Positions 1 through 64,000 of a stretch of 64,000 bases of DNA are shown here, one piece after another (the first letter of the stretch is position 1; every line of letters starts with the position of its first letter). Under the pieces are notes generated by a model, which had not been told where the DNA came from, ran no database searches, and saw only the letters and a program-made list of their open reading frames with translations. This stretch comes from Treponema sp. (GTDB lineage Bacteria > Spirochaetota > Spirochaetia > Treponematales > Treponemataceae), in contig JAKSTI010000006.1 in the NCBI GenBank assembly GCA_024402665.1, positions 1-64,000 of the forward strand, in the 5' to 3' direction. The translations under genes were made by a program, and so were the position numbers.

Positions 1-90
1 GCGACGGTGATGACTAATATATACTCTTATATAAAAAGTGTCAACACTTTTATTTATTTTTTTTGTAAATTTTTTCGTTTTTTTTTAATA

Positions 91-234
91 TTTTTTTTAG
101 ACGGATGGCCAGAGGGTGAAGCGGCGGCGGAGCCGGCCACCGGAACGAAGTGAGGAGGCTGAGGGTTACCGAACCGCGGAAGACGTATCTTGAAATGGGA
201 TGTGGGCTGGGCGTGAATGAATCAGTATAGGGTT
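91..234. other. GC-rich island in AT-rich intergenic DNA
   Basis: The first 313 bases hold no convincing gene. Positions 1-100 are very A+T rich, then roughly 101-230 switches abruptly to G+C-rich sequence with clustered GGCGGCGGAGCCGGCC and CCGCGG motifs, unlike everything else in the window. No reading frame with a ribosome binding site spans it and it does not look like a tRNA. It could be the edge of a dispersed repeat, a decayed coding fragment or a structured RNA. What it is remains open. Confidence 0.35.
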
Positions 235-271
235 AAAAAATTAAGGCCACAATCTTGGAGACTGCAGCCTT
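235..271 (-). terminator. Rho-independent terminator of the YmgE-like gene
   Basis: Read on the minus strand, AAGGC and GCCTT pair as an outer stem, CAGTCT and AGATTG pair inside it around a CCA loop, and the hairpin is followed by a run of six U residues. It lies about 40 bases beyond the stop codon of the small membrane protein gene. Confidence 0.6.
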
Positions 272-313
272 TGATTTACGATTTTTTAATTAGAACTTGT
301 CAGGTTCTGTCTG

Positions 314-562
314 TTACCACTTTTTTCCTAAGATGAGACGGAGAAGAAGGATAAGGATACATGTACCAGCAATATCAATGACAATGTTGATAATGAGTCC
401 GCCGCCGATTCCTAAGAAATGGAAAAGTGCTGAACCGATTGCTGAACCGATGATACCGATAAGACAGTTCATCCAGAATCCGTGTTTGCTCTTCATTAAG
501 AGACCAGCGAGCCAGCCAACTAATGCTCCGACTAAGATTGTAATTAAAATTGTTAAAAGCAT
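314..562 (-). CDS. GlsB/YeaQ/YmgE family small membrane protein
   Basis: A very hydrophobic protein of 82 residues with about three membrane segments and the glycine-rich pattern of the transglycosylase-associated family (PF04226): GALVGWLAGLLMK near the start, then IGIIGSAIGSALFHFLG and GGGLIINIVIDIAG. The family sits in the inner membrane and is often stress-induced; despite the name no enzyme activity is established. The start is taken as ATG at 562, because AGGAGG at 569-574 is six bases upstream; the in-frame TTG two codons earlier would touch that site. The gene is monocistronic, diverges from the DJ-1 gene and has its own terminator. Confidence 0.85.
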   Translation of the reverse strand: MLLTILITILVGALVGWLAGLLMKSKHGFWMNCLIGIIGSAIGSALFHFLGIGGGLIINIVIDIAGTCILILLLRLILGKKW

Positions 563-640
563 TAACAACCTCCTAAGAAATGTTAACTTTATTATATTTC
601 ATAAAATTGAATCTGTCTAATTTATTTTGAATCTTTCTTG

Positions 641-649
641 TGTTATAAT
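641..649 (+). promoter_or_regulatory. Extended -10 promoter for the DJ-1 gene
   Basis: TGTTATAAT is an extended -10 element (TG, one base, then TATAAT at 644-649), 25 bases before the ATG at 674. The -35 position is weak (TTTATT at 621-626), as is common with extended -10 promoters. The strong site GTGGAGG lies at 663-669. Confidence 0.45.
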
Positions 650-673
650 TTTATTATCTATTGTGGAGGTTTT

Positions 674-1264
674 ATGAAAACTGCTGCTGTTTTTTTTGCG
701 GATGGATTTGAAGAAATTGAGGCTTTGACTCCGGTTGATTATTTGAGACGGGCTGATGTGAAGGTTGTCACTGTTGGTGTGAAGGGGACTTTGAATGGGA
801 ACTCTATGATTGTAACTGGGGCTCATAAGGTTCCTGTTATTGTTGATATGACTCTGGATGAGTTTTTAAAGGAAATTGGTGATAAGCTGCCGGATTGTAT
901 TGTTTGTCCTGGTGGAATGCCTGGTGCTAAACATCTTAGTGAGAATAAAGAACTGCTGGCTTTTATTGAAAAATGTTTTGACGGGGGAAAATTGACTGCT
1001 GCGATTTGTGCTTCCCCTGCCCTTGTTTTTGGTAAGACTAAGGTTCTGGCGGGAAAAAAATGGACTTGCTATCCTGGAATGGAAGATGAGGCTGATGGTA
1101 AATATATTGGCGGATATTCGAATCAGGTTTTTGTTACTGATGGGAATGTTGTTACTTCAAGAGGGCCTGGGGCAAGTGAACAGTTTTCTATGGAACTTGT
1201 AAAGATTCTTGAAGGAGAAGATACTGCGGCTGCAATTAAGGCGGCTAGTCAGCAGAGGGTTTAA
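674..1264 (+). CDS. DJ-1/PfpI family protein
   Basis: 196 residues, matching the single-domain DJ-1/ThiJ/PfpI fold (YajL branch). The chain opens with a beta strand followed by FADGFEEIEALTPVDYLRR, which contains the conserved Glu of the active site, and continues with CIVCPGGMPGA and the nucleophile elbow AAICASPALVF, whose Cys is the reactive residue. Family members are linked to oxidative and carbonyl stress protection; the exact substrate cannot be read from sequence. The ATG at 674 is chosen over an upstream in-frame ATG at 638 because GTGGAGG precedes it at normal spacing and the upstream 12 codons overlap the promoter. It is convergent with the FecR-domain gene, only 17 bases away. Confidence 0.88.
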   Translation: MKTAAVFFADGFEEIEALTPVDYLRRADVKVVTVGVKGTLNGNSMIVTGAHKVPVIVDMTLDEFLKEIGDKLPDCIVCPGGMPGAKHLSENKELLAFIEKCFDGGKLTAAICASPALVFGKTKVLAGKKWTCYPGMEDEADGKYIGGYSNQVFVTDGNVVTSRGPGASEQFSMELVKILEGEDTAAAIKAASQQRV

Positions 1265-1281
1265 TTGAAGTTGTTTAGGCT

Positions 1282-3153
1282 TTAATTAAACAAAACTGGG
1301 CCTACTTCCTGAAGATTGATTGTGAATCTGAAAGTATTATTCAGCTGGTACTGAGAGATAAGGTTTTCAGGGAGATTTTTTGGATATACGGTCCAGGTAT
1401 AGATTCCGTTTTCTGAGAGAAGTTCTATTTCGTTATCTTGAGTTGTGATTTTATATGAAGGTGAAGTTGTTTCCTTTTGGATTAACACTTTGCCTTCATT
1501 GTTTTTAACGAGGAATATATATTCTTGTGGGCCGGCTGACTGATTTTCTGGAAGGTCTGTCCAGCTGAAAAGAATTTCTGGATCATCACCGGGGAAATCT
1601 GATTCTGTGAAGAATTTATTGTTTGCAGGGGACAACAATTCGATTTTTGATAAAGAGAGAATCTGCTGCTGTTGGATTTGCTGTTCTTTCTGCTGTTCTT
1701 CCAGTTCTTTTTTAAGCTGCAGTTCCTTTTCTTTTGCTTTCTGCAGTTCTGCCTGCTTTTTCTTTTTTTCCTGTTCAAGGCGTTTCTTTTCTGCGGCTTT
1801 TTTCTGCTGTTCTGCTTTTTGTTTCTGTTTTAATTCTTCCTGACGCTTTTTTTCCTCAGCTTTAGCGGCTTCTTCCAGCTGGCGTTTCTTTTCCTGTTCA
1901 ATCTGTGCTTTCTTTTCTTTTATTTCTTTTGTAAGAGTCTGAATTGCTCCTGCAATCTCTTTTTCTGTCTCATCATGAATATCCTGAAGACTAACGTTCA
2001 ATTTTCCACTGGCAGCGGGTTCGGTTTTTGAAGAGTCTGTGCTTTCTGGGAGAGTTATCTGCCAGTACATAGTTGCCGCCAGCTGATTTTTCATAAGTTT
2101 TATGTCTGCCCGGTTTGTATTTTTATCAAAGATCTGGGTGTAGATTTTTTTCTGGAATGACTTATCCTGGGCAATTTCTATTTTAATAGACTGATTTCCC
2201 TGCCAGTAAAAACGGACTGAGGCATTTCCATTGGAATCCTGTTCAACAAGATAGCCTGGTGGGGGTAAAAGAACTTTTATTAGGGGTCTGTCCCCTCTAA
2301 ATTCTGTTGATTCAAGGGGTCTGTCCCCCCAAAATTCAAGGGGTCTGTCCCCTCCAGATTCTGTTGTTGCATTACCTTTTGAAGGTTTTACAGTTTCAGT
2401 AGTGGCGGCAGGTTCAGAAACCGGGAGCCCTGTTTGTCTGGCAATTTCTTTTACCCTTGAGGTTACAGTCTGAAGAACGCTTTGTAACGATTCAGGGACA
2501 ATCTGATTATCTGATTCAGCGGTTATTGAAAGAACCGTTTTGTTCTGTGTTGTTTCATATTGAAGAACTTCGTCTTTTTTTATTTCACGAACCACTTTTT
2601 GATCTGCATTTTTGTTTAAATCAACGCTGCCTGATGTAACTGCAATTACCGGGGTTATAGTTTCGTTTCCGGCAGGAGGGATTGTTATTATGGCAGAAGA
2701 ATTTGGCTTTACAGAAACAAGGGAGTTTCCCACTTTTATCATTACTGGGGAAGCGTTATTTGAAGCAATAATTGAAATTGTTCCCTGTATAAATTCCAGA
2801 GAGCCTTTACTGTCTGTAAGCTGGATTAATGTTTTTTCATTCAGCTGGATTTGTGTCTTATTTTCAAGTACAAGATAAGTTTCTGAATCTTCATCTGTTC
2901 TTATAAAATCACCTTCATAAACTGTACTTTGAACTTTCAGCCGTTCCCATAAATTGCGGGATTTGAATCGTCTTTGGGCAGAATTCTTTTTAAAATAGAT
3001 TACTCCAATGGGAAGTCCATTTTCATTTGAAAGAGAATAATTGAAATCTTGTTTCAGCAAATATACAGCGGCAAAAATACCAGCCACACAAACTATAAAA
3101 GTAAGTGTATCACTGATTACTGTTCTGAAGCTGATATTTCTTTTCTTCTTCAT
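1282..3153 (-). CDS. FecR-domain envelope protein with coiled coil
   Basis: 623 residues. A single N-terminal membrane segment (FIVCVAGIFAAVYLL) anchors a periplasmic FecR-like domain at about 80-200, with the typical GDFIRTDEDSETYLVLEN stretch. A linker at about 255-300 contains three GDRPL copies, encoded by a repeated palindrome. Next come a beta-rich domain (about 290-390), a long Lys/Glu/Gln coiled coil (about 395-500) and a C-terminal Ig-like domain. FecR domains usually regulate through the envelope, but no sigma or TonB partner is nearby, so a scaffold or sensor role in the periplasm is more likely here. It is the last gene of an operon with the adenylate cyclase and overlaps it by 44 bases, suggesting coupled translation. 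Confidence 0.75.
   Translation of the reverse strand: MKKKRNISFRTVISDTLTFIVCVAGIFAAVYLLKQDFNYSLSNENGLPIGVIYFKKNSAQRRFKSRNLWERLKVQSTVYEGDFIRTDEDSETYLVLENKTQIQLNEKTLIQLTDSKGSLEFIQGTISIIASNNASPVMIKVGNSLVSVKPNSSAIITIPPAGNETITPVIAVTSGSVDLNKNADQKVVREIKKDEVLQYETTQNKTVLSITAESDNQIVPESLQSVLQTVTSRVKEIARQTGLPVSEPAATTETVKPSKGNATTESGGDRPLEFWGDRPLESTEFRGDRPLIKVLLPPPGYLVEQDSNGNASVRFYWQGNQSIKIEIAQDKSFQKKIYTQIFDKNTNRADIKLMKNQLAATMYWQITLPESTDSSKTEPAASGKLNVSLQDIHDETEKEIAGAIQTLTKEIKEKKAQIEQEKKRQLEEAAKAEEKKRQEELKQKQKAEQQKKAAEKKRLEQEKKKKQAELQKAKEKELQLKKELEEQQKEQQIQQQQILSLSKIELLSPANNKFFTESDFPGDDPEILFSWTDLPENQSAGPQEYIFLVKNNEGKVLIQKETTSPSYKITTQDNEIELLSENGIYTWTVYPKNLPENLISQYQLNNTFRFTINLQEVGPVLFN
2282..2353. repeat. Three copies of palindrome AGGGGTCTGTCCCCT in coding DNA
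   Basis: Copies lie at 2282-2296, 2315-2329 (one mismatch, CCCCCC end) and 2339-2353. Each has complementary ends AGGGG/CCCCT around TCTGT. Spacings of 33 and 24 bases keep the reading frame, so the encoded FecR-domain protein gains three GDRPL units. The exact 15-mer recurs in copA at 32570-32584 and, with one mismatch, in the EAL gene at 24674-24688. Confidence 0.75.
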
Positions 3154-4972
3154 CAGTGTCTACCTTTGATAAATCTGGATTCTGTACTCCAAGAAAATCA
3201 CGTAAATCGTATATTGATGCAGGGCCTTTTACACCAACTGCATTGATTACGGCATAAACATTTACTGTCTGCTCTTTTCCTTTTACGTGAACTGGAGGCA
3301 TTTTTTCTACAATAACTTTATCTTTTATTAATTCGTATGTATTTTCTGTAATTAAAATATCTGTGGCAAAAGGTTTATTAAGAGCTTCTGTTCGGCTTGC
3401 AAGATTAACCGCATCACCAATAACCGTATACTCCATTCTTTCTGAAGAGCCAATCTGTCCGGCAACAACGTGACCTGTATTAATTCCACATCCAATTCTG
3501 ATTGTTTCCTTGCCTTCTTTGTATCTGACAAGATTAAAATCATAAAGGGCAACTCGCATTAACAAAGCAGTTTTTACTGCATTCCAGGCATCAACTGCAG
3601 GGGAACCAGATGTAACTGCTGTACCCCACACTGCCATAATAGAATCTCCAATGTATTTATCTACAATACCGCCTGTTTTTGTAACACACTTAACCATACG
3701 GGTCATGTAATCATTAAGGAATTCAACTACTTCTTCAGGATTCAATTTTTCTGACATTGCTGTAAAGGAACGGATATCAGAAAAGAAAATAGTTGCATTT
3801 TTATTTACACCACCAAGTTCAAGTTCATCGGCAGCAGCTTTTTCTGCAATGATTCTGTTTGTAAATTTGCTGAAGGAACTCATAAGTCGCTGTCTTTCTG
3901 CTAATCCCCCGGCCATTGTTTTAAAGCTGTTTGTTAAATATCCGATTTCATCTTTTGTTTTTGCTTTTAATTTGATGTCGTAATCGCTGGAATTAATCTG
4001 CTCTGTGGCATTTACAAGTTTTTCAATTGGTCTTGTAAGGCTGCGGCTGAAAATTCTGATAATTATGATTGCCAGGAAAAGAATTATCAGTGAGAACAAA
4101 ATGATTCTGTAAGTTGTACGGTTAATTGTTTCAAAGACTGTCTGCTTTGCTACACAAGTGATGACGTACATTGTTCCACCAAGGATGCTTTCATTGGCGT
4201 AATACCATTCATAGCCTGTTTCATCAGGAAAAAGATTCTGTTTATTAGCCCCATTTTCTTTAAAAATTGCATGAATTGCCGGCAGCGAAGAAATGTTTTC
4301 CTGATTAATTACTTTTGATGAATCAGGATGAACTAAAATATCTGCCTTGTCATTAATGATGAACGAAGTATTAAAAGAACCGGTGCTTAAAATCTCTGTA
4401 TATTTATTGCCTTCAAAAACTACGGCACAAATTTCATTTTGATTTTTCTGAGGATTGATATGAGGGAAAAGAACACAAATTAACGGTTCCTGAAACATCT
4501 GGGAAACATTGTAAACTTCGATTTTTCCGGCTTTAATTTTCTGTGATGCATTTTTATTGTTTTCTAGCCAGCTGCTGAATGTTATTCCACAGTCGGAATG
4601 GGCATTTTGGAAATCTGATGAAGCAAGAACACCAATTTCTGAATTATAAATAAATGCAATTTCAGGATTTCGTAAAATCAAATCATTAAAAAGCAGATTT
4701 TTTTTCTGTTCAAAATTTTCATCCTGATCTAACAAAGTAAGGGAGTTCAAATAGCCGTTTACATTCCCCTGTACATTTACTAAAAGGGATTGTACTGTCT
4801 GAGCTGTTCGGCTGTTGATAGTATGATTATTTTCTTCAGCCTTAATTCCTTCATCTGTACTAATATAATAATATACAAAAGCAGTTGAAATTCCTAAAAC
4901 CAGAATTACAAGGAATGAAAAAATAGTAATCAGCTTAAAACTGATTGGGAACTTAACTTTTTTCTTTGACAT
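3110..4972 (-). CDS. Membrane class III adenylate cyclase (sensor-HAMP-cyclase)
   Basis: 620 residues. Membrane segment at about 12-32, a large extracytoplasmic sensor region (about 35-290) of Cache type, a second membrane segment (IILFSLIILFLAIIIIRIF), HAMP linker, then a class III nucleotidyl cyclase catalytic domain at about 395-590. Both metal-binding aspartates are visible in FFSDIRSFTAMS and YIGDSIMAVWG; Lys in VDKYIGDS and Asp in YTVIGDAVNLASR fit the adenine-recognition positions, so cAMP is the expected product. It should turn an external signal into cytoplasmic cAMP. It sits between an outer-membrane-like protein gene (15 bases upstream) and the FecR-domain gene, suggesting an envelope-sensing module. 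GAGGAA precedes the ATG. Confidence 0.9.
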   Translation of the reverse strand: MSKKKVKFPISFKLITIFSFLVILVLGISTAFVYYYISTDEGIKAEENNHTINSRTAQTVQSLLVNVQGNVNGYLNSLTLLDQDENFEQKKNLLFNDLILRNPEIAFIYNSEIGVLASSDFQNAHSDCGITFSSWLENNKNASQKIKAGKIEVYNVSQMFQEPLICVLFPHINPQKNQNEICAVVFEGNKYTEILSTGSFNTSFIINDKADILVHPDSSKVINQENISSLPAIHAIFKENGANKQNLFPDETGYEWYYANESILGGTMYVITCVAKQTVFETINRTTYRIILFSLIILFLAIIIIRIFSRSLTRPIEKLVNATEQINSSDYDIKLKAKTKDEIGYLTNSFKTMAGGLAERQRLMSSFSKFTNRIIAEKAAADELELGGVNKNATIFFSDIRSFTAMSEKLNPEEVVEFLNDYMTRMVKCVTKTGGIVDKYIGDSIMAVWGTAVTSGSPAVDAWNAVKTALLMRVALYDFNLVRYKEGKETIRIGCGINTGHVVAGQIGSSERMEYTVIGDAVNLASRTEALNKPFATDILITENTYELIKDKVIVEKMPPVHVKGKEQTVNVYAVINAVGVKGPASIYDLRDFLGVQNPDLSKVDTDEEEKKYQLQNSNQ

Positions 4973-4987
4973 ATTTTCCTCTATCCT

Positions 4988-6334
4988 TTATTTTACAACA
5001 AATCCAAAAAATCTTGCGTTCAGGTCTTCAGTTGAATCAGGTTCCGGGATTATATAGAAACTTTCAACAGAATCTTTCTGAATACCAAGTTTACTGTATT
5101 TAATTTTGATTGTTTTTTCTTTATTTTTTGTTGTCTCAAATTTATAATCGGCAGATTTTCCGTCTTTTTCCACTACCCTGAAAATATATTTATTACCGTC
5201 TCCAATTACTATAAAAGAAAGTTTTTTTCCGTTCTGAAAGAAATTAAGCAATTGTGGCGAGATTTGTACCGGCTGCTGTTTTTCTGCTTCTTCTGATGTT
5301 AGTGTTTTTCCACTGATTTTAATTGACTGATAATCAAACTTCTTGTATCTGATTGTAGCTGCTTCAACAGAATAAGATTTTGCGGTCTGCCAGTTTTTTG
5401 CATCTGTAAAAGGGCTGCCATTTTTTAATTCCAGATTTTTTGCCTTAACAACTTTTTCTTTTTCAAGAACGTTTGTCTTTTTAACTGGGATTCTTGCGTC
5501 TATTCCTAAAGAGAATTCTAAGTGACCTAATCCAGAGGTAATAAAATTATTGAATCTGACATCAGCTCGTAAATCTGCGTAATCTGTAACTCTAAAACCG
5601 CTTTTTAAGGCTAGACAAAAATTGTTGTCTGCAAAAGATGGAGCCTGAGTGTCTATAAATGAATATGCAAATTCAAAACCAAAGAAAGGGGCAAAATATT
5701 CCCAGGTTGGAACAAGCGTTACTGAAGTTACAACTGCCAGTTCCTGATTAAATCCTTCAGAAGGATTGAATCTTGGAATGTACAATAAACCAATTCCGCC
5801 GTTAAAGAAATTCCAGGTAAAATAATCTGCCTCTGCACGGATAAAAATGGCGCCTTTAAACTGATCTTCAAAAGAATCTGGGAATATTGAAACTCCGGCG
5901 TGAACATAAGAAAAGTTTGCGGGTCTCTGGATTCTGACTTCTGTTACAGGAATCTCTTTTTCTCCAGGAGGAATCACATCATCAGAAGTGATTTCAAACT
6001 CCATATATGCTGATTGCGTTTTTTTTCCAAGAACGTTGAATGTGCTTACAGAAATTCTATATTGCCCGACTTCAAGTTCAACTGTTACTTCGCAATCTTT
6101 TGTTATTTCAGAGAAATAAAGTTTCCATTCTGAGTTGTCTGATTTGACACTCTGATTATTTTCAACAGGACTTTCATCCAGCTGTTTTTTTTCAATATCT
6201 ATCTGATACTTACGGGAATTTTCTACAGGCGCCCAGGAAAAAAGCCTTATTGCGGTTGGAACTGTTTCCTGTGCAGTGAGTGATGTGAGAAAAAATAATG
6301 TTGATAAAAATAATAAAAATACTTTCTTCAACAA
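4988..6334 (-). CDS. Probable outer-membrane beta-barrel protein
   Basis: 448 residues with a signal peptide (KKVFLLFLSTLFFLTSLTAQ). A fibronectin-like sandwich follows at about 25-115, then a region of alternating hydrophobic and aromatic strands (about 135-280), ending in strands such as HLEFSLGIDARIPV that suggest a barrel or half barrel, and a C-terminal globular part rich in Lys and Phe. It resembles conserved hypothetical treponemal surface proteins but I cannot name a family. The start is TTG at 6334: no ATG is near, the signal peptide begins directly there, and AGAGGA lies seven bases upstream. It is the first gene of the operon with the cyclase and FecR-domain genes. Confidence 0.65.
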   Translation of the reverse strand: MLKKVFLLFLSTLFFLTSLTAQETVPTAIRLFSWAPVENSRKYQIDIEKKQLDESPVENNQSVKSDNSEWKLYFSEITKDCEVTVELEVGQYRISVSTFNVLGKKTQSAYMEFEITSDDVIPPGEKEIPVTEVRIQRPANFSYVHAGVSIFPDSFEDQFKGAIFIRAEADYFTWNFFNGGIGLLYIPRFNPSEGFNQELAVVTSVTLVPTWEYFAPFFGFEFAYSFIDTQAPSFADNNFCLALKSGFRVTDYADLRADVRFNNFITSGLGHLEFSLGIDARIPVKKTNVLEKEKVVKAKNLELKNGSPFTDAKNWQTAKSYSVEAATIRYKKFDYQSIKISGKTLTSEEAEKQQPVQISPQLLNFFQNGKKLSFIVIGDGNKYIFRVVEKDGKSADYKFETTKNKEKTIKIKYSKLGIQKDSVESFYIIPEPDSTEDLNARFFGFVVK

Positions 6335-6351
6335 AAAGAAGTCCTCTGGTT

Positions 6352-6383
6352 AAAAAAAAATAAGGGAAGGGTTTCCCCTTCCC
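6352..6383 (-). terminator. Rho-independent terminator after ackA
   Basis: On the minus strand GGGAAGGG, a GAAA loop and CCCTTCCC form an 8-bp stem followed by TTATTTTTTTTT. It separates ackA from the three-gene operon that starts at 6334. Confidence 0.88.
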
Positions 6384-6401
6384 CCCATAATAAAAATTAA
6401 T

Positions 6402-7742
6402 TTATTTAATCAAATCGCGAGCCAAGATTTTTGCAATGTTAGGACGTTTCTGAAGGTCACCTTTCAAGCCTTCTTCACGAGCTTTATTTACATAATTCTT
6501 GTCCTGGAAAGAATATTTGAAGTTTGTATGAACATCGTATGTGCCTTTCATCAAAGCGTAAGCATCTTCTGTCATTACCAATTCTTCATCAGTTGGAATT
6601 ACGAAAATCTTTGTCTGTGAATCATCAGCGTGAATGTAAGTTTCAGCATTACCTGTGAAAGACCATTCGTTGCGCTGTGCATCAATTTTGATTCCGTAGT
6701 TTTCAAGACCTGAACAAGCCTTCATACGAGTGATTGGACCTCTTTCACCAACACCGGCTGTCCAAACAATAGCGTCTACACGACCAAGTTCTGCAGCAAA
6801 AGCACCAATGTATTTTTTAATGCGGAGAGCTTCCATTTCAATAGAAAGCTGGCAGAGTTTGTCGCCTTTTCCTGCATCAATTTCAATATCGCGGCGGTCA
6901 GAGTATTTTGTTGTAATACCAAGACAACCAGATTTCTTGTTCAAAGCTGTATCCATTTCGTCAGCGCTCATACCAGTTTTACGCATAATATAGAATGGAA
7001 GAGCTGGGTCTAAGTCACCAGAACGAGTTCCCATTACAAGACCTTCAAGTGGAGTAATACCCATTGTTGTATCGTAACAAACACCGTTTTTAACAGCACA
7101 CATAGAAGAACCGTTACCAATGTGACAGATAATAATGTTACAGTCTTTTGGATCTTTTCCAAGAAGAACTGCAGCACGTTTTGCTGTATAAAGGAATGAT
7201 GTTCCGTGGAAACCATAACGGCGAGCACCATATTTTTCATACCATTCACGTGGAATAGCATACATAAATGTTTCTTCTGGCATTGTCTGGTGCCAAGCTG
7301 TATCCATAACTGCTGCATGTGGAACATTTGGCATAACTTTCTGAGCAGCTTCAATACCCATGATGTTAGCTGGCATATGCAAAGGTCCAAGATCAACTAC
7401 AGAGCGGAAACCGTCTAATACTTCTGGAGTAATAAGAACTGATTTTGTAAACTTTTCACCACCATGGAGTACACGGTGACCTACAGCTCCAATTTCGTCC
7501 ATAGATTTAATAACACCAACTGTTGGGTCAGTAATTTCTTTAATAATTAATTCAATTGCTTCTTTGTGTGTTGGACATGGAGATTCAATTTCTGTTTTCT
7601 GTCCTTTAGCTTTGTGTGTAATACAAGAACCTTCAATACCAATTCTTTCTACAACACCGTTAGCCATAACTTCTTTGTTATCCCAATCGTAAACCTGATA
7701 CTTTGCCGATGATGAACCACAGTTCAAAGTTAAAATTACCAT
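6402..7742 (-). CDS. ackA: Acetate kinase
   Basis: 446 residues. Converts acetyl phosphate and ADP to acetate and ATP, the energy-yielding last step of acetate fermentation. Clear family motifs: [14 protein letters not shown] at the start, GHRVLHGGE with the catalytic Arg, [21 protein letters not shown] for phosphate binding, and [19 protein letters not shown]. The usual length is about 400; here about 45 additional residues follow the domain (Tyr/Lys/Asn rich, then a basic helix). GAGGAA precedes the ATG at 7742. No phosphotransacetylase gene is adjacent. Codon use is regular, consistent with good expression. Confidence 0.97.
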
Positions 7743-7820
7743 TATATTATTCCTCTTATTGCGTTAAAAAAAAGATATTTAATAATAACGTTTTTTTATT
7801 TTTCTAACAACTGATAAAAT

Positions 7821-9443
7821 TTATTTATTTAAAACTACGTTTGGCAAAGTTACCGGAACTTCTTTTTTGAACAGATATTTCAACGGATGAATATCAAAAG
7901 CGTTTCCGTACCAACCACCAACTTCATTCAAATCAATAAGATTAAAACTTACAGGATGATCAATTGGAATTATCATATATGAGTCTAACAACAGATTTTC
8001 TGCCTGAGCAAGATAATCATTACTTTCTTTGTCAGAAGCAGCGGCCGCTTTATCAAGAAGCTGATCAAACAATTCATTGCGATAACCTGAATCATTTAAT
8101 GTAGAATCCCCACGGAACAATTCAAGGAATGCAAGAGGATCTGCAAAATCCCCAATCCATGTGTAAAGCAAAATATCTGCAGTAGATTTAGGCACATTTC
8201 CAAAATACAAATATGAAGGCAAAGTTCTAACCTGAAGTTCAACACCAATTTTCTGCCATGCAAGATAGAGACATCCCAATTCATCCATAGACATGCTGTT
8301 TTCAATAATTTCCATTGTAACAGTCAGTTTCTGATCTTTAGGAATATTGTATTTTTCTTTTGCGGCGTCCATCAATTTTACAGCTTCAATCTCATCTGTA
8401 AAAGAAAAACCCTCTACGGTAGGATAATCGCCCAAAGGATAAACTAAAGTTGTAGCAGGAAAATATGCTTTTTTACGGAGTAAATCCCATGGAACTGCTT
8501 CCAGTAAAGCCTGACGGAATTCAGGATAGTCCCAGACATCAGCTTCAAGATAATCTTTGTTATCCTCCGTCTGCACCTTAAAAAACATATAAGTTGTTGC
8601 AAATTCCGCATTTAATTGAAAAGCAGTTTTATTTATAACTTTATCTGTACTTACAGAAGTAGTAATCCAGTCTGCCATTCCGGTATTGTAATAAAAAGCG
8701 TTTTCTTCAGCATCATTAGACTGAATAAAATTAATCACCAGCGGATTAACGTTTGCTTTATCCCAATAATATGGATTTTGAGTCAAAGTAATCTGTTTTT
8801 CACCAATATCTTCTATAATAAAGGGTCCTGAATAAACAGTTGGATTTCTATGGATTACAGAAAAAGCCGGATGACACAAAATTTTTGGAAGATAGTTTGC
8901 CGGTTTTACAAGATGGATCATAAGCTGGGAATCTGAGAGAGCATAAATTCCAACATTATCTTCACTGCCAGAACCGTTTCTAAATGCTTCGGCACCTTCA
9001 ATTACATCAAGCATAGAAGCATAAGGAGCGCCTTCAGAAGAAAGCAGCTGGAGCCAGGAATCACGAACATTTGATGCAGTGATTTTTTCGCCATTACTAA
9101 AACGGGCTTCAGGATTGATTGTAAAAGTCCAGCGTTTTTTATCACGGGAAATTTTATATTCAACAGCAATTGCGTACTGAGGAACAAGACTCTTTGGATT
9201 ATAAGTAAAAAGCCCTTCGTAAAGTCCAGTTAAAAGTTGAATGTCATTAGCAAGACTTGTTAACTGTGGATTTAATTCATGAGGACCTTCAGATTCAATA
9301 ATATTGATGATTCTAAGCGGCGAAACAGGTAATGTGTCCTTTTCTTTATCAGCACTAAAAGCCAATGCCGACACACAACTTGAACCCATAAACGAAATCA
9401 AAAAAACACAAACTGCAAGTTTTATTTTATTAAGCAACTTCAT
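7821..9443 (-). CDS. Oligopeptide-type ABC substrate-binding lipoprotein
   Basis: 540 residues. A lipoprotein signal with lipobox FMGSSC is followed by the family 5 extracellular solute-binding fold (PF00496, OppA/DppA-like): ANDIQLLTGLYEGLFTY, the region RWTFTINPEARFSNGEKITASNV, and a C-terminal lobe with TWIGDFADPLAFLELF. It should capture peptides or similar ligands at the cell surface for an ABC importer. No permease or ATPase gene is nearby, so it is an orphan binding protein here. The ATG at 9443 starts one base after the stop of the upstream gene, with GGA at 9452-9454; the longer TTG start at 9455 is less likely. Confidence 0.88.
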   Translation of the reverse strand: MKLLNKIKLAVCVFLISFMGSSCVSALAFSADKEKDTLPVSPLRIINIIESEGPHELNPQLTSLANDIQLLTGLYEGLFTYNPKSLVPQYAIAVEYKISRDKKRWTFTINPEARFSNGEKITASNVRDSWLQLLSSEGAPYASMLDVIEGAEAFRNGSGSEDNVGIYALSDSQLMIHLVKPANYLPKILCHPAFSVIHRNPTVYSGPFIIEDIGEKQITLTQNPYYWDKANVNPLVINFIQSNDAEENAFYYNTGMADWITTSVSTDKVINKTAFQLNAEFATTYMFFKVQTEDNKDYLEADVWDYPEFRQALLEAVPWDLLRKKAYFPATTLVYPLGDYPTVEGFSFTDEIEAVKLMDAAKEKYNIPKDQKLTVTMEIIENSMSMDELGCLYLAWQKIGVELQVRTLPSYLYFGNVPKSTADILLYTWIGDFADPLAFLELFRGDSTLNDSGYRNELFDQLLDKAAAASDKESNDYLAQAENLLLDSYMIIPIDHPVSFNLIDLNEVGGWYGNAFDIHPLKYLFKKEVPVTLPNVVLNK

Positions 9444-9444
9444 A

Positions 9445-10851
9445 TTATATTCCAAGATTTTTCATCTGCTGAGTTTCTTCCTTATAAGAAGTATACTCCC
9501 CTCTTTTCTTATTAATTCCAATAATAAGGTTTCTATATGAAGACAAATCGATTTTTAATCCCTTAACTTTTGGTCTGAGTAAAAGTTCTACATTAGACTT
9601 AAAATAATCATCAAGAGCATTTACAAGAGTAAAAATCTGCTGGTTTTCAGAAACATGTTTATTTACAAAAGTCAAAATCATTTCTTCTTCAGCATTCTGA
9701 ATCTTTTCAAATTCCGGACCACGGGCTGCAAAAGCACCATAGATTCTGCGCTTTTTACCTAAGTCTGCAAGGAATTCATTAACAATCACTTTCTGGTATG
9801 ATTTAGCACCAGTTTTACTATCTACAACAGGAATTGTTACAATTCTTTCTTTTTCTTTAATTCCCAATGCCTTTCTTAAAGCTTCCTTGATTGTATTAAA
9901 GAGACTTTTTTTCTTACTGAAAAGCAAATCAAAATTATCTGATAATTTCTGAGTAAGCTGAGTAATTACAGGTGCCAGACCGCCTAAAGCAACAACCGAC
10001 TGCATAATCATTTCTTTTGTATCAACTGCAGTTTTTGCAACTTCCTTTACTACTTTTTGTTTAGGCTGCAATTTAGCAAGTACGCGGCTTCTTAATTCAT
10101 CCTTGTTTGGTGCCTGATCTTCCTGAATAACTTCTGAAATCAAATCATTATAGAAATTTTTTCTGCCAGTGCATTTAACATAAAGGCGCTTAATTTCTGC
10201 AAGTTCATTATCTGGAGAACTAAAAGCTTTTTCCTTATCAAATTCAGAATTTTCAATTACTTCAAGACGAACTTTTCCCTTATACAATTCCTTCTGGAAA
10301 TCAGCATAGCCGGCAAGAATCTTATTAATTTCTTTGATTGAGCTGGAACATTTTTCAAGACTGTCTGTAACGTTACTGATTAAAACCGCAGTAGCATTTA
10401 CACGAGACTGATTGATAACCATTGCAAGCGAACGAGTGTTAGACTGAGAGTGATTTGCAGTTACGTTTTCCCAGTCAAAAACTTTGTTCAAATCTAAAAG
10501 AGGCTTAATCTTTGCCAGAGGGATATTATCTACAGAAAAATGGAAGTATGTACAAATAAAGTCCAGCATTGTTTCAAATTCAGACAGACGTTCACCTAAA
10601 ATAGTTGGAGTTTCAGATTCTGGGAAAGGAGTTACCTTTGGCACTTCAATATCAGAAATTCTTCTGTCCAATTTGTATGGGTCCGCATTAATCAATGACT
10701 TTTTAATGAGAATATCGTTGATGTTTTTTACACAAGTATACAAAAGTCTGTAATGACCCAATAAAGTCTGAAGTTCTTCGGTATTGTACCATTCTACTTT
10801 CTGGTCTAATAATTTGTGAAGTTCGTCTGTAAAATTTAAAGTTTCTTCCAT
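9445..10851 (-). CDS. Conserved-looking protein of unknown function
   Basis: 468 residues from ATG 10851; no family recognised. It has no signal peptide and no clear membrane span, so it is probably cytoplasmic. The first 250 residues are helical with several Leu/Ile heptad stretches; a middle segment MIMQSVVALGGLAPVITQL is the most hydrophobic part and could be buried or peripheral; then comes a basic stretch (LFSKKKSLFNTIKEALRKALGIK) and a helical C-terminus ending in a Tyr/Lys-rich tail. The gene is tightly coupled to the peptide-binding lipoprotein (1-base gap). The true start is uncertain because only a weak GAAG site precedes 10851; an in-frame upstream start at 10890 adds 13 residues. 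Confidence 0.7.
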   Translation of the reverse strand: MEETLNFTDELHKLLDQKVEWYNTEELQTLLGHYRLLYTCVKNINDILIKKSLINADPYKLDRRISDIEVPKVTPFPESETPTILGERLSEFETMLDFICTYFHFSVDNIPLAKIKPLLDLNKVFDWENVTANHSQSNTRSLAMVINQSRVNATAVLISNVTDSLEKCSSSIKEINKILAGYADFQKELYKGKVRLEVIENSEFDKEKAFSSPDNELAEIKRLYVKCTGRKNFYNDLISEVIQEDQAPNKDELRSRVLAKLQPKQKVVKEVAKTAVDTKEMIMQSVVALGGLAPVITQLTQKLSDNFDLLFSKKKSLFNTIKEALRKALGIKEKERIVTIPVVDSKTGAKSYQKVIVNEFLADLGKKRRIYGAFAARGPEFEKIQNAEEEMILTFVNKHVSENQQIFTLVNALDDYFKSNVELLLRPKVKGLKIDLSSYRNLIIGINKKRGEYTSYKEETQQMKNLGI

Positions 10852-10908
10852 ATCTTCGATTATCGGCAGGAAATGTGAAAAATAGCACAAAAACTTTTTT
10901 TATGCTAA

Positions 10909-10914
10909 TATAAT
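10909..10914 (+). promoter_or_regulatory. -10 box placed for a leaderless pepT transcript
   Basis: TATAAT ends five bases before the ATG at 10919, so a normal start site (about 7 bases downstream) falls on the start codon. There is no Shine-Dalgarno sequence in the A/T-only stretch between. The -35 region is poor. Confidence 0.4.
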
Positions 10915-10918
10915 TTTT

Positions 10919-12118
10919 ATGAATTTGATTAGCACTAACAAAGATTATAAACAGAAATTGCAGGATACATTTATCCGTTATGCAAAAACATGGTCAGAAA
11001 GTAACGGAGAAGCTGCAGATAAGGGGATTTTTCCTTCTACACCACAGCAGCGTGATTTTGCAAAAATGGTTTTGCAGGAATTAAAAAATCTTGGAATTGA
11101 GTCTGCAGTTCTTACTGATGACTGCTACATTTATGCTTCAATTGCCGGAACAGGAAAGCTTTCAAATAAAGAAAGTGTTCTTCTTCTTGCCCATATGGAT
11201 ACAGTTGATGAAGTAAGCGGTAAAAATGTGAATCCTGTAATTTTAACAGGAGCAGCGGCAACAGAATTTACTTCTGATAATGATGTGATTATAAAAAGTG
11301 ATGGCTCTACCCTTCTTGGTGGTGATGATAAAGCGGGTATGGCAGCAATCATGACCTCTCTTGAATATTTACTTGAACATAAAGACGTAGAGCACAGACC
11401 TTTTGAAATTATTTTTTCTCCTGATGAAGAAACTGGCCACGGAATGGATAAAGTTCCAATGGATTTAATAAAATCAAAATTCGGATATACAGTTGATGGC
11501 GGCGAAGAAGGAGAAATGGAAACTGAATGTTTTAACGCCTGGGCTTGTACCGTAGAATTTACAGGAAAAGCATGTCACACCGGAGACGGAAAACAGAACG
11601 GAATGATTAATGCAAATCTGATGATGGCAAAATTTATTTCACAGCTTCCTGCAGATAAACGGCCAGAAACAACAGAAGGTCACGAAGGATTTATTGCAAT
11701 AATGAAAACTGCAGGTTCCATTGAAAGTGCCAGCTGCGACTTATTGTTAAGAGCCTTCACGATGGATGAAATCAACTTAGAAAAACGGCTGATTGAAAAG
11801 ATTGGGGCGGCGGTGGAAGAAGAGACTGGAGGAAAAGTCAGCATTTTCTTTGACCAGCAGTATCTGAACATGAAAGAAAATCTTGATAAAAATCCACAGG
11901 TTGTGCAGATTCTTGAAAAAGCATTTGAAATGGCAAAAGTCAGGATTATTAATAAACCAATTCGTGGCGGAACAGACGGTTCAAGACTTACAGAAATGGG
12001 AATCCCTACTCCAAACATCTTTACAGGAGCACATGAATTTCATTCCAGAAATGAATGGGTTTCTCTAAACCAGATGTCTAAAGCAGCCGATATTCTATTA
12101 AATATACTAACTAACTAA
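10919..12118 (+). CDS. Peptidase T-like M20 metallopeptidase
   Basis: 399 residues, typical for tripeptide aminopeptidase PepT. Two-zinc site residues are visible: His and Asp in LLLAHMDTVDEVSG, bridging Asp in LLGGDDKAGMAAIM, catalytic Glu pair in FSPDEETGHGMDKV, Asp in YTVDGGEEGEMETE, and His in GAHEFHSRNEW. It should trim N-terminal residues from tripeptides in the cytoplasm, matching the peptide-binding protein encoded nearby on the other strand. It is followed 29 bases later by murA on the same strand. There is no ribosome binding site; see the -10 box feature. Confidence 0.92.
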   Translation: MNLISTNKDYKQKLQDTFIRYAKTWSESNGEAADKGIFPSTPQQRDFAKMVLQELKNLGIESAVLTDDCYIYASIAGTGKLSNKESVLLLAHMDTVDEVSGKNVNPVILTGAAATEFTSDNDVIIKSDGSTLLGGDDKAGMAAIMTSLEYLLEHKDVEHRPFEIIFSPDEETGHGMDKVPMDLIKSKFGYTVDGGEEGEMETECFNAWACTVEFTGKACHTGDGKQNGMINANLMMAKFISQLPADKRPETTEGHEGFIAIMKTAGSIESASCDLLLRAFTMDEINLEKRLIEKIGAAVEEETGGKVSIFFDQQYLNMKENLDKNPQVVQILEKAFEMAKVRIINKPIRGGTDGSRLTEMGIPTPNIFTGAHEFHSRNEWVSLNQMSKAADILLNILTN

Positions 12119-12147
12119 AATAAAAAAAATACGGAGCAAATTATTCT

Positions 12148-13440
12148 ATGCATGAATATATAATTGAAGGCGGACATCCAATTCAGGGAACTGTAACAGC
12201 AAGCGGAAACAAAAATGCGGCTTTGCCATGTTTAACAGCAACCTTATTAACTGCAGAACCTGTTATTCTTCATAACATTCCAGAAATCCAGGATACAGCA
12301 GTAATGATTGAAATTTTGAAATCATTGGGTGCCAAAGTTGAAAAATTAAGCAAAAATAACTGGAAAATTCAGTGTGCAGATATTAACACAAGTCAGTTAC
12401 CAAGAGAGCTTACAAAAAAAGTTCGCGGATCAATTGTATTTGCCGGTCCACTTTTAGCAAGAACTGGTAAATGTGATATGATGCCTCCTGGTGGAGATGT
12501 AATTGGTCGCCGCCGTGTTGATACACACTTTCTTGCATTACAGCAGTTGGGAGCAAGCATCCATGTAAACGGACATTTTGACATGACTGCAAATAAACTT
12601 GTGGGTGCAGACATCTTCCTAGATGAAGCATCTGTAACAGCAACAGAAAATGCAGTAATGGCAGCAACACTTGCAGAAGGAACAACATTAATTCAGAATG
12701 CAGCCAGCGAACCACATATTCAGGATCTTTGTAATATGCTTAATCTTATGGGCGCAAAAATCTCTGGAATTGGAAGTAACGTAATTAAAATTGAAGGTGT
12801 AAAAAAACTTCATAGCTGCGAATACACAATTGGACCAGATTATATTGAAATTGGTTCTTTCATTGGGCTCGCTGCAGCTACAAAAGGACAGATTACAATT
12901 AAAGGAATTCGTCCACAGGAAATCAGACCTCTTAAAAATCATTTTAATAAACTTGGAATCAGCTGGAGAATTGAAGGTGATGAACTCACTGTTCCAAATA
13001 CACAGGAATTAAAAGTAAATCCAGATCTTGGAAATGCAATTCCAAAAATTGATGACATGCCTTGGCCTGGATTCCCTGCAGATTTAACTTCAATTATGAC
13101 TGTAGTTGCAACTCAGGTTGATGGAACAGTTCTTATTTTTGAAAAGATGTTTGAAAGCCGAATGTTCTTTGTTGATAAGCTGATTTCTATGGGTGCAAAA
13201 ATTACACTTTGTGATCCACACAGAGCAGTTGTAAGCGGACCAAGTATGCTTCACGGAGACCATTTAGTTTCTCCTGATATTCGCGCCGGAATGGCAATGG
13301 TAATTGCAGCAATGTGTGCCCATGGAGAAAGCCGCATCAGTAACGTTTACCAGATTGAACGTGGCTACGAAGATTTAGTTGGCCGCCTTCAGAACCTTGG
13401 TGCAAAAATTAAATCTGTTGAAGTAGAAGATGTTAATTAA
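12148..13440 (+). CDS. murA: UDP-GlcNAc 1-carboxyvinyltransferase, Asp-type active site
   Basis: 430 residues. First committed step of peptidoglycan synthesis: transfers enolpyruvate from PEP to UDP-N-acetylglucosamine. Motifs include TASGNKNAALPCLTATLL with the conserved Lys-Asn, and the catalytic loop PPGGDVIGRRRVDTHF. In the Escherichia coli enzyme this loop carries Cys115, the residue alkylated by fosfomycin; here codon 117 (GAT at 12496-12498) encodes Asp. Asp-type MurA enzymes are known in mycobacteria, chlamydiae and Borrelia and are active and intrinsically fosfomycin-insensitive. The rest of the two-domain fold is of normal length. A terminator follows at 13487. Confidence 0.96.
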   Translation: MHEYIIEGGHPIQGTVTASGNKNAALPCLTATLLTAEPVILHNIPEIQDTAVMIEILKSLGAKVEKLSKNNWKIQCADINTSQLPRELTKKVRGSIVFAGPLLARTGKCDMMPPGGDVIGRRRVDTHFLALQQLGASIHVNGHFDMTANKLVGADIFLDEASVTATENAVMAATLAEGTTLIQNAASEPHIQDLCNMLNLMGAKISGIGSNVIKIEGVKKLHSCEYTIGPDYIEIGSFIGLAAATKGQITIKGIRPQEIRPLKNHFNKLGISWRIEGDELTVPNTQELKVNPDLGNAIPKIDDMPWPGFPADLTSIMTVVATQVDGTVLIFEKMFESRMFFVDKLISMGAKITLCDPHRAVVSGPSMLHGDHLVSPDIRAGMAMVIAAMCAHGESRISNVYQIERGYEDLVGRLQNLGAKIKSVEVEDVN

Positions 13441-13486
13441 AAATATCACGATATAATGTTTTTTTATCACAAATAACTAATATTGT

Positions 13487-13527
13487 AAAAAAGTGTGAAA
13501 AAGTTTTTTTTCACACTTTTTTTTTAC
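13487..13527 (+). terminator. Rho-independent terminator after murA
   Basis: AAAAAGTGTGAAAAA pairs with TTTTTTCACACTTTTT, and the stem runs directly into further T residues. It ends the murA transcript before the porin gene. Confidence 0.85.
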
Positions 13528-13602
13528 AATTTTCCACTTGGCACACTTTTTGATTGGATTTTCATTTTTTAACTGTTTAAATTAAACCGAGGATTTTTTC
13601 AA

Positions 13603-14544
13603 ATGAAAAAAATCGTAGGAATTTTAGCTGCAGCTGCTATGGCTGGTAGCTTATTCGCTGTAGATATGTCTGCAGCTCTTAAATTCAATGGCTCAATCTT
13701 CAACAGTGCTGATAAAACAGTAATGTCTCTTGAACAGCCAAAAGCACAGAAAGGACACGGACAGACAGGTATCGACTTGACTGTTTCTGCTGATAAAGCT
13801 GGTGCTACACTTATCCTTGGTAATGGTTACGGTGGTGGAAACTCAGTTAACTATGAAGGATTCAAAATGTGGGTTCAGCCTGCTGATTTCTTAAAAATCA
13901 ACCTCGGTGAACTTGACTACTGCTTGAACAAAGAATCAATTGACTATGCAGGATGTCTCAACGGTGCTGGTGGACAGGGATTCGGAATCGATATTACTCC
14001 AGTTGATGGATTAACATTGAACGTAGTTCTTAACCCAGGATATGGTGCTTGGATGACAGACGGTGCTGCAGAAGGTACAAACGTATATGCTAAATATGCT
14101 ACAGACGCTGGTACATTCGGTGTTGCTTACTTAGGTTCTAACAACTTCGCTGATAACAAAGTTTCTGCTTCTTATAGCAACAACTTCAGTGGTGTAGATA
14201 TGTTCGCTGACTTTGCTTACGGTATTGAAGCAAAAGCAATCAACGCTGACCTTTTCGTAAAAGGAAACGCTGATGCATTCGGATATGCTGTATATGTTGA
14301 CTTCGGATATGTTGCTGATACAGCTTCTCTCGGAGCAAAAGGTAAATTCACATACAACATGGGTTCTTGCACACCTTACGTATACGTAAAATGTGCTAAC
14401 TTCATGGCTGATCCATTTGCTATGACATTGAAACCAGGTGTAAACTTCAACATTGGTGCTGCTGGTGTTGAAATTGCTGCTGATGTATCTATCGGTTCAA
14501 CAACATCTGTAAACATTCCATTCGGAATCTCTTTGAACTTCTAA
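13603..14544 (+). CDS. Major porin-like outer-membrane protein, copy 1
   Basis: 313 residues with signal peptide MKKIVGILAAAAMAGSLFA. The mature chain is Gly/Ala/Asn/Asp rich with alternating strands and ends in a terminal aromatic residue (FGISLNF), the classic signature for insertion by the Bam machinery. Residues 1-118 are identical to the copy at 15140-16129, and the last about 80 residues are nearly so; only the centre (about 119-235) differs. Codon use is biased (AAC, GGT, GTA), suggesting high expression. GAGGAT precedes the ATG. The function is presumably a general or substrate-selective pore; the family is treponemal and I cannot name the substrate. Confidence 0.82.
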   Translation: MKKIVGILAAAAMAGSLFAVDMSAALKFNGSIFNSADKTVMSLEQPKAQKGHGQTGIDLTVSADKAGATLILGNGYGGGNSVNYEGFKMWVQPADFLKINLGELDYCLNKESIDYAGCLNGAGGQGFGIDITPVDGLTLNVVLNPGYGAWMTDGAAEGTNVYAKYATDAGTFGVAYLGSNNFADNKVSASYSNNFSGVDMFADFAYGIEAKAINADLFVKGNADAFGYAVYVDFGYVADTASLGAKGKFTYNMGSCTPYVYVKCANFMADPFAMTLKPGVNFNIGAAGVEIAADVSIGSTTSVNIPFGISLNF

Positions 14545-14576
14545 TTTAGTTAATAACTTAAATTAAAGATCAGAAA

Positions 14577-14609
14577 GGAGCGAATCGAAAGATTCGCTCC
14601 TTTTTTTTT
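14577..14609 (+). terminator. Terminator of porin copy 1
   Basis: GGAGCGAATC, loop GAAA, GATTCGCTCC, then nine T residues: a perfect 10-bp stem. The same hairpin core ends porin copy 2. Confidence 0.95.
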
Positions 14610-14792
14610 AATAAAAAATAATTTGAAGCGTGTCTACAAAAAAATATTTTAAAACATAGTAATGAAGATAAAAAGTCCATTGGAGCAGATATAATGGCTG
14701 TAAAAATGTCATGGCCAATTGGTTAATAAATTGATATTGCTTCATGCGAATATAAAGAAAACCCAAAAGACACCAAAAGACGATTTGTTAAA

Positions 14793-15002
14793 TTAGTCAA
14801 ATGCACGGATGTCAATAGTAACATTAACTGCTGTTAATTCTTCATCAGAATAATTTTTTACTACATCACAGCTAACTTTAGTTCCATCATTTTAAACAAT
14901 GTCACCAACTGCATACTTTGAAGTATATCCAGCAGAATTTGAACAACCAACAAAAAAGGCACCTGCAGTCATAATAGCCATTACTGTAAATGCCTTAACC
15001 AT
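14793..15002 (-). pseudogene. Small lipoprotein gene killed by one stop codon
   Basis: Read on the minus strand from ATG 15002, after a GGGGGG site at 15011-15016, the frame encodes a lipoprotein signal (MVKAFTVMAIMTAGAFFVGC, lipobox FFVGC) followed by 16 residues, then an in-frame TAA at codon 37 (14892-14894). Reading through it, the frame stays open for 32 more sensible codons ending TIDIRAFD and a stop at 14793. One point mutation therefore separates it from a 69-residue lipoprotein. The product might instead survive as a 36-codon peptide. No family recognised. The remaining spacer between the porins shows nothing else. Confidence 0.6.
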
Positions 15003-15072
15003 ACAAGTGTCCCCCCAGGTCATATCCGAGAGTGTAGAGTACGATTAAATTATTTTTATTGATAAGGAATAC

Positions 15073-15111
15073 AAAAAAAAAGAGCGAATCTTTCGATTCG
15101 CTCTTTTTTTT
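15073..15111. terminator. Bidirectional terminator of porin copy 2
   Basis: AGAGCGAATC, loop TTTC, GATTCGCTCT with an A run before (U tract on the minus strand, serving porin copy 2) and a T run after. Stem and loop match the terminator of copy 1. Confidence 0.93.
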
Positions 15112-15139
15112 GTACTCTAAACTAAGTTAGAAACTTAAA

Positions 15140-16129
15140 TTAGAAGTTCAAAGAGATTCCGAATGGAACATTTACAGTTGTTTTGTCAGCGATTGTTACA
15201 TCAGCTGCGATTTCAACACCAGCAGAACCGATATTGAAGTTTACACCTGGTTTCAATGTCATTTTGAATGCATCAGCCATGAAGTTTTCACATTTTACGT
15301 ATACGTAAGGTGTGCATGAACCCATGTTGTATGTGAATTTACCTTTAGCTCCAACAGCTGTTGTATCAACAAGACCGTCATCGATCATATTGAAATCAAC
15401 GTATACAGCATATCCGAATGCATCAGCGCTTCCTTTTACGAAAAGGTCAGCTTTAACACCTGTAACTTCGTCAGCAAGGATGATAGATGCATCAGCAAAT
15501 ACATCTACACCATTGAAGTTGTTGCTATATCCTAAAGATACCAAGTTATCACCATATGTTACTTTAGCTCCATCTGGACCGTACTGAACAGGAGCTTTTA
15601 CCCATGCAGCACCGAATGTACCAGCACCTGTAGCATATTTAGCATATACAGCTGTGTTTCCTACATTTCCGTCTGTCATCCAAGCAGCATATCCTGGGTT
15701 AAGAACAGCATTAATTGTCAAACCATCAACTGGAGTAACATCGAATGCGAATCCCTGTGATCCAGCACCGTTGATGCATCCTGCATAGTCAATTGATTCT
15801 TTGTTCAAGCAGTAGTCAAGTTCACCGAGGTTGATTTTTAAGAAATCAGCAGGCTGAACCCACATTTTGAATCCTTCATAGTTAACTGAGTTTCCACCAC
15901 CGTAACCATTACCAAGGATAAGTGTAGCACCAGCTTTATCAGCAGAAACAGTCAAGTCGATACCTGTCTGTCCGTGTCCTTTCTGTGCTTTTGGCTGTTC
16001 AAGAGACATTACTGTTTTATCAGCACTGTTGAAGATTGAGCCATTGAATTTAAGAGCTGCAGACATATCTACAGCGAATAAGCTACCAGCCATTGCAGCT
16101 GCAGCCAAAATTCCTACGATTTTTTTCAT
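15140..16129 (-). CDS. Major porin-like outer-membrane protein, copy 2
   Basis: 329 residues, paralogue of the protein at 13603-14544, with the same signal peptide, the same first 118 residues, and a C-terminal strand block ending PFGISLNF. Its central region (about 119-250) is longer by 16 residues and divergent, with segments such as VKAPVQYGPDGAKVTYGDN absent from copy 1, consistent with different surface loops on one barrel scaffold. AGGAGG at 16140-16145 sets the start. It has its own promoter (16204-16232) and terminator, so the two copies can be expressed independently. Confidence 0.82.
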   Translation of the reverse strand: MKKIVGILAAAAMAGSLFAVDMSAALKFNGSIFNSADKTVMSLEQPKAQKGHGQTGIDLTVSADKAGATLILGNGYGGGNSVNYEGFKMWVQPADFLKINLGELDYCLNKESIDYAGCINGAGSQGFAFDVTPVDGLTINAVLNPGYAAWMTDGNVGNTAVYAKYATGAGTFGAAWVKAPVQYGPDGAKVTYGDNLVSLGYSNNFNGVDVFADASIILADEVTGVKADLFVKGSADAFGYAVYVDFNMIDDGLVDTTAVGAKGKFTYNMGSCTPYVYVKCENFMADAFKMTLKPGVNFNIGSAGVEIAADVTIADKTTVNVPFGISLNF

Positions 16130-16203
16130 TTGAAAAAATCCTCCTTTTTTTTTGGAGACTTAAATCAGTCAACGACTGTTATATCTAAGTCCCTTTAATA
16201 AAA

Positions 16204-16232
16204 ATACTAACACGGGTATTTTCAGAAGTCAA
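16204..16232 (-). promoter_or_regulatory. Promoter of porin copy 2
   Basis: On the minus strand TTGACT (16232-16227), 17 bases, TAGTAT (16209-16204). This leaves an untranslated leader of about 68 bases before the ATG at 16129. Confidence 0.6.
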
Positions 16233-16284
16233 CAAAATTCAATCTTTTTTTGCTGAATTTTACATAATTTGAACTTTTTTTAGT

Positions 16285-16313
16285 TTGACATACCTTGACA
16301 GATGAGGTATATT
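16285..16313 (+). promoter_or_regulatory. PadR operon promoter with embedded operator
   Basis: TTGACA (16285-16290), 17 bases, TATATT (16308-16313) is near consensus. A palindrome ATACCT (16290-16295), nine bases, AGGTAT (16305-16310) fills the spacer and overlaps both boxes, ideally placed for repression by the dimeric PadR-type protein encoded just downstream. Confidence 0.75.
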
Positions 16314-16343
16314 AGTTTATAACATAACTCATGGAGGTGCAGA

Positions 16344-16667
16344 ATGATTAATTTTTCTGATATCCTGCGTGGATTGACTGATACAATCATTTTGGCCCAG
16401 CTTAATGAAGGTGACAGCTATGGTTACCAGATCAACAAGAACATAAGTGATTTATGCGAGAATTCCTTTGAGCTCAAGGAAGCAACCTTGTATACATCAT
16501 TTAGAAGACTTGAAGAAAGCGGGCACATTTCTTCCTACTGGGGAGACGAAAATTCCGGCGCCAGAAGAAGATATTATTCTATTACTGAAGCGGGAAAAAG
16601 TTTTCTGGAAGAAAATAAGAAAGACTGGGAAAGAATCCAGGCATTAACAACTAAATTATTAAGGTAG
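16344..16667 (+). CDS. PadR family transcriptional regulator
   Basis: 107 residues, the small subfamily-2 size of PadR (PF03551): winged helix with GDSYGYQINKNISDL, recognition-helix region KEATLYTSFRRLEESGHIS, and wing ENSGARRRYYSITEAG. It should bind DNA as a dimer and repress its own operon through the palindrome in the promoter. GGAGGT lies upstream of the ATG. It is followed by a HAAS/DUF1700 gene (10-base gap) and a DUF4097 gene, a trio common in Firmicutes envelope-stress operons but seldom noted in spirochaetes. Confidence 0.93.
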   Translation: MINFSDILRGLTDTIILAQLNEGDSYGYQINKNISDLCENSFELKEATLYTSFRRLEESGHISSYWGDENSGARRRYYSITEAGKSFLEENKKDWERIQALTTKLLR

Positions 16668-16677
16668 AGGTTTTAAT

Positions 16678-17355
16678 ATGAATTCTAAAATCAAAAATTA
16701 TGTTGAAGTTTTATTTACAGACATTCCAAGTACAAGAAAATCACAGGAATTAAAAGAAGAAATTCTTTCTAATTTGAACGAACACTTTGAAGAACATCTT
16801 AGAGAAGGTAAATCTGAAAATCAGGCTTATACTGAAGCTTTAGGTGACCTTGGTGATATTGATGAACTTTTGAAAGATCTTGCTCCTGAACAGGAAATTA
16901 AAGAAAAACTTGATGTATACCGCAAACGTCGTGCAAGAAATACATCAATTGCAGTAATGCTTTATATTGCAGGTGCCATTGCACTTATTGCTCCTGCAGG
17001 AATTGCATCAGTGTTCCAGCTTGGTAATGAAGATAAATTCGGAATCATCGGATTTATTGTTCTTCTTGTATTTGTGGCAATTGCAACTGGCATTCTTATT
17101 TATACAAAAATGAGTGTTCCTCAGGATGTTGAACCATTCCTTAAACAAAAGCCAAATGAACCTGTAATTGACACATCAACTAAAAAAGGCCGTTTCCTTG
17201 CTGCATTTATGAAGCTTTACTGGACTTTGATTACTATTATTTATCTTGTTGTAAGTTTCACAACTGGAGAATGGGGTCTTACATGGCTTATCTGGCTGAT
17301 TGCTTCTGCTATTAAACACGCAATCTTCCTTATTGCTGATGTTGAAGAAAGATAA
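16678..17355 (+). CDS. HAAS/DUF1700-type membrane protein
   Basis: 225 residues. The N-terminal 85 residues form the helical domain often found next to PadR regulators (permease-prefix/HAAS type), with KNYVEVLFTDIPSTRKSQEL and ALGDLGDIDELLKDL. Four membrane helices follow (about 95-115, 122-142, 182-200, 203-222). The helical domain of such proteins is thought to interact with the partner PadR or transport proteins; the biochemical role is not established. It is the second gene of the PadR operon. Confidence 0.75.
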   Translation: MNSKIKNYVEVLFTDIPSTRKSQELKEEILSNLNEHFEEHLREGKSENQAYTEALGDLGDIDELLKDLAPEQEIKEKLDVYRKRRARNTSIAVMLYIAGAIALIAPAGIASVFQLGNEDKFGIIGFIVLLVFVAIATGILIYTKMSVPQDVEPFLKQKPNEPVIDTSTKKGRFLAAFMKLYWTLITIIYLVVSFTTGEWGLTWLIWLIASAIKHAIFLIADVEER

Positions 17356-17375
17356 CTACAAAAAAGGAGTTTATT

Positions 17376-18311
17376 ATGAATAACGGAAAATCAATAATTT
17401 TAGCATCTATATGGATTTTACTTGCTTTGATTCTGACTGTATTTTTAATTGGAAGAATCAGAAACGGTTCAAACGGCTGGAATTTATTCAGAAATGGTCT
17501 GATTTTTTCTGCTTCTTCTGATTTTGATGATAACAAGTCAACTGTGTACAAAACAGAAACTTTTGATGCTGATGGAATTTCAAATATTGAAGTGGATCTT
17601 GTATCAGAAAGAATCAGAATCATTCCATACAATGAAAGCAAAATTAAGGTTGAATTAAAAGGTGCAACCTGGGAAGATTCAAAAGTAACTATGGGAACTA
17701 AGGGAAATACTCTTGAAGTAAAAGTTCCTGCAATGAAAGGTAAAAAGGCAAAAATCGGTTCAAGAGCTGCTGTAATTTATATTCCTGAATCTTTGGCTAA
17801 AAGCGGGTCTTTAAATGCCAGTTTGACCAGCGTATCAGGGGCAGTTTATGCTGATGACATTGCTTTTGACAGACTTTCTGTAAATTCAGTTTCTGGTTCC
17901 CAACATATTAATGGCTGTACTCTGAATAAAGCTAATCTTGAATCTGTAAGTGGAAGCATTAATACATACAGTAATGCAAAAGAGATTAAAATCAATTCTG
18001 TAAGTGGTTCTGTTCACGCTGCTGCAAATTACGGCAGAGTCAATGTAGAAACAGTTTCTGGAAGTATTCATTTGAAATCACATGAACAGTTGACTGCAGA
18101 CAGTGAATTTGATTCAGTTTCTGGAAGCATTCACGTTGATCTTCCTGCAGACAGTAACTTTGAATTCAAGTATGAATCTATGAGCGGATCTATCAACTGT
18201 AATTTTATTGATGGTCGTTTTAAGAAATCTGGTTCACAGACAATCGGTAACGGCGGAATCAGAATCAAGTGTGAAACTATGAGCGGTTCTATTCACGTAA
18301 ATCAATTATAG
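17376..18311 (+). CDS. Membrane-anchored DUF4097 beta-repeat protein
   Basis: 311 residues. One N-terminal membrane anchor (SIILASIWILLALILTVFLIG), then a right-handed beta-helix-like region with recurrent VSGS or MSGS turns about every 20 residues (LTSVSGAVYA, NSVSGSQHI, ESVSGSINTY, ETVSGSIHL, DSVSGSIHVD, ESMSGSINC, ETMSGSIHV). This is the DUF4097 pattern, found in envelope-stress effectors such as the C-terminal part of LiaX-like proteins. The chain probably extends into the periplasm. It is the third gene of the PadR operon, 20 bases downstream of the membrane protein gene with AAGGAG between. Confidence 0.82.
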   Translation: MNNGKSIILASIWILLALILTVFLIGRIRNGSNGWNLFRNGLIFSASSDFDDNKSTVYKTETFDADGISNIEVDLVSERIRIIPYNESKIKVELKGATWEDSKVTMGTKGNTLEVKVPAMKGKKAKIGSRAAVIYIPESLAKSGSLNASLTSVSGAVYADDIAFDRLSVNSVSGSQHINGCTLNKANLESVSGSINTYSNAKEIKINSVSGSVHAAANYGRVNVETVSGSIHLKSHEQLTADSEFDSVSGSIHVDLPADSNFEFKYESMSGSINCNFIDGRFKKSGSQTIGNGGIRIKCETMSGSIHVNQL

Positions 18312-18323
18312 TCTGTTATTAAT

Positions 18324-18355
18324 CTATCAATCGGTTTGTGAAAGCCGATTGATAG
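18324..18355. terminator. Hairpin between convergent DUF4097 and mntP genes
   Basis: CTATCAATCGG and CCGATTGATAG form a perfect 11-bp stem with a 10-base loop. No T run follows on either strand, so termination efficiency is doubtful, but its position between two convergent stops supports a bidirectional transcript end or 3' protection role. Confidence 0.55.
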
Positions 18356-18367
18356 AAAAAATTGCTA

Positions 18368-18949
18368 TTAGATGAGACCTTTTATAAAGATTTCAATTCC
18401 AATGGCAATCAAAATTAAGCCACCAAGAATATTTGCCTTTCCTGCAAGTTTTGTTCCGAATTTGCGTCCGATTAAAAGGCCTCCCATACAAATTCCAAAA
18501 GTAACTACACCAATAATTAGTGATTCTACTAAAGCAGCAATAAAATCATAATGAGCAATTGTAAAGCCTACAGAAAGAGCGTCTATTGAAGTTGCTATTC
18601 CCTGTAAAACTAAAGCGGCCATCCCTACTGAAGGAGATTCATCATCATCTTTTTTAGTAAGTCCTTCGTAAAGCATTTTTCCACCGATGTACAAAAGAAG
18701 AATCATTGCAATCCATGGAATATAGCGCTGGAAACTTACAAAAATTGTAGCGATTGTATGAACACAGATCCAGCCAACAAGAGGCATTAAAATCTGGAAG
18801 AGTCCGAAGGTACCTGCAATCAGACACATTCGGGATTTTTTCATTGAAGGTTCGTTTAAGCCGTTAGCAAGAGAGATTGAAAAGGCATCCATTGCAAGGG
18901 CAATTCCTAAAAGAACTGCATTAATGTAAAAACTAAGCTGGGTCATCAT
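18368..18949 (-). CDS. mntP: Manganese efflux pump MntP
   Basis: 193 residues, six membrane helices, with the two signature repeats of the family: ALAMDAFSISLANGL in helix 1 and QGIATSIDALSVGFT in the second half, whose aspartates are needed for Mn(II) transport. A cytoplasmic loop holds KKDDDESPS, a possible metal-binding patch. It exports excess manganese across the inner membrane. The start is ATG 18949 with AGGAG upstream. Only about 50 bases separate it from thioredoxin, too little for the yybP-ykoY manganese riboswitch often found before mntP; a TATAAT lies in that gap. Confidence 0.92.
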   Translation of the reverse strand: MMTQLSFYINAVLLGIALAMDAFSISLANGLNEPSMKKSRMCLIAGTFGLFQILMPLVGWICVHTIATIFVSFQRYIPWIAMILLLYIGGKMLYEGLTKKDDDESPSVGMAALVLQGIATSIDALSVGFTIAHYDFIAALVESLIIGVVTFGICMGGLLIGRKFGTKLAGKANILGGLILIAIGIEIFIKGLI

Positions 18950-19000
18950 AAGGTGACACTCCTGAATCTATGTAGAAAATGTTTTTACATTATATTGATG

Positions 19001-19312
19001 CTAGGAATTTCTTTCAATCCATGCTTTAAGTGCATCCTTTGGCATAAAACCAGACAGGCGGGCATTTGGTTCACCATTCTTGAACACAAAAATGCTTGGA
19101 ACACTTAAAATCCCGTATTCTTCTGATAAAGCTGTATTTTCATCAACATCGGCGTGATAGAATTTTACAGTTTCTGCCATTTCTTCTGATAATTCACTGA
19201 AAACCGGTGCAAGCATTTTACAAGGTCCACACCAGGTTGCAGCAAAATCCACTACTGCCAGAGGTTGTTTCTTTACATCCGTAATGTCGTTGTTTATAAT
19301 TTCATTAATCAT
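19001..19312 (-). CDS. trxA: Thioredoxin
   Basis: 103 residues, normal length. Active site WCGPC in FAATWCGPCKMLAPVF, buried Asp in VVDFAATW, cis-proline in LSVPSIFVFKNG. It reduces protein disulfides in the cytoplasm using thioredoxin reductase, which is not encoded here. The start at 19312 lacks a clear ribosome binding site; a promoter TTGACT, 17 bases, GATATT lies immediately upstream on the minus strand (19350-19322). It is divergent from the MFS transporter gene. Confidence 0.95.
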   Translation of the reverse strand: MINEIINNDITDVKKQPLAVVDFAATWCGPCKMLAPVFSELSEEMAETVKFYHADVDENTALSEEYGILSVPSIFVFKNGEPNARLSGFMPKDALKAWIERNS

Positions 19313-19413
19313 ACTTTAAATATCATCAATATAATTGCAAAAGTCAAATATAATTCTTATATGTATGATTCATATATAATTAATATTTTTGATACTATTC
19401 TGGAGATTTTAAT

Positions 19414-20589
19414 ATGCAGTCAAAAAAATATGGCAGAACTGTTCTGGCCTGTTATTTAAGCTTTGTTACTCAGGCAATCTGTGCTAATTTTGCACCACTT
19501 TTGTTTTTGACATTTCACAACAATTACAGCATTACACTTTCAAGTCTTGCCCTTATTTCTACAACTTTCTTTTTTACCCAGCTGATTGTAGATTTATTCT
19601 GTGCAAAGATTGCAGATAAAATTGGCTACAGACCATGTATTCTTGCTTCCCAAATCTGTTCTGCCATTGGATTAATCTGTCTTGCAATCCTTCCAGATTT
19701 ATTTTCTGTTCCATACGCAGGTATTTTAATAAGTGTAATTATTTACGCAATTGGAAGCGGACTTACAGAAGTTCTTGCCAGCCCTATTATTGAAGCCTGC
19801 CCTTTTGATAACAAAGAAGGTGCAATGAGTCTCTTACATTCATTCTATTGCTGGGGTTCTCTTGCAGTAATTCTTGGTTCTACACTTTTCTTCAAACTTG
19901 CCGGAATTGAAAACTGGAAACTTCTTGCAGTTATATGGGCAATTGTTCCTTTGTATAACATTTTTAATTTTGCAACCTGCCCTATTGAAAAACTTGTAGA
20001 AGAAGGTCAGAGTATGAGTATTGGTCAGCTGTTCAAAGACAAACTTTTCTGGCTTTTTATTATATTGATGATTTGTGCCGGAGCCTCTGAACTTTCTATG
20101 GCTCAGTGGGCATCTGCTTTTGCGGAATCTGCATTGCATGTTTCAAAAACAGCCGGGGATCTTGCGGGGCCTTGTGGATTCGCACTTTTTATGGGTATAA
20201 GCCGTGCTCTTTATGGAAAATTCGGCGAAAAAGTTAATCTTGCCAGTTTTATGATGGCATCTGGTATTTTGTGTTTATGCTGCTATCTTCTTGCGGCGTT
20301 TGCATCAATTCCGGTTATGGGTTTAATTGGCTGTGCTGTGTGCGGATTTTCTGTTGGTATTATGTGGCCTGGTTCAATCAGTATTTCTTCAAAGATTCTT
20401 CCAAAAGGCGGAACTGCAATGTTTGCTTTTCTTGCTTTAGCCGGAGATTTAGGTGGAGCGGCTGGTCCTGCAATTGTTGGCACTATTTCTCAGAACGCAG
20501 GAAATAATCTTCAGGCTGGAGTTTTAGCGGGAATTGGATTTCCTGTTGTTCTGGCTTTGTGTGTATTGTGCGTCAGGAAAAAGCTTTAA
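19414..20589 (+). CDS. MFS transporter
   Basis: 391 residues with 12 predicted membrane helices. The loop 2-3 signature of the major facilitator superfamily is visible as CAKIADKIGYRPCI, and the second half repeats the fold with GISRALYGKFGEKV. The overall pattern (short loops, helix 1 with Asn/Phe, IIEACPFDNKEGAMSLLHSFY after helix 4) resembles the fucose/sugar-permease branch, but the substrate is not deducible. TGGAG precedes the ATG. The 3' end overlaps the convergent CYTH gene by 17 bases. Confidence 0.88.
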   Translation: MQSKKYGRTVLACYLSFVTQAICANFAPLLFLTFHNNYSITLSSLALISTTFFFTQLIVDLFCAKIADKIGYRPCILASQICSAIGLICLAILPDLFSVPYAGILISVIIYAIGSGLTEVLASPIIEACPFDNKEGAMSLLHSFYCWGSLAVILGSTLFFKLAGIENWKLLAVIWAIVPLYNIFNFATCPIEKLVEEGQSMSIGQLFKDKLFWLFIILMICAGASELSMAQWASAFAESALHVSKTAGDLAGPCGFALFMGISRALYGKFGEKVNLASFMMASGILCLCCYLLAAFASIPVMGLIGCAVCGFSVGIMWPGSISISSKILPKGGTAMFAFLALAGDLGGAAGPAIVGTISQNAGNNLQAGVLAGIGFPVVLALCVLCVRKKL

Positions 20590-21184
20590 GCAAATCTTTG
20601 TAGTAGCGGCTTTCAATCTGATTTAATGGAATCTTACAAAGAGTAAAAATCTTTTCTTCAATTTTTTTGCAGCGGTCAACTGTCTGTGCATCATTTTCAT
20701 CTTTGATTATTTCAATTTCAAGAAAGTCGCCTAATGGTGGAACTGTGCAAAGTTCAATGTGGGCATATTCCCCGTCAATTTTTGCAATCCATCCTTCAAC
20801 ACTCTTTTCTTTTTTCAGACTTACAGTGCCGCCTAAATCTTTGAAGAAAACTTCCAGTGCATCCGGAGACTGGGAAAAAGCCATCTCATTTTCATCATTT
20901 ACTTCTATTTCTGTGCCGTTGCTGTCTACAATCCGTTCCTTTTTTTTATAAGTAAACAGATACTGGGTATTATCAACATCTGCCAGAGTAAACCGCTCTT
21001 TTCTGATTCTTGCAGAGATATGATTTTTTCCATCTTTTGATTTATTTGAACTAAGAGGGAACTTGTAATATGTGTCAGATTTTTCTCTGTGGCCTTCGTA
21101 TTTGCAGTCATCAAGGGAATTTAAAATGGAAATTACTTCATCCCGATTATAAACGTGGGCCTTTAATTCAATTTCAAAACTCAT
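20573..21184 (-). CDS. CYTH domain protein (class IV cyclase/ThTPase type)
   Basis: 203 residues. The CYTH hallmark ExExK is Glu4-Ile-Glu6-Leu-Lys8 in MSFEIELKAHV. Further charged strands line the tunnel: HISARIRKERF, QYLFTYKKKER, EGWIAKIDGEYAHIEL and DFLEIEII. Family members hydrolyse inorganic triphosphates or make cAMP (CyaB type); both are possible here, and the class IV cyclase branch (about 180-200 residues) fits the length. The -10 box TATAAT (21196-21191) ends six bases before the ATG with no ribosome binding site, suggesting a leaderless mRNA. Confidence 0.85.
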   Translation of the reverse strand: MSFEIELKAHVYNRDEVISILNSLDDCKYEGHREKSDTYYKFPLSSNKSKDGKNHISARIRKERFTLADVDNTQYLFTYKKKERIVDSNGTEIEVNDENEMAFSQSPDALEVFFKDLGGTVSLKKEKSVEGWIAKIDGEYAHIELCTVPPLGDFLEIEIIKDENDAQTVDRCKKIEEKIFTLCKIPLNQIESRYYKDLLKAFS

Positions 21185-21236
21185 AAATCAATTATATAGG
21201 ATTTTTACATTCTTTTTCCATAATTGTTCTATTTTT

Positions 21237-21264
21237 TTGACAATTTTGACTTATGCTTAATAAT
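21237..21264 (+). promoter_or_regulatory. Promoter of the FMN-dehydrogenase/TIM-barrel operon
   Basis: TTGACA (21237-21242), 16 bases, AATAAT (21259-21264). GAGGA at 21265-21269 is the ribosome binding site for the ATG at 21276; the leader is therefore only a few bases long. Confidence 0.55.
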
Positions 21265-21275
21265 GAGGAAAAATT

Positions 21276-22163
21276 ATGCCAGATTACACAAAAAATTCAG
21301 ATAAGATTACACGCGATTATTTTGATTCGCTTTTGCTTGAAACAAGATATTTAGATTCAGTTTTGCCATCTACAAAGATGGAATTATTTGGAGAAACTTT
21401 TGATACTCCTATTATGACTGCCGCTCTTTCTCACCTGGGAAACACAGCCAAAAACGGAATGGTGATTTACGCAGAAGGAGCAAAAGCATCTAACGCCGTT
21501 CACTGGGTTGGTATGGGCGAAGATAAAGAACTTGAAGATATTATTGCCACTGGTGCAAAGACTATAAAAATTATTAAGCCTCATGAAGACAACAATGAAG
21601 TTTTCCGTAAGATTGAACATGCGGTAAAAGCAGGTTGTTTTGCAGTTGGAATGGATATTGACCACGCTTTTTCTGGAGACGGACATTACGATAACGTACT
21701 TGAACTTCCAATGAAAGCAAAATCTACTGAAGAACTGGCTGATTTTGTTTCTGCCGCAAAGATTCCTTTTATTGTAAAAGGAGTTACTAGCTGTAAAGAT
21801 GCAGTTAAATGTCTTAAAGCAGGAGCAGCGGGAATTCAGGTTTCACATCATCACGGTATGATTGATTATTCTGTTCCACCTTTGATGGTTTTGCGTGATA
21901 TTATTTATGCTACAGGAAACGAGGTTCCAGTTTTTGTAGACTGCGGTTTTGAAAGCGGTATGGATGTTTACAAAGCCCTTGCTTTAGGTGCAACTGCAGT
22001 TTCTGTAGGCCGCCATTTAATGCCATTGTTGAAAAATGGAAGCGCCGCTGTTTCAGAACGAATTAATCAGATGAATGCGGAACTTGCAGGAATTATGGCA
22101 CGTACTGGTGTTGCAGATCTGGCTCATATGGATCCAACTGTTATTCACCCAAGGAATTTCTAA
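21276..22163 (+). CDS. FMN-dependent alpha-hydroxy acid dehydrogenase-like protein
   Basis: 295 residues of the FMN_dh TIM barrel (PF01070). Visible are PIMTAALSHLG near the N-terminus, the flavin-contacting Lys in PFIVKGV, the catalytic-type His in IQVSHHHGMIDY, and the phosphate-binding end VFVDCGFESGMDVYKALALGATAVSVGRHLM. It is shorter than the usual 350-380 residues: the N-terminal cap is reduced, and the canonical NHGGRQLD is replaced by SHHHGMIDY, which loses the substrate-carboxylate Arg. It likely oxidises something other than plain lactate or glycolate. It lies 17 bases upstream of a sugar-phosphate-isomerase-like gene, pointing to a small catabolic operon. Confidence 0.8.
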   Translation: MPDYTKNSDKITRDYFDSLLLETRYLDSVLPSTKMELFGETFDTPIMTAALSHLGNTAKNGMVIYAEGAKASNAVHWVGMGEDKELEDIIATGAKTIKIIKPHEDNNEVFRKIEHAVKAGCFAVGMDIDHAFSGDGHYDNVLELPMKAKSTEELADFVSAAKIPFIVKGVTSCKDAVKCLKAGAAGIQVSHHHGMIDYSVPPLMVLRDIIYATGNEVPVFVDCGFESGMDVYKALALGATAVSVGRHLMPLLKNGSAAVSERINQMNAELAGIMARTGVADLAHMDPTVIHPRNF

Positions 22164-22180
22164 ACTAAAAGGATGTAATT

Positions 22181-23002
22181 ATGATTTTAGGCCTTTCATC
22201 TTCATTAAAACACTCTAGTCCTGCTGAATGGGCAAAAATAATGGCTGATCTTGATGCAAAAGCCGTTGTGTTCCCGGTAGATTGCACTGCGGGAGAAGAA
22301 ACAATTATGGCTTATAAAAAGGCAGCTGATGATGCGGGGCTTATAATTGCTGAAGTTGGAGTCTGGAGAAATACACTTGCGGCTGATCCTGCAGAAAGAC
22401 AAAAGTGGATTGATTATGCAGTTGAACAGCTTAAAATGGCAGATAAAATTGGGGCCAGATGCTGTGTAAATGTAGCGGGAACTCCTTGTGGTCCAAGATG
22501 GGATGGCGGTTACAGAGGTAACTTTAGTAAAGAAATCTGGGATGAGACTGTAAAAATGATTCAGGAAATCATAGACAGGGCAAATCCTAAAAATACAAAA
22601 TACAGCATTGAATCTATGCCATGGATGGTTCCAACTGGTCCTGATGAATATCTTAAACTTATGGAAGATGTAAATCGGCCTCAGTTTGGTGCCCACCTTG
22701 ATGTTGTAAATATGATTACAAGTCCCCAGCGCTATTTCTTTAATGATGATTTTTTACGGGAATGTTTTGCAAAGCTTAAAGGAAAAATCTGCAGCTGTCA
22801 TTTAAAAGACATCAAACTAAAAGAAGAATATACGTTCCAGCTTCAGGAATGTGCGTGCGGTGAAGGAAGCCTTGATATTCCGTTGTTTGCAAAACTTGCC
22901 ACAGAAGAAGACAAAAATATGCCTATGATTATTGAACATTTGAATACTGACGAAGAGTATTTGAACAGTCTTTCTTTTGTAAAAAAATTGCTGAATTCTT
23001 AA
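22181..23002 (+). CDS. Xylose-isomerase-like TIM barrel (sugar epimerase family)
   Basis: 273 residues, AP-endonuclease-2/sugar phosphate isomerase fold (PF01261). Likely metal ligands are Glu in YSIESMPWMVP, Asp in GAHLDVVNM, His in CSCHLKDIKL and Glu in PMIIEHLN, each at the end of a barrel strand. Enzymes of this type epimerise or isomerise ketoses, inositols or related sugars; the substrate is unknown. It is the second gene of the operon with the FMN enzyme; together they could oxidise and isomerise a sugar acid or polyol. AAAGGATG precedes the start. Confidence 0.82.
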   Translation: MILGLSSSLKHSSPAEWAKIMADLDAKAVVFPVDCTAGEETIMAYKKAADDAGLIIAEVGVWRNTLAADPAERQKWIDYAVEQLKMADKIGARCCVNVAGTPCGPRWDGGYRGNFSKEIWDETVKMIQEIIDRANPKNTKYSIESMPWMVPTGPDEYLKLMEDVNRPQFGAHLDVVNMITSPQRYFFNDDFLRECFAKLKGKICSCHLKDIKLKEEYTFQLQECACGEGSLDIPLFAKLATEEDKNMPMIIEHLNTDEEYLNSLSFVKKLLNS

Positions 23003-23043
23003 AAATTAAACGTTTAACAATAGAGAAACATACTATTAAAAAC

Positions 23044-23071
23044 TTGAATTTTTGAAAATGGGTGGTATCAT
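23044..23071 (+). promoter_or_regulatory. Promoter of the EAL gene
   Basis: TTGAAT (23044-23049), 16 bases, TATCAT (23066-23071). The leader continues to AAGGAG just before the ATG at 23106. Confidence 0.5.
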
Positions 23072-23105
23072 TATCTGTGTGGGTCTTTAAAAGATAAGGA
23101 GCTAT

Positions 23106-25277
23106 ATGGGCGAAGGTGCTAACAGACGAGAAGAAATTTTACAACGTGCTCTCTACTATGAATCTCAATATCGCAATGCGATGGTATCTGATGCTGTTTC
23201 CTTTTATGATTTAAACCTTACAAAAGACCTTATTGAAACCGACTTTTTCTACAAAAGTTCTGAAGGAGACATCCGCTCTACCCTTGATTTAGTTGGATTA
23301 AGTGCTCCCTGTAAATTTTCTGACTTCATAGATACATGGGCCAATAAAATGGTTGGTCCGGACAATATTGAAAAATATCCTTTTTTCCAAAATCTACGCC
23401 AGACAATGATTGATTTATACAATCAGGGAAAGCGTGATTATGTTGTTGAATACTGGATGACATCTACCCACGGAAAAAAGGTTTACGTAAATCAAAGCTT
23501 CCTTCTTACAACAAATGAATACGGCGAAATCTGTGCTCTTTCTATTGTAAAAGATCATACAAAAACACGGGCACTGGAAGATGACGCCCACAAAAAAGAA
23601 CTTGAACAATATGCTTATTACGATCCTGTTACTCACGGATACAACTACATTAAGTTCAAAGACCGCCTGAATGAAGTAAGCATTGCCGGTTCAATTATTT
23701 CTCTTGATATTCATTCCTTTAAAATCATAAACTCTATTTGCGGAATTCTAAGAGGAGACCAGGTAATTGAGGCTATCTGGAATCTGATTAAAGATATTTT
23801 TGAATTTGAAAACGGGGACATTGCCGGTCACATCAACGCAGACCATTTTATTATTTTTGTTCCAAGTTTTGATCAGGAAGTTATAATCAGAAAGATTAAA
23901 AACATGACTCTGGCATTAAATATTATTTCTGCCGAACTGTCTGTTCCTCAGCTGATGCCATATTATGGTGTTGCAAAATGGACTCCTGGTAAAAAAATTG
24001 AACTTAGTTACAGCGAATCTGTTGCCGCAAAACATAACGCAAAGGAACTGCAGAATTTAAATTATGCATTCTTTGATGAAGCAGATACTGTTCGCCTTAT
24101 AAAAGAAAAAACAATTGTAGACAGTTTTGAAAACGCACTCGCTAGGAAAGAATTCAAAGTCTGGTATCAGCCAAAATATAATCCTGTAAACGGACAGCTT
24201 GTTGGTGCAGAAGCCCTTGTTCGCTGGCAGACAGAAGAAGGAGCTATTATTCCTCCAGGTGATTTTATTTCCATTTTTGAAAAGAACGGAATGATTCGCC
24301 GCTTTGATGAATACATTTTTAGAAATGTATGTAAGCAGATTAAAACATGGGAGTTTTCTCACAAAAAGATTGTTCCAATTTCTATAAATCTTTCCAGAAT
24401 CAGTTTGTATTATAAAAATATTGTAACTGATTACAAACGGATTTCTGAAGAAATTGGAATTGATAAGTCTTTGCTGCCAATTGAAATTACAGAAACTGCC
24501 GCAGTTACAAATAACGAAATTAAAGATATTGCAGACGCTTTTTATGCAGCAGGATTCAAACTTCATATGGATGATTTTGGTTCAGGCTACTCTTCTCTTG
24601 CAAGTCTGAACGTTATGCATTTTGACACTCTTAAAATTGATAAGAGTCTTATTGATTACATTGGCAATTTTGGAGGGGACAGACTCCTTGAACATACAAT
24701 TCTTCTTGCAAAAGAACTGGGCATGCATGTTACTGCAGAAGGAGTTGAAAACGACAAGCAGGTGGCATTCTTAAAGCATGTTGGCTGTGACAGTATTCAG
24801 GGATTCTTCTATTCAAAACCTCTTCCTTGTGCTGAATTTGAAAAATTGCTTGAAAACCTTAGTTTAACTGAAAATAAAATCCCTTATGATTTCCTTGATA
24901 ATCACATTACTTCTTATAAGTTATCTATTATCAAGCCACCAATTTACTCTTTTGTAATTAATCTTACTAAAAATACCTTCTTTGAACCAAGCGGATCAAG
25001 TGACTGGCGGGAAGAAACAAATATTCCTTATGAAACTTTTGATGAAGCTGTAAGAGAGATGATGAATTTTATTTTACCTGAATACAAGCAGGCTTATTAT
25101 AATTTCATCAACAGAAAGCACCTTATTGAAAGCTATCTTGGACATCCTGAAACACGCATTATTGAATACAAGAGAATGTTCCACGGAAAAGAAACTGATA
25201 TGCGATTAATGGCTCATATATTCAAAGACGAATCAACTGACGAATTATGGATGTATGAAACAGTGGCCCTCCAATAA
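23106..25277 (+). CDS. c-di-GMP phosphodiesterase with degenerate GGDEF
   Basis: 723 residues, no membrane span. PAS-like sensor at about 15-160; a GGDEF-like domain at about 175-325 in which the catalytic motif is degraded (GHINADHFIIFV where RxGGDEF is expected), so cyclase activity is unlikely; then an EAL domain at about 340-590 with active-site residues kept: GAEALVRW, EITETA, MDDFGSGYSS, LKIDKSLID, AEGVEN and QGFFYSKPL. A further PAS-like region (about 610-723) follows, unusual after EAL. The expected role is hydrolysis of c-di-GMP to pGpG under control of two sensors. The gene carries a near copy of the AGGGGACAGACCCCT palindrome at 24674-24688. Confidence 0.9.
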   Translation: MGEGANRREEILQRALYYESQYRNAMVSDAVSFYDLNLTKDLIETDFFYKSSEGDIRSTLDLVGLSAPCKFSDFIDTWANKMVGPDNIEKYPFFQNLRQTMIDLYNQGKRDYVVEYWMTSTHGKKVYVNQSFLLTTNEYGEICALSIVKDHTKTRALEDDAHKKELEQYAYYDPVTHGYNYIKFKDRLNEVSIAGSIISLDIHSFKIINSICGILRGDQVIEAIWNLIKDIFEFENGDIAGHINADHFIIFVPSFDQEVIIRKIKNMTLALNIISAELSVPQLMPYYGVAKWTPGKKIELSYSESVAAKHNAKELQNLNYAFFDEADTVRLIKEKTIVDSFENALARKEFKVWYQPKYNPVNGQLVGAEALVRWQTEEGAIIPPGDFISIFEKNGMIRRFDEYIFRNVCKQIKTWEFSHKKIVPISINLSRISLYYKNIVTDYKRISEEIGIDKSLLPIEITETAAVTNNEIKDIADAFYAAGFKLHMDDFGSGYSSLASLNVMHFDTLKIDKSLIDYIGNFGGDRLLEHTILLAKELGMHVTAEGVENDKQVAFLKHVGCDSIQGFFYSKPLPCAEFEKLLENLSLTENKIPYDFLDNHITSYKLSIIKPPIYSFVINLTKNTFFEPSGSSDWREETNIPYETFDEAVREMMNFILPEYKQAYYNFINRKHLIESYLGHPETRIIEYKRMFHGKETDMRLMAHIFKDESTDELWMYETVALQ

Positions 25278-25295
25278 CAAGTACTGAAGGGCCAC
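25263..25295. terminator. Hairpin over the EAL gene stop codon
   Basis: GTGGCCCT (25263-25270) and AGGGCCAC (25288-25295) form a perfect 8-bp stem around a 17-base loop that contains the TAA stop. No T run follows. It may mark the end of the convergent transcripts. Confidence 0.4.
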
Positions 25296-25337
25296 CAACA
25301 AGGAAGGATTTATTTCAATGATTTTTTAATTGCTCTA

Positions 25338-26786
25338 TTATCTGATAACCACCGCAGGAACAATGCCAGGACGACTACTATTATTAATAGGATGCTGTGT
25401 AACTTTTCCATTTTCATCAATTAAAGTACCACTAGAATTTACACCATATGTTGCAGGCTTTCCATTACTAGCAATACCGTATGGAGTTCTAAGCAACCAC
25501 CAAGCCTTTACCTTTCCATCAGCAGTAGTACTACTGTGAACACCAACCTTTACAATATAGTTAGTTGGATATCTCTGTCTTCCACCTTCTACAGTTGGTC
25601 CGCCAAATCCATAATCAGGATTTGAAACGTCAGCCATACTTAAAATAAACACCTTGTCAGTTCTAATGTTTGAAGCAACTTCTTCTTCCAAAACTGGGAA
25701 TGATCCACCGCTGTGAATACCATTATTGAGTTCTGGCTTAATCATAAATTCTCTGGCAGAAGAAGTAAAGGCTGTTTCTATAAAATCGTGGTTCAAATAC
25801 TGGCGAACCACACTTTCGCTATAAACATTTGTACCAGTTGGATCTGCAAACCTGCTGCTGGTGTATATTTCTTCTGCAAGTAAAAGCTTACCAGAAATAT
25901 TGTCGCCTTCATCTGTAGTTCCAGTGCAAGTTTCAGAAAGGATTCTCCACTTCATTGGCTGAACAAGATAATAGCTTGTACCGTCACTCTTTTCCACTGG
26001 AGCATAATAGTAACCGTCAGAACCAAGATAGTAAGTGTTTACTCCAACTTCAATGCTGCGGTCTTCAAGAATTTCAACTTCTGAATCCTTCAAAGACTGT
26101 GGATAGTCGCCAAAATATACATAGCGGCCTTCTGTACCAATTGTTCCATCAGTTCCTTCAGGTAAATAGTCTGGTTCATCACTGAACTTATAAAGAACAT
26201 CTACAAAAATAGAATCTGAACAAGTAGTTCCATTTTCGTTGTATTCAATTGCAACTTCCTGATTCAATCCAATCAGTCTGTTTCTAAAGCCTGCAAGTTC
26301 CCAGCCATCAACATACTTTTCTGAACCGTCATCATATGCTGCAAGAACCTTAATCTGAGACAAATCAAGTTCTTCACCACGGCTGATAACAAAATTTTCT
26401 TCCGATTCAAGTTCTACCTGAATAGAAAGAAGTTCCGCATAAACTGAAATTTCAAATTCTGTAGTATAAAGTTCACCCTCTTCTTCATACCAGACAGTAA
26501 TTGTTTGTGCAGCTGTAACTGCAGAAGAATCAAAGCCTTCATAAATACATTCGGAAGTAACATCCTTTGAACTTCCATCGCTGTATTCTGCAACAACCTT
26601 AATCCCGTCAGTGATAAGTTCATTGTCTACACTAACATGATATGCAGTCTTTTCTGGTAACACTTCACATTCAATATGAAGAGTTACTTCCGCATCTGTC
26701 CCCTCAGCAGAGGCTTTGCATGATGGTGCCATAAAACATGCAAATGCTAACAAACTGATAGCCGCAATCTTATTCAAGTTATTCAT
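25338..26786 (-). CDS. Surface lipoprotein with Ig-like domains and DUF6273 domain
   Basis: 482 residues. Lipobox FMAPSC, so it is lipid-anchored. Two bacterial Ig-like domains (about 30-115 and 116-205; KVVAEYSDGSSKDVT and KVLAAYDDGSEKYVD are matching strands) precede a C-terminal DUF6273-type domain with YVYFGDYPQS, LVQPMKWRILS, VRQYLNHDFIETAF, KVFILSMADVSNPDYGF, AWWLLRTPYG and a GIVPAVVI end. DUF6273 occurs in many secreted proteins of gut bacteria and has a lectin/FGE-like look; the ligand is unknown. The start is ATG 26786 with GGAGG upstream; the frame extends 14 codons further without a signal for initiation. A paralogue lies at 57936-58952. Confidence 0.78.
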   Translation of the reverse strand: MNNLNKIAAISLLAFACFMAPSCKASAEGTDAEVTLHIECEVLPEKTAYHVSVDNELITDGIKVVAEYSDGSSKDVTSECIYEGFDSSAVTAAQTITVWYEEEGELYTTEFEISVYAELLSIQVELESEENFVISRGEELDLSQIKVLAAYDDGSEKYVDGWELAGFRNRLIGLNQEVAIEYNENGTTCSDSIFVDVLYKFSDEPDYLPEGTDGTIGTEGRYVYFGDYPQSLKDSEVEILEDRSIEVGVNTYYLGSDGYYYAPVEKSDGTSYYLVQPMKWRILSETCTGTTDEGDNISGKLLLAEEIYTSSRFADPTGTNVYSESVVRQYLNHDFIETAFTSSAREFMIKPELNNGIHSGGSFPVLEEEVASNIRTDKVFILSMADVSNPDYGFGGPTVEGGRQRYPTNYIVKVGVHSSTTADGKVKAWWLLRTPYGIASNGKPATYGVNSSGTLIDENGKVTQHPINNSSRPGIVPAVVIR

Positions 26787-26958
26787 ATGCGCCTCCTTGC
26801 GAATAAAATAAAAAGAATCCCTGTTCATAATGAAAACAGAGTTACATCGAGACTTTTTTAATTAAATATATATTGTGAAACTTTTATTTAGATAAGACTT
26901 TTTGAAGCCGGAAGAAGATTGTTTTCCAGCCACTTATAATATATCATTCAAAGGAAAT

Positions 26959-27002
26959 TTATGCAAATTTTTTTGCCTATTTTAACAAAAAAATTTGCAT
27001 AA
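26959..27002 (-). terminator. Long perfect hairpin after the acyl-CoA synthetase gene
   Basis: TTATGCAAATTTTTTTG (26959-26975) and CAAAAAAATTTGCATAA (26986-27002) form a perfect 17-bp stem with a 10-base loop, seven bases past the stop codon. The T-rich side of the stem can serve as the U tract. Confidence 0.75.
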
Positions 27003-27009
27003 AAAATCG

Positions 27010-28644
27010 TTAGGAACGGTTTTCCTGGGCAACTAACTGATCTGCACCATACATCTTGCGGAGTTTTGGCTTTTCAATTTTACCAGTTGCATTGCGTGGA
27101 ATTGTATTAAAGATAATCTCTTTTGGACGTTTGTAACGTGGAAGCATTGAACAGAATTTTTCAAGTTCTTCTACAGTACAAGTCATTCCCTCTTTGATTT
27201 CTACAATTGCAGCTGTTTTTTCACCAAGACGATGATCTGGCAAACCAATAACTGCAACATCTTTAATCTTGTCATGTTTACGCATAAAATCTTCAATCTG
27301 AACAGGGTAAATATTTTCACCGCCGCTTACAATTACATCTTTTTTGCGGTCAACAAGGAAATAGAATCCATCTTCATCCTGCATTGCCATATCACCAGTA
27401 TAAAGCCAGCCGTCTTTTAAACATTCTGCAGTTGCTTCAGGATTATTATAATAACAGGTCATAACGCCAGGGCCTTTTACACAAAGTTCACCAACGTCGC
27501 CTTTTTTAACTTCAACGTCATTTTCATCAACAATCTTACATTCCCATCTGTAGCCTGGAACACCAATTGCGCCAACTTTATGAACATTTTCCATACCAAG
27601 ATGAACACAACCAGGACCTGTTGATTCTGAAAGTCCGTAGTTTGTATCGTAGTCGTGTTTAGGGAAGTATTCTTTCCAGCGTTTAATAAGAGAAGGTGGA
27701 ACTGGCTGAGCACCAATATGCATAAGTCGCCACTGATCTATTTTATAATCGCTGAGTTTAATATCTCCACGGTCAAGGGCATCAAGAATATCCTGTGCCC
27801 ATGGAACTAAAAGCCAGGCAATTGTACACTGTTCGTCTGACATTGCCTTTAAGATTGTAGCAGGTTTTGTGCCTTTTAATAAAACAGCTTTACTGCCAGC
27901 TACAAGGGAACCCATCCAGTGGAATTTGGCTCCTGTATGATAAAGTGGTGGAATACAAAGGAAATTATCATTACGGCCAGTTGCATGGTGTTTTTGTTCC
28001 ATTTCTGCGGCCTGTGTTAAAGATAAATGTTTGTGAAGGATTGCTTTTGGGAATCCTGTAGTTCCACTTGAAAAATAGATTGCACCAAAATCATCATCTG
28101 TAAGTTCAATATTAATATTGTTGCTTGGATAATTTGATACAACCTGATAGTAGTTTTCTGCAAATTCAGGGCAGCTATCTCCAACATAAATCAAGAGACG
28201 GCCTGCCCCAAGCTGATCTGCATTTGGTTCTACACGACCAATAAATTCAGGACCAAATACCAGTATGTTTATTTCCGCTAAATCTGCACAATAAAGAATT
28301 TCATCTGCATCATAGCGGAAATTAAATGGAACGGCGATTGCACCAGTTTTTAATACACCAAAATAAATTGGAAGCCATTCAATACAGTTGTACATCAGGA
28401 TTCCAACCTTATCTCCTTTTTTAACACCACGGGCAAGGAGCATGTTTGCAAAGCGATTTGCTTTTTCATTAAAAACACTCCAGGTAATTTCACGACGGAA
28501 AGGTTCAAACTTTGTTGGTTCAATAAGTTCTGCTTCTTTCCAGTTGCTGCGGCGTTTATCCTGTTCATCAGGATTTAATTCAACAAGGGCAATTTCATTT
28601 GCATAAAGTTCTGCGTTGCGTTCCAAATATTTAATAACTGGCAT
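27010..28644 (-). CDS. AMP-forming acyl-CoA synthetase
   Basis: 544 residues, ANL superfamily. Motifs in order: AIYFSSGTTGFPKAI (phosphate loop), PPLYHTG, TNYGLSESTGPG, GWLYTGDMAMQDEDGFYFLVD (adenylate binding), DRKKDVIVSGGENIYP (hinge) and NATGKIEKPKL (catalytic Lys). It activates a carboxylic acid to its acyl-CoA in the cytoplasm. The similarity is to medium/long-chain fatty acid or aromatic acid ligases rather than acetyl-CoA synthetase. It lies 12 bases downstream of a sodium/solute symporter gene, so import and CoA activation of one carboxylate is likely. Confidence 0.92.
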   Translation of the reverse strand: MPVIKYLERNAELYANEIALVELNPDEQDKRRSNWKEAELIEPTKFEPFRREITWSVFNEKANRFANMLLARGVKKGDKVGILMYNCIEWLPIYFGVLKTGAIAVPFNFRYDADEILYCADLAEINILVFGPEFIGRVEPNADQLGAGRLLIYVGDSCPEFAENYYQVVSNYPSNNINIELTDDDFGAIYFSSGTTGFPKAILHKHLSLTQAAEMEQKHHATGRNDNFLCIPPLYHTGAKFHWMGSLVAGSKAVLLKGTKPATILKAMSDEQCTIAWLLVPWAQDILDALDRGDIKLSDYKIDQWRLMHIGAQPVPPSLIKRWKEYFPKHDYDTNYGLSESTGPGCVHLGMENVHKVGAIGVPGYRWECKIVDENDVEVKKGDVGELCVKGPGVMTCYYNNPEATAECLKDGWLYTGDMAMQDEDGFYFLVDRKKDVIVSGGENIYPVQIEDFMRKHDKIKDVAVIGLPDHRLGEKTAAIVEIKEGMTCTVEELEKFCSMLPRYKRPKEIIFNTIPRNATGKIEKPKLRKMYGADQLVAQENRS

Positions 28645-28656
28645 TTGTGTAAACTC

Positions 28657-30195
28657 CTATTCTTCTTTAAGAACCATTTTCTTTGCTACTTCAACTTTTT
28701 CATCGTAGCAGGCAAACATATCATCTACTTTTGCTTTATCCAATTTTGGAGTAATCAAACTGATTAATGGAACGATGATTAATCCACCAACCATTGCAAC
28801 TGCACCACAGTTGATTGGAGAAGCAATGAATTTTCCGAAGATATTTGCAACTGTAAGTCCAACACCCCATACGAAGTTTGCCCAAACAGCGGCTCTTGTA
28901 ATTTTCTTTGAGAACAATCCGTATAAGAATGGAGCAAGGAATGAACCAGCCAAAGCACCCCAAGAGTAACCCATAAGCTGAGCAATAAATGTAGGTGGGT
29001 TCAAAGCGATGATTACAGAAATTGCAATGAAGAATACAATAAATATACGCATTACAAGAACTGATTTTTTATCATCAGCTTTTTTCATACATGTGATTTT
29101 GAGCATATCCAAAGTCAATGTAGAACTTGAAGTAAGTACAAGTGAAGAAAGTGTAGACATAGATGCTGAAAGAACAAGTACAACTACAATACCAATTAAG
29201 ATATCTGGAAGTGTTGTAAGCATCTGTGGAATAATTTCATCATAAAGCATGCCTTTTGGTCCGTGGATTGCAGGACTGTCGAACAAGCGTCCAAAACCAC
29301 CAAGGAAGTAACATCCACCAGAGATAATTACAGCAAAGATAGTAGAAACTACTGTACCAGTTTTAACTGCTTTTTCAGATTTGATTGAATAGAATTTACC
29401 AACCATCTGTGGAAGACCCCATGTACCAAGGGATGTAAGAATAATTACACCAAGAAGGTTTAATGGATCTGGACCAAAGAATGAAGCGAACATACCCTGT
29501 GCTTCTTTTAATGGGGCAGCTGCTACTGTTGGATCTGGAGCAATATCAGAAAGTTTTTTAAGAGCAGAAAGGAATCCACCCTGACCGCTTAATACTGCGC
29601 CAATTACTGCAATGATACCACCAAGCATGATGATACCCTGAATAAAGTCGTTGATTGCAGTAGCCATGTAACCACCAAGGATTACGTAAACTGCTGTAAG
29701 AACTGCCATTGCAATAACACATGTTACATAAGGGATATCAAAGGCAAGACCGAAAAGTGTTGAAAGACCTTTATATAAAGATGCTGTGTAAGGAATTAAG
29801 AAAATAAATGCGATTGCTGCTGCAGTAATTCTTAATGCTTTACTGTCAAAACGTTTGCCAAAATAATCTGGCATTGTTTTTGCATCTAAGTGGTGAGTCA
29901 TAATACGAGTACGGCGACCCATTACAACCCATGCTAACAAAGATCCGATGAATGCATTACCAAGACCAATCCAGGTTGAAGAAATACCGTATTTCCAACC
30001 AAACTGTCCTGCATAACCAATAAATACAACGGCTGAGAAGTAAGAAGTACCAAAAGCAAAAGCTGTAAGCCATGGACCAACTGAACGGCCGCCTAATACG
30101 AAACCGTTAACATCTGTGGCGTTTTTACGAGAATAAACACCAACGCCAATCATAATGGCGAAGAAAACTATCAAAAGGATAATTTTAATGAACAT
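28657..30195 (-). CDS. Sodium/solute symporter (SSS family)
   Basis: 512 residues, about 13 membrane helices, SSS family (PF00474). Conserved early part GRSVGPWLTAFAFGTSYFSAVVFIGYAG with the sodium-site helix 1-2 region, then YVILGGYMATAINDFIQG and the sodium-site helix 8 segment LSASMSTLSSLVL. The family imports monocarboxylates, pantothenate, proline or sugars with sodium. Here the partner gene is an acyl-CoA synthetase, favouring an organic acid. The start is ATG 30195 with GGAG at 30203-30206; four upstream codons in frame are unlikely to be used. An inverted repeat around the -10 box suggests operator control. Confidence 0.9.
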   Translation of the reverse strand: MFIKIILLIVFFAIMIGVGVYSRKNATDVNGFVLGGRSVGPWLTAFAFGTSYFSAVVFIGYAGQFGWKYGISSTWIGLGNAFIGSLLAWVVMGRRTRIMTHHLDAKTMPDYFGKRFDSKALRITAAAIAFIFLIPYTASLYKGLSTLFGLAFDIPYVTCVIAMAVLTAVYVILGGYMATAINDFIQGIIMLGGIIAVIGAVLSGQGGFLSALKKLSDIAPDPTVAAAPLKEAQGMFASFFGPDPLNLLGVIILTSLGTWGLPQMVGKFYSIKSEKAVKTGTVVSTIFAVIISGGCYFLGGFGRLFDSPAIHGPKGMLYDEIIPQMLTTLPDILIGIVVVLVLSASMSTLSSLVLTSSSTLTLDMLKITCMKKADDKKSVLVMRIFIVFFIAISVIIALNPPTFIAQLMGYSWGALAGSFLAPFLYGLFSKKITRAAVWANFVWGVGLTVANIFGKFIASPINCGAVAMVGGLIIVPLISLITPKLDKAKVDDMFACYDEKVEVAKKMVLKEE

Positions 30196-30201
30196 ATAAA
30201 G

Positions 30202-30251
30202 CTCCAATAGAGTTTAATTAATTATATTTAAAATTATAAACCCTATTGAAG
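30202..30251 (-). promoter_or_regulatory. Promoter with flanking inverted repeat before symporter operon
   Basis: CTCCAATAGAGTTTA (30202-30216) and TAAACCCTATTGAAG (30237-30251) are inverted copies matching at 13 of 15 positions, separated by 20 bases. The -10 box TATAAT (30239-30234) overlaps the upstream arm and the other arm reaches the ribosome binding site. A repressor bound here would block both. The regulator is not identified. Confidence 0.5.
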
Positions 30252-30269
30252 AAAAACGAAAACAAAATA

Positions 30270-30479
30270 TTAATTCATTCCTTTATATTCGTAACCGGCA
30301 GCAGTAATTGCATCTTTAAAAACAGATTCTGCAACATCTTTGCTCAATTCAACAACTGCAGTTCCTTTTTCATGACTTGTTACGGCACTTGTAACACCGT
30401 CAATTTTTTCCAAAGCTTCTTTTACATGGCCTTCACAGTGATGGCACATCATTCCTTCTACTAATAATGTTTTTGTCAT
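30270..30479 (-). CDS. Nested CopZ-like copper chaperone (internal start in copA)
   Basis: In frame within copA, ATG 30479 is preceded by GGAGGTAAAAAA, a strong Shine-Dalgarno sequence at seven bases. Translation from it would give a free 69-residue heavy-metal domain with the copper site GMMCHHCEGH, the size and sequence type of CopZ. Either it is made as a separate chaperone from the same mRNA, or it is a relic of a copA-copZ pair whose stop codon was lost. The seven-A run at the join could also slip. No experiment supports any of these yet. Confidence 0.5.
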   Translation of the reverse strand: MTKTLLVEGMMCHHCEGHVKEALEKIDGVTSAVTSHEKGTAVVELSKDVAESVFKDAITAAGYEYKGMN

Positions 30480-32711
30480 TTTTTTACCTCCAATATTTAA
30501 TCTGAGTGCATTTGTTACAACACAGAAACTGCTTAAACTCATTGCGGCAGCTCCAAACATTGGATTCAGTGTCCAGCCAAAAGCAGAAATAAAACAGCCT
30601 GCTGCCAGAGGAATACCAATTATATTGTAAATAAATGCCCAGAAAAGATTTTCCTTTATATTTTTAAGTGTTTTTTTACTTAATCTGATTGCGGAAACTG
30701 CATCAACAAGACTGCCGTTTACAAGAACAACATCTGCGGCGTCTATTGCAATATCTGTGCCTTTTCCAATAGCCATTCCCACATCTGCTACAGTTAAGGC
30801 AGGAGCATCATTAATTCCATCCCCAATCATAACAACAGGAGACTGAAGTTTCTTTACAATATTTGCCTTTTCTTCTGGAAGAACTCCCGCAATCACTTCA
30901 TCAACGCCAACCTGTTTTCCAATTTCACTGGCAGTACGCTGATTGTCTCCGGTAAGCATTACAACTTTGATTCCAAGTTTCTGCATTTCTTTTACCGCAG
31001 CAGCACTGTCTTCTTTAATAACATCAGCAACGGCAATTACACCAAGAGGTTCTTTGTTTTTTGTAAAATAAAGCGGTGTTTTTCCCTGAAGTTCAAGCTG
31101 CTCTGAATTGATTTTTGATTCAGTAAAAGCGGCATTTCCGCCAGTAATAAAATTACCTTCTGAATCTGAAGCCTTTAATCCTTTACCGGTGATTGCTTCA
31201 AAATCAGAAACTGGCTGAGGTTTAAAATTTTTTTTCTCACAATAACTGATAATTGCTTTTGCAAGAGGATGTTCGCTTTTGCTTTCAAGATTAAGTGCTG
31301 TCTGCAAAAGTTCTTCTTCTGAAATTCCAGGGGCTGGGATTATATCTGTGACTGCCGGTTGGCCTTTGGTAATTGTACCAGTTTTGTCTAATGCTACAGT
31401 TTTTACTTTTCCAGTTGCTTCAAGACTTTCTGCAGTTTTAAATAGGATTCCGTTTGAAGCGGCTTTTCCGTTACCAACCATTATAGCGACTGGAGTTGCA
31501 AGACCGAGGGCGCAGGGACAGCTGATAACTAAGACGCTGATTCCTCTGGCTAGGGCAAAACCAACTTCGGCGCCAAAGAGGAGCCAGATAATAAAGGTTG
31601 CGACTGCTATGAGGAGGACTGCCGGAACAAAGATGGCACTTACTTTATCTGCAATTTTAGCAATTGGTGCTTTTGTTGCGCTTGCATCGCTGACCATCTG
31701 AATAATCTGATTAATTGTTGTATCCTGCCCAACTCTTGTAGCCTTACATTTTAAGAAGCCGCTTTGATTCATTGTTCCGCTGGCAACTTCATTACCAGAC
31801 TGTTTATCTACAGGAATACTTTCTCCTGTAAGGGCAGATTCATTTACTGAAGAAGAACCTTCTATTACAATGCCATCTACCGGAATAATTTCACCTGGAC
31901 GAACAACAAAAATATCATCTGTCTTTACGTCCAGAATATTTACTGTAATTTCTTTTTCGTCTTTCAGGATTACTGCTGTTTTTGGAGAAAGTTTCATTAA
32001 TCCTTTTAAGGCATTTGTAGTACGTCCCTTTGATTTTGCTTCAAGAAGTTTGCCTACTGTGATTAATGTTAAAATCATTGCGGCTGCTTCAAAATAAAGG
32101 TTCATCATCAGCTGCATTACTTCACTGTGATTTCCTTTTAACTGAGCGTCTGTCATAAGGAAAAGACTGACTAAACTCCAGGCAAAAGAAACGCCGGAAC
32201 CAAGAGCGACTAAAGTGTCCATATTTGGGGCTTTGTGCAGAAGGCTTTTTGTTCCGCTGATGAAAAATTTTTTATTGATTATCATTACAATGGCCGCAAG
32301 AATCATCTGAACTAGTGCAATTGCAATATGATTGCCGGTGAAAAATGATGGTAACGGCCAGTTCCACATTGTATGGCCCATTGAAAAATACATTAAAACT
32401 ATAAGGAAACCAACTGACCAGATAAGTCGTTTTTTTAAGACTGGAGATTCCTTGTCTGCAAGAGGATCTTCATTTTGTGTATTTTGATTTTTTTCTTTGT
32501 TTTGCGATGATGAATCTAAGGATTTTGCTCCATAACCAGCAGCTTCTACTGCAGAGATTACAAATTCAGAGGGGACAGACCCCTCAACAAGCATTGAATT
32601 TGTTAATAAACTAACCGAACAGCTTTCTACACCACTAAGATTTTTTACGGCCTTCTCTACTCTGGCTACACAAGCTGCACAACTCATTCCTGTAACTTCA
32701 TATTTTTTCAT
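30270..32711 (-). CDS. copA: Copper P1B-type ATPase with C-terminal CopZ-like domain
   Basis: 813 residues. Exports Cu(I) across the inner membrane using ATP. N-terminal heavy-metal domain with GMSCAACVARVEKA; eight membrane helices; metal-site CPCALGLATP; phosphorylation site DKTGTITKG; HPLAKAI; hinge GDGINDAPAL. The core ends near residue 740, and a second heavy-metal domain with GMMCHHCEGHVKEALEK is fused at the C-terminus, where homologues normally stop. That domain begins at an internal ATG with a strong ribosome binding site. The start is ATG 32711 (AAGGA eight bases upstream). It is transcribed with csoR, 11 bases apart. The N-terminal domain contains the 15-base palindrome (32570-32584). 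Confidence 0.95.
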   Translation of the reverse strand: MKKYEVTGMSCAACVARVEKAVKNLSGVESCSVSLLTNSMLVEGSVPSEFVISAVEAAGYGAKSLDSSSQNKEKNQNTQNEDPLADKESPVLKKRLIWSVGFLIVLMYFSMGHTMWNWPLPSFFTGNHIAIALVQMILAAIVMIINKKFFISGTKSLLHKAPNMDTLVALGSGVSFAWSLVSLFLMTDAQLKGNHSEVMQLMMNLYFEAAAMILTLITVGKLLEAKSKGRTTNALKGLMKLSPKTAVILKDEKEITVNILDVKTDDIFVVRPGEIIPVDGIVIEGSSSVNESALTGESIPVDKQSGNEVASGTMNQSGFLKCKATRVGQDTTINQIIQMVSDASATKAPIAKIADKVSAIFVPAVLLIAVATFIIWLLFGAEVGFALARGISVLVISCPCALGLATPVAIMVGNGKAASNGILFKTAESLEATGKVKTVALDKTGTITKGQPAVTDIIPAPGISEEELLQTALNLESKSEHPLAKAIISYCEKKNFKPQPVSDFEAITGKGLKASDSEGNFITGGNAAFTESKINSEQLELQGKTPLYFTKNKEPLGVIAVADVIKEDSAAAVKEMQKLGIKVVMLTGDNQRTASEIGKQVGVDEVIAGVLPEEKANIVKKLQSPVVMIGDGINDAPALTVADVGMAIGKGTDIAIDAADVVLVNGSLVDAVSAIRLSKKTLKNIKENLFWAFIYNIIGIPLAAGCFISAFGWTLNPMFGAAAMSLSSFCVVTNALRLNIGGKKMTKTLLVEGMMCHHCEGHVKEALEKIDGVTSAVTSHEKGTAVVELSKDVAESVFKDAITAAGYEYKGMN
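32570..32584. repeat. Palindrome AGGGGACAGACCCCT inside copA
   Basis: Exact reverse complement of the copies at 2282-2296 and 2339-2353. It encodes EGSVPSE in the N-terminal metal domain and does not change domain length noticeably. Confidence 0.6.
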
Positions 32712-32722
32712 AATAGCCATCC

Positions 32723-33046
32723 TTATTGAAGCTTCTGCATTGTCCACAGAAGTTCATCAATTACATCTTCATTGCCCGCCTTAAGATCGCGAACAACACA
32801 ACCACGAATATGATTTGAAAGGATTTCTTTTGAAAAGGAGTCCAGTGCCGATTTTACAGCACTTACCTGAATAAGCAAATCTGTACAGTAACCGTCATTA
32901 TCCAGCATATTTTTTATGCCGCGAATCTGACCTTCAATCTTACTTAATCTGTTTGTAAGTTTTTTCTTTTCATCCTCAGGACGAATTGTTTTCTTTTTTC
33001 CATCCGCCGTTTTCTTTTTACAGCAGCATTCTTCATTATTACTCAT
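32723..33046 (-). CDS. csoR: CsoR family copper-sensing repressor
   Basis: 107 residues, DUF156/CsoR fold: an all-helical dimer with RLSKIEGQIRGIKNML. The Cu(I) ligands fit Cys in DGYCTDLLIQ and His/Cys in SNHIRGCVV (the Cys-His-Cys pattern of copper sensors). The N-terminus has an additional cysteine cluster (NNEECCCKKK) that may bind metal. Copper binding releases it from operator DNA, here the two palindromes at 33055-33099 that cover its own promoter, giving copper-induced csoR-copA expression. ATG 33046 is preferred; 14 upstream in-frame codons lie inside the promoter. Confidence 0.93.
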   Translation of the reverse strand: MSNNEECCCKKKTADGKKKTIRPEDEKKKLTNRLSKIEGQIRGIKNMLDNDGYCTDLLIQVSAVKSALDSFSKEILSNHIRGCVVRDLKAGNEDVIDELLWTMQKLQ

Positions 33047-33052
33047 AAAACA

Positions 33053-33099
33053 AATATACCCCCCAGTGGTATTAAATTCAAGTACCACCGGGGGGTATA
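33053..33099 (-). promoter_or_regulatory. csoR-copA promoter with two CsoR operators
   Basis: On the minus strand TTGAAT (33081-33076), 17 bases, TATATT (33058-33053). TATACCCCCCAGTGGTA (33055-33071) and TACCACCGGGGGGTATA (33083-33099) are inverted copies with one mismatch and match the G-tract palindromes recognised by CsoR. One overlaps the -10 box, the other lies just upstream of the -35. Confidence 0.85.
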
Positions 33100-33125
33100 A
33101 GGTTAATTAGTTTTCTTAGTTTTTT

Positions 33126-33722
33126 CTATAATTTGTACATTACACCAACTCTGGCTGTAACATACTGAACTAATGCATCTTTTTCTGGTGAAACTGAATA
33201 TACTGGTGTAAATTCAATTTCCATTTTTCCGCCTGCCATTTTTGGATTGGCAACTCTGATTCCAAAACCTACGCTGTAAATCTGGTCAATATAAGGAGAA
33301 TTCAATGATTCTTCATAACCAGGCACGGTAGACAAAAGATTAATTGCTGCACCAATTCCAATTTCTGGCTGAATGGCAACTCCGGTACTACCAAAAGGAA
33401 TCTTTAAGAAAGCATTTGCAGTAGCAAAAACAGTCATAAAAGATGTGATATATTCTGAATCTGATAAGAGATAACTGAAATCACCTCTTACACTTACACC
33501 AAATCCTCGGAGCAGTCCTTCACCTAATGGGATTCCGATTTCAACGGCAACACCGCCACCAAAACCCATTTTAGCATAATCTGCAAGTTCCCCCATTGGG
33601 ATAGAAGCATTAATACTTGCTCCTACAGCAACCTTTGAATCATTTTTAGCAGCAGGTGCCTCCTGAGCAAAAGCTCCCAATGAAAGCACAGCTGCAATAA
33701 TCATAACACAAATCTTTTTCAT
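33126..33722 (-). CDS. Small outer-membrane beta-barrel protein
   Basis: 198 residues, signal peptide MKKICVMIIAAVLSLGAFAQ. The mature part is a set of amphipathic strands (VAVGASINASIPM, GFGGGVAVEIGIPL, GFGVSVRGDFSYLL, MEIEFTPVYSV, YVTARVGVMYKL), consistent with an eight-stranded barrel of the OmpA/OmpW size class. Its start overlaps the stop of the upstream lectin-like lipoprotein gene as TAATG, so translation is coupled and both are probably needed together. The role may be a surface anchor, a small pore or a partner in lipoprotein display. No specific family name is justified. Confidence 0.7.
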   Translation of the reverse strand: MKKICVMIIAAVLSLGAFAQEAPAAKNDSKVAVGASINASIPMGELADYAKMGFGGGVAVEIGIPLGEGLLRGFGVSVRGDFSYLLSDSEYITSFMTVFATANAFLKIPFGSTGVAIQPEIGIGAAINLLSTVPGYEESLNSPYIDQIYSVGFGIRVANPKMAGGKMEIEFTPVYSVSPEKDALVQYVTARVGVMYKL

Positions 33723-36700
33723 TAGTTTGAACCTCCTGTTGGTTTTGTTCCATATATACTACTAAACTGTAAACGCTTAGCATTACCATTCTTTCCGCCA
33801 TATGGTGTGAATTCGATGATGTATGACTGTGGAACATAGTCTGAATTGGCAGTAAGTACAGATATCGAATATCGATATTTTCTACTGCTGTAGCCAGTAG
33901 AAACAGTTCCTTTATACGCATACCCACCATTAACATTCATATCATTCCATGCACCACTAGTATGGAACTGAATACACTGTTCACCACCATTTGTAGCATC
34001 AGAACTATTTGGTTCATTAGAACCAAAGTTAGAGAATACACCTACTGGAACACCAGCTCCTGTTGAATTATACTTTGGTCCATTATAAACTACAGTACCT
34101 GCACTTGGCCCACACATCCATCTGAACTGCGTAACTCTTGTTTCATCCTTATCATAAGTTAAACCTGCTAAAGAAGGAGCATCAAGAATATCTGTATTAA
34201 CCCCGTCTGACCACTTTAATCTGGCACCACCAGTCCAAGCCTTCTGGGCATTCATACGGTCATAAATATATGAGTTTTCAACGTCAGATTCAATTGTCAT
34301 TAAGTAACCATTTAATCCATTGAATACTGTTGCTTTTGCATCATTATAGGCATCATTCCAGGTATTTGTTATACTTTTTATATATTCTTCATTAATATTA
34401 TCTCTAACGAATGCTTCACCGGCAGTCTTAGCAGCATTTGAAGTAGTATAGTCATATCCAGAATTTATAGTTGTATCTACACAAGCCTTCTTTACATTCA
34501 TATAGAAACTACCATCATAATAACTGAACTTAGCAGATCCATCTGAATGTGTTCCAGCATACTTGGCAATTTCTTCATAAGGTACTGTTTCAAGGTTTAC
34601 ATTAATCTTAATGTCTTCATTTTCAGCTATTTTTTCAAAAATGATTGTCTGAAGTAATTCTGTTGCTACACGTTCATCAAGGCTGTCACTTTCAGAGAAT
34701 ACATGCATATACTTATATTTATGACTTAAAATATCTGCTTCAGTTATTGGTTTTTTAGTATCGTCTAATTTTTTTTCATCTATATACTCATAACCTCCTC
34801 CACTAGACTTTTCATAAGTAAGAAGGAACTGCTTTTTATTGCTAGCATTCTGCTTAGATGAAGCAATGAACAATGTCTGAGGGGTATCATTGTGGGCATC
34901 TTTAATTGCAAGAGAAGACTGCTGTAATCTGAAGCTTCCGTTTTCTACAGAAATAGAGAATACAGAACCCTTAATGTTTACAGATGCAGAGTCACCTAAT
35001 GTGAATGATACCTGAGAAACATTTCCGGATGCATCAACAAGCCAAAGAACATCTTCAATAGAAGGAAGACTTGCACCTTCTGTGTTATTCAAATAAATAA
35101 CACGGCGTGTAGCACTACTTCCATCCTTCATCATACTGATACTCTGTGGTTCATAATTACCTGAAGTTTCTTTGTAAAGACAAGTAAACTTATCAAGCTG
35201 AGCATAAGCAGAGTTATCAATATAAGCAACCTTATGTAATGCCTGTCCCTTTACAAACTTATTTGGAGAAACCAGAATAAGGTTATAATCTCCAGACATC
35301 TGGCCATTAATATTTACACATTCATTAGTAAATGAATCAAGCATAATACCAGCGGCATTATCTTTATTGTCTTCATCAAAAATACCAATTACTGTATTTT
35401 CACCACTAATATTTACTGTAGATCTGTTAGAGTATCTGCTTCCAAGACCTTCAAGAGAAGCAAGCTGACCACCTAATACTGTGAAAGTAAAGTCAGAAGC
35501 AGGTTTTGATCCGTCTGGATTTTCTGCTCTAAGACGGAAGTTTGTAAAGTCAATATCTGCTACAAGTCTATCTGTTTCACCAGAAACTGAGTCTGTATCA
35601 AGTCTACCATTGCTGTTATAGTCATACCAAACTTCTGTTTTACCAGGTACTGTGTCACTCCATTTAATGATTAAAGAGAAACCGCTGGCAAATACGTTAC
35701 CCTGAATACCTAATTCCTGTTCTTCTTCTTCAAGTTCTTCTGGATCAGTTTCAATAGTAGCGCCTAACTTCCACACAGGATATACAACAAGATTTTCGTG
35801 AGTTCCATCTGGAATACGTGAGAATGCTTCTACTCCATCAGCAGTTACTCTTTCCCAACCATCAAAGATGTATCCATCACGCTTAACTTTTTCTGCGCCA
35901 GGAAGGACAATTGTTGAGTAATTTTCTACTGTATAATTTGAAGGGGCTGTATAACCTGATACAAATGCACCCTTACCTTTTAATTCAGTTCCCTTATCTG
36001 CAAAATCGTAAGTAATTGTATAACGGATAGGTGTTACACCACCAGTTGAAACAACTCCAGAATTAGAAGGGAGATAGAATGTTGCATTATTTGCATGCTT
36101 AGCATTCTGAACTTCTACATAACCTGCATCTACGTAATTGTAACCTGGTTTAATTGAAGCCTGAACAAAAAGACCTTTTGAACCAGCTGCTACATAATAT
36201 TCGTTTTCTGCTTCTTTTTCTGTCTGAATGAATCCTGCAAACTCATTTGTCACTGGATCTTTTACAGAAACTACAGAAACACCGCCTGTTAATGGCAAAG
36301 TAACTTTCTGGAAGTTCAAATCTATCTGGCCCTGTTCAGAATTGAATGTAGTACCAGTATTAGAAAGCTTATCCTTTCCGTATTCTTTTATGTATACATC
36401 AAATGTTCCTTCTGCAATTGAACCACTGTATAAACCGTTTCCACCATCAGACAAAGAATAAGTTTCACCGCTGGCAGGATCTTTAAGAACAATTGTCATG
36501 TAAGAATCTGCCCATGCAGAACCGTTCTTCTTTAACTGAATTGAGGCTGTATATTTGAATAAATCGTTTACAGTAAATTCTTTTACACTTTCAGAAGTCT
36601 GACCACCTACAACAACAAGACTTTCTGCAAAACTTGCTACCTTAAGCTTGTCTGAATACAAATCAAAGAATGCAAACTGTGTTACACCACTTGGTAAATT

Positions 36701-37306
36701 ATTAAGTGAGTAAGTAACCTTTGATTTGTTAGCAGAAGCTGTAGACTGAAAGTTTTCAGTAACAAAAGACTGCTTTGAAGTACCATTCTGGAAAGTTGTT
36801 TCAAATCCTGTTCCATAATAAACATCAATTTTTGTAATGTTTGCATCTGATGTAGATGGGAAAATTACAGTAACTGATGCATTACCTTGAAGTCCCTTAA
36901 GAGGAACCATTCTGAAACTTACAGCTTTATTTCCTGTTGCAAGGTTTACATCATTTACAACACCACTAAGTAAAGGAGTTGCACCTGAATAAGCTGTAAC
37001 TTTGAAAGAATAATTAGCAGCATCTAAAACATATTCATCTTGAGTAAGTCCTGAATAAGATACTTTAGATTCTGTAATTCTGGAATAATCGCTTTCGCCA
37101 TCCTTCTTTCCTTCAAGTACGTAGTTATAATCTGTCCACTTTACTGTAGGTAAGGCAGTTTTTCCAATTGAATCTGAAATAGAAAATGTAACTACTGATT
37201 TTCCTTCTTCTGCAGTTTTATTTGCCTTAATCTGTCCCACACGGCATCCACTTAAAGCTATTAAGACAAGAAATGCACAAAGGATTACGTTTAATCTACT
37301 TTTCAT
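33722..37306 (-). CDS. Giant surface lipoprotein with C-type-lectin-like end
   Basis: 1194 residues. Lipobox IALSGC. Beta-sandwich regions fill about 30-420; one InlB-type repeat at about 430-515 (KRDGYIFDGWERV); an acidic hinge (EEEEQELG) near 525; then beta-rich domains (about 530-890). The C-terminal 200 residues have a C-type-lectin-like layout: FNGLNGYLMTIES, KAWTGGARLKWSDG, FRWMCGPSAG, NFGSNEPNSS, GEQCIQFHTSGAWNDMN. In true lectins the WND and EPN motifs hold calcium and sugar, so sugar or protein binding at the surface is plausible. It is the middle gene of an operon between the InlB-repeat lipoprotein (11-base gap) and a barrel protein. AAGGAGG precedes the ATG. Confidence 0.8.
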   Translation of the reverse strand: MKSRLNVILCAFLVLIALSGCRVGQIKANKTAEEGKSVVTFSISDSIGKTALPTVKWTDYNYVLEGKKDGESDYSRITESKVSYSGLTQDEYVLDAANYSFKVTAYSGATPLLSGVVNDVNLATGNKAVSFRMVPLKGLQGNASVTVIFPSTSDANITKIDVYYGTGFETTFQNGTSKQSFVTENFQSTASANKSKVTYSLNNLPSGVTQFAFFDLYSDKLKVASFAESLVVVGGQTSESVKEFTVNDLFKYTASIQLKKNGSAWADSYMTIVLKDPASGETYSLSDGGNGLYSGSIAEGTFDVYIKEYGKDKLSNTGTTFNSEQGQIDLNFQKVTLPLTGGVSVVSVKDPVTNEFAGFIQTEKEAENEYYVAAGSKGLFVQASIKPGYNYVDAGYVEVQNAKHANNATFYLPSNSGVVSTGGVTPIRYTITYDFADKGTELKGKGAFVSGYTAPSNYTVENYSTIVLPGAEKVKRDGYIFDGWERVTADGVEAFSRIPDGTHENLVVYPVWKLGATIETDPEELEEEEQELGIQGNVFASGFSLIIKWSDTVPGKTEVWYDYNSNGRLDTDSVSGETDRLVADIDFTNFRLRAENPDGSKPASDFTFTVLGGQLASLEGLGSRYSNRSTVNISGENTVIGIFDEDNKDNAAGIMLDSFTNECVNINGQMSGDYNLILVSPNKFVKGQALHKVAYIDNSAYAQLDKFTCLYKETSGNYEPQSISMMKDGSSATRRVIYLNNTEGASLPSIEDVLWLVDASGNVSQVSFTLGDSASVNIKGSVFSISVENGSFRLQQSSLAIKDAHNDTPQTLFIASSKQNASNKKQFLLTYEKSSGGGYEYIDEKKLDDTKKPITEADILSHKYKYMHVFSESDSLDERVATELLQTIIFEKIAENEDIKINVNLETVPYEEIAKYAGTHSDGSAKFSYYDGSFYMNVKKACVDTTINSGYDYTTSNAAKTAGEAFVRDNINEEYIKSITNTWNDAYNDAKATVFNGLNGYLMTIESDVENSYIYDRMNAQKAWTGGARLKWSDGVNTDILDAPSLAGLTYDKDETRVTQFRWMCGPSAGTVVYNGPKYNSTGAGVPVGVFSNFGSNEPNSSDATNGGEQCIQFHTSGAWNDMNVNGGYAYKGTVSTGYSSRKYRYSISVLTANSDYVPQSYIIEFTPYGGKNGNAKRLQFSSIYGTKPTGGSN

Positions 37307-37317
37307 TTTCTACCTCC

Positions 37318-40300
37318 TTATTGTCCAACAGTAACAACACCCTGTGTTGTATATGTAATTCCGTTTAATTCAGCAACTACTGTTACAGCATATTTCTTGC
37401 CAGATTGCATTCCAAGCTGAGTGAATGTAACTGGGTTAGATGCAAACTTGTAAACCCGGTTTGGTCCAACGTACCATTTTACAGTCCAGCCCGAACCACC
37501 TTCAGGAAGTTGTGCTACAAGACCAATAGTCTTCTGACTTGAATCTTTATATTCAGAGATTCTAATATCTCCATCAAAAATCAATTCGCTCTGGCTTGGT
37601 GTTACAGTTACTTTAACTCTCCACTTAGCATTGAAAGTCTTATCTTCCAAACCAAACTTATCTGGAACAGATTCATCCCAACCGTCAAACTCAAATCCAT
37701 CTCTTGTTGGATTAGCAGGACGAGTTACCAATGTATCATACTGACCAGTTGCATCGTATGTTCCATTGCCATTTGAGAACTTACCGCCGTTTGCATTAAA
37801 TGTGTATGTAATACTAAGTTTTTCCCAAATTGGTTCGTAAGTTTTATTTGCAGTACCAAATGTTGCATCAACTACATCATCCCAACCTGTACATACCCAA
37901 CCAGCTAATTCTGGCAATTCTGGAGGTGTAAATTCATCTCCGTATTTACCTGTTCTAATACCGTCTTCACCTGGAACTGTCCAATGTGCACCAGATTTTC
38001 CTAACAAGAAGGTATATGTAATATCTTTCTTGCTCCACTGTGCAGTGAATGTTGTATTTGATCCTTCGTGATAGCCATATTTTGCAGGTGGTACTGGAGA
38101 CCAGCTTTCAAAGTTATAACCATCTCTTGTAGGATTTACAGGAACACTTAATGTCTGATCATATACACCATTAAGAGTCTTTATTTTTTCTGTGCCGTTC
38201 CAGCTGCCTTCTCCTGCATCGAATGTGTAAGATACAGCATTTGGAGTCCACAATGCATTTAATGTAATATCTTTGCTTCCAAAGTTATTGTCTGAAGGAA
38301 GTTCAGATGCTTTATCCCAACCGGCAAAAGTATATCCTGTACGAGTAGGATTACTTGATGGAATGTCATATCTTGTTCCAAAAGGACCATGAACAATTTT
38401 TGTTGTTTCTGTGCCATTCCAGCTACCGTCGTTTGCATTGAATGTATAAACAATATCTTTTGCTTCCCACTTAGCATTGAAACTTCTGTTGTTTGGTCCA
38501 AATGTTGTTTCTGGACAGTCAACTCCGTATTCAGCCCCAGTGTCTACATCTGTCCAACCAGTGAAGTTATATCCTTCTCTTGATGGTTTCAGATAGTTTT
38601 CATGTGGAATTGGTTCATCAAATTTTCCAGATATTTCATTCTTTGCATCAGTTCCGTCATTTTTGAAGAAAGTATAAATAATATCTTTCTTTACAAAGAC
38701 AACTTTTACTTTTGAATCATCGTTCTTAGAAAGTTTTTCTACAGGTGTTATAACAGCTCTGTATCCTTCTGGAGTTGTAAAGTCTGTTCCTTCTACAACA
38801 GTTACTCTTGAATCAACATCAGCTTTTCCAGAAGTTGTAAAGCCTGCAATTTCAGAGCCAGTCATTATTACAGAGTCTTTTGTATATTCAACTGTATATT
38901 TTGCTCTTAACTTGTTCCATGTTGCATACATTGTTGCAGGGTCTGTAAATGAACCAGGAACAGCAGGATCCCAGCCGGCAAATTCATAGTCACCAGGTTC
39001 TTCACCCTTAGATGGATTTTCTGGTTTTGTGTCATTTGAACTTGCTGTACCAAAAGGCATTGTTACAGTACGAACTGTTTCTCCATCATCCCAGGCAGCA
39101 CCAGATTCACCTTCTTTATTTGCATAATATGTGAATGTTACGCTGATTCTGTCATAGTATACATAAAGTACAATTGGCTTATCTGATTCATGGATTGTAA
39201 CTGGATCTGCATGTTTTGGAACAAATCCCTTAATAGTTGTTACACCTCTTGGAGTTACAACCTGATTTTCTACAGCTACCAAATCATCATCTGCCTTAAG
39301 AGCAGGATTTGGTTCATATTCTTCAGGATTAGACAAACTCTGGAACATATGAACAACCTTGTAATCAATACCAACATCAGTCCATGCTGCTACATAAGAA
39401 AGATTGTTTAATCCAAAGTATTCTGGGATTCCATATTCGCCAGAATCAATATTTTTCCATCCGTAAAGATTATAGTTTGTTAATTCTACTTCTGCTGGTA
39501 ATGGAACAACGCCTTCGTATTTACCAGTCAAAGTTGTCTTTGCAGTAGAACCATTAGCTTTCCATCTACCCTGAGTAGCCTGATTTGTTGCAAAGTCAAA
39601 ACCAGTAGGATCATAACTTACTGTTACACGCTTTCTGTTATATTTAACATCAACAACTGTAGAGTTATCATTTAAGATTGTCTGCTGAACAAGAACACCA
39701 TCATCAAAACCAACTGGTGCAGCCTTAGCAACAGCTTCTGTAAGTTCGCCTACTCTACCCCAGATAATTTCTGAAGGTACGTTTTCATCTTTTGCATATT
39801 CAGGAGCATCTACAGGAGATTCAGCTGTTTCATAGAGATGATTTACTGTATAGATGAATTCAACCTGATTCCACTTAGCAGTCAAAATAACGTTTGTCTT
39901 ACCAAATTCAACAGGAAGTCCATCTTCATCTGTATCCATATTAACCCATTTATCAAATTCATAATGGGTTCTTTCTAATTCAAGACTATCTGGATATACG
40001 ATTTCTGTACCGTAGTAACCTGTAATTACATAATCTTCTGAAGAACCGGCAAAGAGACCGTCTTTCCACTTACCGAATCCTGTTGATAATGTAACTCTAA
40101 CTCTTGCACGAGTATAATAGATATTAACTTCAGTAACGATTGTAGAATTTCCATCTTCATCTACAACTTCAGGAACTACAAGCTGCTGTTCAAAATCTAA
40201 TGGAGCAAAACCTGTAATATTCTTTGGAGAAACTTTTGTGTATTCTCCGATTGTACCGTTGTAAATTGCAGAACTACCTGCTGAGAATGTTTCAAGATCA

Positions 40301-41289
40301 TCATTCTGGAGCCAGTACTGAACTCTATATTTTGCAGTATTTTCTGCCCAGATTGCTTCGTAATGAACATCATGTAATGGGAAATAATCTGGAGCAAACT
40401 GACCTTCAGCATTCCATCCTACAAACTTAATGTCTTCATTTTCATCACGAGGAGCGATGTTTCCTGGAGCAACTCTGATAGCACCTGGAATTACAGCACC
40501 ATATTTACCAGAGATAATTAATTCCTGATCTTCCTGATCACCAAACTTACCTTTTTCTGTAACATCAAAAGTCAAAGTTGTGCGATACAAGTTATACTTA
40601 ACCTGAACTACAGTTGAACCGTTTGCAGCAATTGTAACGCTTGTATCATAAACAGGATCATTGTAACCAACTGGAATATCAATTGGAAGGTAACCTGTAA
40701 TATCAACAGGATCTCCAATCTTACCCTGATTTTCTACTTCGCTATAAAGTGTGTACTGATCATCTGTCTTGTTTTCAAGATAGAACTGAATCTTATATGG
40801 AGCATAAATGTCTTTTACTTCTTCTGTCTTTTCCCAAATTGCCTTTAATGTAGATGAGTTGATTGTGTAAGCAAAAGGTACAGCATCATTCCAGCCTACA
40901 AAAGTATAACCTGGTTTTACAAGAGTATCTGTATCTGGCAAAACAAGCTTCTGTCCATAGCGGCCTGTGTAAGATACTTCATAAACTCCACCCCAGCTAC
41001 CACCATCAAGATCAAAATAAACTGTTGATAAAACTCTGTTGTAATACTTCTTTGTGAGTTTAGTTGAGCCGATTGTTACTTCGCTTTTTTCATAGAAATA
41101 GAAGCCTTCAGGGATTTTAAGACCTGTGTAGAGATCGTACTCGTCTGAATCTGTATTTTGAAGATAGATTTTGAGAGATGCATTGTTTTCAAGATTTTTT
41201 AAATCCTGAACCATAAAAGAACAAGCACCAAAAATGAACAGGGACAATGAGATTACTAAAAATAGAATGCGTTTGTTGAATCTTTCCAT
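37318..41289 (-). CDS. Giant InlB/MucBP-repeat surface lipoprotein
   Basis: 1323 residues. Lipobox FIFGAC. The chain is almost entirely tandem Listeria-Bacteroides (Flg_new, PF09479) repeats: ten GYxFxGW-type units are visible, for example GYTFVGWNDAVP, GYNFTGWTDVDTG, GYTFAGWDKASEL, GFEFDGWDESVPDKFG. In the N-terminal half these alternate with MucBP-like units containing a Q-Y-W/H-N or NHLYE stretch and a GFAPLDF-type turn. The last 85 residues form an Ig-like domain. Such rods project adhesive tips from the surface; no enzyme motif is present. First gene of the three-gene surface operon; AGGAGA precedes the ATG. Strong repeat content makes recombination and length variation likely. Confidence 0.85.
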   Translation of the reverse strand: MERFNKRILFLVISLSLFIFGACSFMVQDLKNLENNASLKIYLQNTDSDEYDLYTGLKIPEGFYFYEKSEVTIGSTKLTKKYYNRVLSTVYFDLDGGSWGGVYEVSYTGRYGQKLVLPDTDTLVKPGYTFVGWNDAVPFAYTINSSTLKAIWEKTEEVKDIYAPYKIQFYLENKTDDQYTLYSEVENQGKIGDPVDITGYLPIDIPVGYNDPVYDTSVTIAANGSTVVQVKYNLYRTTLTFDVTEKGKFGDQEDQELIISGKYGAVIPGAIRVAPGNIAPRDENEDIKFVGWNAEGQFAPDYFPLHDVHYEAIWAENTAKYRVQYWLQNDDLETFSAGSSAIYNGTIGEYTKVSPKNITGFAPLDFEQQLVVPEVVDEDGNSTIVTEVNIYYTRARVRVTLSTGFGKWKDGLFAGSSEDYVITGYYGTEIVYPDSLELERTHYEFDKWVNMDTDEDGLPVEFGKTNVILTAKWNQVEFIYTVNHLYETAESPVDAPEYAKDENVPSEIIWGRVGELTEAVAKAAPVGFDDGVLVQQTILNDNSTVVDVKYNRKRVTVSYDPTGFDFATNQATQGRWKANGSTAKTTLTGKYEGVVPLPAEVELTNYNLYGWKNIDSGEYGIPEYFGLNNLSYVAAWTDVGIDYKVVHMFQSLSNPEEYEPNPALKADDDLVAVENQVVTPRGVTTIKGFVPKHADPVTIHESDKPIVLYVYYDRISVTFTYYANKEGESGAAWDDGETVRTVTMPFGTASSNDTKPENPSKGEEPGDYEFAGWDPAVPGSFTDPATMYATWNKLRAKYTVEYTKDSVIMTGSEIAGFTTSGKADVDSRVTVVEGTDFTTPEGYRAVITPVEKLSKNDDSKVKVVFVKKDIIYTFFKNDGTDAKNEISGKFDEPIPHENYLKPSREGYNFTGWTDVDTGAEYGVDCPETTFGPNNRSFNAKWEAKDIVYTFNANDGSWNGTETTKIVHGPFGTRYDIPSSNPTRTGYTFAGWDKASELPSDNNFGSKDITLNALWTPNAVSYTFDAGEGSWNGTEKIKTLNGVYDQTLSVPVNPTRDGYNFESWSPVPPAKYGYHEGSNTTFTAQWSKKDITYTFLLGKSGAHWTVPGEDGIRTGKYGDEFTPPELPELAGWVCTGWDDVVDATFGTANKTYEPIWEKLSITYTFNANGGKFSNGNGTYDATGQYDTLVTRPANPTRDGFEFDGWDESVPDKFGLEDKTFNAKWRVKVTVTPSQSELIFDGDIRISEYKDSSQKTIGLVAQLPEGGSGWTVKWYVGPNRVYKFASNPVTFTQLGMQSGKKYAVTVVAELNGITYTTQGVVTVGQ

Positions 41290-41470
41290 GTCGTTCTCCT
41301 ATAAAAAAATTTCAACTTTCTTACATTTCTATTTTAAATAAATTTTACTTTTTTCTAATCCCCTCGAACGAACATTTTAACAGTTAATAGTTAAATAGCA
41401 AGTGAATTTATTCAAAATTCCAATAAAAAAGCTGTAATATAACGTTTATTTATACAATTTTTTAATAAAT

Positions 41471-41503
41471 TCAGAATTTCTTGCACTTGGCGTTCAATTC
41501 TGA
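41471..41503. promoter_or_regulatory. Inverted repeat in the divergent intergenic region
   Basis: TCAGAATT (41471-41478) and AATTCTGA (41496-41503) flank 17 bases in the 387-base gap between the divergent InlB-repeat and transporter genes. It could be an operator for either direction. Apart from this and the hairpin at 41609-41643, the gap is A+T rich with no gene. Confidence 0.3.
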
Positions 41504-41608
41504 GAATAGACTTTCGCCTTTAAATTATCGGACGGAATTTGCTTAAACTTTAGATATTTGTGATTAACCACTTCTACATTTAGGGAAAAACCACTAATAT
41601 ATAAACAC

Positions 41609-41668
41609 AGCGCAGTTTATGATGCCTCAAAAACTCCTGCGCTTAATAAATTAAAATCCTTAAGGAGG
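41609..41668 (+). promoter_or_regulatory. Structured leader of the queuosine-precursor transporter
   Basis: AGCGCAG (41609-41615) pairs perfectly with CTGCGCT (41637-41643) around a 21-base loop. The loop contains GCCTC and AACTC, each able to pair with the ribosome binding site AAGGAGG (41662-41668) and so close an H-type pseudoknot. preQ1 riboswitches use this general architecture before genes of this kind, but the known consensus sequences do not match. A tiny frame (11 codons, 41619-41654) also lies in it. Confidence 0.35.
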
Positions 41669-41676
41669 TCAATCTA

Positions 41677-42408
41677 ATGAAAAAGATTGGTCAAATCATC
41701 AGCGAAGAATGGAAAGATCTTAAATTACTTCTTCGCAGCATTCCTTCCCTTACAATCACATTTTTTGTGCTTTCTGTTGTTTGTGCTAACCTTATGGCAA
41801 ACAAAGAACTGGTAAACTACAAGTACGTTGCTTTGGACTGTGGTTTTGTTTTCAGCTGGATTATGTTTCTTTGCATGGATGTAATCTGTAAACGCTGGGG
41901 TGCAAAAGCTTCTATTAAAGTGTCACTTATGGCTCTTTTTGTGAATCTTCTTGTTTGCGGAAGTTTTGCTGTTCTTGCTAAGGCTCCTGGTATGTGGGGT
42001 GAATTCTATACAGAAGAAAATCCTGCTGTTAATACGGCCTTGAATAATACTTTTGGTGGAGCCTGGTATGTTGTTCTTGGTTCCGGACTTGCATTTACAA
42101 TTTCAAGTATTGTGAATGCCTTGTTGAATCACTCTATTGGAAAAGCAATGAAATCAGACGGATTTTTTGCTTTTGCAGTGCGCTCTTACGTTTCAACAAT
42201 TATTGCTCAGTTTGTAGATAATTTTGTATTTGCTACTACTGTCTCAAAAATCTTCTTTGGATGGACATGGACTCAGGTTTTAGTTTGTTCGGCAATTGGT
42301 GCTATCTGCGAATTATTATGCGAAGTTTTGTTCAGCGGTTTTGGATACAGGGTTGTAAAAAACTGGGAAGAAGAAAATGTAGGCAGTGAATATATTAAGA
42401 GTAAATAA
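41677..42408 (+). CDS. Queuosine precursor transporter, VUT/YhhQ family
   Basis: 243 residues with about six membrane helices (PF02592). The pattern fits: VVCANLMANKELV in helix 1, then a helix with LDCGFVFSWIMFLCMDVICKR, and YVSTIIAQFVDNFVFATTV with the family Gln and Asp-Asn pair. It imports queuine or preQ1, the precursor for tRNA queuosine modification. AAGGAGG lies eight bases before the ATG within a leader that may fold over it. An SDR gene follows 13 bases later and a membrane-anchored propeller gene after that. Confidence 0.85.
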   Translation: MKKIGQIISEEWKDLKLLLRSIPSLTITFFVLSVVCANLMANKELVNYKYVALDCGFVFSWIMFLCMDVICKRWGAKASIKVSLMALFVNLLVCGSFAVLAKAPGMWGEFYTEENPAVNTALNNTFGGAWYVVLGSGLAFTISSIVNALLNHSIGKAMKSDGFFAFAVRSYVSTIIAQFVDNFVFATTVSKIFFGWTWTQVLVCSAIGAICELLCEVLFSGFGYRVVKNWEEENVGSEYIKSK

Positions 42409-42421
42409 CGGGAATTAATAT

Positions 42422-43108
42422 ATGAAAGTTTTAGTTACAGGTTCAAGTTCTGGTATTGGCAGAGCGATTTGTATTTTATTTTTGAAAAATGGTCATGAAG
42501 TTACTGGAATTGATATTCAAAAAGATACAATTTCATCAGATTCTTCTATATTAAATGCAAATCTTTACAAACATTTTATTGCTGATATTTCAAAACCAGA
42601 ATCTTTGCCGGAAATCAGCGACGTTGAAATTTTAATCAACAATGCAGGGATTCAGACAGCAACTGATAAAGACATTGATGTGAACTTAAAGGGAACTATG
42701 GCAGTTACCGAAAAATATGCATTTCATAAAGGGATAAAATCAGTTTTGTTCAACAGTTCAGTTTCAAGTTTAAATGGTAACGAATTTCCAACTTATGTGG
42801 CATCTAAGGCGGGCGTTACCGGATACATGAAAAACTGTGCTATAAGACTTGCAAATGAATTCAAAGCAACCTGCAATGCTGTTTGTTTTGGTGGAGTTTT
42901 AACAGAATTGAACAAACCTGTAACTGAAAATCCTGTTTTATGGAAGAAAATAATGGAAGTAACGCCATTGAAAAGATGGGCAACCGCAGATGAAGCAGCT
43001 CAGTGGTGTTATTTCCTTACCGCAGTCAATACCTTCTGTACAGGACAGGCTATTGATATAAGTGGCGGTGAAAGAAATTGTGCAGATTTATTTGTCTGGG
43101 AAGATTAA
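42422..43108 (+). CDS. Short-chain dehydrogenase/reductase
   Basis: 228 residues, classical SDR. The dinucleotide site is VTGSSSGIGRAI; NNAG is in ILINNAGIQ; the catalytic Ser lies in LFNSSVSSLNG and the Tyr-Lys pair in YVASKAGVTG; the C-terminal ITGQxxxVDGG equivalent is FCTGQAIDISGGE. It reduces or oxidises a small alcohol/ketone with NAD(P)H. The substrate cannot be inferred; the central substrate loop is short. It sits in a likely operon with the queuosine-precursor transporter and a surface-facing protein, without an obvious shared pathway. Confidence 0.9.
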   Translation: MKVLVTGSSSGIGRAICILFLKNGHEVTGIDIQKDTISSDSSILNANLYKHFIADISKPESLPEISDVEILINNAGIQTATDKDIDVNLKGTMAVTEKYAFHKGIKSVLFNSSVSSLNGNEFPTYVASKAGVTGYMKNCAIRLANEFKATCNAVCFGGVLTELNKPVTENPVLWKKIMEVTPLKRWATADEAAQWCYFLTAVNTFCTGQAIDISGGERNCADLFVWED

Positions 43109-43117
43109 GGAGGATTT

Positions 43118-44113
43118 ATGAAAATCACAGAGAAAAAAGCATTTAGAATTATCCGTAATATTTTGATTGGTATTATTGGATTTATTGCTGTAGTTGTAGT
43201 TGCAGCCCGCATTTATTTTAGAGCGCCGGTACGAAGTTATTACAAAATCAGTGATAAGGCATTTGCTTTTCCAGGATTAGGTGAAGGTTATATTGCTCAA
43301 GGTCTTTCTTATGACAAGGCAACAGACAATTTCTTTTTAACAGGATATATGGCTGACCATTCTGCTTCTCCAATTTATATTGTAAACAGAGCTTCTAAAA
43401 AAGTTGTAAACAGCATTAGAATGGCAAACCCTGATGGTTCTGATTTTACAGGCCATGCCGGGGGACTTTCTGTGTGTGGAGAAAAGATTTATGTTGCCGG
43501 TTCTGAAGACTGTTGTCTTTATGTTTTTGATAAGGCCAGCATTGAAAAAGCACAGAAAAATTCTTATGTAAAATATATTGATGTTGTTCCTTTAAATAAC
43601 AGCAGTGATGGAATTGGTGTTGCTTTTACAACAGTCCACGATGGTTTAATCTATGCCGGCGAATTTTATAAAGATGTAGTTTATCCTACAAGTGAAGATC
43701 ATTATGTTTCTTGTGCCGACGGTACTAATAAAGCTCTTGCAGTAGGTTTTTCTGTTGAAGGAAACACAGCAATTCCAGAAGTAGCCTACTCTATTCCAAA
43801 TGAAATTCAGGGAATGTGTTTTGGTCCAGATGGAATCTATTTAACACGCTCATGGGGAGCTTCAACTTCTAATATTTATAAATTTGATTATGATGCTTTG
43901 GTTCAGAAAGGAACTAAAAAAGTTTTGGATAAAGAAGTGCCTTTGTATATTCTTGATTCATCAAACATGGCACAGAATTATAAAGCACCTCCAATGGCTG
44001 AAGAAATTGAATTTGTAGATGGCAGATATTATATTTCAAATGAATCTGCCTCTAAAAAATACATCTTCGGAAAATTCACTGGAGGCCGCTGGTGTTATTC
44101 AACAGAATACTAA
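43118..44113 (+). CDS. Membrane-anchored beta-propeller-like protein
   Basis: 331 residues. One N-terminal membrane segment (NILIGIIGFIAVVVVAARIYF), then an extracytoplasmic domain of repeated four-strand blades: YIAQGLSYDKATDNFFLTGYM, SPIYIVNRASKKVVNSI, GGLSVCGEKIYVAGSED, GIGVAFTTVHDGLIYAGEF, EIQGMCFGPDGIYLTRSW, EEIEFVDGRYYISNES. This blade order resembles SMP-30/strictosidine-synthase-like or NHL propellers, but no catalytic metal site is evident. AGGAGG precedes the ATG. The gene ends seven bases from the convergent DAHP synthase gene. Confidence 0.65.
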   Translation: MKITEKKAFRIIRNILIGIIGFIAVVVVAARIYFRAPVRSYYKISDKAFAFPGLGEGYIAQGLSYDKATDNFFLTGYMADHSASPIYIVNRASKKVVNSIRMANPDGSDFTGHAGGLSVCGEKIYVAGSEDCCLYVFDKASIEKAQKNSYVKYIDVVPLNNSSDGIGVAFTTVHDGLIYAGEFYKDVVYPTSEDHYVSCADGTNKALAVGFSVEGNTAIPEVAYSIPNEIQGMCFGPDGIYLTRSWGASTSNIYKFDYDALVQKGTKKVLDKEVPLYILDSSNMAQNYKAPPMAEEIEFVDGRYYISNESASKKYIFGKFTGGRWCYSTEY

Positions 44114-44119
44114 TTCTTA

Positions 44120-45148
44120 CTAGCGTAAATCTGCAAGTTCAAGAATAAGCTGTTCTGTTTTTTCCCAACCTAAACATGGGTCTGTGATTGATTTTCCGTA
44201 AACACCGCCATCAGGTTTCTGGCATCCGTCTTCAAGATAAGATTCAATCATAAGACCTTTTACCAGTTTATTAATATCATCTGAATGTCTTGTACTGTGA
44301 AGGATTTCCTTTGCAATACGAGGCTGTTCGTTCCATTTTTTACCAGAGTTAGCGTGGTTACAGTCAACAATTACACCAGGATTCTTCAAGTTAGATTTTG
44401 CATATAAATCATAAAGATGCTGCAAATCTTCATAGTGGTAATTTGGAATAGAAACACCGTTCTGATCAACAAGTCCACGTAAAATTGCATGGGCAAGTGG
44501 ATTTCCCTTACTGCAAGCTTCCCATCCGGCATAAACAAATGTATGTGCATGCTGCGAAGCTGTAATTGAGTTCATCATAACAGAAAGATCACCGCCTGTA
44601 GGATTTTTTAAACCAACTGGAATATCAAGACCACTGGCTGTAAGACGATGGAACTGGTTTTCTACAGAACGGGCTCCAACTGCAACATAAGAAAGCAAAT
44701 CTGAAAGATAGTGATAGTTTTCTGGATACAACATTTCATCTGCACAAGAAAAACCAGTTTCGCTAAGGGCACGCATATGAAGTTTTCTGATTGCAATGAG
44801 ACCTTTGAACATATCAGGCGAACTGTTTGGATCTGGCTGATGCAACATACCTTTGTAGCCGTCCCCAGTGGTTCTAGGTTTATTTGTATAAATGCGTGGA
44901 ATAATTACAATCTTGTCTTTTACCTGTTCCTTGATTTTTGCAAGACGAGAAATATATTCAATAACAGCATCTTCACGGTCTGCAGAACAAGGACCAATAA
45001 TAAGAATAAGTTTGTCTGATTCCCCAGTAAAAACTTTGCTGATTTCAATATCATTTTCTTTTTTCTGAGCAGCCATTTCATCTGTAACAGGGTACATTTC
45101 TTTAACTACTCGTGGTGTTGGCAATTCCCGTTTAAATTCTAAATTCAT
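44120..45148 (-). CDS. DAHP synthase, class I
   Basis: 342 residues; condenses phosphoenolpyruvate and erythrose 4-phosphate, the entry to the shikimate pathway. Class I alpha motifs: ILIIGPCSADRED, PRIYTNKPRTTGDGYKGML, GARSVENQFHR (other members have GARTTESQ), GLKNPTGGDLS, and VDCNHANSGKKW with the metal-binding His. Feedback type (Phe, Tyr or Trp) is not readable. It is the last gene of the aromatic supraoperon, 20 bases after tyrA. Confidence 0.95.
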   Translation of the reverse strand: MNLEFKRELPTPRVVKEMYPVTDEMAAQKKENDIEISKVFTGESDKLILIIGPCSADREDAVIEYISRLAKIKEQVKDKIVIIPRIYTNKPRTTGDGYKGMLHQPDPNSSPDMFKGLIAIRKLHMRALSETGFSCADEMLYPENYHYLSDLLSYVAVGARSVENQFHRLTASGLDIPVGLKNPTGGDLSVMMNSITASQHAHTFVYAGWEACSKGNPLAHAILRGLVDQNGVSIPNYHYEDLQHLYDLYAKSNLKNPGVIVDCNHANSGKKWNEQPRIAKEILHSTRHSDDINKLVKGLMIESYLEDGCQKPDGGVYGKSITDPCLGWEKTEQLILELADLR

Positions 45149-45168
45149 TTCTATTACCTTCTTTTTAT

Positions 45169-46029
45169 CTAGCGTTTGTCAAATTTAATTCGTCGTGAAG
45201 TTGATTCCTTCATGATTTTTCTGATTTCTTCTTTATTTCTGCGCTTAATGAGTTTATAAAGTTTTTTGAACTGTTTTCCAAAATGATCCATCTGAGTAAG
45301 AAGTTCTTTCTGGTTCAAAAGAAAAAGTTCACTCCACATTTCATCATTAATTTTTGCAATTCTGGTTAAATCACGGAAAGAGTCACCTGTATACTTTGTA
45401 AAACTTTCTGAATCGCGGCAAGTCATTAAAGAAACTGCAATACAATGAGTAAGCTGAGAAAGGAAACCAATCATTTCATCATGAGCTTCTGGTGTAAGTT
45501 CTGAAATTGTCTTTGAACCGATTACGCTTCCTAACTGACGGCAAGTTTCAATTGCCTGCTGACTGTTTTTTTCTGTAGGTGTGATGATGTAGTTTGCATT
45601 TTTGAAAATGTCTTTTGTTGCATTCTGAACACCACTTGATTCACGACCAGCCATTGGATGAGCACCAATAAATTCCAGATCATCAGAAAGGATTTTCTGC
45701 AAATCATAAATAAAACAGCTTTTTACACCAGTTACATCTGTAAGCAATGTGCCTTTTTTAATATATTTCTGATTCTCTTCAATCCAGTTTAAAATTACAT
45801 GAGGATAAACTGCAAAAATAATCAAATCAAAGCCGGAAATATATTCGCCGTCGTTTTCTGATTTTCCGCTGGCAATTATTTTATGTTCCAGTGCATATTT
45901 AATAGATTCTGCATTTGTATCAATTGCACCAACTGTATAACCCTGACTTGAAAGAGCATCTGCATAACTTCCGCCCATTAATCCAAGTCCAACAATCAGG
46001 ATTTTTGTATTTTCATTAAACTGCATCAT
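45169..46029 (-). CDS. tyrA: Prephenate dehydrogenase
   Basis: 286 residues. Rossmann motif ILIVGLGLMGGSYADAL binds NAD(P); the catalytic His lies in IGAHPMAGRESSG; the C-terminal helical dimerisation domain contains LSQLTHCIAVSLM and DSFRDLTRIA. It oxidatively decarboxylates prephenate to 4-hydroxyphenylpyruvate for tyrosine. No ACT domain is present, so feedback would have to act on the catalytic domain. Its start overlaps aroA by 14 bases; two adjacent ATG codons (46029 and 46026) share the GGAG site, and the second has better spacing. Confidence 0.95.
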   Translation of the reverse strand: MMQFNENTKILIVGLGLMGGSYADALSSQGYTVGAIDTNAESIKYALEHKIIASGKSENDGEYISGFDLIIFAVYPHVILNWIEENQKYIKKGTLLTDVTGVKSCFIYDLQKILSDDLEFIGAHPMAGRESSGVQNATKDIFKNANYIITPTEKNSQQAIETCRQLGSVIGSKTISELTPEAHDEMIGFLSQLTHCIAVSLMTCRDSESFTKYTGDSFRDLTRIAKINDEMWSELFLLNQKELLTQMDHFGKQFKKLYKLIKRRNKEEIRKIMKESTSRRIKFDKR

Positions 46030-47230
46030 TTATCTCCAATCCAAGGCTTCTAAGTTTGTCAAAAAAGTCAGGGAAGCTTTTATTAATTGATTCAGCCTGT
46101 TCAATTACGCCACCTGTAAAACTAGAAAGATAGCATAAAGACATAACCATTCTGTGATCATTATGGCTGCTTAAAATTTCTGATGGAGTTTTAAGTTCTC
46201 CTTTATGAACAATTACTGAATTATCAAGTACATCAACCTGAATTCCGTATTTAGCAAGTTCATCTTTCATTGCATTTGCGCGGTCGCTTTCTTTAATGCG
46301 GAGTCTGGCTGTTCCTGTAAAAGTTCCACCATTTTCTGAAGCGGCAACTGCGAACAAAATTGGACCAAGATCAGGACAGTCTGAAATATCAATAACTTTT
46401 TCTGGAGTTTCCCGCAAAGATTTAATCAGTTCTACGCAAACTTTATCTCCCTGTGCACTGTTATAATCAAGCCCCGTAACATCAACACCAAGGGCAAAGA
46501 AAGGTGCGGCATTAGACCAGTCCCCTTCAATATCCATTTTTCTTGCCTGATATTTCTGATTTCCTTTAATTAAAAATTCTCTGTCTCCAGATTTTTCAAT
46601 TGTGATTCCAAATGTTTTAAGAACGTCAATTGTCATCTGAATGTAAGAGCCGCTTTCAATTGGAGTTGTAATGCGAATCAGACTGTCTCCTTCCAAAAGT
46701 GGGAGTGCAAACATAAGTCCGCTTATAAACTGACTGCTTACATTTCCAGAAAGTTCATAAGTTTCAGGACGCATTTTTCCATCAATTTTAATGCTGCTGG
46801 TGCCTTTTTCTATTTTTACACCTTTATTGGCAAAAAGTTCTTCGTAAACAGGAATCCCTCTTTCAATCAGACGTTCTGTTCCAAAAAATTCCCCACATTC
46901 TTTTACTGCAAGAGCAATTGGAATCATAAAACGCAAAGTACTTCCACTTTCGCGGCATTTAAAAGCAGGCAAAGAAGCAGGTTTTCCTTTATTTGCACTA
47001 TTGCTGAACAAACCTTTGATTGTAATTACATCGCCTTCTACTTTATATTCTGCACCAAGTTCCTGAACACAATCTAATGTAGCAAGCATATCCTGACTTT
47101 CTGAAAATCCTTTAAGAACACTTGTTCCATCACTAAGGGCAGCACAAATCATCATTCGGTGAGAATAACTTTTTGAAGGTGGTGCCGAAACAGTACCTTT
47201 TGCTTTTCCTTTAGAAACACTAACATTCAT
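46016..47230 (-). CDS. aroA: EPSP synthase
   Basis: 404 residues, slightly short. Transfers enolpyruvate from PEP to shikimate 3-phosphate. Shikimate-site SAPPSKSYSHRMM with catalytic Lys; PEP loop CRESGSTLRFM, lacking the LFLGNAGT of glyphosate-sensitive class I enzymes; LSGNVSSQFISGLMFALP; ESDRANAM; NDHRMVMS. The residues suggest a divergent (class II-like) enzyme. It overlaps aroE-aroK by 11 bases and tyrA by 14, so translation is coupled. Confidence 0.95.
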   Translation of the reverse strand: MNVSVSKGKAKGTVSAPPSKSYSHRMMICAALSDGTSVLKGFSESQDMLATLDCVQELGAEYKVEGDVITIKGLFSNSANKGKPASLPAFKCRESGSTLRFMIPIALAVKECGEFFGTERLIERGIPVYEELFANKGVKIEKGTSSIKIDGKMRPETYELSGNVSSQFISGLMFALPLLEGDSLIRITTPIESGSYIQMTIDVLKTFGITIEKSGDREFLIKGNQKYQARKMDIEGDWSNAAPFFALGVDVTGLDYNSAQGDKVCVELIKSLRETPEKVIDISDCPDLGPILFAVAASENGGTFTGTARLRIKESDRANAMKDELAKYGIQVDVLDNSVIVHKGELKTPSEILSSHNDHRMVMSLCYLSSFTGGVIEQAESINKSFPDFFDKLRSLGLEINDAV

Positions 47231-48473
47231 TCTTCTGTCCTCCTGTGATTTTCATAATTTTTTCTACTGCCGCTTCTGCAGTTGTATCATTTAAGATTTC
47301 ATAATTACATGTAGACTTGTAAATTTCAAAACGTTCGTTATAAAGTTTTGTAAGATGCTCTTTTGATGAAGACAAAGGTCTGTCGCTAGTTGGCATCAAA
47401 TCTTCCAGCGGTCTGTTAATAAAAATGATTTCTCCGTTCTGTTTAAGATTGATTATATTTTTTGGATTAAGAACCGCACCACCGCCTGTAGAAATAATTT
47501 TTCCTGTAAGAAGTGAAAGCTCTTTTATAGTTTCTGCTTCAATTTTTCTGAATGCTGCTTCTCCGTTTGCGGCAAAGAAATCGGCAATAGGCATTTTAAT
47601 TTTGTCTACAATTTCTTTATCAACATCAATCAGTTCTTTTCCTGTAAGTTTTGACAGCATTTTACCAATTGTAGTTTTTCCGCAGGATGGCATTCCTGTT
47701 AATACAAGATTACGTTTTTCTGCAATTAAGGAATCAAAAATTGAATCTAAAACAGTAAGGTCTGGATCTTTACTGCAGAAATGACCTGATGCATAAATTG
47801 CCTGAGCAACAAGCATGTAAAGTCCGCCAGTTGAAGGAATGTTTGCGTTTAAGCCGTCTACAACAAGCTGAGATTTTAATGGATTATAAATTGCATCAAC
47901 AATTCCGCTTAAATTATTAAAGCAGGAAATATCAATTGGTTTATTGTCAGTTTCAGGGTACATTCCGCATGGAGTTGTATTAATGATAATCTGTGCGTCT
48001 TTGTGATTTGTAACTGCATCTTCATAAGTAATAGTGTCTTCTGACGCTTTTCTTGAAACATGAAGGATTTCTTTTGCTCCAAGTTTTTTTGCTACATAAG
48101 TTGCAGTTTTAGAAGTACCGCCTGTACCAAGAATAAGAACTTTTTTTCCTGCTACAGTAATGCCTGCTTTGTTAATAAGAGCAGTAAGTCCGCTGCAGTC
48201 TGTATTATATCCGTACAATTTTCCATTACGATTTACAATTGTATTTACTGCACCAATTTCTTTTGCTTCTTCAGAAATTTCATCAAGATAAGGAATGACT
48301 GTCTGCTTATAAGGGATTGTAACATTGATTCCCATAAAATCTTTCTTTTCAAAAAAAGCAGGGATTTCTTCTGGCTGTAATTCACACAGCTGATATTTAT
48401 ACAAACCAAGTGAGTCATGAATGATTTGTGAGTAGCTGTGTACTAAAACTTTTCCAATTAATCCGCATTCCAT
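47220..48473 (-). CDS. Fused shikimate dehydrogenase and shikimate kinase
   Basis: 417 residues joining two consecutive pathway steps. Residues 1 to about 255 are AroE: HSYSQIIH (shikimate-binding Ser pair), NVTIPYKQTV with catalytic Lys, NTDCSGL with catalytic Asp, and the NADP site ILGTGGTSKTA. The first strand, CGLIGKVLV, is less typical. Residues about 256-417 are AroK: Walker A TGMPSCGKTTIGK, Mg/shikimate Asp in IDVDKEIV, FRKIEAE, and STGGGAV. The product would convert 3-dehydroshikimate to shikimate 3-phosphate. Substrate handover between the domains is possible. AGAGGT precedes the ATG; the 3' end overlaps aroA. Confidence 0.94.
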   Translation of the reverse strand: MECGLIGKVLVHSYSQIIHDSLGLYKYQLCELQPEEIPAFFEKKDFMGINVTIPYKQTVIPYLDEISEEAKEIGAVNTIVNRNGKLYGYNTDCSGLTALINKAGITVAGKKVLILGTGGTSKTATYVAKKLGAKEILHVSRKASEDTITYEDAVTNHKDAQIIINTTPCGMYPETDNKPIDISCFNNLSGIVDAIYNPLKSQLVVDGLNANIPSTGGLYMLVAQAIYASGHFCSKDPDLTVLDSIFDSLIAEKRNLVLTGMPSCGKTTIGKMLSKLTGKELIDVDKEIVDKIKMPIADFFAANGEAAFRKIEAETIKELSLLTGKIISTGGGAVLNPKNIINLKQNGEIIFINRPLEDLMPTSDRPLSSSKEHLTKLYNERFEIYKSTCNYEILNDTTAEAAVEKIMKITGGQKNEC

Positions 48474-48500
48474 ATATTTACCTCTTTGAAAAATCCTTTG

Positions 48501-49589
48501 TTATGCAAGAAAATCTGTTCCAAAACGCTGTGTAAGTAAATCACTGATTACAAAAGCAGTAAGACAGTCAATTACAGGACAGATTCTTCTGATGATTGCA
48601 GGATCATGACGTCCCTGGATTTTAATTTCTGCATTTTCATTTTTACAGAAGTTGATTGTATCCTGTGGCTGAGCAATAGAAGGTGTTGGTTTTACTGCAC
48701 ACTGGAATAAAACAGGCATTCCGTTTGAAATACCACCGTTAATTCCGCCGTTATTATTTGTCTTTGTTACAACTTTTCCATCAGCAAGTCTAAAGGCATC
48801 ATTGCAGGAACTGGCATTTTCATTTGCAAAACCAAATCCTTTTCCAAATTCAATTCCTTTTACGCCGCCTAAACTGAACATTGCGTGACTTAAAAGACTT
48901 TCAATGCTGTCAAACCAAGGTTCCCCTACTCCAGCCATAAGACCAGAAATTGCAGTCTGAGTAATACCGCCAACACTGTCGCAATTTTCACGGGCTGCAA
49001 GAATCACTTTTGAAATATCTTCGCCTTTTGCATTATTCAAAACAGGGAAATTTGAAGTTTTAAGACTATCAATCTGTTTTTCAATATTTGCAGCATCAAA
49101 ACTGTCATCATTTACATCTTTACACTGAAGAATATGTGTTCCAATTTTAATGCCGTGTTTTTCCAAAGCAGGAATAAAAATACCGCCGGCAGCAACTAAA
49201 GCAGCAGTGATTCTTCCAGAAAAGTGACCGCCGCCACGATAATCTTCAAAACCGTGATATTTACAGTTTGCAGTGTAATCTGCATGAGAAGGACGGGCTA
49301 ATCCATAATTGTAGTCGCCGCTTTTTGTGTTTTCATTTGGAATAGAAATGCAAATTGGAGTTCCTGTAGTTTTTCCATTAAATACACCACTTAAAATCTG
49401 ATATGCGTCTTTTTCCTGACGAGGAGTGTCCATTAAAGAAGAAGGTCTGCGGCGTGCAAGTAAAGCTGAAATCACATCATCTTTTACTTCAAGACCTGGT
49501 GCAATTCCGTCAATCACAACACCAACTGCGGGGCCGTGGCTTTCTCCAAATAATGTAAGTGTAATGCTGTTTCCAATTGTATTTTTCAT
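48501..49589 (-). CDS. aroC: Chorismate synthase
   Basis: 362 residues; makes chorismate from EPSP with reduced FMN. Family signatures: LFGESHGPAVG, LLARRRPSS, ARPSHADYTANCKYHG, DYRGGGHFSGRITAA, SVGGI, and IQGRHDPAIIRR with catalytic histidines. Length is normal. It is placed second in the aromatic operon, 24 bases after pheA and 27 before aroE-aroK. Confidence 0.97.
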   Translation of the reverse strand: MKNTIGNSITLTLFGESHGPAVGVVIDGIAPGLEVKDDVISALLARRRPSSLMDTPRQEKDAYQILSGVFNGKTTGTPICISIPNENTKSGDYNYGLARPSHADYTANCKYHGFEDYRGGGHFSGRITAALVAAGGIFIPALEKHGIKIGTHILQCKDVNDDSFDAANIEKQIDSLKTSNFPVLNNAKGEDISKVILAARENCDSVGGITQTAISGLMAGVGEPWFDSIESLLSHAMFSLGGVKGIEFGKGFGFANENASSCNDAFRLADGKVVTKTNNNGGINGGISNGMPVLFQCAVKPTPSIAQPQDTINFCKNENAEIKIQGRHDPAIIRRICPVIDCLTAFVISDLLTQRFGTDFLA

Positions 49590-49613
49590 ATTCTCTTCCT
49601 AAATGGTAATCTA

Positions 49614-50717
49614 TTACTGTTTTGTATTTAATTCGTAGTAACTTCCAACAAGTTTAAGTTTGGCACAGAACACAGCAAGTTCCTTAAGCATATCCTGGCC
49701 GTTTTCTGTATTAACATCGCCATCAGCTTCAATGTAGAAATAATAAGACCAGTTTAAGTCTTTCATAGGACGGCTTCTTAAGTTTCTCATATTGAATCCG
49801 TGAGCACCAATAATATTCAATGTCTGGGCAAGAGCACCGGCTTCATTTTTAACAGTGAAAACAAGAATAAAATGTTCATCTTCCTGATTTGGTTTTGGAG
49901 CAGGTTTATTCTGCACACGTGAAAGAACAGCAAAGCGGGTTGTATTGTTTTTGTTATCATTGATTGCCTTTTCAAGAATTTCCAGATCAAATAATTCGGC
50001 TGTATCTTCTGAAGCAATAGCGGCAATAGACTTATCGCCCTTTTCTTTTACAAATTTTGCGGCAACTGCTGTATTAGAATAAGGTTCTTCTTCCAGTTGT
50101 TTTTCTTTAATATATTTTGCACACTGAGCAAGAGCCTGTGGATGGCTGATTACTTTCTTAATATCCTTAATGTTTGCACCTTTTACAGCCATCAGATTAT
50201 GAGAAATTGGCAGATCCAAAACCTGATTCACATAAAGGCTTCCGTTGAAAATTAAATCCATAACAGGGCCAACTTCACCGGCATAACTGTTTTCCATTGG
50301 GAGTACACAGCAGTCGTATTTACCGGCTTCTACTTCACGATAAACTGTTTCAAAATCTGGCAATGCAACTAACTGGGCTGTAGGGAACATTTTTTTAGCG
50401 GCAATATGAGCATAAGCACCTTCTACGCCACAAAATGCAACTTTCATACCAGAAAGGATTTTTGCCTGCATATCACAGGAAAGATCAATACATTTTTGAA
50501 TGAACTGAACATAGTAAGATTCAATTTCTGGATCTGTAATATTCTTCTTTGTTGAATTAATGAGGGCTTCTTCTCTAAACTTATCTCTGATTGCTACACC
50601 GTTTTCTTTTTTATAAGCGGCAACAATTTTACAGGCTTCCATTCTCTGCTGAAATAATTCAGCCATCTGTTTATCTACGTTGTTAATGATTTCTCTAGCC
50701 CGATTAAGATCAGACAT
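49614..50717 (-). CDS. pheA: Chorismate mutase/prephenate dehydratase
   Basis: 367 residues, P-protein. Chorismate mutase at about 1-90 (helix with REIINNVDKQMAELFQQRM), prephenate dehydratase at about 93-275 (VAFCGVEGAYAHIAA, CCVLPMENSYAGEVG, NNTTRFAVLSR with the catalytic Thr) and an ACT domain at about 285-360 (GALAQTLNIIGAHGFNMRNLRSRP) for Phe feedback inhibition. It takes chorismate to phenylpyruvate. ATG 50717 is chosen because GGAGGT is six bases upstream; the frame extends 23 codons further without a start signal. First gene of the supraoperon. Confidence 0.95.
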   Translation of the reverse strand: MSDLNRAREIINNVDKQMAELFQQRMEACKIVAAYKKENGVAIRDKFREEALINSTKKNITDPEIESYYVQFIQKCIDLSCDMQAKILSGMKVAFCGVEGAYAHIAAKKMFPTAQLVALPDFETVYREVEAGKYDCCVLPMENSYAGEVGPVMDLIFNGSLYVNQVLDLPISHNLMAVKGANIKDIKKVISHPQALAQCAKYIKEKQLEEEPYSNTAVAAKFVKEKGDKSIAAIASEDTAELFDLEILEKAINDNKNNTTRFAVLSRVQNKPAPKPNQEDEHFILVFTVKNEAGALAQTLNIIGAHGFNMRNLRSRPMKDLNWSYYFYIEADGDVNTENGQDMLKELAVFCAKLKLVGSYYELNTKQ

Positions 50718-50766
50718 AAGTTTACCTCCAAAAATAAACTGTATTTGAAACAGTAATTGAATGTAT

Positions 50767-50796
50767 ATTATAGTAAAAAAACACAATTTTCAATTA
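50767..50796 (-). promoter_or_regulatory. Promoter of the aromatic amino acid supraoperon
   Basis: On the minus strand TTGAAA (about 50793-50788), then 15-17 bases to TATAAT (50772-50767) or the overlapping TAATAT. No tandem Trp, Phe or Tyr leader peptide and no T-box was seen in the roughly 45-base leader. Confidence 0.45.
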
Positions 50797-50841
50797 GATT
50801 TAAGAAATGAACTGCCACTAACATAAGGAAAATCCCTTGCA

Positions 50842-50869
50842 TTGACTTTTTTTTATATACGTAGATAAT
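50842..50869 (+). promoter_or_regulatory. Promoter of the GT8/GH27 operon
   Basis: TTGACT (50842-50847), 16 bases, GATAAT (50864-50869). The leader carries AAGGAAGG before the ATG at 50914. Confidence 0.6.
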
Positions 50870-50913
50870 GGATAGAACATACAAAAAGTATTATTGACTT
50901 AAGGAAGGTAATT

Positions 50914-51927
50914 ATGAAAAAGGTTATTCCTATTTTCTTTGCAACAGATGACAATTATGCCCCATTTCTTGTAGTTTGTTTAAAATCTTTACTGGCTAAT
51001 TGTTCAAAGGAATATGATTATAAATTCTATGTATTGACTACAAACCTGGCTCAGAAATATCAGGATGATTTAAAAGCTGTTGTTGGAGATTCTGCTACAA
51101 TTGAATTTGTTTCATTGAAAAATGAATTAGATAAACTTCAGGGTATGTTCCACTTAAGAGATTACTATTCAAAAGAAACATACTACAGATTCTTTATTCC
51201 AGATTTGTTCCCACAGTATGAAAAAGTATTGTACCTTGACTGTGACACAATCATTCTTGGTGATATTGCTGAACTTTATAACACAGACATTTCTGACTAC
51301 TATGTTGCTGCTGCTCCAGAAGAAGTAATGGCTACAATCAAAGTATTCGGTGACTATGTAGAAAAAGCTTTGGGAGTTCCTGTAGAAGAATATTTCAATG
51401 CAGGTATCCTTCTTATCAATACTAAAAAATTCCGCAAAAATCAGATTGCAGAAAAATTCGTTGATTTGCTTAAACACTTTACATTCAGAGTAACTCAGGA
51501 TGAAGATTATTTGAACGTTTTGTGTAAAGGCCACTCAAAGATTCTTGATTTGGGATGGAACAAAACTGCTTATAAAAATCCTGATTTTGATGACAAAAAT
51601 CTTAAAATCATTCACTACAAAATCAACTGGAAGCCTTGGCACTATGAAAACACTCTTTACGAAGAATACTTCTGGGATTTTGCTAAACAGACACAGTACT
51701 ACGATATGCTTATGAAAATGCGTGATGAATATTCTGATGAAAGAAAACAGGCAGATTATGACGCATATATTAGTCTTGAACAGAAAGCTATTGAAGATAC
51801 TAACAATCCAAACTTCTATGACAAAAATTATCTTAATGATGATTCTAAAGAATTCTTCCTTGTTCGCTACATCAAAAAAATGAACAAGATTAAAGAAATC
51901 AGAAAATTGATTGGTATTAGAAAATAG
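50914..51927 (+). CDS. Family 8 glycosyltransferase
   Basis: 337 residues, GT-A fold. N-terminal IPIFFATDDNYAPFLVVCLKS, the metal-binding DxD in VLYLDCDTIILGDI, FNAGILLINTKKF, and the C-terminal metal/donor region LKIIHYKINWKPWHY fit GT8 (LgtC/GlgA-initiator-like retaining transferases). It transfers glucose or galactose from a UDP-sugar to a lipooligosaccharide, glycan or protein. No membrane span; the basic C-terminus (IKKMNKIKEIRKLIGIRK) could attach to the membrane. Three bases separate it from an alpha-galactosidase gene, so galactose-containing surface or storage glycan turnover is a reasonable guess. Confidence 0.92.
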   Translation: MKKVIPIFFATDDNYAPFLVVCLKSLLANCSKEYDYKFYVLTTNLAQKYQDDLKAVVGDSATIEFVSLKNELDKLQGMFHLRDYYSKETYYRFFIPDLFPQYEKVLYLDCDTIILGDIAELYNTDISDYYVAAAPEEVMATIKVFGDYVEKALGVPVEEYFNAGILLINTKKFRKNQIAEKFVDLLKHFTFRVTQDEDYLNVLCKGHSKILDLGWNKTAYKNPDFDDKNLKIIHYKINWKPWHYENTLYEEYFWDFAKQTQYYDMLMKMRDEYSDERKQADYDAYISLEQKAIEDTNNPNFYDKNYLNDDSKEFFLVRYIKKMNKIKEIRKLIGIRK

Positions 51928-51930
51928 AAG

Positions 51931-53736
51931 ATGTATTCAAAAGACAATCCTAGAACTTCAAGAGATAATCCTGAATCTAGTTTACCAGTTGAAAATACAC
52001 ACGCTGCTTTTTCAACTGGTAAGCCATTCCCTGAAAAAAAGACAAACCTTTTACCTGCCATGGGCTGGAACAGCTGGAACGCTTTTGGAACCGGAAACAC
52101 AGAAGCCCTTACAAAACAGATGGCAGACAAAATCCTTGAACTTGGCCTTGATAAACTTGGCTATAAATATCTTGTACTTGATGATGGCTGTTATTTTCCA
52201 GAACGAATAGACGGCCGCCTTTCTAATGAAACTTTAAAATTCCCATCTGGATTCAGAGCACTTACTGATTATATTCATTCTAAAAATCTGAAATTTGGTA
52301 TGTATAATGACATTGGTACAAATCTATGTGCCGGTAGTGCTGTTGGAACCTGTGGTTATGAAGATCTTGATGCCCAAAGTTATGCAGAATGGGATATTGA
52401 TTTTCTTAAAGTTGATAACTGCTACTATCTTTGGGATAATGCAACTTTTTCTAACAAAGAAAATGCCCGCTATTCATATGCTCAAAATATTAAAAGTGTG
52501 AAAATTCAGGGAACAAATGTTCAGTTTGATTTTGATGCTGTAAAAGACGGGAAACTTCTTGGATTGCGTGCAGAAAAAACAGATGACTTTGTTACAAAAA
52601 TCGGGACTTTTGACGGAACAAATACTGGAACAACACCTGTAGGAGACAGATTTGGAGAACTGGCTTTTGAAGTTGAAGTTCAGGACGATGGTGAATACAG
52701 TCTTTTTGTTGAATATGCCAGCGGAAAAGAAGAAGGTTGTGGTCAGTGGCTTCAGGTGGCTGTTGGTGAAGAAAAAAATGAAATCAGATATTTTGATCAG
52801 CTTTTGCCAGAAACCGCTTCTTCAACAGAATTCAGATTTAGTGACGGAATAAAAATCAATCTTAAAAAAGGGAAAAATCTTGTTCGCTTAATGAATCACC
52901 GCAGACAGGAAAATGTTCTTGCTTCTTACGGGGCAATGTTCTACGGACTTCAGAAAGCAAAACCTGGTAACAATATTATTCTTTCTATCTGTGAATGGGG
53001 AAAAACTCATCCTCAAAACTGGGGATACAAAGTTGGAAATTCCTGGCGTATTTTGAACGACATTACTTTTAATGTTGGTGCAGACGGAAATCCTGGAAAA
53101 GGCGAATGGGGAAATCCTGGAACACAGAGCATTGCTTCTCAGTATAATAAAGCTGTTGTTATGGATGAATTTGCTGGTCTTGAAAAAGGCTGGAATGATC
53201 CTGATATGATGGTTATTGGTATGGACGGAATCACAACTACTATGTCCAAAACTCATATGACAATGTGGTGCATGATGAACTCTCCTCTTATGCTTGGACT
53301 TGATTTGCGACGTGTTTCAAAAGGCGATGAACTTTACAATATTATTGCAAACGCTGATGCAATTAAGTTGAATCAGGATGGACTTGGCATTCAGGCAAAA
53401 CGAATCTGGAGTTCTCTGGAAGCTGACAAACCGGATACAACTTATATTACTAATAACAACCGTTCCGATATTCTTGTAAAACCTCTTGAAAATGGGGATT
53501 TTGCACTTTCATTTATAAATCTTAGTGATAATAAATCTGGTGAATTAAAAATTGATGCAGAAACAATACTGAAATTTGCCGGTTCAAAAATGAAAAACTG
53601 CAATGAAATTAGAAAGGCTGACAGTTTCAGAATTTTTGATATCTGGACAAAGGAATCTTCTGTTGTAAAAAGTAAAACTTTCTGCTGCAAATCTCTTGAA
53701 CCATACGACAGCTGGACAATCAGAGTTTCTTTATGA
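51931..53736 (+). CDS. GH27 alpha-galactosidase with inserted CBM-like module
   Basis: 601 residues. Retaining alpha-galactosidase or alpha-N-acetylgalactosaminidase fold: PAMGWNSWNAFG, YLVLDDGCY, MYNDIGTNLC, nucleophile Asp162 in DFLKVDNCY, acid/base Asp423 in WNDPDMM. No signal peptide, so it acts in the cytoplasm. Between the nucleophile and SICEWGKTHPQNWG the barrel is interrupted by about 150 residues (about 185-335) with a jelly-roll carbohydrate-binding look (DDGEYSLFVEYASG, INLKKGKNLVRLMNH). The first 40 residues are atypical and encoded over a perfect palindrome at 51982-52022. The start follows the GT8 stop by three bases with a poor ribosome binding site; a later start is possible. 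Confidence 0.88.
   Translation: MYSKDNPRTSRDNPESSLPVENTHAAFSTGKPFPEKKTNLLPAMGWNSWNAFGTGNTEALTKQMADKILELGLDKLGYKYLVLDDGCYFPERIDGRLSNETLKFPSGFRALTDYIHSKNLKFGMYNDIGTNLCAGSAVGTCGYEDLDAQSYAEWDIDFLKVDNCYYLWDNATFSNKENARYSYAQNIKSVKIQGTNVQFDFDAVKDGKLLGLRAEKTDDFVTKIGTFDGTNTGTTPVGDRFGELAFEVEVQDDGEYSLFVEYASGKEEGCGQWLQVAVGEEKNEIRYFDQLLPETASSTEFRFSDGIKINLKKGKNLVRLMNHRRQENVLASYGAMFYGLQKAKPGNNIILSICEWGKTHPQNWGYKVGNSWRILNDITFNVGADGNPGKGEWGNPGTQSIASQYNKAVVMDEFAGLEKGWNDPDMMVIGMDGITTTMSKTHMTMWCMMNSPLMLGLDLRRVSKGDELYNIIANADAIKLNQDGLGIQAKRIWSSLEADKPDTTYITNNNRSDILVKPLENGDFALSFINLSDNKSGELKIDAETILKFAGSKMKNCNEIRKADSFRIFDIWTKESSVVKSKTFCCKSLEPYDSWTIRVSL
51982..52022. repeat. Perfect 14-bp palindrome in the 5' coding region
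   Basis: TTACCAGTTGAAAA (51982-51995) and TTTTCAACTGGTAA (52009-52022) are exact inverted copies around 13 bases. It encodes LPVENTHAAFSTGK before the conserved GH27 start. It has no T tract. It may be an inserted palindromic element or a hairpin that controls translation of the alpha-galactosidase. Confidence 0.75.
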
Positions 53737-54371
53737 TTTTGATTCAGGATTTTCAAAAAATGATTAAAGATAAGTGCCGGGAAGCTGGCCTTATGTTTAG
53801 TGAAATTCTTGATTCCCAGGATTTAGTTAATATTACATCTCCACTTACAAAAATTACTGCTGCCAGAATATGCCACAACGCACTGCAAACCATCTTAAAA
53901 GAAAAAGATGAAGAAAACTGGAGTGCCGCATGGCTGTTACACGACATTTACGACTGCCACACCTGCGTTCCCCATATTGCACAGACTTACGCAAAAGGCA
54001 TTATTGAACCAGTTTCCACCCAGCCCTTAATTTTTGGCCACACAGAACAAGTCTCTGAAGAACAAGGCCGCCTTTACGCAGAAAGACTTTTTAATCCCAA
54101 TTTGCGGTTAAAAATTGAACATTACGAAAACAACCAGATTAAATATATTTCTGAAAAATCGGCAAAATCCCTTTTTGATGTAAAAATCATAGATTTAGCC
54201 GCCGGCCCACTTTCCCTAAAAGAAATCAACCAGAATCCCTATAGCGCAGATCCAGATTTAGGCCGCAATATAGCATTAAAGTGCAAAAAAGGCTATCAAA
54301 GCACACTGGCAGCTAATATTCTCCTGAAAGCGGGATTTATTAATATTTTTGTTATAAAAAATGACTCGTAA
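53733..54371 (+). CDS. Protein with C-terminal rhodanese-like domain
   Basis: 212 residues. The last 90 residues have a rhodanese-like order ending in IALKCKKGYQSTLAANILLKAGF, where Cys starts the active-site loop CKKGYQ and the last strand is NIFVIKN. The N-terminal 120 residues are unassigned; they contain LLHDIYDCHTCVPHIA with a CxxC-like pair. A sulfur-transfer or sulfide-handling role is possible. The gene overlaps the GH27 stop (ATGA), so it is translated with it. Its last codons and stop (GAC TCG TAA) come from the structured repeat beginning at 54358, implying the natural 3' end was altered or the repeat inserted there. Confidence 0.6.
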   Translation: MILIQDFQKMIKDKCREAGLMFSEILDSQDLVNITSPLTKITAARICHNALQTILKEKDEENWSAAWLLHDIYDCHTCVPHIAQTYAKGIIEPVSTQPLIFGHTEQVSEEQGRLYAERLFNPNLRLKIEHYENNQIKYISEKSAKSLFDVKIIDLAAGPLSLKEINQNPYSADPDLGRNIALKCKKGYQSTLAANILLKAGFINIFVIKNDS

Positions 54372-54455
54372 GGCGGAATGATAGTTTCCATGCCGACTTA
54401 CGCGTCAAGCGACGCTAGTCAGCGGTTTTGTGATACATAAAAAGCTGGTAGGTGC
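54358..54455. repeat. Structured repeat, copy 1
   Basis: The core 54358-54430 matches 54537-54609 at 70 of 73 positions, and 54435-54455 matches 54614-54634 with one difference. It contains two hairpins: GTAAG.CGG against CCG.CTTAC, and GCGTC-AAGC-GACGC, enclosed by TGACT/AGTCA. The left outer arm seen in copy 2 is missing here because the copy abuts the 3' end of the rhodanese-like gene. Confidence 0.85.
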
Positions 54456-54502
54456 ACGGTTCTGTATTAAAAAAAACAAAGCAGTTTTATATAAGTGAGA
54501 TT

Positions 54503-54643
54503 GGAATAAAAGCACCGGGAGGCGTTTATGGAGCTCAAAATGACTCGTAAGGCGGAATGATAGTTTCCATACCGACTTACGCGTCAAGCGACGCTAGCTA
54601 GCGGTTTTGAGCTCCATAAAAAGCCGGTAGGTGCTTTTATTCC
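54503..54643. repeat. Structured repeat, copy 2 with complete arms
   Basis: Complementary arms GGAATAAAAGCACC (54503-54516) with GGTGCTTTTATTCC (54630-54643) and TATGGAGCTCAAAA (54527-54540) with TTTTGAGCTCCATA (54605-54618) enclose the two conserved hairpins (54547-54580 and 54581-54594). The whole unit of 141 bases should fold into a multi-branched cruciform or RNA. It fills the gap between convergent genes. Confidence 0.85.
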
Positions 54644-54659
54644 ATATTCTAAATTAATT

Positions 54660-56045
54660 TTAAACTGTTTTGATTTTTTTAATCCATTTGCCGCTGCGGA
54701 GACGGAGGACGCACCAGAAAGCTTTAGCTATTTGATCAAATTTCAACGCCATATATATCCAGAACGCCGACATATGAAACACAAATCCCGCCACAATCCC
54801 CAGCGGAATAGATAATACCCAAAGATAAATATTATCTGCCACCATCAGCATTATTGTATCCCCGCCACCACGCAAAACGCCTTTTGTCATAATGCTATTT
54901 GTAGCCTGGAACAACAGAATAATACTGATTGCATTCATAAGCTGGCGTGCAGTTTGTGCAGTTTCTGCTGTTACGTTATAAGATTTAATTACAATAGAAC
55001 TGATAATCAGAACACAAGCAGAAGCAATAATTCCAAGAACAATTCCCAGACCAAGGAATCCGTAGCCCTGTTTCATTGTTTTTTCTTTATCGCCTTCACC
55101 TAAGGTCTGGCCAGTTACAATTGCACCAGACTGGGAAACTCCCTGAATTACAACTGTACTCATCTGCTGGGTAACACTTGTAATTGCATTTGCGGCAACA
55201 AAAGTCTGACCAAGGCGGCCAATTACCATAGCAACAGCATTGTTTCCCAAAGCAAGAATTCCATCACTAACAAGAACAGGAATACTGATTTTAATATATT
55301 CTCCAAGAAGATCTTTTGTTTTCATGAGAATATGTTTAATTCTAAAACCGATTTTTTTGTCTACAAAAATTAGGTAACCGCAGATTATTGCTGTTTCAAA
55401 AATGCGTGAAATCAAAGTTCCTAATGCAGCTCCGGCAACACCCATGGCAGGGAATCCAAATTTACCAAAAATCAGAACATAGTTTGCAGCAAGATTAATA
55501 GAAAAAGCACCAATTGATACAATCAAAGGGAGATTCACCTGGCCAACACTTCGCAAAGCAATTGTACATACCAGAGAAAGACCTAAGAAAAAATAAGTTG
55601 GAATTGAATAACGAAGATAAACAATTCCAAGTTCCACAATCTGTTCTCCAGGATCATACATCTGCATGATTCCATTTGGAAAAAAGAATGTTCCAAGGGC
55701 AAATAAAGCGGCAAGGAACGTAACAAGACGCAGCATAATACAGATTGTCTTTTTAAGAGAAATATCGGCTTTTTCAGGTTCGGAACTTTTCATTCCCCAG
55801 TAGCGGGAAATCAGAACAGAAGCACCCATCCCAATTCCCATACAGAAAATATGGAATATGCTTATAAAAGAATTAGCCAGTGATGTGGCAGAAAGTTCTG
55901 CTTCACCAAGAGAGCCTACCATAATTGTATCAAGCATATTAACGCCAATGGCAATCATACTTTGAAGGGCAATTGGTAAAGAGAGCGTTAATACTTTTCT
56001 ATAAAAACTTCTGTCATCAATAAATAACTTTTTTAAAAGATTCAT
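54660..56045 (-). CDS. MATE family efflux transporter
   Basis: 461 residues, 12 membrane helices in two related halves. VLTLSLPIALQSMIAIGVNMLDTIMVGSLGE in the first half and ISIPVLVSDGILALGNNAVAMVIGRLG in the second are the internal repeat; GMGASVLISRYWG and QGVSQSGAIVTGQTLGEGD are the matching helix 2 regions. It exports cationic drugs, flavins or metabolites against sodium or protons. The ATG at 56045 lacks a strong ribosome binding site and lies ten bases after the stop of a MATE pseudogene, so it was perhaps once translationally coupled to it. Confidence 0.92.
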   Translation of the reverse strand: MNLLKKLFIDDRSFYRKVLTLSLPIALQSMIAIGVNMLDTIMVGSLGEAELSATSLANSFISIFHIFCMGIGMGASVLISRYWGMKSSEPEKADISLKKTICIMLRLVTFLAALFALGTFFFPNGIMQMYDPGEQIVELGIVYLRYSIPTYFFLGLSLVCTIALRSVGQVNLPLIVSIGAFSINLAANYVLIFGKFGFPAMGVAGAALGTLISRIFETAIICGYLIFVDKKIGFRIKHILMKTKDLLGEYIKISIPVLVSDGILALGNNAVAMVIGRLGQTFVAANAITSVTQQMSTVVIQGVSQSGAIVTGQTLGEGDKEKTMKQGYGFLGLGIVLGIIASACVLIISSIVIKSYNVTAETAQTARQLMNAISIILLFQATNSIMTKGVLRGGGDTIMLMVADNIYLWVLSIPLGIVAGFVFHMSAFWIYMALKFDQIAKAFWCVLRLRSGKWIKKIKTV

Positions 56046-56054
56046 AAATACTTT

Positions 56055-56268
56055 TTATTCCTGTTTTAATCGTTTTGCTTTGAACCAGATGTATCTTAAC
56101 CAGGCAGTGAATCCGCTAAGGAACCATACAATTCCAACTGACCGCCAGAACCAATACCGTTACAAAGGGCAAAAAACAAGAAGGTGATTGAACTGGTGGC
56201 ACCAATAGATGCTAATGCACCTGCACCAACAATCTGACCTACAACAACGGAATCAACAAAGAAGTTGA
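56055..56268 (-). pseudogene. Deletion scar of a second MATE transporter gene
   Basis: On the minus strand one frame reads MLFNFFVDSVVVGQIVG then ALASIGATSSITFLFFALCNG and IGSGGQ, the region of helices 1-2 of a MATE protein. Immediately after, in another frame, WRSVGIVWFLSGFTAWLRY and KAKRLKQE with a stop at 56055 match the C-terminal end of such proteins. About 350 central codons are missing. The left fragment overlaps the last codons of the GGDEF-EAL gene, so the deletion also set that gene's 3' end. Confidence 0.75.
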
Positions 56269-57866
56269 ACAGCATCCTGGAAGTCTAAAGGTTTGCTTAA
56301 TACAAATCCCTGAATATAATCGAACTTTTCTTCTTTTAAGATTCCAAGCTGAGTTTCATTTTCAACACCTTCTGCAAGTACCTTACAATTCATAAGGTGA
56401 CCAATGGAAAGGACTGTTGTTACAAAGTTTCTGTTCTTTTCATCAGTTGTAATTCCATCAATAAGACTCTTGTCTATCTTTAATAAATTGAGCGGCATCT
56501 TGTGGAAGTGGGAAATTGAAGTATAACCTGTTCCAAAATCATCAAGGGAAACAAAAATTCCAAGTTCCTTAAGTTTTGAAACATTTTCAATTGTAATATC
56601 AACAGAGTGAACAAAACAATGTTCAGTAATTTCAATTTCAAGGTTAGCAGCAGGGAATCCAGTTTCTTCTAAGAGGGACTGAACTTTTTCAACAAAACCG
56701 TATCTTCCAATATTTTTTGAAGAAATATTAACTGAAATTCGCAAATCAGGATGAGAAAGCACCTGGTCCTTGAACTGAAGCATTGTGTGTTTCAAAACAT
56801 AATCATCAATCTGAAGAATAAGCTCAGATTTTTCTGCAATTGAAATAAGATTCTCTGTATTTTCAACTCTACCCTTATCATTTTTCATGCGGAGTAAAGC
56901 TTCGAATCCACGAATCTTCTTTGAAGCAGAATCATACTGAGGCTGGTACATCATATAAATACTTTCATTTTCAAGATTTTCTTTAATCTGACGTTCCAGA
57001 TCTGACTGTTTTGCAATATCTGCGGCCATAACAACATCAAAAGTATTTACTTTGAAAGCTTTATCTTTAGAAGCAGAATACATTGCAATATCAGCAAATT
57101 TAATCAAATCATCTGCGTTATCGCCATCATAAGGATATTTAGAAATTCCGGCATAAGCAGTAAGGAAATAATCTACATTAACATTATTCAAAGTAAAAGA
57201 AATCTTCTTGTTAACTTCTGCAATAATTTCTTCTGTAATTTCTTTTACTTCAGCATCGCCATCAACAATGATTACAAATTCATCGCCACCAATACGAGTT
57301 GCAGTACCTCTTCCGTTAAGTACAGTTGTCATTCGCTGGGTAACAATTTTAAGCATTTCATCACCGTAAGTATGACCGTAAGTATCATTTACGATTTTAA
57401 AATTTCCTAAATCGATGTAAACAACATAGAAAGTTTTTTCTGCGGCAATAGTTTCATTAATAAGCTGATACAAACCGCGTCTGTTATAAAGCCCCGTAAG
57501 ATAATCTGTAACTGCTTCCATGTGGCGGATATGAAACTGTTTCTTCAAAGCCTGCAAAGTAAGCAGATAAATCAGAAGATTACAAATGCCTGGGAAACTG
57601 GTACGTGTTTTAAAAATAAAAATAAGCAGCAGATATACAAGATTGATGTACATTAAAATAAGGGCAACTTTTCCACCCTTTTTGTAATCCATCTTAAGCA
57701 TAATAAAGCACAACACAAACTGAAGTGCCATAAGTCCGCCGTTTATTACCTTTAATACAGGGAATCTGTTATCCATAACAGACATTAAAAACTGCAATAA
57801 AACAAAGCCAATAGATAATAAAACTATCTTTAATGTAAATTTTAAGTGGTTCTTTTTTTCTGCCAT
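56253..57866 (-). CDS. Membrane GGDEF-EAL c-di-GMP enzyme
   Basis: 537 residues. Five or so N-terminal membrane helices (about 8-115), then a GGDEF domain (about 120-280) with intact active site RIGGDEFVII and DYLTGLYNRRG, then an EAL domain (about 290-535) with FEALLRM, EITEHC, DDFGTGYTSI, LKIDKSLID, AEGVEN and QGFVLSKPL. Both synthesis and breakdown of c-di-GMP are possible; the balance cannot be read. TATAAT at 57897-57892 puts transcription start near 57885, inside the first in-frame ATG (57887), so ATG 57866 with AAGGA is preferred. The last residues (DAVQLLC) lie in MATE-derived DNA, so the C-terminus may be replaced. Confidence 0.88.
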   Translation of the reverse strand: MAEKKNHLKFTLKIVLLSIGFVLLQFLMSVMDNRFPVLKVINGGLMALQFVLCFIMLKMDYKKGGKVALILMYINLVYLLLIFIFKTRTSFPGICNLLIYLLTLQALKKQFHIRHMEAVTDYLTGLYNRRGLYQLINETIAAEKTFYVVYIDLGNFKIVNDTYGHTYGDEMLKIVTQRMTTVLNGRGTATRIGGDEFVIIVDGDAEVKEITEEIIAEVNKKISFTLNNVNVDYFLTAYAGISKYPYDGDNADDLIKFADIAMYSASKDKAFKVNTFDVVMAADIAKQSDLERQIKENLENESIYMMYQPQYDSASKKIRGFEALLRMKNDKGRVENTENLISIAEKSELILQIDDYVLKHTMLQFKDQVLSHPDLRISVNISSKNIGRYGFVEKVQSLLEETGFPAANLEIEITEHCFVHSVDITIENVSKLKELGIFVSLDDFGTGYTSISHFHKMPLNLLKIDKSLIDGITTDEKNRNFVTTVLSIGHLMNCKVLAEGVENETQLGILKEEKFDYIQGFVLSKPLDFQDAVQLLC

Positions 57867-57935
57867 AACATCCTTGTCCTTTGACATTTTGATTATAACA
57901 TGGAAAGTTATTTTTTAATACAGAATAACAATAAA

Positions 57936-58952
57936 TTAGTAATTTTCAATTGTAATTGCCGGTACAATTCCCATTGAAGTGTCGTGTACATGAGCTATAG
58001 AATAACTGAAACCAGAATCATCTACGCAACGAACTTCATCGCCATTATAATAGTTTGGACTACGCAGCCACCAATACCCACCCTGTCCTTCTACATCTGA
58101 AGATTTTGCACCTTTTGCAATAGCATAATCTGTTGGAAAACGAATACGAGTGTCATCCTCTTTTTCTTTATTCGGGTTGTTCTTGTACCAGTCATAAGCC
58201 GGGAAACCATAGTCAGGATTTACACTCTCTTTTACGCTGAGTAAAAAAACTTCCTCGCCTGAATATTGTTCATAAGCTGCTATTCCTTTTATATCATCAA
58301 TACTTGCCTCTGGATATTTATTCACAGAAACTAAAAATTTTTGACCTGCTGGAGTAAATGCAGTTTGAAATAGTCCTTTTCCATTCCACAATACTCTTGA
58401 CATTCCAGAAGTTTCACCATATTTGATATCATCTATTGTACCTGAAAGATAATCTCTCATTCTTGAAATAAAGTATTTATTTCTTGGACGCATAAGATCT
58501 GTATCAATAAATTCATCATGGAAAGGAACACCAGAATCAATAATAGATTCTGACAGCAATAACATTTTTCCAGATTCATTATAATCTTTTGTAAGAACAC
58601 GCCATTTAAGTGGTTCAACAAGAAAAAACTCATTATCAAGTTTTGCGTAATAATTTCCATCACTTCCTGCATAATAGGTAATATGCCCCATAGATAAAGC
58701 AGGTATTTTATTAACTTTTACACTGTTGTCTTTTTTAGACTGAGGGTAATCTCCAAAAACCAGAATATCGTATTCTTTATCTTTGATAATCTGCGTTCCA
58801 ATTTTTTCCGGCTGCTCATGAAAACTATATGTTATTTGATAATCTATATTCTCTTCTTCTATTTCATTGATTTGCCCATGATTACAACTTAAAATAGAAT
58901 AACTAAATAATAAGCAAAATAAAACTGATGTAATATTTTTTATTTTTTTCAT
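57936..58952 (-). CDS. Lipoprotein with DUF6273 domain
   Basis: 338 residues from ATG 58952. Lipobox YSILSC. After a short linker the chain is one DUF6273-type domain: YDILVFGDYPQSKKD, LVEPLKWRVLTKD, KMLLLSESII, EVFLLSVKESVNPDYGF, RFPTDYAIAKGA, YWWLRSPNYY and a GIVPAITIENY end. Paralogue of the C-terminal half of the lipoprotein at 25338-26786, but without Ig-like domains. It is last in a three-lipoprotein operon, starting seven bases after the previous stop. It is presumably surface- or periplasm-facing; ligand unknown. Confidence 0.75.
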   Translation of the reverse strand: MKKIKNITSVLFCLLFSYSILSCNHGQINEIEEENIDYQITYSFHEQPEKIGTQIIKDKEYDILVFGDYPQSKKDNSVKVNKIPALSMGHITYYAGSDGNYYAKLDNEFFLVEPLKWRVLTKDYNESGKMLLLSESIIDSGVPFHDEFIDTDLMRPRNKYFISRMRDYLSGTIDDIKYGETSGMSRVLWNGKGLFQTAFTPAGQKFLVSVNKYPEASIDDIKGIAAYEQYSGEEVFLLSVKESVNPDYGFPAYDWYKNNPNKEKEDDTRIRFPTDYAIAKGAKSSDVEGQGGYWWLRSPNYYNGDEVRCVDDSGFSYSIAHVHDTSMGIVPAITIENY

Positions 58953-58959
58953 ATACAAC

Positions 58960-60879
58960 CTATAATTCATTAAAATATTCAACTATTGACTGAGAAAGTT
59001 CCTGGGACATGATTTCCCTGTTCGTTATACTTCTTAAAAAAAGGGATTCATCATAATTATCCTGATAGCCTAATTCAACATGACATGCTGGAATATCAAG
59101 AACCCATGGCAGAGATTTATTTAAAAACCAAATATTTCTAAGCACCCTAAGTACTCCTAAATCAGTTCCTGTTAAAAGTTTCGGATTAGAATTCATTTTT
59201 TCAATATAATTTCTTGAATTAATCATTCCTTCATTTATCTTTTTTGCAAAAGAATATGTATTTCTGGAAATCATATTTCCAGCATAATCAGAACGCCAAG
59301 AGTTCTCACTAACCCATTGCTGGTTTCCAGCATAAGTTTCCGGATACCAGACATATACTTCTGAACCTTTGCTAGTACGACCATTGCTTCCTCTATTAAT
59401 ACTAATACTCAATTGAATATCAACCTCACAAAGCACTGAATAAAGTGGTATATATTCTGGCACAGAAATACTACTACCGCACATACTTACCAACCCCAGT
59501 CGAGCTTCAGGAGTACTTATACGGTTTGTCCTTATATTTAAAATATCTGATTGACTATCTATTCTCAAAAAGTTTTCTCTTGAATCTTCGTACCATAATG
59601 GGTATCCGAAATCTCCAATTTCATCAGATGTGCTTCTTGAATAAATTACTTCCGCACCTAAAGCTTTTAGTTTTGGTCCAAGATAATCCATAACAAAAAC
59701 CTGGGTATACAAATCTTCAAGAATATTGTTATTTATGGAGGTTTTCGGAAATAATGGATCTACGTGAAAATAATCATCATTGCCAAATCCATGATTTCCT
59801 GCAAGCATAATAATTCTGCCTTTTAATGGCTTATATTCGCTGGTAGGTTTTAATGGAATAAATTTGATTTCAGTTTTTAATGGTTTATGACCAATCCCAG
59901 TACGGCACAGTCTAAAACCAATATCATTGAAATCTAAAGTAGAATTGATATTTGTTATTATGGAAGATCCAGAACGTGTATAAAAACTTCCGCCTCTAAC
60001 CCCGTCTTCAAATATATATTCTTTAACATTACCTGCCATATCATATATACCTAAAGAATTTGGGGATTTTAAACCAACCTGATGCGTACTTACATAAAAG
60101 TCTCCGCCAAGTGCTACATATTCATCCTGTGTAAAATCTGAAGTATAATCTTTATTACCTGTAACACCAGTATTTGTGTTATAACAATACCAGCCAACAT
60201 TATCTAAAAGGGAATCATTTGTAATATTTACTATTTCTGAATTTTGTCCTGGATATGGATAATTCCATTCTTTGCTTCCCGGTTTGCCACCTCTGGCTGC
60301 ATATTCCCATTCTTCTGCTGTAGGAAGACGGAATCCAGTTGAATCATTAATTATCCTTACAATAGCGAAATCAATATGATTATATTTTATTTCTATATCT
60401 GAAAGTATATAGGCAGGAGATAATCCACAATAAATACTTAATAAATTACAAAAATACATTGCATCATATTTTGTAATACTTTCTACAGGTCTAAGAGAGT
60501 CTATTTCCCCTTCTTTCAAGAATCTTTCCCGTGGATGTTTGGTTGTTGCACTAGGTTCAGAATCTAATCCAAGTAAATTCAGATTAGCATTTTGCATTAC
60601 AGTTTTATATAATTCTTTTGTTACTTCGTACTTAGAAATCTGAAAATCATTTATTTCATAATTTTTGTTTTCACTAAAAGCCCCTGGAAAATTACTGATT
60701 GTGTTAGCTTCTCCACCAACAAAACTGGTTCCAATAACATCAATCATTTCAATTGGAACCAGTATTCTTTCGTTCTCAGGAAGAATCATGGAAGGGTCAA
60801 TTTCTGGAATATCTTGATGGCATGAAAAGAATGTGAAAACTGCGGATAAACTTAAAATTAATAATCTACTTTTTTTCAT
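58960..60879 (-). CDS. Lipoprotein: FGE-like domain fused to amidase-like domain
   Basis: 639 residues, lipobox FTFFSC. Residues about 45-335 match the formylglycine-generating-enzyme (SUMF1) fold: YEINDFQISKYEVTKELY, GFRLPTAEEWEYAARGG, GLYDMAGNV-type SLGIYDMAGNVKEYIF, RGGSFY and IGFRLCR. Residues about 355-639 resemble N-acetylmuramoyl-L-alanine amidase (Amidase_3): MLAGNHGFG (first zinc His), LEDLYTQVFVMDYL (Glu ligand), SISINRGSN where SIHAN is expected (zinc His replaced by Ser), and HVELGYQDN with the catalytic Glu. Catalysis is therefore doubtful; wall binding may remain. The combination on one lipid anchor is unusual. Middle gene of the lipoprotein operon. Confidence 0.78.
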   Translation of the reverse strand: MKKSRLLILSLSAVFTFFSCHQDIPEIDPSMILPENERILVPIEMIDVIGTSFVGGEANTISNFPGAFSENKNYEINDFQISKYEVTKELYKTVMQNANLNLLGLDSEPSATTKHPRERFLKEGEIDSLRPVESITKYDAMYFCNLLSIYCGLSPAYILSDIEIKYNHIDFAIVRIINDSTGFRLPTAEEWEYAARGGKPGSKEWNYPYPGQNSEIVNITNDSLLDNVGWYCYNTNTGVTGNKDYTSDFTQDEYVALGGDFYVSTHQVGLKSPNSLGIYDMAGNVKEYIFEDGVRGGSFYTRSGSSIITNINSTLDFNDIGFRLCRTGIGHKPLKTEIKFIPLKPTSEYKPLKGRIIMLAGNHGFGNDDYFHVDPLFPKTSINNNILEDLYTQVFVMDYLGPKLKALGAEVIYSRSTSDEIGDFGYPLWYEDSRENFLRIDSQSDILNIRTNRISTPEARLGLVSMCGSSISVPEYIPLYSVLCEVDIQLSISINRGSNGRTSKGSEVYVWYPETYAGNQQWVSENSWRSDYAGNMISRNTYSFAKKINEGMINSRNYIEKMNSNPKLLTGTDLGVLRVLRNIWFLNKSLPWVLDIPACHVELGYQDNYDESLFLRSITNREIMSQELSQSIVEYFNEL

Positions 60880-60890
60880 TGCTATGTACC

Positions 60891-61988
60891 TTATTTGTCT
60901 TGTTTTAATATGTTATTTATTAATTCCATTTTTTCTTTATAAAGAACAGAATCTTTATATGAACATATTTTACATTCTAATAAAACCCATTCTGGAACGA
61001 AGTCAGGAGAGACTTCCATAATATCTGGATCATATATTTGAGTGCCTTCATATTCATAATTTAGAAAATTTAATATACGATACGTATGCTCACCTAATTC
61101 TTTAATTTCTTCTGGTTGCCCATATTCATTAATCTTGTAGTGATAATTTTGACTATAAAAATATTTATCAGGGTTCTCATAAAATAGTTCAGATTCATTA
61201 TAAGGTATATATTTTTTTAAATCACATACAGTACATCTTGTTCCAACCTCATCTGGAATAGAAAGGTATATTGCATCTGTAGTATCCGAATCCATCACAG
61301 TATAGTTTTTATGGTTAGCTATATAATAGTCTCCCCATTTATGAGGACTTTTTTCATCAACTTCTTCTGAATGTTCACACCTTGCAGCCTTAAAGTGATA
61401 GTCTTCGTCTTTCGAGAAGTATTCTTCATACCAATGAACATGCTCAACTTCTTCATAAGAAAATTCTTTAGAATATGAACACACTGTGCATGAAAACAAA
61501 ACCTTATCTGGCATTTCCTTCTCTTTGCCAGTTTCTGGATCTTCAACATATTTAAATTTAGTAATTGTTCCTTTCCCCCACTCATGTTTACTTTTTTCAC
61601 TCACTTCCTCTGAATGGGTACAAATGGCTCGCTTAAAATGATATTCGTCATCGTTTGACCAATCGCTGCTGAATCTATGAGTATGTGGGATTTTTTCTGT
61701 AGTAGACAGAAAGACTACTTTTCCGCAAACTTTACAGGTTTTTTGACTTAAACTATATGAAGCTTCTAATGGGGAAATCACGATTACTTCAGGTCCCCAT
61801 TCATGTTCACCAAAATCTTTGACATTATCTTTATGAAAACAGAGAGCTTTGTGCCAGTGTTTTTCATCGTTCCAGCTCCATTCTTCATCAAAAGGATGTC
61901 CCTTCTCACAACGATTAGAATCAAACATATTAGAACATGACACAAATACAAGAGAAATAAATGCAATCAGATATAAAACTTTTTTCAT
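60891..61988 (-). CDS. Lipoprotein with His/Cys repeats
   Basis: 365 residues, lipobox LVFVSC. About four repeats of 75-80 residues follow the pattern H...W..D..YHFKxAxCxHSEEV....H.WG, then CxVC: RFSSDWSNDDEYHFKRAICT, CTVCSYSKEFSYEEVEHVHW, and DEDYHFKAARCEHSEEVDEK are examples, and each ends in a CxxC or CxVC pair (CKVCGKV, CTVCSYS, CTVCDLK, CKICSYK). The residue order suggests metal binding, most likely zinc, but structural disulfides are also possible. Related repeats occur in secreted proteins of gut bacteria without known function. First gene of the operon that also encodes the FGE/amidase-like and DUF6273 lipoproteins. Confidence 0.7.
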   Translation of the reverse strand: MKKVLYLIAFISLVFVSCSNMFDSNRCEKGHPFDEEWSWNDEKHWHKALCFHKDNVKDFGEHEWGPEVIVISPLEASYSLSQKTCKVCGKVVFLSTTEKIPHTHRFSSDWSNDDEYHFKRAICTHSEEVSEKSKHEWGKGTITKFKYVEDPETGKEKEMPDKVLFSCTVCSYSKEFSYEEVEHVHWYEEYFSKDEDYHFKAARCEHSEEVDEKSPHKWGDYYIANHKNYTVMDSDTTDAIYLSIPDEVGTRCTVCDLKKYIPYNESELFYENPDKYFYSQNYHYKINEYGQPEEIKELGEHTYRILNFLNYEYEGTQIYDPDIMEVSPDFVPEWVLLECKICSYKDSVLYKEKMELINNILKQDK

Positions 61989-62082
61989 AATGAACCTTTT
62001 ATAAATATTTTAAAATTATAACATCAATATTTTATTTTGAATACCTTATTGCATTTAGATAAATATAAATTCTTGTTTTTAA

Positions 62083-62112
62083 TTGAAAATAAGTTCCGCA
62101 TTCTGATATTAT
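62083..62112 (+). promoter_or_regulatory. Promoter predicting a leaderless transcript
   Basis: TTGAAA (62083-62088), 18 bases, TATTAT (62107-62112). Transcription would begin at about 62119, the A of the start codon of the following gene. Confidence 0.5.
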
Positions 62113-62118
62113 TAGGGT

Positions 62119-62730
62119 ATGAATTCGACTCAGCAAAACGATAAATATTTTCTTCAATTTTCAAAAATTAAACTTTGGGATGAAATGGCAACTGATATTG
62201 CATATTTTCTTTTAAGCCAGGGTTATGAAACTATAATGGATAAAATCGATTTGACCTGCGGGGCTATTCCTCAGGGAGAATACGAACAGGTTATTGATCA
62301 GGGTGCGCCTCAGCAGTTTCTGACTTTCTATACCCACATTGCAGAATTCCGATTTGCGGTTGCTGTTACAGAAGCACTTAAAATGAATAAGGATTACTGG
62401 GTTGCTATAAAAAAATACTGCTATGATAAGGGCAAAGTTTTTAGACCAGAAAAGTTTGCTAATATTCAGGCCGCTTATGATTTACTGGATTGCTGCATTC
62501 TTGATGGAACTGGCGATGAAGATACAAAAAAAATAACTGTTGCTGAACAAGATAAAATTGTCTGGGAAAAACTTGTTGATACTCATGAAAACTACTGGCA
62601 AAAAGCAGGCAGCCCTGTAGATATTTATTATGATTTGCAAAGTTGCTTTATTCTTGGGATTCTAAATGAAAGCAGCATTAAATTTGCAAATGAAGAAAAT
62701 AAGATTTTTACCCTTTCTTGTGAAAATTAA
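62119..62730 (+). CDS. Protein of unknown function
   Basis: 203 residues, no signal peptide, no membrane span, acidic, mainly helical by composition. Landmarks are KIKLWDEMATDIAYFLLSQG, FRFAVAVTEALKMN and DIYYDLQSCFILGIL; the aromatic-rich helices suggest a compact soluble fold. No family recognised. It stands alone between divergent lipoprotein genes and the convergent tatD gene (1-base gap). Its promoter predicts a leaderless mRNA, although AGGG lies one base before the ATG. Confidence 0.7.
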   Translation: MNSTQQNDKYFLQFSKIKLWDEMATDIAYFLLSQGYETIMDKIDLTCGAIPQGEYEQVIDQGAPQQFLTFYTHIAEFRFAVAVTEALKMNKDYWVAIKKYCYDKGKVFRPEKFANIQAAYDLLDCCILDGTGDEDTKKITVAEQDKIVWEKLVDTHENYWQKAGSPVDIYYDLQSCFILGILNESSIKFANEENKIFTLSCEN

Positions 62731-62731
62731 A

Positions 62732-63529
62732 TCAGCAGATAATTTTTCTGGCATTCTGATTTACCATTTTTTTTAAATCGTCCAGATTCATTTTTAAAAG
62801 AGAAGCTAAATCTTTGTAAATGCGCTGGATCAGGAAAATTGAATTGTCTGTTCCACCAAGCCAGGGTTCTGAAGAAGGATTGTCTGTTTCACAAAGAATC
62901 AGATTTTTTGGAGTGATTTGAAGAAGCTGCTGGATGCTTTTTGAGCGGATTGTCTGGCAGCCGAATGTCTGATAATAATTGCGACGGCACATTTCCTTAA
63001 AAACATCTTCGGGGCCATCATACCAGTGAATAATTGGTTTTGCATCTGGATATTCTTCAAGAATACGGCAGATTTTTTCTTCGGCATCTTTTGTGTGGAT
63101 TACGCAATATTTTTTAGATTCATGGCAGTGCTGTAAAAAATAACGGAAAACTTCTTCCTGGCGTGCTTCAGGGGCATCTTTGTACCAGCAAAAATCCATC
63201 CCGATTTCACCAATCATAAAAGACTGACGGCAATAACTGTCATAGACGCTGAGGTTTGAAGAGGCTTTTGCGGCGTTCATAGGATGGATTCCAAAAGTCG
63301 GCAGGATTTTGACAGTACCAGGTGTCAGTTCTCCTGATTCTTCAAGATGAATCACACTTTGTTCCAGCTGAAGATTTTTTCCAAAAGATTTGTCATCACA
63401 GGAAGCCGCAACAATAATCCCGTTGAACGTCTTAAGCTGACTGATTAACTCGTCTTCAGGATTGTACCAGTCCAAATGAGTATGAAAATCTATATAACCT
63501 GTTTCATTATTGAAGCATAAGTTTTTCAT
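62732..63529 (-). CDS. TatD family metal-dependent hydrolase
   Basis: 265 residues. Metal-site motifs of the TatD DNase family: YIDFHTHLDWY, GEIGMDFCWYKDAP (Glu ligand), CVIHTKDAEE (His), PIIHWYDG (His), CETDNPSSEPW (Asp). Family enzymes are 3'-5' exonucleases or related hydrolases. ATG 63529 with GAGGA upstream is preferred over the longer frame starting at 63565; this places the start inside the last 23 bases of the ABC ATPase gene, so the two are translated together. Confidence 0.9.
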   Translation of the reverse strand: MKNLCFNNETGYIDFHTHLDWYNPEDELISQLKTFNGIIVAASCDDKSFGKNLQLEQSVIHLEESGELTPGTVKILPTFGIHPMNAAKASSNLSVYDSYCRQSFMIGEIGMDFCWYKDAPEARQEEVFRYFLQHCHESKKYCVIHTKDAEEKICRILEEYPDAKPIIHWYDGPEDVFKEMCRRNYYQTFGCQTIRSKSIQQLLQITPKNLILCETDNPSSEPWLGGTDNSIFLIQRIYKDLASLLKMNLDDLKKMVNQNARKIIC

Positions 63530-64000
63530 CAAAATCCTCAGCATTTCCCTGCCATATGATTTCACCTTTTTTCATAAGGATGATTCTGTCACTTACAGCT
63601 TTTGCTTCGTTAATATCGTGGGTAACCATAATTCCGGTAAAACCAAATGTTTTCTGCAGATTTCTTATTAAGGCGGCCAGTTTTTTTCTTAAGGGGGCAT
63701 CCAGAGCAGAAAGTGGTTCATCAAAAAGGACTAACTTTGGTTTCATAATAAGTGTTCTGGCTAAAGAAACTCGCTGAGCTTCACCGCCACTTAATGTATC
63801 TGGATAACGATTTCCAAAACCTTCAAGTTCAAACTGTTTTAAAAACTCATTTGCAAGACAACGGGCTTCTTTCTTTTTCATGCCGGCAGAAACTAATCCG
63901 TATGCAACATTATCTTCCACTTTAAGATGATCAAAGAGAGTGTGTTTCTGAAAAACCATTCCAATCTGACGTTTTGATGGAGCTTTTTTTGAAACTTCTT
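63507..64000 (-). CDS. ABC transporter ATP-binding protein, cut by window edge
   Basis: Partial: the frame stays open through the right edge (Q-loop KRQIGMVFQKHTLFDHL is visible), so the Walker A end is missing. Seen are the signature LSGGEAQRVSLAR, Walker B LVLFDEPLSALD and the switch His in MVTHDINEAKAVSD. The type (VFQ followed by DHLKVEDNVAYGL) matches importer ATPases for metal ions, thiamine, polyamines or sulfate. It drives solute uptake at the inner membrane; the partner genes lie beyond the window. The 3' end overlaps tatD. Confidence 0.93.
   Translation of the reverse strand, partial: EVSKKAPSKRQIGMVFQKHTLFDHLKVEDNVAYGLVSAGMKKKEARCLANEFLKQFELEGFGNRYPDTLSGGEAQRVSLARTLIMKPKLVLFDEPLSALDAPLRKKLAALIRNLQKTFGFTGIMVTHDINEAKAVSDRIILMKKGEIIWQGNAEDFDEKLMLQ

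Follow-up and report, generated by a model that had tools for sequence, protein, structure and literature searches.

The repeat lies in a window of 64,000 nucleotides of Treponema sp. DNA (the window being the whole stretch analysed), where two convergent genes meet: an ORF of 212 aa with no Pfam match (53733-54371, + strand) and a MATE transporter gene (54660-56045, - strand; Pfam PF01554). The structured two-copy repeat reported in the preliminary description was confirmed. Two direct copies of 98 nt (54358-54455 and 54537-54634) share 93% identity and are spaced 179 bp from start to start. The genes are convergent as described, but the repeat is not wholly intergenic and overlaps both gene ends: the last four codons and the stop of the upstream ORF (54357-54371; AAA AAT GAC TCG TAA) are encoded by copy 1, and the 3' end of the MATE gene is covered by the right outer arm of copy 2. 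Since these codons come from copy 1, the original C-terminus of the upstream ORF may have been replaced by the insertion; the protein is conserved too poorly to date this event.

Copy 2 with its outer arms is an element of 224 bp (54463-54686; all parts are on the + strand), as delimited by arm complementarity, the family model and the fold. Its outermost helix, P0, consists of the arms 54463-54492 and 54657-54686 (30 nt, 83% complementary and paired in the fold), a pair absent from the preliminary description; the right arm is the one that overlaps the MATE gene. Inside P0 lies P1 (54502-54516, TGGAATAAAAGCACC, with 54630-54644), which was found in the fold and is covarying helix 1, followed by a purine-rich internal loop recognised from alignments of copies (5' strand 54517-54524, GGGAGGCG; 3' strand 54621-54629, AAGCCGGTA) and by P2, whose 5' strand (54525-54540, TTTATGGAGCTCAAAA; 16 nt) is 100% complementary to its 3' strand (54605-54620). 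The longer arms 54502-54527 and 54619-54644 are 81% complementary. P2 encloses the hairpins P3 (54541-54586), with the conserved loop ATAGTTTC, and P4 (54587-54604, AGCGACGCTAGCTAGCGG); both are seen in the fold and the alignment, and P3 in the covariation as well. When folded as DNA, 54502-54644 reached -49.4 kcal/mol (z = -13.5), which none of 200 shuffles equalled, and the 224-nt unit formed a single hairpin (z = -13.4). The stretch of copy 1 (54358-54455) folds far less well (z of about -2). This copy is truncated: it keeps P3, P4 and the right side and has lost the left P1/P2 arm, and it scored 73 bits with the family model versus 125.5 bits for copy 2.

Distribution of the family and covariation of its core

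BLAST with copy 2 located about 20 further places in the assembly to which the window belongs (1.89 Mb, 67% complete). A covariance model built from 19 copies of this genome (R1) detected 23 strong copies in the same MAG and found the element in 46 of the 98 genomes sampled in the genus, a scan whose copy counts are lower bounds. G075 has 46 copies and G063 has 48. No copy was detected in about half of the 98 genomes, complete ones included. A broader model used across the order (R2) matched 50 of 294 genomes, which belong to 3 of 83 genera, all of one family, so that two genera besides Treponema carry the element. In a named genome collection, all matches to a 24-base pattern were in MAGs with the title Treponema, Treponemataceae, Spirochaetaceae or Spirochaetales, and many of these MAGs were sampled from the gut of horse, cattle or yak. 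Collections of plasmids, phages and viruses contained no match to the element. Arrays of the whole element in tandem (unit about 235-238 bp) were seen at contig ends (L034:1-530, L125:6707-7241), and the copy numbers in MAGs are thus underestimates. Many Treponema MAG contigs terminate within element copies, and the element accounts for assembly breaks in these MAGs.

Nearly all copies are intergenic. They follow no orientation rule with respect to the genes beside them, and divergent and co-directional gene contexts are at least as frequent as convergent ones, so that the convergent setting in the window is not a property of the family. Gene-linked cis-regulation was dropped on account of the missing orientation rule.

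The core of about 135-160 bp has the same architecture throughout. From outside inward, the P0 arms are followed by an A+T-rich stretch, P1, the internal loop, P2 and a three-way junction with P3 and P4. The internal loop is asymmetric and conserved on both strands (5' CGNGARGGA, 3' GACYGGNAG), and P2 usually closes with CAAAA/TTTTG. P3 carries a conserved apex, ATAGTTNC, where many species have an extra small hairpin, and is joined by a short linker (A or AG) to P4, which occurs as GC-GAC-GCTAGC-TA-GC, with GATATC or GGTACC, or as a perfect palindrome. In one copy (L063/L013, G000:C31:48662-48801), the extra hairpins CGAGTTTTCCTAGAAAACTCG and TTCGACGTTAGTCGAA are inserted in the 3' P2 arm. 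Inspection of the alignment showed no conserved complementarity between the P3 loop and the internal loop, and the idea of a pseudoknot joining the two was therefore given up.

Across 56 core copies, 93.6% of the cells are paired, and 41 of 42 pairs have undergone double compensatory changes. The covariation score was 0.665, whereas shuffles scored 0.19 and slid controls about 0.1. The unit thus folds into one long hairpin with a three-way junction at its centre, which is kept by paired changes, and the proposal in the preliminary description that the fold is maintained was borne out. These data show that pairing in the core is maintained, by selection or by template-switch correction within the palindrome; template switching inside a palindrome could be a source of the paired changes as well as selection. 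Since the internal loop and the P3 loop stay unpaired and conserved, and template-switch correction would erase them, the data argue for selection on at least these two loops.

Insertion sites and element ends

Occupied sites that are empty in relatives were found at two loci. The site downstream of rnhA is filled in the window's own genome, whereas the element is absent in 14 relatives with the same gene, most of which have just a short spacer before the next gene; in G089 the element stands at this site in the opposite orientation. Between the genes for a DTW protein and lptC, the own genome has a copy with perfect outer arms, and in five syntenic relatives (G082, G089, G153, G160, G129) a short spacer that lacks both core and arms stands in its place. 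An element pair upstream of purE in the own genome is absent from all four relatives read there.

The ends of the element are known to the base in G132 (Treponema sp. RGIG338) alone, where a nearly identical arm occurs at about 35 places. The unit of this genome is 263 bp and ends in the inverted repeats GCCCGAAATTCGA...TTCGAAATTCGAAC (the right end is also written TTCGAAC). An exact 6-bp direct repeat flanks 6 of the 11 copies with both ends readable (TATAAA, TAATTT, TAAGTA, TACTTA, TATTTA, TAAATA), in comparison with 6-bp matches in 2 of 110 mismatched left/right flank pairs. A scan of other genomes recovered almost no target duplications, as expected if the insertions are older or their ends were misjudged. 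Units span 220-265 bp, and no ORF common to the copies was seen. It follows that a gene-less unit of this size has been inserted at many intergenic sites, with a 6-bp duplication in the recently amplified lineage. Two remnants of roughly 51 bp in G132 (L327 near 5114-5164 and L328 near 1842-1892) consist of two joined ends with no core and look like deletions inside the hairpin.

The core and the ends behave differently. Around cores that are 95-96% identical, the flanks are no more alike than background (57% identity), and the two flanks of one copy are nevertheless complementary to each other (permutation p of 5e-5 in the own genome, 5e-5 in G063 and 0.004 in G075). The ends are specific to lineages: GCCCGAAATTCGA in G132, CGGGAATATCCC in G333, and ACGTACG in G103 and G029. 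Insertion into pre-existing terminator hairpins was rejected as the source of the complementary flanks, since the empty DTW/lptC sites lack those arms; the G132 arms are the element's own ends, so this explanation is not needed for all copies. Nor is the outer palindrome a separate stand-alone repeat, since the exact arm occurs in the own genome only around the element. Thus, either the ends turn over fast while recombination keeps the cores alike, or the core moves on different arms. If one transposase read terminal repeats, the ends would not be expected to differ between lineages. It is conceivable, though on balance rather unlikely, that the core with its three-way junction acts as the mobile signal and that a recombinase recognises folded DNA and not fixed end sequences. 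If so, the same core would ride different hairpin arms and exchange its ends from lineage to lineage, guided by structure where MITEs are guided by sequence.

Where copies form close inverted pairs (gap 33-221 bp), all ten pairs are head to head (-,+) and none is tail to tail (p = 0.002; G029:C30, G029:C65, G029:C76, G056:C63, G075:C1:207943, G008:C71, G010:C205, G039:C1, G089:C31, G117:C13). Ten other close pairs are tandem. The bias suggests that insertion is polar, 5' of a copy already present, or that the dimer has a function.

Interpretation and rival explanations

One alternative is that many loci produce structured RNAs of one family (sRNA, 3'-UTR stabiliser or terminator) and that dispersal is a by-product. 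It would account for the strong covariation and for the conserved unpaired loops (ATAGTTTC, CGNGARGGA/GACYGGNAG). P2 also leans this way, with 39 G-U versus 5 A-C cells, and the + strand may therefore act as RNA or single-stranded DNA. Against it, G-U makes up 2.6% of stem cells overall, whereas 12 tRNAs from the same loci contained 10% G-U with no A-C. P3, the most variable helix and among the best paired, has 8 G-U and 6 A-C among 739 Watson-Crick cells; these counts are indications, since the copies are not independent. The element had no match at the gathering score in Rfam 15, and lax thresholds gave irrelevant matches only. Its copies follow no orientation rule toward genes, divergent sites being common, and their flanks are unrelated, so that no shared flank could act as a promoter. 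Since the stems nearly avoid G-U and neither an orientation rule nor a shared promoter-like flank exists, the indications are that folded DNA, rather than RNA, is the main form that matters, and we regard an RNA family as quite unlikely. The hint of a discrete transcript in the preliminary description accordingly gave way to dispersed mobile DNA, to which the empty sites and target duplications also point. One locus (L100:141-438) gave a strong Rfam match to 5_ureB_sRNA (98 bits), which may reflect the conservation of the overlapping urease gene and not the RNA.

DDE transposases leave a fixed short target duplication, and Y1 enzymes leave none. Movement of a REP/BIME-type element by a tyrosine transposase (RAYT, Y1) is for this reason difficult to reconcile with the 6-bp duplication, although the own genome has two Y1 (RAYT-like) genes of about 250 aa (G000:C31:86110-86829, L040; C34:77433-77771, L041). 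The element was present at 0 of 30 Y1 loci across the genus, and the genomes with the highest copy numbers (G063, G075, G035, G050) had no Y1 match. The own Y1 gene examined (L040) sits among GGGGACAGACCCC / GGGGTCTGTCCCC palindromes, a REP family distinct from the element. Y1 genes and element are therefore not associated, and even though the head-to-head dimers and clusters of the element recall REP arrangements (PMC3733652), this mode of mobilisation is largely refuted and very unlikely. More plausible, though still improbable, is a domesticated BIME-like DNA site for a nucleoid or topology protein, which was spread by transposition and is now kept for the host. The conservation of the core across species while the ends drift and the almost exclusively intergenic copies would fit such a site; the absence of a detected copy from about half of the genus genomes indicates that it is dispensable, and we know of no protein that binds the folded core. 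A simple local duplication with chance hairpins agrees with the tandem position of the two copies in the window. The core is not confined to this locus, however: the tens of copies per genome and the compensatory changes exclude it for practical purposes.

The element is thus most probably a MITE-like mobile DNA that is non-autonomous, conserved in its core and different between lineages at its ends (probability about 0.78). Since the duplication is fixed at 6 bp, a DDE-type transposase acting in trans would carry out the cutting and joining of the element. Neither the end-sequence matches nor 1.2 Mb of G132 contained an autonomous copy with ends of the G132 type; the end-sequence search of this genome gave only the two end-to-end remnants of roughly 51 bp. 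The folded DNA may take the form of a cruciform, or of a strand exposed in replication or transposition. The core would serve as a recognition or regulatory structure, with outer arms that turn over between lineages. As near-identical cores sit between unrelated arms, the cores within a genome are probably kept alike by recombination or re-insertion. The repeat in the window, explained at first as an isolated structure that might be transcribed, is now read as part of a dispersed family of mobile DNA elements whose folded core is conserved. The element is apparently undescribed and is abundant among uncultured Treponema of gut and rumen. In the own genome, several copies are surrounded by arrays of a 19-bp palindrome, TGACATCTAGTRRATGTCA (L033:2520-2930, L035:40-400), which constitute a third repeat family.

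Comparison with known systems

In an ordinary MITE the ends stay constant and the middle is free to change, the opposite of the pattern found here. By its features the element behaves as a MITE: it is short and non-coding, has inverted-repeat ends and a 6-bp target duplication (both in G132), and shows filled and empty sites (at two loci). A search of the open literature, with subscription papers outside its scope, gave no matching description among Treponema MITEs or palindromic repeats. The earlier view that known classes fit poorly was upheld for tRNA, RAYT-REP and attC, and no Rfam family fits either. Like integron attC sites, the element conserves structure above sequence; unlike them, it has no cassette arrays, its copies stand singly between unrelated genes, and inspection of its ends and contexts found no R''/R' boxes or cassette context.

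GTAG/CGTC REPs, BIMEs and REPINs resemble the element in being palindromic, intergenic and of high copy number, with head-to-head dimers and tandem clusters (PMC3733652, PMC3116915). REP units measure 20-40 bp and bear a GTAG or CGTC tag, the GTAG ones with RAYT (PMC3733652, PMC3116915), whereas the element is 220-265 bp with neither a fixed tag nor Y1 association. Its GTAG before P4 is not a REP tag; it belongs to the P3 stem and becomes TCAAG, TGCAG or TCCAG along with its partner.

Nearest in style is YPAL/RU-2 of Yersinia, likened here by its published description and not by sequence (PMC2229807). It is about 168 bp, not A+T-rich, intergenic and contains internal inverted repeats; it makes target duplications, its targets lie at or beside dyad symmetry, and empty and filled sites are known (PMC2229807). 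Its target duplications are 3-26 bp, in contrast to the fixed 6 bp in G132, its description mentions no comparable three-way-junction core, and the host phylum differs (PMC2229807). The Correia/NEMIS, RUP and ERIC MITEs are, like the element, small, gene-less and intergenic, with inverted-repeat ends, a target duplication and a long stem-loop fold (PMC2229807, PMC10969869). Bacterial MITEs have a TA dinucleotide at their termini, and the element has TANNTA-like 6-bp targets; their conserved ends can reveal the transposase, whereas in the element the core is conserved and the ends vary by lineage (PMC2229807, PMC10969869). With hundreds of copies and near-perfect Watson-Crick covariation, the element is a test case for the maintenance of a DNA fold in a transposon, the item maintained here being the DNA fold, as against an RNA fold or an end sequence.
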